Below are positions 1-28,485 of a DNA stretch of 28,485 nucleotides, piece after piece. This DNA comes from a virus, in IMG/VR virus record IMGVR_UViG_3300009506_000149, positions 1-28,485 of that record; one strand, 5' to 3'. How positions within the stretch are numbered: position 1 is the first letter of the stretch; every line of letters starts with the position of its first letter. The translations under genes and the position numbers were made by a program. The notes under the pieces were generated by a model. It was not told the DNA's origin, did not search any database, and was given only the letters and a program-made list of their open reading frames with translations.

Positions 1-1905
1 GTTTAATTGGGTTTCCAACTGTTCAAAATATTGAGCGGTAGTAAGAATTCCCTCGTCATATTCTCTTGTTATATTTGCTATATTTACGCCTAGTTCTTCA
101 AATGCGCTTCCCTCTCCAAGAGACTCCATCGTTCCATACAGCATATCCAAGAAACCTTTGGTTTGTATTGCTTCGTGTTTTGCCGCTTCTCCCGATTTTC
201 CCAAAGATTCTGCCCAACCATCGTGGGCTTGTGCCGCCAGTCTTGTAACTCGTAAATTATCAAATTCTGCTTCCGTTAATAATTTTATTTCATCCATTGA
301 TAATCCCGCATATTCTGCGGCTTTTTCAAGGTAGGATACATACTCATCATATGTATTAAACTGGTCTCTAACAGATACTTCTAATTCGGCCAATACACCT
401 GCTAGTTGGTCGAATCCTCTTCCTACAATTATCCTTCTCCATCCTAAACTATCCAGAGAATCATTAAGGGAATCAATGCCTTTTGAATAAACTTCAAATA
501 ATGCTTCCGTATTTTTTCCCTCGTTTAGAGCATTTTGAAAAGCGTTTTTAGATATTTCTTGAGTTTTGTCAGAGCTTAATGCTAAGGAAAGTCTGTCTAA
601 GCCATTTATTAAAGCATCATACGCTTTTATAACCTTTTCTGGAGGCATTGCCGCTTGCCAGAAACCTTCCCAACTGGCTTTTAGTTGGTTTTGCTTTGCT
701 TCAATATTTTCAAGGTATGTTTGGTATCTTTCCTGAGCTAGACCTTCTGCCTCTTGCTGGTCTGCAATAGCTTTTCTATACATCTGCTCATTATCTAGCA
801 ATACAAGCAAGTTTTCACGTTGTCTAACGCCTGCCATTGCCTTAGCAATATTGGCTTGTTCGATGCTGTCCAATTTATCCCAAACTGGAAATAAATCGTT
901 CAAAACATCTGTGAAACTTCTAAATTCTCCCTCGTCATCTCTTATTGCGATTCCAACACGTTCTAAAGCCGCTCCTACATTGTTTATTCCCATTCCTTCT
1001 TCATCAAGTTTTCCTTCTTTGATGTCTTGGAAACGAGCAAACATTGTTCTCAGAGATGTACCGATAACTCCTGCTTCACGTCTTGTAACAGAAGAAATTG
1101 TACCAACCATTGCTAACAATTCATCGAAACTAACTCCGGCTTGCTGTGCCGAAACCGCCGAACGCTGTAAGGCTTCCGACAGTTCTGCTGTACTTGTAGC
1201 CATAGTATTATCCACTTGGATAATTCTGTCTACAATAGGTGGAATTTCCTCGATGGATAGCTTATAAGCATTCATAATGCTTGTCAGATATTCCGTTGAT
1301 TGTGCGGTATCTATATTACCTAATTTAGACATTATCAGGGTGGATTTTAATAGTTCCGCAGTTTCTTCCGCTGTTTTACCTTGACGAATATATTCCAAAC
1401 TACCACGAGCCACTTCTAATGTTGTAGCTCCCATAGCTTTAGCGAGTTGGTTATATTGGAATGACAACTCTTCTACTTGGTCGGATTCCATACCACTAAC
1501 AATTTGAATATCTGTCAATTCTTTATTTAATTTTACAATATAATCAAATCCTTGCTGAATTTGACCAACTAATTTGTAAATTAGACCCAAACTTACAGCA
1601 TATGTAGCCGCACTCTTTATGGACTGCATTATTCCTTGCGCCCAATAATTTGTTTTTTGTCCTATCTGAGTCGTTGTTCTCTCTACAGTCTTGAGACCCT
1701 CATCACTCTCTTTTACTCTTTTTGTAACTTCATTCATTCCATCTTTATATTTCAACATATAAGATTCCATATTTTTGGAATCTACTGCTGTTTGGAATTT
1801 TACTACAGTTGCGCCTCTTGCCTCTAAGTCTTTTAGGGTCTTGTTTAAATCATCTCGAAGAGATGCCGCATCTATTCTTGCGGATAATGAGACATTATAA
1901 TCCAT
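1..1905 (-). CDS. Tail tape measure protein, N-terminal 635 residues (C-terminus outside window)
   Basis: The reading frame is open from an ATG at 1905 to the left edge of the window, so the gene is 3' partial. The start has a strong GAGGAGG site. The translation begins MDYNVSLSARIDAASLRDDL. Residues about 156-300 match the TP901-type tape measure core: helical, with segments such as GATTLEVARGSLEYIRQG and GTSLRTMFARFQDIKEG. A hydrophobic stretch near residue 105 precedes it. Family knowledge: tape measure proteins fix tail length, fill the tail tube and are ejected with the DNA. The gene ends a leftward tail module and lies directly after a recombinase gene, an unusual neighbour. The total length cannot be known from this window. 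The identification is firm because core and gene order agree. Confidence 0.93.
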   Translation of the reverse strand, partial: MDYNVSLSARIDAASLRDDLNKTLKDLEARGATVVKFQTAVDSKNMESYMLKYKDGMNEVTKRVKESDEGLKTVERTTTQIGQKTNYWAQGIMQSIKSAATYAVSLGLIYKLVGQIQQGFDYIVKLNKELTDIQIVSGMESDQVEELSFQYNQLAKAMGATTLEVARGSLEYIRQGKTAEETAELLKSTLIMSKLGNIDTAQSTEYLTSIMNAYKLSIEEIPPIVDRIIQVDNTMATSTAELSEALQRSAVSAQQAGVSFDELLAMVGTISSVTRREAGVIGTSLRTMFARFQDIKEGKLDEEGMGINNVGAALERVGIAIRDDEGEFRSFTDVLNDLFPVWDKLDSIEQANIAKAMAGVRQRENLLVLLDNEQMYRKAIADQQEAEGLAQERYQTYLENIEAKQNQLKASWEGFWQAAMPPEKVIKAYDALINGLDRLSLALSSDKTQEISKNAFQNALNEGKNTEALFEVYSKGIDSLNDSLDSLGWRRIIVGRGFDQLAGVLAELEVSVRDQFNTYDEYVSYLEKAAEYAGLSMDEIKLLTEAEFDNLRVTRLAAQAHDGWAESLGKSGEAAKHEAIQTKGFLDMLYGTMESLGEGSAFEELGVNIANITREYDEGILTTAQYFEQLETQLN

Positions 1906-1924
1906 TGTTTACCAACCTCCTCTC

Positions 1925-1939
1925 CCACCTTGAAGGTGG
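1925..1939 (-). promoter_or_regulatory. Small hairpin in front of the tape measure ribosome binding site
   Basis: CCACCT and AGGTGG form a 6-bp stem with a 3-base loop in the 54-base gap between the recombinase stop and the tape measure start, a few bases upstream of the GAGGAGG site. There is no U-tract, so it is not a terminator. It may tune translation or processing. The role is inferred only. Confidence 0.35.
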
Positions 1940-1959
1940 TAAATAAGTTCAATATTTTT

Positions 1960-2967
1960 TTATTTTAAATCCTTTTTTAGAGCTTTCAACTCTTCCCAAT
2001 TTTTATCTTTACTGGTAGAATCATCGTATATCTCTACCAAATCAATCGAAGACCATCCAAACAAGTCTCTAATAAGTCTTGCTGGAAGACCCTTCTTTGA
2101 TAAATAAGTAGTTAAATAATGTCTTAATGCGTGAGCATAAAAATCTTCTTCAATTAGTTTATCAATGCTGTTAACCCAACTTCTAATCGTTCCGTCTACA
2201 GCGGGTTTTCCATTTCTCTTTATAAATAGATAGTCATGGTCTTCATTGTTTTCTTCCATAATCTTTTTTCTTTCTGGAAGCCACTCTTTAAAATGAGGTA
2301 AGAAAATCTCTGCAATAATAAATTTGTGTAACAATTTTCCAGTTTTTCCACGACCTTTAGTTCTAATTTGTCTGGTAGTCTCCAAGAATATATCATCAAA
2401 CGCTCTATTATTTTCGTCTATCAAAGACACTTCAAATCTAAGAAGTTCTGAAAAACGCGCTCCGCTTGCAACAGCCAATGCCAACCAACAGGCTTTTTGT
2501 TTATCTGTTTCGGAAAGATATTGAAGCAACCAATCTACTTTATCATCAGACAAAACAGTTTTCTCTCTCTTTTCAGATTTGGGAGCCGAATCAATTACCT
2601 TCAAAACAATATTTCTAAAGTCTGGATAATCGTCATCCATAAATCTTTCAATAAACTGACTTAAACTGGATAGTGCAGAACGCATTCGGTTTAGTCTGCT
2701 CGAACCCCATTGGAGTTCTTCTGTACAATAAGAAAAAAATTCTGACATTTCAAGTTTTTTAATATCAACAAAGAATTTATTATCCAGATAATCCAAGCAA
2801 TAAACAAAAAATATATTCAAGTCACTTTCATATCCGGTAATAGTCGTTTCAGAACACGTAATGGATTTGTTCTTTAAAAATTGTTTTTGTAAAGTTTTAT
2901 TCTTAGGATTTACTTCGTCCAGCTTTTCTGGAGTAGTAATTATTTTTCTGAATGTTGCCCTTCCCAT
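1960..2967 (-). CDS. int: Tyrosine recombinase / integrase
   Basis: This 335-residue protein is a lambda-integrase family site-specific recombinase. An N-terminal SAM-like core-binding region (about residues 40-115) is followed by the catalytic domain (about 135-330). The catalytic set is visible: R171 in SGARFSELLR, a lysine in the GRGKTGK segment (204-211), H279 and R282 in HALRH, W305 in GWSS, and nucleophile Y314 in EIYDDS. W in place of the second histidine is common in the family. The ATG shares one base with the resolvase stop (TAATG), so the two are probably translationally coupled. It would cut and rejoin DNA at an attachment site, but no att site is visible nearby. It lies between tail genes instead of in a lysogeny block, so a role in genome resolution or element mobility is also possible. 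Confidence 0.92.
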   Translation of the reverse strand: MGRATFRKIITTPEKLDEVNPKNKTLQKQFLKNKSITCSETTITGYESDLNIFFVYCLDYLDNKFFVDIKKLEMSEFFSYCTEELQWGSSRLNRMRSALSSLSQFIERFMDDDYPDFRNIVLKVIDSAPKSEKREKTVLSDDKVDWLLQYLSETDKQKACWLALAVASGARFSELLRFEVSLIDENNRAFDDIFLETTRQIRTKGRGKTGKLLHKFIIAEIFLPHFKEWLPERKKIMEENNEDHDYLFIKRNGKPAVDGTIRSWVNSIDKLIEEDFYAHALRHYLTTYLSKKGLPARLIRDLFGWSSIDLVEIYDDSTSKDKNWEELKALKKDLK

Positions 2968-3440
2968 TATAAAATACCTTTCTCCTTTAGATGCGCCACG
3001 AGTACAGCAAATGAGTCTGATTCATCATTGTTCGAAAACCCAACGTGACCATAATTTTCTATCATTTTTTGTCTTAGCTCGTCTTTCTTCATATTTCCCT
3101 TTCCTCCAGCAAGTTTCTTAACCGTTGCGGGGGGATAGGAATATATGCTTACATCGTGTAATAAATATCTAACTACACCATGCACCATATAAATAACTTG
3201 TGTAGATTTATTAAATCTATAAAATCCAGCTTCAATAGCTACTTCTTTAGGATAGAATAAATCTTTTAGTCTTATTATTTCATCGGCAATTATTTTAAGT
3301 CTTCTTCCGCTTTCGTCATCGGAATTCGTTTCAACACTTCCTAGAAATACAGGATTTCTAATATTTGTGTCATTGCCTACAATTGTTATTCCAGTTCTGG
3401 ACATTGAGACATCTAGTCCCCATATACAATTTTTCTCCAT
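2967..3440 (-). CDS. RuvC-like Holliday junction resolvase
   Basis: This 157-residue protein fits the RuvC branch of the RNase H fold. It shows D10 in GLDVSMSRTG, E70 in VAIEAGF, a basic segment (107-121) and the closing acidic pair D139 and D142 in NNDESDSFAVL. These four acidic residues match the two-metal active site of RuvC nucleases, which cut four-way DNA junctions. The length is close to that of bacterial RuvC. The gene follows a strong terminator at 3453-3489 and is coupled to the downstream recombinase by a TAATG overlap. In this phage it could resolve replication or recombination branches before packaging, or work with the recombinase. The fold assignment is strong; the physiological role is inferred. 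Confidence 0.88.
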   Translation of the reverse strand: MEKNCIWGLDVSMSRTGITIVGNDTNIRNPVFLGSVETNSDDESGRRLKIIADEIIRLKDLFYPKEVAIEAGFYRFNKSTQVIYMVHGVVRYLLHDVSIYSYPPATVKKLAGGKGNMKKDELRQKMIENYGHVGFSNNDESDSFAVLVAHLKEKGIL

Positions 3441-3452
3441 AATTTTCCCTTC

Positions 3453-3489
3453 AAAAAAAATAGAGACCTCCCCAAATGGGGAAGTCTCT
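3453..3489 (-). terminator. Strong intrinsic terminator
   Basis: Read on the minus strand, AGAGACTTCCCC pairs with GGGGAGGTCTCT across an AUUU loop and is followed by AUUUUUUUU. The stem is a full 12 bp in minus-strand RNA, with one U-G wobble that would be an unpaired C-A on the plus strand. That shows the leftward direction is the functional one. It separates the four-TM protein gene from the RuvC-integrase pair. Confidence 0.92.
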
Positions 3490-3506
3490 AAAGTTCCTAT
3501 ATATTC

Positions 3507-3863
3507 TTACAGCAATCCACGTTTCATGAGTTCCGGCGTAATGCCAAATCGGGCAAGTACAAACAATATAACGCCCATCAGCATTGCTTGGTCAATCGGG
3601 AAAGCAGGCAAGAATTGGTGAATTAAAAATACACCAAAACCAGAAACCAGTGTCCAAAAGGCTTTGCTTTTAAACAAATCTCCAGCCGTAACACCCAACA
3701 GCTTTCTTTGCATAAGCTGTGGATAAATCCCTACCAAGCCCAAAAGAAATAGAACAAACGCTAAAACTTGGGTTTCATCAAACGGAAATGCAGGGAAAAA
3801 GAACTTCACAACAAATAAGATTAATCCTACAAGCAAAGTCCAGAATTCTAAATTTTGTAACAT
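3507..3863 (-). CDS. Four-TM membrane protein made of two tandem repeats
   Basis: This 118-residue protein consists of two diverged copies of a ~50-residue unit, residues 7-56 and 69-118, spaced by 62. Both copies keep FWTL near the start, PAFP then D in the middle, and a GI-x-P-x-LM-x-R-x-LL end. Each copy carries two hydrophobic segments, giving about four membrane passes. A good AAGGAG site precedes the ATG. The size and membrane nature fit a holin or another phage membrane protein, but no family was recognised and no endolysin gene lies beside it. It is the last gene before a strong terminator. The function is unknown; the membrane location and the internal duplication are directly visible. 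Confidence 0.8.
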   Translation of the reverse strand: MLQNLEFWTLLVGLILFVVKFFFPAFPFDETQVLAFVLFLLGLVGIYPQLMQRKLLGVTAGDLFKSKAFWTLVSGFGVFLIHQFLPAFPIDQAMLMGVILFVLARFGITPELMKRGLL

Positions 3864-3880
3864 AATCGTTTCTCCTTTAA

Positions 3881-4441
3881 TTAAAAGTAACTGTTTCTGC
3901 TAGGGGTTGTAGCCTTAGCAGTAACCTGACCGCCAAACTTACTATTTAGTTTCCTTTCTATAAGTTTATCCAGTCTTCCTTTGTCAAACCATTTCTTTAT
4001 GAAATTTGACCAATACGGCCTTCTTCTGTGGGATAGGTGTCTGTTACCGTTTCCCCAAATCATAAGGCCACTTGTATATCCAGCCTCATAGCCATTATAT
4101 ACAAGATTCAAAATATCATCCAGATAATCTCTGGCGTCTCCCCAAAGGGGGCTTCCGTGTAACCAAGTTTCTTGGTCATAGGTAAGCATGTCTTTATGCA
4201 TATACAACTCTGTAACAAGTTTATTCCCGCTTTTTTTAATTGCGTCCCAATCCCATGCATTCAAGAATTGCATTGTTGGACTTCCTGTTCCATCGTGATA
4301 CCACGTATTGGGCGTTGTATAAACATCTTTTAATATCTGTTGTTGAAGACTTTCTAAAAGTTGTTTAGTAATGTCTTCTAGAATCTCTCTTACGGCGTTC
4401 TCCAAAATCTTCTGTAACTGGCTCTCTGTTTTTATTTCCAT
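3881..4441 (-). CDS. Unrecognised phage protein, possible tail-completion type
   Basis: The chosen ATG at 4441 has AGGAGG six bases upstream and gives 186 residues. An in-frame start 18 bases earlier lacks such a site. The N-terminal ~45 residues are a charged amphipathic helix (LQKILENAVREILEDI). A middle part rich in W, Y, D and G (GSPLWGDARDYL) follows, then a basic C-terminus with HRRRPYW. Small head-tail joining and tail-completion proteins often start with a similar helix and a YxxTG-type segment. This resemblance is weak, so the function is left open. The first 77 bases overlap the end of the upstream zinc-ribbon gene. Confidence 0.7.
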   Translation of the reverse strand: MEIKTESQLQKILENAVREILEDITKQLLESLQQQILKDVYTTPNTWYHDGTGSPTMQFLNAWDWDAIKKSGNKLVTELYMHKDMLTYDQETWLHGSPLWGDARDYLDDILNLVYNGYEAGYTSGLMIWGNGNRHLSHRRRPYWSNFIKKWFDKGRLDKLIERKLNSKFGGQVTAKATTPSRNSYF

Positions 4442-4616
4442 ATCTTTCCCTCCTATCATTGCCTATAACTTCTTCATAGTCACAATTTGGACAGATTTCT
4501 ACGGTTTGGGATTCCCCATGTTTATCAAGCCTTCTTACTTGGAGTTTCGAAGAACACATTGGACATTCTTTAGAAGTCCCTCTAACAAACTTTCCTTTGA
4601 TTGCCTTTTTCGACAT
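4365..4616 (-). CDS. Small zinc-ribbon protein
   Basis: This 83-residue protein has two CPxC knuckles, C18/C21 (CPMC) and C42/C45 (CPNC), 20 residues apart. That is the pattern of a four-cysteine zinc ribbon. The N-terminus is lysine-rich, and the C-terminal third (after residue 50) is highly charged and probably disordered, ending KRDSRRHY. AAGGAA lies six bases before the ATG. A nucleic-acid or protein-binding role is likely from the fold, but no target is known. Its last 77 bases are shared with the next gene in another frame, a large overlap for this phage. Confidence 0.7.
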   Translation of the reverse strand: MSKKAIKGKFVRGTSKECPMCSSKLQVRRLDKHGESQTVEICPNCDYEEVIGNDRRERYGNKNREPVTEDFGERRKRDSRRHY

Positions 4617-4619
4617 TGT

Positions 4620-5213
4620 TTATTCCTTGGAATTATGTTGTTCGGCCTCATCTAAAAGAGGAGACAAGCGGGATTCAGAAATTGCTTTTCCGGCCTCTTT
4701 TACAGATTCCGTAAGTTTTTCCAACCCTCCATCTCCAACTTCATCTAGGAATGTAGCCAGTTCTCCTACCACAGTATCAATTACCACGCCAACAGATGAC
4801 TTTACATCCATTTGATGAATAACATCTTCTACAATTGAATCCAGAAGATTTCTAAACCAATTCCAGTTAGAAACTTCTTCAATAACCTTTTCATAAACAT
4901 CTGTGCTGAAAATCACATTATCATTCGTTTCTCTAATGTAAACCACATCCAAATCGGTTACAATAGAAAGAACATCTGACCTCAAACCCCCCTCTGCTAA
5001 AAATCTATTAAATTCACTAAATTTCCAAAATGGATTAAATTCTTCTTCTTTTACGTTGAAAAATCTATGAAGATAATTTATTATTAGTTTTTGGGCATCT
5101 TCAAATCCGATGACTCTACTTACTTGCACAGATTTGGACAATATTGATATTGTTGAAAATTGTTCAAATTTATTAAGGTTCAACTTAACTTTATTAACTT
5201 TTTCCGTTGTCAT
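4620..5213 (-). CDS. Hypothetical protein in the tail module
   Basis: This 197-residue protein was not recognised. It is rich in alternating hydrophobic and acidic residues (SIVEDVIHQMDV, VVIDTVVGELATFLDEVGDGG) and looks mostly helical in its second half. There is no signal peptide or membrane segment. The stop lies 3 bases before the start of the zinc-ribbon gene, so it belongs to the same operon. The ribosome binding site is weak (GGAG about 12 bases from the ATG). Its position between tail tube and tape measure genes suggests a tail or lysis-related role, but nothing specific can be assigned. Confidence 0.72.
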   Translation of the reverse strand: MTTEKVNKVKLNLNKFEQFSTISILSKSVQVSRVIGFEDAQKLIINYLHRFFNVKEEEFNPFWKFSEFNRFLAEGGLRSDVLSIVTDLDVVYIRETNDNVIFSTDVYEKVIEEVSNWNWFRNLLDSIVEDVIHQMDVKSSVGVVIDTVVGELATFLDEVGDGGLEKLTESVKEAGKAISESRLSPLLDEAEQHNSKE

Positions 5214-5253
5214 TTCTTAATTTTTCTCCATGAATTTTTATAAAATGTGAATT

Positions 5254-5832
5254 TTAAGCATTCGGTGTCAATCCAGCATTTTTCATTTGGGATGTAAGGG
5301 TGTTTACTCTTTCTCTTTCAATATCGAGACTGATACGCAATTGGTTATTTTCATCAACCAAAATGTTTATCTTTCTCGTAAATTCGTGTCTGTTTTGTTC
5401 AAGTTCACCTTTTAATTCGGTGTTCTCGTCTTTTAGTTTCTTTACAATCCCCTCTAATTCTTCAATCTTAGACCCTTTTTCCGCATCCACCTCTATCATA
5501 CACGCCATTCTTTCTTCAAGGTCTGTAATTTTTAGGTCTTTTTCATTAACCTTTGTTACAAGGTTATCAACTACTGACTCCAATTCGGTGTGTTTTTTTA
5601 TAAGGCTAAGATGCTTCTCACTTAGGTCTTGATAGTTATCATTGCATAAATCTACAGATTTCAAAAGAGATGATATTGTATCAGAATCGTTTTTCGATAT
5701 TTCTGACGCATCAACTTTGTCTTTCGCTTCCCGTTCTTTTTTAGCTTTGGCAGAATCGAGTACCTTCTGTATCGCAATGCCTAATAAGTTAAAGAGTGCT
5801 GTCAATATAACTATTAAAGTTGTGTCTTCCAT
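5254..5832 (-). CDS. Membrane-anchored long coiled-coil protein
   Basis: This 192-residue protein has one N-terminal membrane segment (about residues 4-23, LIVILTALFNLLGIAIQ). A basic/charged linker (AKAKKEREAKDK) and a long heptad-rich coiled coil from about residue 55 to 185 follow, with repeated L, I, E and K. The layout is like an inner-membrane spanin or a membrane-tethered coiled-coil scaffold, although spanins belong to Gram-negative phages. Its start overlaps the upstream membrane protein gene by 19 bases, so the two may act together, perhaps at the envelope in lysis or superinfection control. The topology is visible; the function is inferred weakly. Confidence 0.75.
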   Translation of the reverse strand: MEDTTLIVILTALFNLLGIAIQKVLDSAKAKKEREAKDKVDASEISKNDSDTISSLLKSVDLCNDNYQDLSEKHLSLIKKHTELESVVDNLVTKVNEKDLKITDLEERMACMIEVDAEKGSKIEELEGIVKKLKDENTELKGELEQNRHEFTRKINILVDENNQLRISLDIERERVNTLTSQMKNAGLTPNA

Positions 5833-6134
5833 GTTTTAATCCTGCCTAATAATAGTCTTATCCGTTTGGATTTCCTAATGGATAGAAATACATTGTTGAT
5901 AGCATCGTTTACGAACCAACCGGAAAATAATATATATTGATACAGGATAACGGAGTCCAATGATTCGTGCATTGATTTGAAAAATATATTGCCTCCGTAG
6001 TATAATATACCACCTAACCAAGATAGAGACATTAAGACATAAAAAACCCTCGCAGATTTTTTATAATAGAACAAAACAGCACAAGCTATAAAAGAAATGA
6101 TTGAAATAATCAATCCTAAATATCTTGCTTCCAT
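5814..6134 (-). CDS. Small multi-pass membrane protein, holin candidate
   Basis: This 106-residue protein has three hydrophobic segments at about residues 5-23, 31-49 and 62-80. Each is followed by basic residues, and the tail is strongly basic (SIRKSKRIRLLLGRIKTWK). The size and segment number fit class I holins, and the next gene encodes a membrane-anchored coiled coil, but no endolysin is visible in the window. The ribosome binding site is mediocre (GCGGAG close to the ATG). It overlaps the following gene by 19 bases. Holin is the best guess but is not proven by sequence. Confidence 0.68.
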   Translation of the reverse strand: MEARYLGLIISIISFIACAVLFYYKKSARVFYVLMSLSWLGGILYYGGNIFFKSMHESLDSVILYQYILFSGWFVNDAINNVFLSIRKSKRIRLLLGRIKTWKTQL

Positions 6135-6150
6135 GACTCCGCTCCAATCC

Positions 6151-6351
6151 TTAAATCTCTATTTTATCACCTTTAGAAACATCTTTCGTTTTCTTTACCC
6201 TCAGGTTAGTACCGTTGAAATCAACAAATACATGCGTTGGAGTTACTAAAACGACTTCGTACCTTTTCTTTTTCGGCTTAGATGATTTTCTTTTAGGTGT
6301 TTCTTTAACATCTTCATCATCAAGTCTTAATTCTTTATTATCATCAGTCAT
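6151..6351 (-). CDS. Small charged protein with KOW/SH3-like C-terminus
   Basis: The ATG at 6351 has GGAG six bases upstream and gives 66 residues. A TTG four codons earlier has no such site. The first ~33 residues are acidic then lysine-rich and probably disordered (KRKSSKPKKKR). Residues ~34-66 form a short beta-rich unit (YEVVLVTPTHVFVDFNGTNLRVKK) ending GDKIEI, reminiscent of small SH3-like barrels. The gene follows the tail-tube terminator. No function is known. Confidence 0.62.
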   Translation of the reverse strand: MTDDNKELRLDDEDVKETPKRKSSKPKKKRYEVVLVTPTHVFVDFNGTNLRVKKTKDVSKGDKIEI

Positions 6352-6361
6352 ATTTATCTCC

Positions 6362-6396
6362 AAAAAATAAGGGGGGAGAGATAATTCCCTCCCCCT
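6362..6396 (-). terminator. Intrinsic terminator after the major tail protein gene
   Basis: On the minus strand GGGGGAG pairs with CTCCCCC around a ~10-base loop, followed by UUAUUUUUU. It starts 14 bases after the tail protein stop. A partial terminator here would give the abundant tube protein its own short message. Confidence 0.85.
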
Positions 6397-6409
6397 ATAA
6401 AACCGCTAA

Positions 6410-7438
6410 CTAGCTAACCACACATTCTACAGCGGCATCAACAGCGGGTTTCGCTGTAATCGTCACACTGATATATGTAGTTCCAGCCGCAACAGTTGTA
6501 ACCAATCCTGCGCTATCAACTGTAGCTACGCCTGCATCGTCAGACGCAAACGTTAAGTCTGCCACAGGAGGAGTCGAAACGCTTCCATCCGTATGAACAG
6601 CTTTTACAAGCAGTTGCTCAGTAGCAGGGTCAGTAAGAGCCAAGTCACCGTTAACAATGGCTAGAGCTTCCACATCATCATACCAATTTGCAGAATCAAC
6701 AACTCTTGTAATAGTTCCGTAAACAGCTTGGTTTGCACATGAGCCAGATGTCGGAGTGTAAGACAAAGCTCTACCCGTCAAAGGCGTAGTTGCAACACCA
6801 TCAGCAGTCATAGACAGAGCGAAGTTACCAGACAAAGTAAGTCTATTGATAACAAACTCAACTTTACCGATAATATTTGCACTGTCATCACTGGACGCTA
6901 ATTGTGCATCCATAACACATCTTACAATGCTCGGAACAATGTTAGCATTGATGGTCAATTCTTTTGCCGCCGCGTTCGTATTGAAATATCGAACACAGAC
7001 AACATCGTTCTCAGCACCATAGGCACTTGTGAAGTTTTGACCAGTAAAGGTTACTCTTTCAACATATCCATCGCTGTGAGTTACCCAACCATAAATGGTA
7101 GAACCCTGAATCACGATAGGAGTCCCTGTAACCGTACCTGCTCCAGCCGCACCCAACGTTACATCTTCCTCTGCGTAAACATTGGCTCCTGTGGCTAGAT
7201 TTTGTCCAGATGTCTTGGCTAAAAAGTCAAGATTAAACTGAGTATCGGTAAGCGTAACATTTAAATCTGCTCCTTGATACAGAATATACTGCAAAGCATT
7301 ACCTTTACCACCGCGAACATCTGTATTACTTAATGTCAACTCAAGAGATGAGTCCATTAAAGTCTTACTTGTACCGACTAGGTTATCGTTTTCATCATAC
7401 AACCAAACATCGGCAACTGACGTTAGAAAATATTTCAT
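6410..7438 (-). CDS. Major tail (tube) protein with C-terminal Ig-like domain
   Basis: This 342-residue protein has the start typical of siphovirus tube proteins: an N-terminal strand, then a conserved-looking DVRGGKGNALQY (residues 40-51) and a LNVTLTDTQFNLDFLA segment (59-74). The C-terminal ~80 residues (260-342) form a bacterial Ig-like group 2 (Big_2) unit with LTFASDDAGVATVDSAGLVT. Such decorations on tube subunits project from the tail surface and are thought to bind cell-surface sugars. A strong AAGGAGG site, codons richer in G/C than neighbouring genes and a terminator just after the stop all fit high expression. Its position among tail genes supports the call. Confidence 0.86.
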   Translation of the reverse strand: MKYFLTSVADVWLYDENDNLVGTSKTLMDSSLELTLSNTDVRGGKGNALQYILYQGADLNVTLTDTQFNLDFLAKTSGQNLATGANVYAEEDVTLGAAGAGTVTGTPIVIQGSTIYGWVTHSDGYVERVTFTGQNFTSAYGAENDVVCVRYFNTNAAAKELTINANIVPSIVRCVMDAQLASSDDSANIIGKVEFVINRLTLSGNFALSMTADGVATTPLTGRALSYTPTSGSCANQAVYGTITRVVDSANWYDDVEALAIVNGDLALTDPATEQLLVKAVHTDGSVSTPPVADLTFASDDAGVATVDSAGLVTTVAAGTTYISVTITAKPAVDAAVECVVS

Positions 7439-7453
7439 ATTCGTTCCTCCTTA

Positions 7454-8233
7454 TTAAGTTTGCATAGCCTTTCCAAACTTATTTTCAAATTCTTCATACG
7501 CAATCAAACCATCATGTTTATCAGCGTCAAGGTCAGCTAACCAATGTTTTATTGCGTTTTTATCTTTAAATTTAACGAATCCACTCATAGATGCTGAAAG
7601 ATATATTTCATAATGTAGCTTATGGTCTATTCTAGCCAACATCTTATTGAATTTTCGTATTGTTACATTGTACACATCTTCTATAGGAATACCAGTGGAT
7701 ATTGAAACAGCAATAATTTGGTCTTCCAAACCAGCATGTTTCATACCGCTATTTTTTCTCCGTATTTCTGCGGCCAATTTTGCGGCATCCCTAATTTCTT
7801 TCGCCACCCTATCATCTGGTATCTCTATTTCGTTTTGAAAGCAAATGATTTGACGAATTTCTTCGAAATCTTTTGCAGAAAACACATTATTATTCAATAT
7901 AATAACAGGCTTTTTTTTGTCATCAAAACCATATCTCAAAGTTAGGTTTTCATCTTTAAGGACTATAGTAAGCAACCATCCAAGCATTTTCATATAACCA
8001 AAATCTGGATTTTTCTTTTCTTCTGTAATCAAATATTCGAGATAAGACATTTGAATCACTTTAGCATCTGGTATACTGTTTTTGTCAATAGTTAAAACAT
8101 TAGACAAATACATTACCATAAATATATCCTTCAAGAGAGCCGGATATATTTTAAGAGTGGATTTTTTGTCAGCGGAAACATATGTATACGGTTGGTCAAA
8201 AGTTGCATACATTTCCAATTGCTTTTTTTCCAT
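7454..8233 (-). CDS. Putative tail assembly chaperone-like protein
   Basis: This 259-residue protein shows an internal DFEEIRQIICFQN stretch (residues 122-134), a region about 170-200 with SISTGIPIEDVYN, and SGFVKFKDKNAIKHWL near 217-232. In my judgement this pattern resembles tail assembly chaperones of Bacillota phages, though those usually follow the tube gene and this one precedes it. The C-terminus (234-249) has an acidic DLDADKHDG then EEF resembling an EF-hand loop with one extra residue. GAGGAG lies before the ATG, and the tail-tube gene begins 16 bases after its stop. The function is inferred from resemblance and position. Confidence 0.6.
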   Translation of the reverse strand: MEKKQLEMYATFDQPYTYVSADKKSTLKIYPALLKDIFMVMYLSNVLTIDKNSIPDAKVIQMSYLEYLITEEKKNPDFGYMKMLGWLLTIVLKDENLTLRYGFDDKKKPVIILNNNVFSAKDFEEIRQIICFQNEIEIPDDRVAKEIRDAAKLAAEIRRKNSGMKHAGLEDQIIAVSISTGIPIEDVYNVTIRKFNKMLARIDHKLHYEIYLSASMSGFVKFKDKNAIKHWLADLDADKHDGLIAYEEFENKFGKAMQT

Positions 8234-8242
8234 ATATCTCCT

Positions 8243-8794
8243 CTAATTTGACTTATTTCCGAAGAAGAATACTTTACCCTTAAACGGAATCTGACCAGAT
8301 GTTTCCATTCTAGCCTGAGATGCGGCACTTTGAAGAGCATTGAAAGTAAGCCTTCCTAACCCTCCTATTTCAGCACCGTTGAATAAGCCAAGAATATTCT
8401 TGGAAATCATATCTACTCTAGTTTTATAATTGCTTAGATGATTTATCTTCCAATGACTATAAACTTCAAATCTCATATACAATGTCCCAATAGTCCTATT
8501 TTCAGGCTTTAGCGAGAAAGGGCTTATTCTTAAAATGCAGTCTTCTCTTGTTTGCACATCTGGAAGACCATCGTCCATGAAGATTCTATATTTCGTTCCA
8601 TCTTCCGAACCATTATAAATAAGAGACGCTTTTTCATCTACTGTCAAATCCGGTTTGTCCCAAGCGTCCGGTGTTGTATATTTCAGAAGTTTCCAAACAG
8701 TTTCATTGTTATCCATTAAATATTTTATCGCTGTATAGCTAAAATTATCGAAATCCTCATAAGTAGCATATCCAGAGCGGTCAAATCCTGCCAT
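8243..8794 (-). CDS. Putative tail completion / tail terminator protein
   Basis: The ATG at 8794 has AAGGAGG nine bases upstream and gives 183 residues. An upstream TTG directly abuts the site and is rejected. The protein mixes helical (NFSYTAIKYLMDNNETVWKLL) and strand segments (GTLYMRFEVYSHWKI). The CILRISPFSLKP region and the small mixed fold fit tail terminator or minor tail proteins, which sit between connectors and tube genes in this order. The start lies 2 bases after the stop of the upstream gene. The call rests mainly on gene order. Confidence 0.6.
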   Translation of the reverse strand: MAGFDRSGYATYEDFDNFSYTAIKYLMDNNETVWKLLKYTTPDAWDKPDLTVDEKASLIYNGSEDGTKYRIFMDDGLPDVQTREDCILRISPFSLKPENRTIGTLYMRFEVYSHWKINHLSNYKTRVDMISKNILGLFNGAEIGGLGRLTFNALQSAASQARMETSGQIPFKGKVFFFGNKSN

Positions 8795-8796
8795 TA

Positions 8797-10077
8797 TTAC
8801 CAACCTCCTTGGAGTTTAAAGCTAAAAGTTTTAACTGTAGCTCCAGAAGTACATTCCACATCTAATGTATCAGTTAAGAACATTTTCACATTCTCAATAC
8901 TAAAAGAATTCCCGTCAATAACTGTAAAGTTATAATTTGCGGAAGGAACGGTATTAGGATTTAGACTAAAAGAAAAGGCGTCTGGTTGAGCGACTGAATT
9001 TAGATACAAAGTAACCGTAAATGTCTTTGATGACCCTTCTAAAATGTAATTAGAATCGGGAGATATTTGCACAGTATATTCTGTAGCAGGAACCAAAAGA
9101 GTTTCAACAGAAATAGAACCATACACATCCGCATTATCTTGTAATGTTGCAGTTATGTTAGCAGTGCCGGATGAAATAAAAGTAACTAGTCCAGAAGAAG
9201 AAACTGTAGCTACAGCCTCATCATCCGAAGACCATGTTACATTCCTATCAACGGCTAATCCGTTCAAAAGGACATTTGCTACTAACTGAGATGTAGTTCC
9301 CACCTGCCCACTCGATGCTCCATATACATTTATTGTATATACATGCTCATAAACATCTGCGATTCCTCTGATTAAGTCATCTGTATCTTCATTAACAAAG
9401 TCTGCCGACAAAGTTAATTTAAGAATGCCATTGGTCGAATTGACTAGGGTTTTATGGTTATCGAAATTATTGACACCACCACCCTGTACTTTATATCCAA
9501 TCCAACTATCTTGATTTCCGAATAAAAATCTTTGATTAGGATTAATCTTATTGCTCGTCTCATTAAGTTGAGAAATAACTTGTAATATACCGCTAGGATT
9601 TACCATTGCAGACATCGCAGAAGCATAGTTTCTGTTTTCTGTAATGTTGTAATCCAAAACACACGGAACCGTTAGGAGTTCTCCATTATCGTCTAGCCAT
9701 CTTAAGGTATTGTTACATCTTCTAACAACACAAGTAGACGTTAGGTTTTTTAAATTTTCTACATTTATTGTAACCCAATAGTTCTCGTCAAAATAAAACA
9801 TAGAACCAAATTTAACCTGTTTGGATATGTCTGAAAACATTAGTAATTTCCAGTCATCTCCCATATTAATACCCGTAGTAGGATTAAAGACATAGTTTAC
9901 ACGAACATCAATATCGGTATATTCCCCACTTCCGAACGATGTTTCTTCTTGAATGGTAAACCAATCAGAAGAATTATAAAACTGGTCGTCTATCAACTTT
10001 GTAAAGTCGTTTATCCAATCTTCTTTTGGAGAAGAGGCCATATTCGCAAGATATATATTATAAATTGAATATGCCAT
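8797..10077 (-). CDS. Virion protein with Big_2 Ig-like domain
   Basis: This 426-residue protein has an N-terminal domain (about 1-245) without a recognised motif, containing WFTIQEETSFGSG and a run of aromatic strands. A Big_2-type Ig-like domain (about 246-327, core NVTWSSDDEAVATVSSSG then LVTF) follows, and a second beta-rich unit fills the remainder (330-426). It lies between a connector gene and the tail completion gene, so head closure, neck or an appendage at the head-tail joint are plausible. GGAGAG precedes the ATG by six bases. The Ig-like domain is clear; the virion position is inferred. Confidence 0.75.
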   Translation of the reverse strand: MAYSIYNIYLANMASSPKEDWINDFTKLIDDQFYNSSDWFTIQEETSFGSGEYTDIDVRVNYVFNPTTGINMGDDWKLLMFSDISKQVKFGSMFYFDENYWVTINVENLKNLTSTCVVRRCNNTLRWLDDNGELLTVPCVLDYNITENRNYASAMSAMVNPSGILQVISQLNETSNKINPNQRFLFGNQDSWIGYKVQGGGVNNFDNHKTLVNSTNGILKLTLSADFVNEDTDDLIRGIADVYEHVYTINVYGASSGQVGTTSQLVANVLLNGLAVDRNVTWSSDDEAVATVSSSGLVTFISSGTANITATLQDNADVYGSISVETLLVPATEYTVQISPDSNYILEGSSKTFTVTLYLNSVAQPDAFSFSLNPNTVPSANYNFTVIDGNSFSIENVKMFLTDTLDVECTSGATVKTFSFKLQGGW

Positions 10078-10079
10078 AA

Positions 10080-10538
10080 TTAACTCTCCGTATAGAAATC
10101 TTGAATTAACCAGTTTGTCATATTTATGTTTCTATATCCATATTCCAATAAGGCTTGACTATTTCTCTCTCTCACCTCTGACCAACGAGCATTTTTTGCG
10201 GCTAAGTTTTGGGCTTCGCTATAATGCTTGAAATCTTTGTCCGTTATATTCAAGCTCATCTGACGAACATCTTGAACTTCTTTCTCCAACCATACTTCTA
10301 CCATTAATCTGGAAAGCATCATGATGTTTATGTCAGTTAAATCATTGTCAAAAAGTTTTGTCGTATCATCTCTAGTTAAAGTTTGATTACAACTTTGAAA
10401 CAGGTCTACTGCGCCATCCAAAAAGCCTATCAGATAATTCTCAAAGTCAGGAACGCTTGCTTGAAAAAGATTATCAAGTCTCCAGTCCTTTATTCTTACC
10501 ATAAATTTATCAAAAATTGTCGAATACGCAGTACCCAT
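10080..10538 (-). CDS. Head-tail connector / adaptor-like protein
   Basis: This 152-residue, mostly helical protein begins GTAYSTIFDKFMVRIKDW and contains FDNDLTDINIMMLSRLMVEVW then DKDFKHYSEAQ. From memory this resembles a small neck or connector family of Bacillota siphoviruses that starts with a Y-x-x-x-x-x-KF helix, ends with a HYSxA-type helix and lies downstream of the capsid gene. Connector proteins form the ring between portal and tail. GGGAGG precedes the ATG, and the following gene starts 2 bases after the stop. Family resemblance and gene order agree, but no search was made. Confidence 0.7.
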   Translation of the reverse strand: MGTAYSTIFDKFMVRIKDWRLDNLFQASVPDFENYLIGFLDGAVDLFQSCNQTLTRDDTTKLFDNDLTDINIMMLSRLMVEVWLEKEVQDVRQMSLNITDKDFKHYSEAQNLAAKNARWSEVRERNSQALLEYGYRNINMTNWLIQDFYTES

Positions 10539-10555
10539 AAATTATCCTCCCATTC

Positions 10556-11134
10556 TTATTTAGAAGAGACTGTTAAAGCCTTTCTGTCTTCAACTACTTC
10601 TAGAATATTAATTCCAGTTTCCTGAGACATTGCATAAATAAGGTTTTTATCAAACTCCTTATCTTCTTTTACAATCTTAGAAATAATTGAACTTACAATA
10701 TTCTTTTGTTGACGTTCATTGGCAGTCTTAAATAAAGCTAGAGATTTTTCAAAATCTCCGTTAAAAATTTCCAGAACATCGTCTTTCGTAAGAATGTTGT
10801 CATAATATTCTTCGAGACCATGCTTTCGAATAACTCTCTCATCAAGAATTACATACAAACCCTTTTCTGCGAAAGTAGGTCTTGTTTCAAGAATTTCCAC
10901 AATATCTTTATACATAATACGCTTAACAGCAAACATCTCTTTGAAGTTGTAAGGTCGTCTTCCGGCTTGACCTGTGCTGAGATTTAATTGCCAAGGAGTC
11001 AGAGACATTACCTGAATATATTCATCTGCACGAATGTCTAAGTCTTCTTCTTGCGTATCGGGTTCACCCTGAGCCTCTATTAATTGAATAAGTTGAGCTT
11101 TGGTTAACCCTGAAAGATTTTTTTTGTTTGTCAT
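10556..11134 (-). CDS. Hypothetical head-module protein downstream of the capsid gene
   Basis: This 192-residue protein was not recognised. The N-terminus holds a short LTKAQLIQLIE helix like a SAP/HeH or Rho-N type nucleic acid-binding start (about residues 9-22), common in phage head-completion proteins. The rest is helical and charged. It is the first gene after the major capsid hairpin, has GAGGAG before the ATG, and precedes the connector gene. A head completion or connector role is a guess from position. Confidence 0.68.
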   Translation of the reverse strand: MTNKKNLSGLTKAQLIQLIEAQGEPDTQEEDLDIRADEYIQVMSLTPWQLNLSTGQAGRRPYNFKEMFAVKRIMYKDIVEILETRPTFAEKGLYVILDERVIRKHGLEEYYDNILTKDDVLEIFNGDFEKSLALFKTANERQQKNIVSSIISKIVKEDKEFDKNLIYAMSQETGINILEVVEDRKALTVSSK

Positions 11135-11154
11135 TTTCTCCTCTAATAAGTTTG

Positions 11155-11177
11155 GAGGAGGGGATTGTCCCCTCCTC
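11155..11177. terminator. Perfect 10-bp hairpin after the major capsid gene
   Basis: GAGGAGGGGA and TCCCCTCCTC pair perfectly around a 3-base loop, starting 15 bases after the capsid stop. In the direction of the genes the hairpin is preceded by A's and followed by CAAACTTATT, with no U-tract. Read on the plus strand it is followed by TTTTATTTT, a textbook terminator. It may stabilise the 3' end of the capsid message, or stop opposing transcription, or both. Confidence 0.7.
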
Positions 11178-11192
11178 TTTTATTTTGAACTA

Positions 11193-12320
11193 CTAGGCAA
11201 GCTCGATAGTTCCAGCAATTGAGCTAGTAGCAATACCAGTACCCCAACTCTTCATCAGGTTGGCGTTCTGTGTTAGGTTTGCATTTTCCATAGCGTTGTC
11301 AGTCATAGCAATAGTGCTACCTTCCAACACCACTTTGACGAGTTTACCAGCGGCAGGTGAAAGCACCCACAGTTTGGTGTCGTCAATTGTCAGCTTGAAT
11401 TCGGTTGCCCAATCAGCCTGTTGCGGAATTTCCAGAACATCTACGCCCTTGAAGTTACGAATGTAACCCATACGAACATATTCCGACTCTAGGTCGTATC
11501 TGTAGTTCACGTCAGCAGAAGGCAGAACCTCTTGCAAAGCCAGTTTTGTTCCCACTAGGGTAACAGGTGCGCCACCATTCCATGCAGACACTTTTTGTGC
11601 CAGAGAAATGAAGGTCGAATCTGACCAACCTGAGAAACGCAAAGCGTCATCACCAGCATTGTCCAGAGCGGCCATTGCCGTAGCAAAGGCTGTGTACGCA
11701 TCTTTTGCAATCTGTGCTTCCAAGCTCATAGCGGCTTTCGAAGCGAAACGAGCCAATGACTCTTGTCCGGCCAGCACTCTATACAGAGAAACGCCAACAG
11801 AAATCAGGCGGTTTTCAGGAATGATTGCAACCTGACCCTTGAATTGCTTCTTAACTTCGCCCTGACGCATAGCACGTCCAGCCTTAGAAACAACAAACAG
11901 GTCACGAGCTTCAATGTCGAAAGTGGCTGAATCGCCATAGCCGATAACTTTAACATCTGAATACATACCAGTGCTTCTCAAAATGGCATCAGGCAGTACA
12001 GCATCAATCATCTGGTTTACAACGGCAAAACTTGCCCAACGTAGCATTGGGTGAGTTGACCACGCCTCAAGAGGCATTTCCGACAGGTCTTTAACACCAG
12101 CACGCGCCATAATTTCCCGCATCATTGCTTGGTTGACCTTTTCTTCTTTTTCGGAGAATGTTACGGATTCTCCCTTTCCGTTCTTCGTAATGTAGCTTAG
12201 ACCCTTTTCACCACGTTGTTCAGCGCAATATTGGTTGTAATAGTCTACGAACATTTCGAAAAGTTCAGTTTTTCCATTGGCGAATTTCAACACGCCAGCA
12301 GGTAATCTAACAATACTCAT
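11193..12320 (-). CDS. Major capsid protein (HK97-fold type)
   Basis: This 375-residue protein lies just after the protease/scaffold and decoration-like genes. It has the length and layout of HK97-fold capsid proteins: a helical N-arm (1-90), strand-rich E-loop and P-domain segments (GYGDSATFDIEARDLFVVSKAG, then PENRLISVGVSLYRVL), a long spine-type helix (ASKAAMSLEAQIAKDAYTA), and a C-terminal A-domain with KGVDVLEIP and WVLSPAAGKLVKVV. Its codons are richer in G/C than those of neighbours, it has a strong AGGAGG site, and a stable hairpin follows the stop; all are usual for the most abundant virion protein. The final ~30 residues are N/T/A/G-rich. Confidence rests on layout and position. Confidence 0.88.
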   Translation of the reverse strand: MSIVRLPAGVLKFANGKTELFEMFVDYYNQYCAEQRGEKGLSYITKNGKGESVTFSEKEEKVNQAMMREIMARAGVKDLSEMPLEAWSTHPMLRWASFAVVNQMIDAVLPDAILRSTGMYSDVKVIGYGDSATFDIEARDLFVVSKAGRAMRQGEVKKQFKGQVAIIPENRLISVGVSLYRVLAGQESLARFASKAAMSLEAQIAKDAYTAFATAMAALDNAGDDALRFSGWSDSTFISLAQKVSAWNGGAPVTLVGTKLALQEVLPSADVNYRYDLESEYVRMGYIRNFKGVDVLEIPQQADWATEFKLTIDDTKLWVLSPAAGKLVKVVLEGSTIAMTDNAMENANLTQNANLMKSWGTGIATSSIAGTIELA

Positions 12321-12394
12321 TTGTATCCTCCTGTTTTTAAGACTATGTTGTTTTTAAACTCCTTATAGTCCTAATAATATCTATAATGTTTTAT

Positions 12395-12928
12395 TTATGC
12401 TACAGCAACAACTTCGAACATGTCCAATGCGACTCTTTGCGTTCCGATAGAACCCAAACCAATTGAAACATAATCGCTATCATCAATCAGGTGCAGTGAA
12501 AGTCCAGAAACAGCAGATGCCGCCCAAGTCAACGCCTGTGCCCCATCAGTGGCAACAACATATTCATTCGTGCTTTGAGTTCCAGCCAGAGCATCAGCAG
12601 ACATAGAAATAATGTCACCGATTTGAGGTTTGAACACAGAGAACACATCGCCAATCGGAATGTAGAAATCTCTTGGGTCAGGGTTCAAGTTCTTATATTT
12701 TGAATCGGTAAGAACAATTTCAGGTTCCCATGCCATCCACAAATCATAAAGGTGGGCTGTAGCAGGAGCAACCATTGTCCAAACTTCGTCTTCACCAGCA
12801 GTTGCCGATTTACCGCTAAAGTAACCAACAAAACCGTTTTCATATACGGCGGCTGAAACAGCACTTCTATTGAAAGAATGTACATCTTTTGCCGCTATCT
12901 TGCGAGGGATAATCAATCCATAACTCAT
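12395..12928 (-). CDS. Small virion protein, possible capsid decoration
   Basis: This 177-residue protein is beta-rich with few lysines and has ALTWAASAVSGLSLHLID and GSIGTQRVALDMFEVVAVA at its end, a closing pattern seen in capsid-associated and decoration proteins. It lies between protease/scaffold and major capsid genes, where decoration proteins often sit. Codon use is G/C-richer, like the capsid gene, suggesting high expression. AAGGAGG precedes the ATG. The precise function was not recognised. Confidence 0.72.
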   Translation of the reverse strand: MSYGLIIPRKIAAKDVHSFNRSAVSAAVYENGFVGYFSGKSATAGEDEVWTMVAPATAHLYDLWMAWEPEIVLTDSKYKNLNPDPRDFYIPIGDVFSVFKPQIGDIISMSADALAGTQSTNEYVVATDGAQALTWAASAVSGLSLHLIDDSDYVSIGLGSIGTQRVALDMFEVVAVA

Positions 12929-12959
12929 TTTAAATCCTCCTTAAAAATCACTTTCTTTA

Positions 12960-15182
12960 TTAGTCATCCCAAATAGTTTTTGATTTGGGTTGCTTATCAT
13001 ATAACTGTGGAATAGAATATACAGTTTTTCCACCAAATAGTTCTGTAATATCTTCTTCATTTTCTGGATGCTCAGATTGAGCAGAAAAGGCCATAGCTCT
13101 AACTTTATTTTTCCAACCTGATAGGTCTTCCAAAGAAAAGTTAGCATTAGCATCTTCTCGCAAAGTTTCCAGTTCTTCCTTTTTCAGAATTCCTTCAACC
13201 TCTTTTAAGGTCTTGTCAATCTCAAAAGAAAATTCCTTTGCTTCAATGTCATCTTTGAATGCTTGAAGTTCCGCATTGGATGTTGCCAGAACTTTCATTC
13301 TATCAACACACGCACTGAAAACTACTGACATTTCAAGATTGCCATTGGCATATTGTTCCATCATGGTGTCATGGCCTTCCATACCATTCAACATTTCAAG
13401 AGCTTCTTCAACTCTCTCATATTCGTTGGATGCCATTTCTTCTTCCTCACCATCTTCGCTTTCAGAAGGTTTCTTTTCTTCTTCGTCTTCTTCATCAGCG
13501 GCCATTTCTTCCTCAGCGGCCATTTCTTCCTCAGCGGCCATTTCTTCGCCTTCTGCTTTTTCTTCTTCTTCTTCTACCTCTTCTTCGGTAGCTTCATCGG
13601 AAGCAAATTCTTCTTCTACAGAAGGTTCATTTAAGGCTCCGTCTTCCAAACTCATCGCCTGTTCCTCCTTCTCGTTTAGTCCTAATTTATTATAGATGGA
13701 CTGCAATTTAGAGACAACAGAGCTTGCATTTTCTTTCTTTGCGTAAGCAAGGGCTGATGAAAGCGCATACCTATTGTATACGGCTTTTCCACCAGATATT
13801 TCCATAATGGGGTATTTTAGATGTTCGCTAGGAGCATCCTCCCATCCGGCTTCTACTTCTGCATAGACATCCTTAACGAGACTTTTATAGTTTTTAGCTT
13901 TCAAAACTTTATCTCTGAGTGCTACCTTATCTACGTTCCCCCAAGAGGTGCTACTCATGGAATCCTTACTCTTATCAACTTCGATTGATTTTCCGGTTCC
14001 ATATTCATCCTTGGATGTAGAAAATTCGCTCATGTCCTTTTTCTTTTTTACCCATTTTCCGTCTTCAACGGTATGAGATTTCTTAAATTGCGATATTGCA
14101 ATAGCCCAACCATTTTTTTCTTTGTCTGAGCCGATAGCATCGGCGTTTCTAGCTATTTCGTTAGCCTGAGCTAAAGATACCGGAGGCTTTATACCCTTTA
14201 TTGCAGGGTTTACTTCTTTCATGCTTGAATATGGCATTATTTTTTTATCCTCCTCCTGAAAATATGCGGGTATCTTTGAATCGAATTCATCCATTTCTGT
14301 TACCAGATTGGACGCCCATTCCATACCAGATTTCCCTCCACACAACTGCCAAGAAATCCAATTTTCAGATTTTGCATCAGACATATCCTTTTTGGATAGT
14401 CTGGTTAACATTTTGTGAGCATATCTAACCTTTTTGGGTGTCGCAATGTCATTGTTGTTAAGGTGATTTGCGATTGACATTATAAGAGCAGTTCCGCCCT
14501 TACCAAGATTAGTTCTAAGCTCAAGACCCTTTTTTACATTTGACTTAACGCCTTGAGGTATGGTAAAATCAATATCTTCGTATTTTGCAAAATGCTCTTT
14601 AAAGTATTTCTCTTTATTAGGCTCTTCTGAAAACGATAATATTTGTAGGTGTGCATCTGGAGATGCTTCTGTAACAAATTCACCGAGAATACATATTGCA
14701 GTATATACGAAATTGACCATTTTTCCTAACTTGGAGAAAACACCATTATCTTCGTCCATTTGGTCTACTTCGTAAAGTTCCATCTCCACACTTACTTTTT
14801 TCTTACCTTTATCTCTTTTTATAATATCCATAAGTCCACGACTATAAAGTTTCCAGATTTTGGCTGTAACGAACAGTCCCAATCTTCCATCTTCAAGTCT
14901 TTCAAATGTTTCAGAACCCTTTACAACAAAACCACCAATAAAAGGGTCTTCCCCATGACTTCCAACATCTCCAAATGTTTCATCTATCTCAAAAACGATA
15001 GGTTTTTCACCCAATGTTGGAGCAGTTCTTTTTAAGGTATCTTCATCACAAAATAAATCGTGTCTGTTAGCTCCGCTTGAAAAGGCTTGGATTCTTGCGA
15101 TTGCGAATTGGTCTGAATCATCTATTGACAAAATGTCAATATCTTCGACCTCGAAATTTAAAATACGTTTATTTTTTGGCAA
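12960..15182 (-). CDS. Prohead protease fused to scaffold-like acidic/helical region
   Basis: The start chosen is TTG at 15182, eight bases after AAAAGGAGG. A GTG at 15203 lacks a site. The product is 740 residues. The N-terminal ~200 residues resemble XkdF/U35-type phage serine proteases: GEKPIVFEID, H76 in SHGEDPFIGG and S131 in KKVSVEMELYE. Two phage-type modules follow, SLAQANEIARNADAIG then AIAISQFKKSHTVEDGKWVK (~350-390), and KYPIMEISGGKAVYNRYALSSALAYA (~470-500). Next comes a very acidic E-rich stretch with a three-fold EEEMAA repeat, then a helical C-terminus (LEDLSGWKNKVRAM). Family role: the protease cleaves scaffold and capsid proteins during head maturation. The fusion of protease, spacer modules and scaffold is inferred from position before the capsid gene. 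It overlaps the preceding gene by 14 bases. Confidence 0.8.
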   Translation of the reverse strand: MPKNKRILNFEVEDIDILSIDDSDQFAIARIQAFSSGANRHDLFCDEDTLKRTAPTLGEKPIVFEIDETFGDVGSHGEDPFIGGFVVKGSETFERLEDGRLGLFVTAKIWKLYSRGLMDIIKRDKGKKKVSVEMELYEVDQMDEDNGVFSKLGKMVNFVYTAICILGEFVTEASPDAHLQILSFSEEPNKEKYFKEHFAKYEDIDFTIPQGVKSNVKKGLELRTNLGKGGTALIMSIANHLNNNDIATPKKVRYAHKMLTRLSKKDMSDAKSENWISWQLCGGKSGMEWASNLVTEMDEFDSKIPAYFQEEDKKIMPYSSMKEVNPAIKGIKPPVSLAQANEIARNADAIGSDKEKNGWAIAISQFKKSHTVEDGKWVKKKKDMSEFSTSKDEYGTGKSIEVDKSKDSMSSTSWGNVDKVALRDKVLKAKNYKSLVKDVYAEVEAGWEDAPSEHLKYPIMEISGGKAVYNRYALSSALAYAKKENASSVVSKLQSIYNKLGLNEKEEQAMSLEDGALNEPSVEEEFASDEATEEEVEEEEEKAEGEEMAAEEEMAAEEEMAADEEDEEEKKPSESEDGEEEEMASNEYERVEEALEMLNGMEGHDTMMEQYANGNLEMSVVFSACVDRMKVLATSNAELQAFKDDIEAKEFSFEIDKTLKEVEGILKKEELETLREDANANFSLEDLSGWKNKVRAMAFSAQSEHPENEEDITELFGGKTVYSIPQLYDKQPKSKTIWDD
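13495..13548. repeat. Three tandem 18-bp repeats inside the protease/scaffold gene
   Basis: An 18-bp unit (plus strand TCAGCGGCCATTTCTTCC) occurs three times in a row with one change at the last base. It encodes EEEMAA-type units in the acidic linker. Near-identity at DNA level points to recent expansion by slippage. Confidence 0.93.
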
Positions 15183-15405
15183 TGCATTCACCTCCTTTTC
15201 CACCCATTGTCAGAGCATGACTTACTTTTATTTCTTGAGGTGCGTTTATCATGGCTTCAAGTAGTTTTTCAGTCTCAACAAAAACATAAAAATCATTTTT
15301 TCTACCGAATAAACAAAACCCCAAACTGACAAGGTATTTATATACTTCTTCCTTACAGTAAAACTTTTTTACATTTTCGACTTCATCCGAATTGATAACA
15401 TACAT
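15169..15405 (-). CDS. Small hypothetical protein between ferritin and protease genes
   Basis: This 78-residue protein was not recognised. It has a compact alpha/beta look (KEEVYKYLVSLGF, NDFYVFVETEKLLEAM) and a glycine/cysteine-rich end, GGKGGECIAKK. AAAGGA precedes the ATG, and the stop codon of the ferritin gene lies 12 bases upstream. Its last codons overlap the start of the protease gene and contain that gene's AAAAGGAGG site, so the two are coupled. Function unknown. Confidence 0.7.
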   Translation of the reverse strand: MYVINSDEVENVKKFYCKEEVYKYLVSLGFCLFGRKNDFYVFVETEKLLEAMINAPQEIKVSHALTMGGKGGECIAKK

Positions 15406-15417
15406 TAGAGTCCTTTC

Positions 15418-15903
15418 TTATCCTAAACTGGCATCCCACAACAGAACTGCTTTCCAATCGTTTCCTAGAATTTGAGCTTTATCCATGAAAGTTGTTGCTT
15501 CTTCGTATTCATTTTGTTGCAGAATAATCATTTCTCTAATTCTTTCTTCCACGACAGGATTGTTTTCGTCCATTGCGGCCAGCTTAATTTCGTCAAGACT
15601 TTTTGTAGTTAAGATTTCTCTTCCCAAGTAAGCATCTGCCACATCTTGGATGGTAGCAAAATACATATTACAAGGGTCAATCTTCGGAGTTTGAAAATCA
15701 ATGTTCAAATCTGTTAGAAGGGATAGGATTATCTTAGCATGTCCCTGTTCCTCTTCCCACTGACCTTCAAATTTTTTAGCTATGTTGTCAAACCCTTTGT
15801 TCTTAAAATACGCCGCTATGTAAATATATATATGAGCATTATAGACTTCATGCCCCCATTGCTCTATCAATGCGGCGCGTAGTTCATCGCTAATAAGAGG
15901 CAT
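15418..15903 (-). CDS. Ferritin (non-haem, ferroxidase-type) encoded in the head module
   Basis: The ATG at 15903 follows AAAGGGG by seven bases and gives 161 residues. An upstream TTG lacks good spacing. The protein aligns along its length with bacterial ferritin. Compared with E. coli FtnA numbering as I remember it, every ferroxidase residue appears at a constant offset of +2: E19 (E17), Y26 (Y24), E52 and H55 in EEEQGH (E50, H53), E96 in GREIL (E94), and Q129 and E132 in QQNEYEE (Q127, E130). The four-helix bundle and short fifth segment are all present. Family role: oxidises Fe(II) and stores it as mineral in a 24-mer shell. Here it lies between a small virion protein and the protease gene, in one operon with portal and capsid, so it is expressed with late genes. 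Whether it forms a cage, protects DNA or joins the virion is unknown. Confidence 0.9.
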   Translation of the reverse strand: MPLISDELRAALIEQWGHEVYNAHIYIYIAAYFKNKGFDNIAKKFEGQWEEEQGHAKIILSLLTDLNIDFQTPKIDPCNMYFATIQDVADAYLGREILTTKSLDEIKLAAMDENNPVVEERIREMIILQQNEYEEATTFMDKAQILGNDWKAVLLWDASLG

Positions 15904-15917
15904 TGTCAAACCCCTTT

Positions 15918-16229
15918 CTAGTATACCAGATAGTTGATTACATCATCTGCGGTAACGGCATATGTTGCGCCACCATCTGCTACAGTTAGAACCCCATCAG
16001 CCAGCGAAATCGCCGCATCAGCAGTTACAACAGCACCAGAACGCATAATTTGAACAATAAAACCTTCGCCATTTGCAAATCCAGTATCAATATCGAGAGT
16101 TCCGGCAGTACCTTCTGCGGATGTTACGGTATGAATACCTCTAGCTTGCAATCTAGTTCCTAACTCGGCTTGTCGAGCGGCTTCGTTCATTTTATTCAAA
16201 AAACCTTTGACTGCGTTAGTAATTGTCAT
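15918..16229 (-). CDS. Small virion-type protein (spike or decoration-like)
   Basis: This 103-residue protein has an N-terminal helix (NAVKGFLNKMNEAARQAELGTRL) followed by short beta strands rich in G, A, T and V (GTAGTLDIDTGFANGEGFIVQIMRSG, ISLADGVLTVADGGATYAV). Such helix-plus-barrel proteins are common as capsid decoration or cement subunits. AAGGAGG precedes the ATG closely. It lies between portal and ferritin genes, with the ferritin start 14 bases after its stop. The exact role is not recognised. Confidence 0.72.
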   Translation of the reverse strand: MTITNAVKGFLNKMNEAARQAELGTRLQARGIHTVTSAEGTAGTLDIDTGFANGEGFIVQIMRSGAVVTADAAISLADGVLTVADGGATYAVTADDVINYLVY

Positions 16230-16257
16230 CTTTCCTCCTTAAATCTCTTTTTAAAAC

Positions 16258-16272
16258 CATATATAATATATG
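16258..16272. repeat. AT-rich 15-bp perfect palindrome in the portal downstream gap
   Basis: CATATATAATATATG reads as two 7-base arms about a central base, in the 69-base gap between portal and the next gene. On the minus strand TATATT/TATTAT-like hexamers occur in it, but no convincing -35 lies 17 bases away. It could be an operator or simply AT-rich spacer. Confidence 0.3.
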
Positions 16273-16298
16273 ACTTTTAAATACATAAAATAACCATT

Positions 16299-17897
16299 TT
16301 ATACGTTTCCACCTCTTGATAAGTTAGCACCCTCTCCTCTGCTTCCTTCTCCTTTATCCGACAAATCGGAGTCGCTTTTCTGAGGTCGTCCAGCGTCCTT
16401 CGGAGTATTGAAAGCGGGTGTAATCGGAGTAAGCAGGTCTACGAAACCATTAGCTTTTGCTTCTACCATCATGCGCTCCAAGTTGTGGGGTTTCATCCCC
16501 CTTGATGCGGCAATCTTTTGGGGCAGAACAATTCCTAGCTGTGCCATTTCCATAGCATAATCAAATCTTTCTTTTCTATCTAGGTAATAATCGTTCCCTT
16601 CAAAGATTGGGTAGAAGTGATGCCATTTTATTTCTTTGTTAGACATATACTCCATAAATAATTGAAATTGAGAATACAACGCTTCCATAATCTTACTGTC
16701 AGATTGAAAAGATAGTTGTGTCTCAACGGTATTAGCCTTTAGATTTCCGGTATAAAATATTGCTGAGTTCATACCCGAAGATGAAAGAGATGTTTTTAGA
16801 TACGAATTGTATAAATCATTCTCCGACTTAAACTGTATGTCTTTCATGTTTTCCAAAGGAGCCGCCGCAACCTTAACAGATTCGGATATTGCAGACTTTA
16901 CGATTGCTAAGAATTGACCCAAAGTTTTTGCATCAATTGCAATCATGTCTCTAACATTTGTCTTTGCGGGTCTCATTGGAACAGAACCTAAAATCATTCT
17001 GGATGCCGCCGCCATATTCGCATTCTTTTGTAACTCTCTCATAAGAGGTTGTTCCAAAAGTTCAGGCATTAGACCTGAAAAATATGGGATGGATGTAACA
17101 AGAGATTCATCCATCTTAAAAACCCAAGCCACATCAGGAGGTAAATCTACCCAATAAGCAAACATGCTTTCAGGATTACCTCTATACTTAGGGTCTACAG
17201 GTGGGACATATCTTCCATCTTTGTCTTTAATAAATAATTCGTTGAATTTATCTCTGAAAAATTTAGGGAAGAATCTTATGTCTACTCCGGCTTGAAGAAA
17301 GTATGAGAAATCAAAGTTTATAAGAAATCCATAATCCCATCGTCCAGTAATCTTGCATCTATCTAACGGTAGCTCTTGAAGAACAAGTTTGTCACCGTCA
17401 TCTCTCGGACAGACAACAACAGTTTCATTTCTTAACATTTGTTTCAAGACACGTCTAAACTGACCATGCCAATCAAAATTATCAAGAAAATCTTCGAACT
17501 GAGCCTTATCTTTTTTAAACTTGCTAGATTTATAATCAGCTTCGTCAAGGCTTCCATTATTTCCCGTTACAACATATGTCATATCAAAAGCCAAATGTGT
17601 CATCATATATGAAAGAATTCTCTTCATTGGCATTGAAACAATATCTAAATATTCCATAAAAGAACGTAGAATTTCTTCGTTGTCTTTTGGATTATTCAAG
17701 GCTTTTGTAAGGTCTTCTGCTGTATACTCTCTAGGAGTAAACGAAATATCTTTCATTGCTCTGTTGAGCATTTGAGGAGTTATTGCTCCGAGAGGGAAAT
17801 AAGTTCCTAGTTGCTCCCTTGCGAACGTTAGAACATCGAACACTTGTTCTGGAGTCAGTTCTTCTTCAATAGGAGCTTCTTTCTCTTTATCAGACAT
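16299..17897 (-). CDS. Portal protein
   Basis: This 532-residue protein follows the large terminase gene by 14 bases. It has the size and composition of siphovirus portals: an acidic N-terminus, a helical and strand-mixed wing, KWHHFYPIFEGNDYYLDRKERFDYAMEMA near the end of the ordered part, and a disordered charged tail (SDSDLSDKGEGSRGEG). The central AASRMILGSVPM to AIDAKTLGQF region and the ETQLSFQSD segment resemble the stem and crown helices. Family role: a dodecameric ring at one capsid vertex, binding terminase during packaging and connectors afterwards. GGGAGG precedes the ATG. The call is based on position, size and general pattern. Confidence 0.85.
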   Translation of the reverse strand: MSDKEKEAPIEEELTPEQVFDVLTFAREQLGTYFPLGAITPQMLNRAMKDISFTPREYTAEDLTKALNNPKDNEEILRSFMEYLDIVSMPMKRILSYMMTHLAFDMTYVVTGNNGSLDEADYKSSKFKKDKAQFEDFLDNFDWHGQFRRVLKQMLRNETVVVCPRDDGDKLVLQELPLDRCKITGRWDYGFLINFDFSYFLQAGVDIRFFPKFFRDKFNELFIKDKDGRYVPPVDPKYRGNPESMFAYWVDLPPDVAWVFKMDESLVTSIPYFSGLMPELLEQPLMRELQKNANMAAASRMILGSVPMRPAKTNVRDMIAIDAKTLGQFLAIVKSAISESVKVAAAPLENMKDIQFKSENDLYNSYLKTSLSSSGMNSAIFYTGNLKANTVETQLSFQSDSKIMEALYSQFQLFMEYMSNKEIKWHHFYPIFEGNDYYLDRKERFDYAMEMAQLGIVLPQKIAASRGMKPHNLERMMVEAKANGFVDLLTPITPAFNTPKDAGRPQKSDSDLSDKGEGSRGEGANLSRGGNV

Positions 17898-17911
17898 TGC
17901 ACCTCCCTTCC

Positions 17912-19687
17912 TTAATTGACAAATTGCAATACAGAAGCCATAGCTTCTAAATCGCTTTTATTGTCGTCTTGTTTTAGTATATCTAAATCGAAAAAGGAAG
18001 CAATCCAGTTCAAATAGGATACGCTTGTATACCTATCTTTGTATGCTCCCTCGCTTTCTTCTAGTTTTATGTTACCTGATAATAGTTTCATATTCAGGTT
18101 TACGGATTCATTAATCATCAGATTGGTTTGAACATAAGGACTCATATAGAAGGCTCTTAGTTCCGAATTATCTAAATTGGAAACATAATCCTTATTTGTT
18201 TCCAATAAGAATTCTTCACCTTCCATGTCAGTAATCAAAAATTCCCACAGATGTTTTTGTAAAGAAGACCTGAAAGCAACTGCTATCTGACTATTCAATA
18301 ATCCCGTAGCACTTATCGGAAATACGACCTCTATAGGTTCCGCTCCCAAAGTTCTATCTACAAGCTCTTCTTTTACTTTTTCATCTATAAATTCGGAGTC
18401 AGCAACGGTCATTGCAGGATAATCAACACCTCTTTCTTCGTCAATCGTAGTTTGAGAAAGAGAATCGAAAATTGAAATTCCCGCATTTTTAAGGTCTAAT
18501 ACTAACCAATCAGCTTCAAAATCGAAGAATATCTGTTTTATTCTTTTAGCCTGTACGAGAGTGTTTATACCTTTATGACTTTCCATATAAACCAGCATTC
18601 TTTTATATCCTCTACCCATCATGGGTATGAGTCTTGCACAGCTTATAATTGTATTGTCGTTGGCTTTTCCCGCTCTTGTAGCTATATCCACTGAAACCAT
18701 TCGTATCTCTCCAGCTACTTTATCAATAGCGTAGGGATTTCTTTTTTGATTATAAGTCTCAACTCTTTGTGGATAAAAAGCTCTTCGCATAACCCTATTA
18801 AACATGGACATCTTGAAATATGCTTTTCCACTTGAACCAGCCGGAATATTCAAATATTCCATCTGTTTAGTAAGAGAATCCATATCAGTAGATTCATTTC
18901 TAATCATTTCTTCTGTTTTGATATTGTGATATGTTGTTATCAAATAATCCATAGCTAAGAAGTTTGCAGTTTCATCCCCATCTACAACTCTCTTTATGGT
19001 TCTCTTTACCATGTTAAACCAATATTCAGATTTGAAACCAGCACTGGTAATATAGCTTATAATACCTTCTTCTTTTAGTTCTGGTCTGGTTCCATATTTC
19101 GGGTTCTGCATATACGGAGGTTTTCTAGAAAATAGGAAGGGTCTCAAGACAGAATCTAAAACGTCTTGAGGAACCAATCTAGATTCGTCAAGAATAAGAT
19201 AGTTACATCTTTGTCCTCTAGCATTTTCCGTACTAACAGAAGCCTTGATTGTACTTCCGTTGTGAAATATAACCTCGTATGTGTTACTATTATCTGTAAG
19301 TTTTTCTATCTCTCTTGCGACATTGGGATAATCTTTTTGTAATGCTTTTATTTTTTCTGTTACAATAATTCCGGCCTGTTTTAAGGTTTTGCTTGCTACA
19401 ATAACCTTAATTCCCGGATATAATACAGCCAAAGTCAAAGCCCATATACCAATAAGGAACGATTTCGCCGCCGCACGAGCCGCAACCCAATAGAAAAGAT
19501 TGCTTCTTTGTAGCATCCATATTACTAATTTCTGATATGGATATAGTCTTATTCCAAAGTAATCTTCAATAAAGATGTGAGGATTTAATCTGAAAAATGT
19601 TATCCACTTTTTATATCTTTCTCTCTTTTCTTTGTCCAGTTGCTCAGATGTTTTTATTGTTCTAGGAGATTTTTTATAACCAGCCAT
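17912..19687 (-). CDS. terL: Terminase large subunit (packaging ATPase and nuclease)
   Basis: This 591-residue protein shows both terminase domains. ATPase: a variant Walker A, ARAAAKSFL (residues 70-78, an alanine in the place of the usual glycine before KS); Walker B YLILDES (163-169) with the catalytic glutamate; and a coupling ITSAG (213-217). RNase H-fold nuclease: D334 in VSVDIATRAG, D398 in LVLDLKNAG, and a closing D in YKDRYTSVSYLNW near the C-terminus. Together they drive DNA into the prohead and cut it. AGGAGG precedes the ATG, and the gene lies directly between the small-terminase candidate and the portal gene. The function is secure; the alanine-type P-loop occurs in some phage lineages in my experience. 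Confidence 0.96.
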   Translation of the reverse strand: MAGYKKSPRTIKTSEQLDKEKRERYKKWITFFRLNPHIFIEDYFGIRLYPYQKLVIWMLQRSNLFYWVAARAAAKSFLIGIWALTLAVLYPGIKVIVASKTLKQAGIIVTEKIKALQKDYPNVAREIEKLTDNSNTYEVIFHNGSTIKASVSTENARGQRCNYLILDESRLVPQDVLDSVLRPFLFSRKPPYMQNPKYGTRPELKEEGIISYITSAGFKSEYWFNMVKRTIKRVVDGDETANFLAMDYLITTYHNIKTEEMIRNESTDMDSLTKQMEYLNIPAGSSGKAYFKMSMFNRVMRRAFYPQRVETYNQKRNPYAIDKVAGEIRMVSVDIATRAGKANDNTIISCARLIPMMGRGYKRMLVYMESHKGINTLVQAKRIKQIFFDFEADWLVLDLKNAGISIFDSLSQTTIDEERGVDYPAMTVADSEFIDEKVKEELVDRTLGAEPIEVVFPISATGLLNSQIAVAFRSSLQKHLWEFLITDMEGEEFLLETNKDYVSNLDNSELRAFYMSPYVQTNLMINESVNLNMKLLSGNIKLEESEGAYKDRYTSVSYLNWIASFFDLDILKQDDNKSDLEAMASVLQFVN

Positions 19688-19696
19688 TTATCCCTC

Positions 19697-20677
19697 CTAG
19701 TTCACTCCATCTTCATTTCCCATATATTTTAGGAGACCATCTGGACTATCGAAAATTTCATCTTCTTCGGAATCTTCCGTAAGAGCTTCAATGTTGAAGT
19801 CCCTGCTTCCAGTCATGAAGTTCTTTATAGCTCTAACAACATAGTTTTTGAAATACCAGCCAATGTTTTGCCAATCTTTGAAAGCATCTCGCTCTTCTCC
19901 ATATACTTCTGCGGGTTCGTTTTCCTCTATCATCTTTATAAAATTAGAAAACGTCTCCTGAGATTTAGAGCCTGATGAAGCCTTTTGGGGGTCTACATTT
20001 GCCGTCTTTATCAAACTTTCATACTGCTTATCAAGATTTGTTGTTGGGTCTCCATTAAGTCTTGCTTTCATTGTGTCGAATTCGTTCCACACAATTCTCT
20101 TCAACAAACCTTCTTCTGCCGTTGTGTCACACTTATGAGTAGATTTCCATTTTTCGAACTTGGCTTCTAACCATTCGTAATCGGACAATTCCAGTCCCAT
20201 TCCCCATTCTTGTTCGAAATATTTCATAGCGTCTACGTCACCACTATCATCGTAATCATGTTGTGAAACAACATTTTCTTGTGAAGACATTGGTTCTACA
20301 AATGTCATAACATTAAAGTCAGCACCTTGTACATTTCCGCTTCCTGCTAACGCCTGCTTATAAAATCCCCATACGTTTGTAGGAAATTTTGTTAGTTTCT
20401 CAATTCTCGATTGAACACCATTTACAGCGTTCTCAGAAAAAGCTATATTAAGTGCCCTACATGTATTTAATATTGCAACTCTAAGATTTTTTGTTGATGC
20501 AAAATTAGCATTGAATACATCGTTGCAACAATCCTTGCATACACTCATGTACCCATTAGAATCGAGCAACTTGTCAACCGCTGTGTAAAAGTTATTAGAC
20601 CCTTTTAATTGCATACACTTTCTACAATAAACAGGTTCGGAGGCATCTTTTCTTCTCGAACGTACATTCTTTGGCAT
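19697..20677 (-). CDS. Putative small terminase subunit with zinc finger
   Basis: This 326-residue protein starts with a basic stretch (SRRKDASE) and a four-cysteine finger, C18/C21 (CRKC) and C47/C50 (CKDC). A helical body and a long acidic C-terminus (EALTEDSEEDEIFDSPDG) follow. Small terminase subunits recognise the packaging site and usually lie immediately upstream of terL, as here (9-base gap). A zinc finger at the N-terminus is seen in some large-phage small terminases, but 326 residues is long for the family. A strong AAGGAGG site follows an intrinsic terminator, so this gene begins a new transcription block. The call rests on position and DNA-binding features. Confidence 0.66.
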   Translation of the reverse strand: MPKNVRSRRKDASEPVYCRKCMQLKGSNNFYTAVDKLLDSNGYMSVCKDCCNDVFNANFASTKNLRVAILNTCRALNIAFSENAVNGVQSRIEKLTKFPTNVWGFYKQALAGSGNVQGADFNVMTFVEPMSSQENVVSQHDYDDSGDVDAMKYFEQEWGMGLELSDYEWLEAKFEKWKSTHKCDTTAEEGLLKRIVWNEFDTMKARLNGDPTTNLDKQYESLIKTANVDPQKASSGSKSQETFSNFIKMIEENEPAEVYGEERDAFKDWQNIGWYFKNYVVRAIKNFMTGSRDFNIEALTEDSEEDEIFDSPDGLLKYMGNEDGVN

Positions 20678-20688
20678 ACAACCTCCTT

Positions 20689-20712
20689 AAAACAAAAGAC
20701 CCTTTCGGGTCT
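20689..20712 (-). terminator. Intrinsic terminator ending the accessory cassette
   Basis: On the minus strand AGACCC pairs with GGGTCT across a GAAA tetraloop and is followed by UUUGUUUU. It starts five bases after the stop of the 129-residue gene and ends just before the ribosome binding site of the terminase gene. It cleanly separates the cassette from the head module. Confidence 0.93.
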
Positions 20713-20716
20713 ATTA

Positions 20717-21106
20717 TTAATTTTTACTATTGAAATGTTCGTTGAATTTTTTTATATATTCTTCGGACAACTTATCTATCTCCGGTTTTATAGTAGGATA
20801 TAATCTCATAGCCTCCTCTAAAACCGTTTCTCGTATAACCGCCTCCTTAACCGCATCTGGAGACAAAGCAAAAAGATTATTATCTGATATAAACCAAATA
20901 TCAGGGGGCATGTGGTGAGATAAATCATAAATAAGTCTGAGATAAACCCTGTTTTCAACAATCTCTATACTTGAATCTGGAATATCCAAAATAAAATCTA
21001 TTACTTCTGGTATAAAACTTCTGTCTTTTACGTTATAGGTAACACAATCATATAAAACAATTGCTGTTTTATCCTTTACACTTATTGATACTTCATTCGT
21101 GTTCAT
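20717..21106 (-). CDS. Hypothetical protein, last gene of the accessory cassette
   Basis: This 129-residue protein was not recognised. The first 50 residues alternate strands (VSISVKDKTAIVLYD) and the last 45 form a charged helix (KEAVIRETVLEEAMRLYPTIKPEIDKL). The ATG overlaps the stop of the preceding membrane protein gene (ATGA), so translation is coupled. A terminator follows the stop at once. No function can be named. Confidence 0.7.
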   Translation of the reverse strand: MNTNEVSISVKDKTAIVLYDCVTYNVKDRSFIPEVIDFILDIPDSSIEIVENRVYLRLIYDLSHHMPPDIWFISDNNLFALSPDAVKEAVIRETVLEEAMRLYPTIKPEIDKLSEEYIKKFNEHFNSKN

Positions 21107-21291
21107 TTCTTATTTAGACCTCTGGATATACCCATCCCAATCATTATTGGAATAGTTATAAACCAAAAAAGAGATATTCCTATTAAAACGGGAAGATAAG
21201 ATTCTTCGTCTCCTTTTTCTGCATAAGTAAGAATTGTAAAAAGAAACAGTGAAATTATAAAACCAATGAAGTAAGCCCAAGCTATATTCAT
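21103..21291 (-). CDS. Small two-TM membrane protein
   Basis: This 62-residue protein has two hydrophobic segments, about residues 5-22 (AYFIGFIISLFLFTIL) and 34-52 (VLIGISLFWFITIPIM), joined by a charged loop (EKGDEESYL). The ATG overlaps the preceding stop (ATGA) and the stop overlaps the next start (ATGA), a tightly coupled run. A frame at 21110-21298 codes a similar length but without membrane segments or couplings, and is rejected. A membrane-acting accessory role is likely; no family recognised. Confidence 0.75.
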   Translation of the reverse strand: MNIAWAYFIGFIISLFLFTILTYAEKGDEESYLPVLIGISLFWFITIPIMIGMGISRGLNKK

Positions 21292-21806
21292 GATGCAAGA
21301 CCTCTTTTGTAAATTAATTCTTTTCGGAAAACGTTATTTTTTCCTCCGACTAAATCAACCCAATTGTTATATGCGTTTGGATATTTTTCAATAAGGGAAT
21401 CTTTCTCATAGTGTGGTTGACCACAATAATCGTAAAAGGTAGGATAATTTTCCCAATCCCAAACCCTGTTGTCAGCAAGGAAGCAGACACAAGTCATGAT
21501 ATTAGAAAGGTCTGGCTCTCGAAAGAAAGCTACGTTTATTGCTCTAGATGAAAGATTTTCAAAAATATCTGGAAGATTATAAAATTCTTCTGGAGAATAA
21601 ATAGTATTGTCATTCGATATTCCACCATTTAAAAGAATCATGGTTTTGTCAATCCTACTCCAAAGCCGATATTCAGGTGTGTTTCCATATTCAATTTCAT
21701 ACTCATTTATAGCATGAGAAAACTGAATCCCCTTTTGTATTCCCGACAAATGAAAAGGAACAAATCCATACATTCTATATGTGTTTTCAATATTTGCATT
21801 ACTCAT
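21288..21806 (-). CDS. PTH2-like (peptidyl-tRNA hydrolase fold) phage protein
   Basis: This 172-residue protein carries GIQKGIQFSHAINEYEIEYG (about residues 22-41), followed by EYRLWSRIDKTMILLNGG. The pattern of a G-x-x-x-GIQ-x-x-HA helix before a DKT strand recalls the GK-x-x-AQ-x-x-HA helix of type II peptidyl-tRNA hydrolases, and I know similar uncharacterised phage proteins. The catalytic role is unproven; the C-terminal half (GVP-less, W/Y-rich, PTFYDYCGQPHYEK) is unlike standard PTH2. The ATG overlaps the end of the preceding gene by 8 bases. It may act on translation or RNA in the infected cell, matching a cassette with nuclease and Zn proteins, but that is inference. Confidence 0.55.
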   Translation of the reverse strand: MSNANIENTYRMYGFVPFHLSGIQKGIQFSHAINEYEIEYGNTPEYRLWSRIDKTMILLNGGISNDNTIYSPEEFYNLPDIFENLSSRAINVAFFREPDLSNIMTCVCFLADNRVWDWENYPTFYDYCGQPHYEKDSLIEKYPNAYNNWVDLVGGKNNVFRKELIYKRGLAS

Positions 21807-22020
21807 CGTAATAACCTCTTGTCATAACGACCACGCAGTTTTCGTTGGTAAAATTTTCTATAGCTGTAACCATATATCCCAAATCATTATATTTAGAGAT
21901 AAGAGTAAGCAGTTGGGTTTCATCAGAAACGTATTCCTCAATAGGGTCTGTCTTAACGATAATAAGACCTCGCGTACCAAACCTTCTTAGGATAACCGTT
22001 TCAAACCTTTTATTCTCCAT
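21799..22020 (-). CDS. Small hypothetical protein
   Basis: This 73-residue protein was not recognised. Two strands (FETVILRRFGTRGLIIVKTD; NCVVVMTRGYY) flank a helix (DETQLLTLISKYNDLGYMVTAIENF). The ...LISKYNDLGYMVTAI helix-strand pattern is common in small phage proteins with a ferredoxin-like fold. A GAGG motif lies 10 bases before the ATG, downstream of a long hairpin. Its last 8 bases overlap the next gene. Function unknown. Confidence 0.66.
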   Translation of the reverse strand: MENKRFETVILRRFGTRGLIIVKTDPIEEYVSDETQLLTLISKYNDLGYMVTAIENFTNENCVVVMTRGYYDE

Positions 22021-22044
22021 TTATAAAAGTCCTCTTTCATAAAT

Positions 22045-22091
22045 GCAGAGAGCTTTCCCCTATTTCCTCGCAGAGGAAAGCAACTCTCTGC
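22045..22091 (-). promoter_or_regulatory. Long hairpin between exonuclease and downstream genes
   Basis: GCAGAGAG pairs with CTCTCTGC (8 bp) and then CTTTCC with GGAAAG (6 bp), with a 3-base bulge and a 16-base loop. After the stem the minus strand reads ATTTATG, a poor U-tract. It may be an attenuator, an RNase processing site or a weak terminator in the 143-base gap after the exonuclease stop. The rest of that gap shows no gene. Confidence 0.6.
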
Positions 22092-22163
22092 CCGATAAGA
22101 AATAAAAACTCCCCCTTGAAATAAAAATCTTTTTAGCGCACTACACCCCCAAACGCTAATAAT

Positions 22164-23114
22164 CTAATAATTAAGATTTCTAGTCAGAGTCTTCTTCTTT
22201 TCTTTAGAAACTTCGCCTGTCTTATATCTACCAATTCCTTCGCATGTATTGCAACGGAATGACTGATATACGTTTAGACCAGAAGGCCATAACTTTCCAG
22301 TTGGAGAAATATCTGTACTTCCACAGAAATTACATTGCTCAGAAGTCTCATCCAGTTCAAACAGTGGAATCTTAGGATGATTTCTCACCCAAGTTCTAAG
22401 TTCAAAATAAATGTCCTCCGTAGGAAATAAGTCTTGGACGTTATAAGAATACATTTCCTGCAAATCTTTAGGACTTCCTGCCGTAGCTCTACGCCAGAAT
22501 TCCCAACCACCATTTTGTTTTTTGCGTTCAAGTTGTAAACGCTCTGCAACATAATCCATAGCGTTTGATTCAAAATCGAACACGTTTTTTACTGTACGAT
22601 AAAGGTCAACAACTTGATAATGGGATGGGCGTTTCAGACCATTTTCCAAAAATCTTCTATTCATTCTAGGAATATCAAATCCGAAAAGGTTATATCCAAT
22701 TATAATATCGGCTTCATCAATGGCTTCCCATAAAGAATAAGTTACACGACCATCATCTCTTTCAACAGCTTCATCTGGTGTAACAACATCTCCGAAGCTC
22801 TCTCCAGAATTAAGCCATTTTGCCGCCCATGATAAAATGTACCAAGGATGAACAATATTGCTTTTTCCAATATACTGCTTTCCACTACCGAACACTTCAA
22901 CCATCATCGTACTTGTTTCAATGTCATACACCAGTATTTTCGGAGCTTGACTTACATATCTTGAATCCCCAATGTTATTATCATCTACAGTAAACCATCT
23001 ATTTGAACCATCTGGATGTCCGTCTAGGTTTTGACATTGATACCGCTTTGTTCCCTCTTTGCTCCCCGCACCTCTACTTTGAACGTGAGGGGATTTGCAA
23101 AATGGACAATTCAT
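22164..23114 (-). CDS. DEDDy 3'-5' exonuclease flanked by zinc ribbons
   Basis: This 316-residue protein has the RNase H-like exonuclease core of proofreading and DnaQ-type enzymes. Exo I is VYDIETS (D64, E66), Exo II is GYNLFGFDIPR (D147), and Exo III is YNVQD (Y224, D228; the tyrosine type). In front lies a zinc ribbon (C3, C6, C27 and a likely fourth H/C ligand) with basic residues, and at the C-terminus another (C261, C264, C288, C291). No polymerase domain is present. The enzyme should trim DNA or RNA from the 3' end. It starts its own transcription unit, with a consensus promoter, a structured 120-base leader and AGGAG nine bases before the ATG. Its fold is secure; its substrate is unknown. 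Confidence 0.9.
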   Translation of the reverse strand: MNCPFCKSPHVQSRGAGSKEGTKRYQCQNLDGHPDGSNRWFTVDDNNIGDSRYVSQAPKILVYDIETSTMMVEVFGSGKQYIGKSNIVHPWYILSWAAKWLNSGESFGDVVTPDEAVERDDGRVTYSLWEAIDEADIIIGYNLFGFDIPRMNRRFLENGLKRPSHYQVVDLYRTVKNVFDFESNAMDYVAERLQLERKKQNGGWEFWRRATAGSPKDLQEMYSYNVQDLFPTEDIYFELRTWVRNHPKIPLFELDETSEQCNFCGSTDISPTGKLWPSGLNVYQSFRCNTCEGIGRYKTGEVSKEKKKTLTRNLNY

Positions 23115-23240
23115 AAATTAATACTCCTAAATCTCTGCTAGTTTACATAGCATATTTTTTTTGAGCAGGTCTTAGGATTCCCCCATGCCTCCCTTGTAAT
23201 AACCTATAGGCATGTCCTAATCTCTTGTTCTTACATAATA
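23115..23240 (-). promoter_or_regulatory. Structured 5' leader of the exonuclease gene (switch-like)
   Basis: On the minus strand the leader contains TTAGGA (23220-23215), CATGCCT (23214-23208), AGGCATG (23190-23184), TCCTAA (23177-23172) and, at the ribosome binding site, TTAGGA again (23130-23125). The first pair of strands encloses the second to form one long stem with a 17-base loop. TCCTAA can instead pair with the TTAGGA that includes the AGGAG site. A TGCTA/TAGCA hairpin lies between them. Mutually exclusive pairing of this kind is typical of translational switches. No known riboswitch class was recognised. Confidence 0.6.
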
Positions 23241-23269
23241 AGTATAACATATAACTTTTATTTTGTCAA
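23241..23269 (-). promoter_or_regulatory. Near-consensus SigA-type promoter for the exonuclease unit
   Basis: On the minus strand, TTGACA (23269-23264), a 17-base spacer and TATACT (23246-23241) make an almost ideal promoter. The -35 overlaps the TGA stop of the preceding small gene. The start point is expected about 7 bases downstream, giving a leader of roughly 120 bases. Confidence 0.9.
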
Positions 23270-23520
23270 GAGTTCAATTGCTCTTCAAATTCTATATCCG
23301 CAATACGCTCTTGTTTAGTAACTTCTCCAAAATAGCGTCTAGGGTTTCCACACATATGACAGCTACAGGGCTTCCTAGTATGAACGAGGGTTTTAAATAT
23401 CTTGCCATCTTCGGACAACCATTCTTTGTGCCCCCACCATCCACGCCAAGCCTTAATGATTTTTCTGGCCTTATTACGACCCATTTCAAGACGTTGATGT
23501 TTATTAGTAGGATGAGACAT
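23266..23520 (-). CDS. Small basic Zn-binding protein of the CSCxxCGNPR type
   Basis: The ATG at 23520 follows GGAAAGG by eight bases and gives 84 residues. A longer in-frame version would overlap the previous gene widely. The N-terminus is basic (NKHQRLEMGRNKARKIIKAW). The C-terminal half holds KPCSCHMCGNPRRYFGE followed by TKQERIADIEFEEQL. I know this cysteine signature from many small uncharacterised proteins of phages and bacteria, often beside a second small R/K-rich protein, as here. Two CxC/C knuckles suggest zinc binding, and the charge suggests RNA or DNA binding. The function is not established. Confidence 0.82.
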   Translation of the reverse strand: MSHPTNKHQRLEMGRNKARKIIKAWRGWWGHKEWLSEDGKIFKTLVHTRKPCSCHMCGNPRRYFGEVTKQERIADIEFEEQLNS

Positions 23521-23521
23521 A

Positions 23522-23731
23522 CTACCAGCCTTTCCAGTTTGTTTCACTTTCAATGTTGACGGGTTCTCTATTGGTTCGACCAGTTTTAAGAACCTGCTTT
23601 GCATATCTCCGCCTAGCCTTACTTAGTCGGCGTTTATACCAACGTCCTACTCCACGAGTGTTCCCCCAAGTTTCAGTAACACTCAACCAAGGGTATTTTT
23701 CAAAAAGTTTGTCAAGTTTTCTGTTTCCCAT
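23522..23731 (-). CDS. Small arginine-rich protein, partner of the CSCxxCGNPR protein
   Basis: This 69-residue protein is basic, with a dense central patch (RWYKRRLSKARRRYAKQVLK, about residues 31-50) and an aromatic end. It precedes the CSCxxCGNPR gene by one base between stop and start, so the two are coupled. The ATG at 23731 lies only about 3 bases after the expected start point of a perfect promoter (-10 at 23746-23741), so transcripts from it would be nearly leaderless; GGGGAG upstream would serve only read-through messages. RNA or DNA binding is likely from charge alone. No family name is known. Confidence 0.75.
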   Translation of the reverse strand: MGNRKLDKLFEKYPWLSVTETWGNTRGVGRWYKRRLSKARRRYAKQVLKTGRTNREPVNIESETNWKGW

Positions 23732-23740
23732 ATACTCCCC

Positions 23741-23769
23741 ATTATAGCATATTATGCTGGAGGTGTCAA
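23741..23769 (-). promoter_or_regulatory. Perfect consensus promoter with palindrome in spacer
   Basis: Minus-strand TTGACA (23769-23764), 17-base spacer and TATAAT (23746-23741) match the SigA consensus at all 12 positions. The spacer holds an inverted repeat AGCATA-N-TATGCT (23746-23758), a plausible operator. The -35 is also the LT codons at the end of the BppU-like gene. It should start the accessory cassette. Confidence 0.93.
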
Positions 23770-24069
23770 GTGGTCTAGAACCAAGAATTCAGCTTTTGAC
23801 GTATATCCTTTAAATATTCCATATTCGAGATACGCCTGTGCATACACTCTACCCACTGTTGGAAGGTCTGTTATCGCTGTGGTAATATATTCTATATAGC
23901 CATCTGTTCCAGTCGTAGAAAAATCTGCATCAAACTCTTGAACAGTTCCTTCTGAATCCTCCAAGTAAATTTTCTTTACGGTTGCCCCGCTTAAATCAAC
24001 CGCAACCCCATTCTCAGTTACTAAAAGTTTTACAGTAACACCGATACCACCTTTTATAAGAGTTTCCAT
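23752..24069 (-). CDS. BppU-N-terminal-like small virion protein
   Basis: The ATG at 24069 has AGGAGG six bases upstream. A longer in-frame version from 24117 would overlap the previous gene and lacks a site. The 105-residue product is beta-rich: GGIGVTVKLLVTENGVAVDLSGATVKKIYLED (strand-strand), then GYIEYITTAITDLPTVGRVYAQAYLEYGIFKGYTSKAEFLVLD. That pattern resembles the N-terminal domain of phage baseplate upper proteins and other capsid/tail appendage units (DLSGATV then W/YTSxxxFxV). It ends the structural block; the next promoter overlaps its last codons. The role in an appendage is inferred. Confidence 0.7.
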   Translation of the reverse strand: METLIKGGIGVTVKLLVTENGVAVDLSGATVKKIYLEDSEGTVQEFDADFSTTGTDGYIEYITTAITDLPTVGRVYAQAYLEYGIFKGYTSKAEFLVLDHLTPPA

Positions 24070-24079
24070 GTCATACCTC

Positions 24080-25204
24080 CTATATAATCCACCATGCGGT
24101 TGAATCTGAATGGACAATTACGTAGTCATACTGAGATGTCAACGTTATGGATGGTTGACCATCTATATTGTATCCATTTCCAGAGATAATCACATTGTTG
24201 GCAGTAGCATCAATTTTCTTTATAGTAAAACTCGCACTATGATTGACAGAATTGCCTAAATCTGGTAAACTTATAGTTATAGGAACAGTTGAACATTGTA
24301 CCAGAATTGTTCCGGTATCGTCAGTGTTCCTAACAATTGTATAATCAGATGACTTTATAGAAATTGGATGCGCTTGAATGTTTATCCATACTCCTGTAAG
24401 TTCATCAAATTTTAATACATCGCCACAAACAGGACTTGTAATTTGAGCATCGTGCAAAGAAGATATATCTCCTCCGATTTCTACAAATACAAATATAGAA
24501 CCGTTTGCAGTGCTATTTAGAGCCACACCCACTTTTACTGCATGGCTTGGAGAAGCCGGAGATGTGTTCTGTAATGCTCCGGCCACACTATCTGAAAGAT
24601 ATAGAGTGTCTCCTTCTGTAAAATTGCTTGTGTCATACGACCTTACAATTCCGGCTATGGTTACATATCCTTCTGTGTTATTTTCTATCGGGTCGGTTGC
24701 GACACCAATAACCTTATCTCCAGAGACGTTTGTTGCAATTGCAGGAGCTAACGTTGGTCTATTTCCTTGTGCCCCGCTAACATATACAACCGTACCGTTT
24801 GGAATAGTAGAACCTGTTTTATTGAGACATCTTATAAAGAATTCCTGACCAATTTGAAGTACAGTTCCATCTATCTCTGTCATCATTGCCAGTGTGTGTT
24901 CTACAGTATCCCAATATATCAATCCTTCTTGGTGTGCAGGAATGCTTGCTCCCAAGTTAAAACTTACATAATTTACATCAGGGTTTAGATATACCAGTTC
25001 CCAAGTAGCACCATTATATCTATACGATTCCCCTGTATCTACAGTTATAATAGTCCCTGTTGTGTAAAAATTTATCTCATTATCAACTTCCGCTAGGGAA
25101 GTCACTTGGCGTCTTGAAAGTTGAACGTCAGACCCAATCTTGTTTAGTATCGTTCTGACAACAGAACCCAACATTCCCGCCAAAATATCGGAGTATGCTC
25201 CCAT
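24080..25204 (-). CDS. Tail fibre / virion appendage protein
   Basis: This 374-residue protein is built of beta segments. Residues ~36-75 contain TGTIITVDTGESYRYNGATWELV, common in fibre proteins. Residues ~128-245 contain NKTGSTIPNGTVVYVSGAQG, VIGVATDPIENNTEGYVTIAG and FTEGDTLYLSD, a repeat seen in many phage fibre and head-fibre proteins. The C-terminal ~80 residues end in SQYDYVIVHSDSTAWWII, typical of fibre tips made of trimeric beta helices. Family role: host recognition or surface attachment. GGCGG precedes the ATG. The host receptor cannot be inferred. Confidence 0.78.
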   Translation of the reverse strand: MGAYSDILAGMLGSVVRTILNKIGSDVQLSRRQVTSLAEVDNEINFYTTGTIITVDTGESYRYNGATWELVYLNPDVNYVSFNLGASIPAHQEGLIYWDTVEHTLAMMTEIDGTVLQIGQEFFIRCLNKTGSTIPNGTVVYVSGAQGNRPTLAPAIATNVSGDKVIGVATDPIENNTEGYVTIAGIVRSYDTSNFTEGDTLYLSDSVAGALQNTSPASPSHAVKVGVALNSTANGSIFVFVEIGGDISSLHDAQITSPVCGDVLKFDELTGVWINIQAHPISIKSSDYTIVRNTDDTGTILVQCSTVPITISLPDLGNSVNHSASFTIKKIDATANNVIISGNGYNIDGQPSITLTSQYDYVIVHSDSTAWWII

Positions 25205-25223
25205 ATCTCACCGCCTAACTTAA

Positions 25224-25475
25224 CTAAGAATATAAAATATTCTCGTCAGTCCATACCCCTTCGTCAAGCCATATTCCTCTAGTTCCAAGTGGCTGTGCAA
25301 TCGAGCTTGACAACAACCATACATATGTTGTTTCTGGAATATCTACTGGTATCCCATTTTTCGAAACAAATGAATTAAAAAACAATTCTGTTTTATTTTC
25401 AACTGTTAAAGATGCATTAGAAATGGAAAGTTCTTCTTCCACTCTAGGTATTTCAACTTCTAAAATTATATTCAT
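25224..25475 (-). CDS. Small hypothetical protein in the fibre block
   Basis: This 83-residue protein was not recognised. It has acidic and beta-forming stretches (IPRVEEELSISNASLTVENKTELFFNSF, TTYVWLLSSSIAQPLG) and a short WLDEGVWTDE end. No membrane segment. GGGGG precedes the ATG, and the fibre gene begins 19 bases after its stop. Probably part of the virion appendage, from context only. Confidence 0.62.
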   Translation of the reverse strand: MNIILEVEIPRVEEELSISNASLTVENKTELFFNSFVSKNGIPVDIPETTYVWLLSSSIAQPLGTRGIWLDEGVWTDENILYS

Positions 25476-25492
25476 AAAAACCCCCTTTTATA

Positions 25493-25684
25493 TTATGGGG
25501 CTACTGATGGAAAATGAAAATCGGCTAAGGTTAAGTCTGCCAAGATTATTTTATATGCTCCCGTGTCAGTCAAGTATATAATTTTTCCAATTAAATCTGC
25601 TCCCGATATTTTGTTATCAACTATATCTGCGGAAACCGCAATATAATTTACAAAACCGAGTCTGTCCACAAATGTTAGTGCCAT
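25493..25684 (-). CDS. Small hypothetical protein in the fibre block
   Basis: This 63-residue beta-rich protein (FVNYIAVSADIVDNKISGADLIGKIIYLTDTGAYKIILAD) was not recognised. The IYLTDTGAYKIIL strand pair resembles the small repeats in phage fibre proteins that describe a label strand, so an appendage role is possible. A strong AAGGAGG site precedes the ATG closely. It lies 12 bases after the stop of the larger virion gene. Confidence 0.64.
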   Translation of the reverse strand: MALTFVDRLGFVNYIAVSADIVDNKISGADLIGKIIYLTDTGAYKIILADLTLADFHFPSVAP

Positions 25685-25696
25685 GCCTCCTCCTTT

Positions 25697-26941
25697 TTAA
25701 TATTGTTCATCCCACGTAATTCTAGCTCCCGCTGTTCCAGTTCCCGAAACAGCTCGTGCCGCAATTGTCAACATATCTTTTGTTCCAAGCAAGCCACTAT
25801 ACACAAGAGGATATACTTTGGTTATATCGGCAATATCAGATAATTTTCCAGCGGCAGTAGCCGCTCCATAAGTTCCATCTATAATTGTATATCCGGTTAT
25901 TGTAGTTGCAGAAATATCGAATTCGGCTATAGACCTTAACGTGTCAACCGAAGACCAGCTTGCGCCAGTCAAAGTCCCACCAATCAAAATCAAAATTTCA
26001 TGAGTTTGGGATGCAACTGTGTAAGAGATTGATTGAGGTTCTATATGCCCTCTATTTTTTAATTGCTGTGCCCCGTTCAAACCACCAAAGAATTCTGCCG
26101 CTCGAACAGAAATCAAGGGGATAAGAGTTGTGCTGGTGGCCTTTAAAGTAATTTGGTTCCCTTTCGAGAACCTAACCCTTTCTGACCCAAGTCCACCGCT
26201 GTATACAGTAGTACAAATCATGTCCATTGTAGCCGTACCGCTTGCTGTACCAACATTTTCTACTTCTCCACGAACGGGTAAGCATCCGGTTGACATATAA
26301 ACATTATTTAAACTATTAGCATTCAAAAATTCATGGCAAACATGTTGTTCACCATCTATAACGAATCCTACCTCAACTCTACCAACACCAAGATATTGCA
26401 ACTGGATAAAAAGAATTTGTGTCTTTTCAACATTTAGAGTTATTCCAGAATGACTTGTTCCTGTCATTATGTCTTTATTCCAATCTTGCTGTGCTATTCT
26501 TTCTTCGACAGGAGTTCCTGTGACGTTGGTTCTTCTAACTATGTATAAATCTTCGCCGTTTCTTTCAAAGAATATTCCGTTATCATCGTCAAAGTAACCA
26601 ACCCTGCTTACAGCGTTAGTTACAGGCGCACTCATTACAAATGTTTGCTCTAGGTTCAAGGAACGTCCGGGTTGGTATCTAAGATACTGCTTAGTCTGAC
26701 GTGTGAACTTATTTGTATCTGTTACCCCTCCGGTTGACAACCTTAAAGCATTCTCTAGTGGTATATGAGTCATAGACCCATCTCCAACAGCTAGATATTC
26801 CCAAAAGAAAGGGTTGTTCCCATATTCGCTCATACTGTCAATGAGAGGCTGTGGTTCTGCTACTCTCAATCTTCCAAAAGCATCAAAATAAAACCCATCG
26901 GTTAAAGTTGAGAGAGTAGGTCTTCCATACCTATGTGCCAT
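25697..26941 (-). CDS. Virion structural protein of the FDAFGRLRV type
   Basis: This 414-residue protein has the start GRPTLSTLTDGFYFDAFGRLRVAEPQPLIDS. I know the FDAFGRLRVSEP signature from virion structural proteins in many large phages. The body is beta-rich with LamG-like strands (QILFIQLQYLGVGRVEVGFVIDGEQH) and a C-terminal extension of small strands ending GARITWDEQY. GGGAGG precedes the ATG. It heads the structural genes after the tRNA and its hairpin. A surface appendage or decoration is likely; the exact part is not known. Confidence 0.78.
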   Translation of the reverse strand: MAHRYGRPTLSTLTDGFYFDAFGRLRVAEPQPLIDSMSEYGNNPFFWEYLAVGDGSMTHIPLENALRLSTGGVTDTNKFTRQTKQYLRYQPGRSLNLEQTFVMSAPVTNAVSRVGYFDDDNGIFFERNGEDLYIVRRTNVTGTPVEERIAQQDWNKDIMTGTSHSGITLNVEKTQILFIQLQYLGVGRVEVGFVIDGEQHVCHEFLNANSLNNVYMSTGCLPVRGEVENVGTASGTATMDMICTTVYSGGLGSERVRFSKGNQITLKATSTTLIPLISVRAAEFFGGLNGAQQLKNRGHIEPQSISYTVASQTHEILILIGGTLTGASWSSVDTLRSIAEFDISATTITGYTIIDGTYGAATAAGKLSDIADITKVYPLVYSGLLGTKDMLTIAARAVSGTGTAGARITWDEQY

Positions 26942-26967
26942 ATTTTACCTCCCATTATTAAATTAGA

Positions 26968-26990
26968 AATCCGACAATATTAGTCGGATT
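26968..26990 (-). terminator. Hairpin after the tRNA, possible terminator
   Basis: AATCCGAC pairs with GTCGGATT across a 7-base loop, starting 5 bases after the tRNA 3' end. On the minus strand it is followed by TCTAATTTAA, a poor U-tract. It may end part of the tRNA transcripts or mark a processing site, with read-through into the virion gene. Confidence 0.55.
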
Positions 26991-26995
26991 AAGTG

Positions 26996-27069
26996 TGGAC
27001 GTGACAGGAATCGAACCTGCGACAAATACATTGCAAGTGTATCACTCTCCCTAGCTGAGTTACACGCCC
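26996..27069 (-). tRNA. tRNA-Ala (anticodon UGC)
   Basis: The 74-base cloverleaf folds completely: a 7-bp acceptor stem, a 4-bp D stem, a 5-bp anticodon stem (ATACA/TGTAT) with loop CTTGCAA, a 5-base variable region and a 5-bp T stem with TTCGATT loop. The anticodon is UGC. The acceptor has G3-U70, the main identity element for alanyl-tRNA synthetase, and discriminator A73. CCA is not encoded. A promoter lies just upstream. It would read GCN alanine codons in the infected host. Confidence 0.96.
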
Positions 27070-27079
27070 ATATAAAACA

Positions 27080-27108
27080 AGTATATCATAAAATCGTTCT
27101 TTTATCAA
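27080..27108 (-). promoter_or_regulatory. Strong promoter for the tRNA and probably the structural genes
   Basis: On the minus strand TTGATA (27108-27103), a 17-base spacer and TATACT (27085-27080) form a near-consensus SigA promoter, 10 bases before the tRNA 5' end. The start point would fall within a few bases of the tRNA. Read-through of the hairpin at 26968-26990 would feed the virion genes. Confidence 0.9.
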
Positions 27109-27113
27109 GGGTT

Positions 27114-27203
27114 TGGAGGTACTTAATTAAAATACCTCCATCTCCTTTTGAATCTGTAGTTGTTGTCAACTACGTCATATCTCCTTGTACACGTGGTACA
27201 CGA
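27114..27203 (-). repeat. Cluster of three hairpins upstream of the tRNA promoter
   Basis: TGGAGGTA/TACCTCCA (27114-27121 and 27133-27140), GTAGTTG/CAACTAC (27156-27162 and 27167-27173) and TGTAC/GTACA (27186-27190 and 27196-27200) follow the stop of the 357-residue gene. None has a U-tract in the minus direction. They could stabilise the upstream message, act as attenuators or serve as recombination or packaging structures. No gene was found in this stretch. Confidence 0.55.
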
Positions 27204-27205
27204 GG

Positions 27206-28279
27206 CTAATACCAGTCAAAACCTTCTGGTTTATATTTCCAAGTCCAACCAATACTGCATACTCCTCCAACTCCATCCAGAGGGTAAGCATGTAGTTCTC
27301 TTTCGTCCATTGTTCCACCCAACATTGGCTCACTCGGATAACCGATTTCTTTCATAGTGTCAATCAGATACCAGTTATAATCGGGTTTCCATTGCTTATG
27401 CAATATGGGTCTCAGCCAATCAAAGAAAGACAATATTTCCAATATAGGATTTTTGTATGTTCCTATAAGAGCATATATACTCGACTCGGTGTAAATAAGG
27501 GATTCTATAGTTACAGGATAAGCGAATAAACCATCAGTATTTATAATCTTACCTTCTTCTCCAATTAGATTATCTGCATATATCTTTGTATTGAAGGGAG
27601 GTCTTGTATAAATAGTAACCTTTTCTTCTTCAATTGCCGCCAAAGGAATATCTGAAAAATCAGGAACTCTGTTTGTATCTACTGTTGGAAACCATACATC
27701 GCCACTTCCCAATTCTCCGGTAGAAGAGTTTACACCCCTGCTAACAGATTCTTGATATTTGCGTCTGGCCGAGCTAGAAACAAGCTGTTGCTTTGTAAAT
27801 AAAAGCGGATTGGACTTTGGAGTCAAATCGGGGTCTGGTTCTTTATCAAAATCCTGACATTCAAAAAGTAAAAACTTTTGGTCTCCCTGAATTCCTTCCA
27901 TAACAACATGTATCCAATTTCTACCACAAAGAATAAGCTCTAGCTTTTCATCGTCTCTATCCATGAAGCCATAACCCGATTCCCTAAATCTGGTTAGCAT
28001 GGCATCTCCCATAAGCGATTTCATAACGTCTTCCCAAGGAGTCCCAATAACTCGAACGTTTGGCTTACCTTCTATCTTTAGAGTATTGTTGCTCCCCCAA
28101 AACAGCTTAGATGCGGCCTGTGTCATATTTGTGGCCTTGTACGGTTTGTCTTCTGTACGAGATTTCCCATACAATTCTAAATCCGTTTTTATCTGACCAA
28201 CAGCACCATTGGTTGTTTGATTATATTCAAATCCTTCTGGCCTGTTCTCATAAGGTTGGGGAACTAAAGGGAATAGCAT
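27206..28279 (-). CDS. Unrecognised phage protein
   Basis: The ATG at 28279 has AAAGGGGG eight bases upstream and gives 357 residues. A GTG nine bases earlier sits inside the site and is rejected. The protein is soluble and mixed alpha/beta, with CGRNWIHVVMEG and LLFECQDFDKEPD in the middle, and YNWYLIDTMKEIGYPSEP and a W-rich tail (GWTWKYKPEGFDWY). No catalytic signature was seen. It lies before the hairpin cluster and tRNA and after an endonuclease-like gene end. A structural role is possible because the region downstream is structural, but this is only context. Confidence 0.72.
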   Translation of the reverse strand: MLFPLVPQPYENRPEGFEYNQTTNGAVGQIKTDLELYGKSRTEDKPYKATNMTQAASKLFWGSNNTLKIEGKPNVRVIGTPWEDVMKSLMGDAMLTRFRESGYGFMDRDDEKLELILCGRNWIHVVMEGIQGDQKFLLFECQDFDKEPDPDLTPKSNPLLFTKQQLVSSSARRKYQESVSRGVNSSTGELGSGDVWFPTVDTNRVPDFSDIPLAAIEEEKVTIYTRPPFNTKIYADNLIGEEGKIINTDGLFAYPVTIESLIYTESSIYALIGTYKNPILEILSFFDWLRPILHKQWKPDYNWYLIDTMKEIGYPSEPMLGGTMDERELHAYPLDGVGGVCSIGWTWKYKPEGFDWY

Positions 28280-28303
28280 ATTATGCACCCCCTTTCGTAA
28301 ACT

Positions 28304-28485
28304 TTAACAGTTAATTCTATACAATTCTTTTTCCAAGTAGGAATTGGCCTTTTCGGGAGTATTGTATTTACGAATGTCTATTTCTATGTAGTATCCATGT
28401 TCTAAGGCGTATTGTTTTTTGTAATAATCACGTTCTACCATTTCTTCTGAATACCAAGAATCTTCGAATTCATAGTGTTGACTTC
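28304..28485 (-). CDS. C-terminal end of an endonuclease-like protein (5' partial)
   Basis: The last 59 codons of a gene entering from the right edge end with TAA at 28304. The visible part reads EEMVERDYYKKQYALEHGYY then IEIDIRKYNTPEKANSYLEKEL. The order R-D-x-x-K-x-x-YA-x-x-x-G then a strand with I-x-I resembles the C-terminal half of phage homing endonucleases and VSR-like nucleases (RDKLKxEYCxxNGIxLIRI), where the strand carries the active-site region. The full gene, including the diagnostic N-terminal part, is outside the window, so the call is tentative. Confidence 0.5.
   Translation of the reverse strand, partial: SQHYEFEDSWYSEEMVERDYYKKQYALEHGYYIEIDIRKYNTPEKANSYLEKELYRINC

What the first reader, a model, noticed from the sequence alone, without database searches (positions are those of the whole stretch)
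15418..15903. A complete ferroxidase-type ferritin inside the phage head operon
The 161-residue product carries every ferritin ferroxidase residue at a constant offset from E. coli FtnA (E19, Y26, E52, H55, E96, Q129, E132), so it should oxidise iron. It lies between a small virion protein and the protease/scaffold gene, with good ribosome sites and short gaps, so it is made with the capsid. Cellular ferritins are rarely found in phage head operons to my knowledge. A particle-linked iron store or oxidant sink would be a new virion function, fitting the idea that virions carry iron to the host.
Basis: partly seen in the sequence, partly recalled or inferred. Interest (0 to 1): 0.85.

Follow-up and report, generated by a model that had tools for sequence, protein, structure and literature searches.

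The report
Phage-specific ferritin in head-gene operon
This virus of bacteria really does carry an apparently working iron-storage protein (ferritin) among its capsid genes, and dozens of related viruses keep one at exactly the same place, so it is a conserved viral gene family and not a stray bacterial gene, although nothing yet shows that it travels inside the virus particle.

Summary
Window 15903→15418 (minus strand) encodes a 161-residue ferritin: PF00210 E=1e-13, AlphaFold2 pLDDT 95, TM 0.9 to solved ferritins, all seven ferroxidase residues present, E-helix present. It is not a chance insertion. Of 67 distinct ferritin-bearing records found, 64 carry it in the same slot of an SPbeta-related head operon: portal–(small gene)–ferritin–small gene–protease/scaffold-like–MCP. 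Base composition is that of the phage and dN/dS is 0.03–0.15. All 37 phage ferritins examined keep the ferroxidase residues and share two substitutions beside the di-iron site (N22, T99), a pair found in none of 49 cellular ferritins. A second, unrelated phage type (L216) carries the same ferritin subfamily between terminase and portal. A sister group in the same slot (Thomasclavelia and Enterocloster phages) keeps the fold but has lost the ferroxidase site. Ferritin versions are exchanged between phages whose head proteins are up to 95% identical, and do not covary with head proteins. I therefore favour a late-made, interchangeable accessory ferritin acting in the infected cell (about 0.5). 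A virion or assembly role is open and untested (about 0.25). The Ferrojan reading has no direct support.

The parts
15418..15903 (-). Ferroxidase-type ferritin, 161 aa, five helices (A-D and E)
   Evidence: PF00210 E=9.7e-14; AF2 pLDDT 95; TM 0.9 to ferritins; seven ferroxidase residues and phage signature N22/T99
15918..16229 (-). 103-aa gene between portal and ferritin (small103); fast-evolving, optional, 1-2 copies in relatives
   Evidence: no Pfam or PHROG match; homologues in the slot in many but not all relatives
15169..15405 (-). 78-aa gene after the ferritin, homologous by profile to the gene annotated DUF5659 in phage TR-TP1; present with or without ferritin
12960..15188 (-). Protease/scaffold-like gene, counterpart of SPbeta yonD
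   Evidence: synteny and profile; phrog_3313, unknown function
16299..17897 (-). Portal protein
   Evidence: phrog_2739 E=1.6e-52
17912..19687 (-). Terminase large subunit, SPbeta yonF-like
   Evidence: tblastn 34-40% to SPbeta-like and Thomasclavelia phages; phrog_2
19697..20677 (-). yonG-like gene before the terminase
   Evidence: phrog_3314 E=2e-35; profile
12395..12928 (-). yonC-like virion gene
   Evidence: phrog_4147; synteny with SPBc2 yonC 'virion structural protein'
11193..12320 (-). Major capsid protein counterpart (yonB-like)
   Evidence: phrog_4088; synteny with the gene called major capsid protein in PMBT24

Best explanation
The gene is a phage-owned, catalytically intact bacterial-type ferritin of an old phage-specific subfamily, kept as an interchangeable accessory cassette in the late head operon. 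Most likely it is made late, together with the capsid proteins, assembles into a ferritin cage in the host cytoplasm, and binds and oxidises Fe2+ (consuming O2 or H2O2) while head assembly and lysis proceed, limiting iron-driven oxidative damage to phage DNA and proteins or withholding iron from the host. Shown here: gene, fold, intact ferroxidase residues, purifying selection, fixed slot, exchange independent of the head proteins. Inferred: late expression (from operon position), 24-mer assembly (from the E helix and the fold), ferroxidase activity (from the residues), and the protective or sequestering role.
For: All seven ferroxidase residues kept in 37 of 37 phage copies that fall to 26% identity. 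dN/dS 0.03-0.15 for the FTN1 pairs that are not saturated. Ferritin is exchanged while the head genes stay: L042/L051 MCP 95%, portal 82%, protease 81%, ferritin 33%; window/L041 ferritin 58% but portal 37%, MCP 48%. Ferritin distances correlate weakly with those of the genes around it (r 0.21-0.45 for the large genes) whereas head genes correlate at 0.83-0.98 with one another. Relatives with the slot but no ferritin exist (L002, L045, L055, L058, L063, L072). The window protein ends two residues after helix E, leaving no tail for cargo loading. In L216 the neighbouring gene has an Acb2/Tad1 hairpin domain, which hints at an accessory-gene site. Dps and Mn-catalase are reported in other phages of anaerobes and read as oxidative-stress genes (PMC8008677).
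Against: The slot sister group (FTN2) keeps the fold but has lost the ferroxidase site, so ferroxidase activity cannot be the only reason a ferritin is kept there. Strict confinement to the head operon, in two unrelated head modules, could mean a role in the head. Distances between ferritin subtypes are near saturation, which weakens the correlation test (the single swap examples are not affected). The third iron site (FtnA E126/E129) is degraded in the window's clade, so mineralisation may differ from FtnA. No expression or biochemical data.
Confidence: 0.5

Rival explanations
1. The ferritin is a component of the particle or of the prohead: co-assembled inside or on the capsid as an iron/oxidant sink or as a structural element, so that iron can be carried to the next host (Ferrojan-like, or a phage counterpart of an encapsulin with ferritin cargo).
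For: Fixed slot between portal and protease/MCP in 64 of 67 distinct records; same subfamily in the head module of an unrelated phage type, TerS-TerL-ferritin-portal-S78 protease-HK97 capsid; retention of an iron-site-less ferritin fold in the same slot; a Phyre2-predicted ferritin was found in the virion mass spectrum of Vi01-like phages (PMC10892097).
Against: Ferritin does not covary with head proteins and is swapped or missing between close relatives. No cargo tail after helix E. The Vi01 study saw no dependence on TonB or FeoB. No proteomics for this lineage.
Confidence: 0.25
2. The ferritin works by acting on host ferritin or on a host defence: for example it mixes into host ferritin cages, or serves as a counter-defence protein; FTN2 would be a catalytically dead version that poisons or occupies a partner.
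For: Loss of the iron site with retention of the fold; exchange of versions, with homing-endonuclease-like genes beside the slot; Acb2/Tad1 hairpin gene next to the L216 ferritin.
Against: No known defence or counter-defence system uses a ferritin, to my knowledge; strong purifying selection and invariant catalytic residues in FTN1 point to catalysis.
Confidence: 0.15
3. A recently captured bacterial ferritin that sits in the head operon by chance (moron), with no selected function.
For: Cellular ferritins of Bacillota are homologous; the gene is missing in some close relatives.
Against: Same slot in dozens of phages; phages on one side of a branch; phage-only N22/T99 pair in 37/37 against 0/49 cellular; dN/dS 0.03-0.15 and GC 38.3% against 37.3% for the window.
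Confidence: 0.03

Closest known systems
Bacterial/archaeal non-haem ferritin (FtnA; Archaeoglobus, Thermotoga and Pyrococcus ferritins), PF00210
   Same: Fold, five helices, seven ferroxidase residues, constant spacing
   Different: About 20-24% identity to solved ferritins; N22 and T99 beside the di-iron site instead of mostly S and V/I; third iron site (FtnA E126/E129) lost in the window's clade
'Ferritin' of Enterocloster phage PMBT24 (ORF39) and Thomasclavelia phage TR-TP1
   Same: Same slot between portal and protease-like gene, same fold
   Different: Ferroxidase site lost; named in the PMBT24 paper without further study (PMC11035940)
Dps and Mn-catalase of 'Gratiaviridae' and Dps of Lactobacillus phages
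   Same: Ferritin-superfamily proteins in phages of (facultative) anaerobes (PMC8008677, PMC6669764)
   Different: Different families (Dps, catalase); in the Lactobacillus phages the gene lies near DNA-metabolism genes, not in the head operon
Vi01-like phage gp217 'ferritin' found in virions by mass spectrometry
   Same: Ferritin-like prediction; reported in the particle (PMC10892097)
   Different: Phyre2 prediction only; placed by the authors in an operon with a tail completion protein; unrelated phage
Encapsulins with encapsulated ferritin
   Same: HK97-fold shell encoded with a ferritin-superfamily protein (PMC8346489, PMC8791618)
   Different: Classical five-helix ferritin rather than a decameric ferritin-like cargo; no C-terminal loading tail; the shell here belongs to a DNA-packaging phage

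Membership tests
Non-haem ferritin (Ftn, PF00210) | Profile match over the family cut-off | tested here: met
   51.9 bits against 24.5
Non-haem ferritin (Ftn, PF00210) | Four-helix bundle with long BC loop and E helix | tested here: met
Non-haem ferritin (Ftn, PF00210) | Ferroxidase residues E17, Y24, E50, H53, E94, Q127, E130 (FtnA numbering) | tested here: met
   all present; 37 of 37 phage copies
Non-haem ferritin (Ftn, PF00210) | Third iron site, E126/E129 (bacterial FtnA type; not required of all ferritins) | tested here: not met
   L128 and N131 in the window. This is a feature of the FtnA subtype, so it lowers 'is an FtnA', not 'is a ferritin'
Non-haem ferritin (Ftn, PF00210) | 24-mer cage that mineralises iron | not testable with these tools
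   inferred from fold and E helix only
Bacterioferritin | His instead of Glu at the FtnA E130 position, haem-binding Met | tested here: not met
   E132 and Q129 are of Ftn type; the haem Met was not examined
Dps | No E helix, inter-subunit di-iron site | tested here: not met
   E helix 150-159 and intra-subunit site residues
Encapsulated ferritin | Ferritin-like cargo with C-terminal targeting peptide | tested here: not met
   five-helix model; chain ends two residues after helix E
Virion protein / Ferrojan iron carrier | Presence of protein and iron in the particle | not testable with these tools
   no proteomics available for this lineage

The most novel reading that the evidence does not exclude
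A phage-specific ferritin lineage works in head assembly or in the particle: the phage head doubles as an iron or oxidant compartment, a live phage counterpart of ferritin-loaded encapsulins, and in some gut phages the ferritin has turned into a purely structural part that has lost iron chemistry.
Probability: 0.2. Interest if true: 0.95.

Novelty: new variant of a known kind. Interest (0 to 1): 0.72.

Why it matters
Phages are usually not credited with iron metabolism of their own. A ferroxidase-intact ferritin subfamily fixed in the head operon of many uncultivated phages, spread to a second head type, with an iron-dead sister group in cultured gut phages, makes the questions 'do virions carry iron?' and 'why do phages make ferritin late?' testable: the Enterocloster phages can be grown. 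It also bears on how ferritin-loaded encapsulins could arise from phage capsid operons.

Tried and rejected
Single-sequence search of viral contigs and phages with the window ferritin found nothing, because of pattern choice and divergence; terminase-anchored and subfamily-alignment searches solved it. The whole-family alignment A4 was too divergent for a collection scan. BLASTP between window ferritin and the TR-TP1 protein gives no match; relatedness rests on profiles (hhalign probability 87%, E 4e-7; A5 profile against PDB ferritins 4e-5), the fold and the slot. Whether FTN2 descends from FTN1 or from a separate ferritin is not settled. I considered FTN2 as Dps-like because of an LHEK motif; the profile and fold searches found ferritins and not Dps. 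Ferritin hits in 'Bacteriophage sp.' MT836766, MT838998 and MT839617 lie in what look like bacterial chromosome fragments; the S. aureus phage hits may be host DNA too but were not examined. Small103 and the DUF5659-like gene gave no function. Encapsulin-type C-terminal targeting was rejected for lack of a tail.

Full report
WHAT IS THERE. The interval 15418-15903 is a gene on the minus strand, ATG at 15903, stop at 15420-15418, 161 codons. The product matches PF00210 (E=9.7e-14) and solved ferritins of Pyrococcus, Archaeoglobus, Thermotoga and E. coli (E down to 1e-9). AlphaFold2 with 21 sequences gives pLDDT 95.1 and pTM 0.88, four long helices, a long BC loop and a short E helix at 150-159. 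Foldseek returns ferritins with TM about 0.9. E19, Y26, E52, H55, E96, Q129 and E132 sit on the seven FtnA ferroxidase positions. The third iron site of FtnA (E126, E129) is not kept in the window protein (L128, N131).

THE OPERON. Reading along the minus strand: yonG-like gene, terminase (34-40% to SPbeta-like and Thomasclavelia phages), portal (phrog_2739), a 103-aa gene, ferritin, a 78-aa gene, a protease/scaffold-like gene, a yonC-like gene and the capsid-protein counterpart. Gaps around the ferritin are 14 and 12 nt, with Shine-Dalgarno sequences, and the scan lists no terminator-like site on the minus strand between portal and protease-like gene. GC of the ferritin gene is 38.3% against 37.3% for the window. 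The record is a 28.5-kb linear virus contig.

CONSERVED SLOT. A terminase profile fetched 80 viral and 25 genome loci. Scans with the ferritin subfamilies alone added more. Of 77 loci with a ferritin (67 distinct records after removing ten fetched twice; some are near-copies from related samples), 74 loci (64 distinct) have it between the portal and the 78-aa gene or protease-like gene; nine of these are seen from one side only because a flanking gene is off the contig or not recognised. In the terminase tree the ferritin-bearing environmental phages, with some ferritin-free ones, form a clade beside SPbeta-like prophages, mostly of Bacillota, none of which have a ferritin there; TR-TP1 falls outside that clade on a long, uncertain branch.

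TWO KINDS OF FERRITIN IN ONE SLOT. FTN1 (window type) keeps all seven ferroxidase residues in 37 of 37 copies, although members fall to 26% identity. FTN2 (TR-TP1, PMBT24, CB473P1 and environmental relatives) occupies the same slot, still matches ferritins by profile (E=4e-5) and by fold (TM 0.85; model pLDDT 77), but has lost the ferroxidase site: at six of the seven positions none of seven FTN2 proteins has the ligand, and the His at the seventh depends on a gapped alignment. PMBT24 ORF39 was named ferritin in its genome paper without comment (PMC11035940).

A PHAGE-OWNED SUBFAMILY. In trees with 35 and 49 cellular ferritins the FTN1 phages form one side of a branch (98/88; 90/87). Cellular rows come from three phyla reached through my loci plus E. 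coli, so a closer cellular source elsewhere is not excluded. Two residues beside the di-iron ligands, N22 and T99, occur together in 37/37 phage copies and in 0/49 cellular ones.

A SECOND HEAD TYPE. L216 is an unrelated contig with Terminase_2, Terminase_3, Phage_portal, Peptidase_S78 and Phage_capsid. Its ferritin (PF00210 E=1e-21) lies between terminase and portal, carries the N22/T99 pair and groups with the FTN1 phages (99/94). A relative at 59% identity (L220 and copies) is also between terminase and portal, with several small genes between. So the same ferritin subfamily has reached two unrelated head modules.

SELECTION AND EXCHANGE. dN/dS is 0.03-0.15 for the FTN1 pairs that are not saturated. 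The cassette moves: L042 and L051 share MCP at 95%, portal 82%, protease 81% but ferritin at 33%; window and L041 share ferritin at 58% with portal at 37%. Head genes covary tightly (r 0.83-0.98); ferritin does not follow them (r 0.21-0.45). A GIY-YIG homing endonuclease gene directly follows the ferritin in L174, and other zinc-finger or CapR-type genes flank it in L205 and L209, which offers a ready route for exchange (inference).

HOW IT PROBABLY WORKS. The intact residues and purifying selection say that FTN1 oxidises iron. Free exchange, absence in near relatives, and lack of any tail for packaging argue that it is not a tightly fitted capsid part. I therefore favour a late-made cytoplasmic ferritin that handles Fe2+ and oxidants during assembly and lysis (0.5). 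The strict link to head operons, repeated in a second head type, and the iron-dead FTN2, keep a head-assembly or virion role open (0.25). The Ferrojan idea is not supported by anything found here; the one published virion ferritin-like protein (Vi01-like gp217, PMC10892097) is of an unrelated phage and infection there did not depend on TonB or FeoB.

NOVELTY. Phage Dps, Mn-catalase and giant-virus ferritins are known (PMC8008677, PMC6669764, PMC7136201). I found no paper that describes a ferritin family fixed in phage head operons, its catalytic signature, its iron-dead sister group or its spread to a second head type. The library holds open-licence papers only, so earlier notice elsewhere is possible.

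Noticed in passing
L216:5159-5515: A 118-aa gene directly after the ferritin has an Acb2/Tad1 hairpin domain (PF24729, E=1.8e-8), the domain of anti-CBASS/anti-Thoeris sponges.
   Followed up: no
L174:3300-4052; L205:3137-10009; L209:4466-4921: Homing-endonuclease-like genes (GIY-YIG with NUMOD3; DUF4379/CapR types) sit directly beside the ferritin slot.
   Followed up: partly
window 15918-16229 and small103 homologues in L041, L047, L061, L063, L214: A fast-evolving small gene family recurs between portal and ferritin and again upstream of yonG, sometimes in two copies; no known family.
   Followed up: partly
L030, L041, L184-L186, L189, L193, L201: The terminase gene is broken into two ORFs in many relatives, as if by introns, inteins or endonuclease insertions.
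   Followed up: no
MT836766.1, MT838998.1, MT839617.1 (L224-L226): Records labelled 'Bacteriophage sp.' that look like bacterial chromosome fragments carrying an ordinary ferritin.
   Followed up: yes
window 1960-2967 and 2967-3440: Tyrosine-recombinase-like gene (PF00589; position like SPbeta yomM) next to a RuvC-like resolvase gene (PF02075) in the late region.
   Followed up: no
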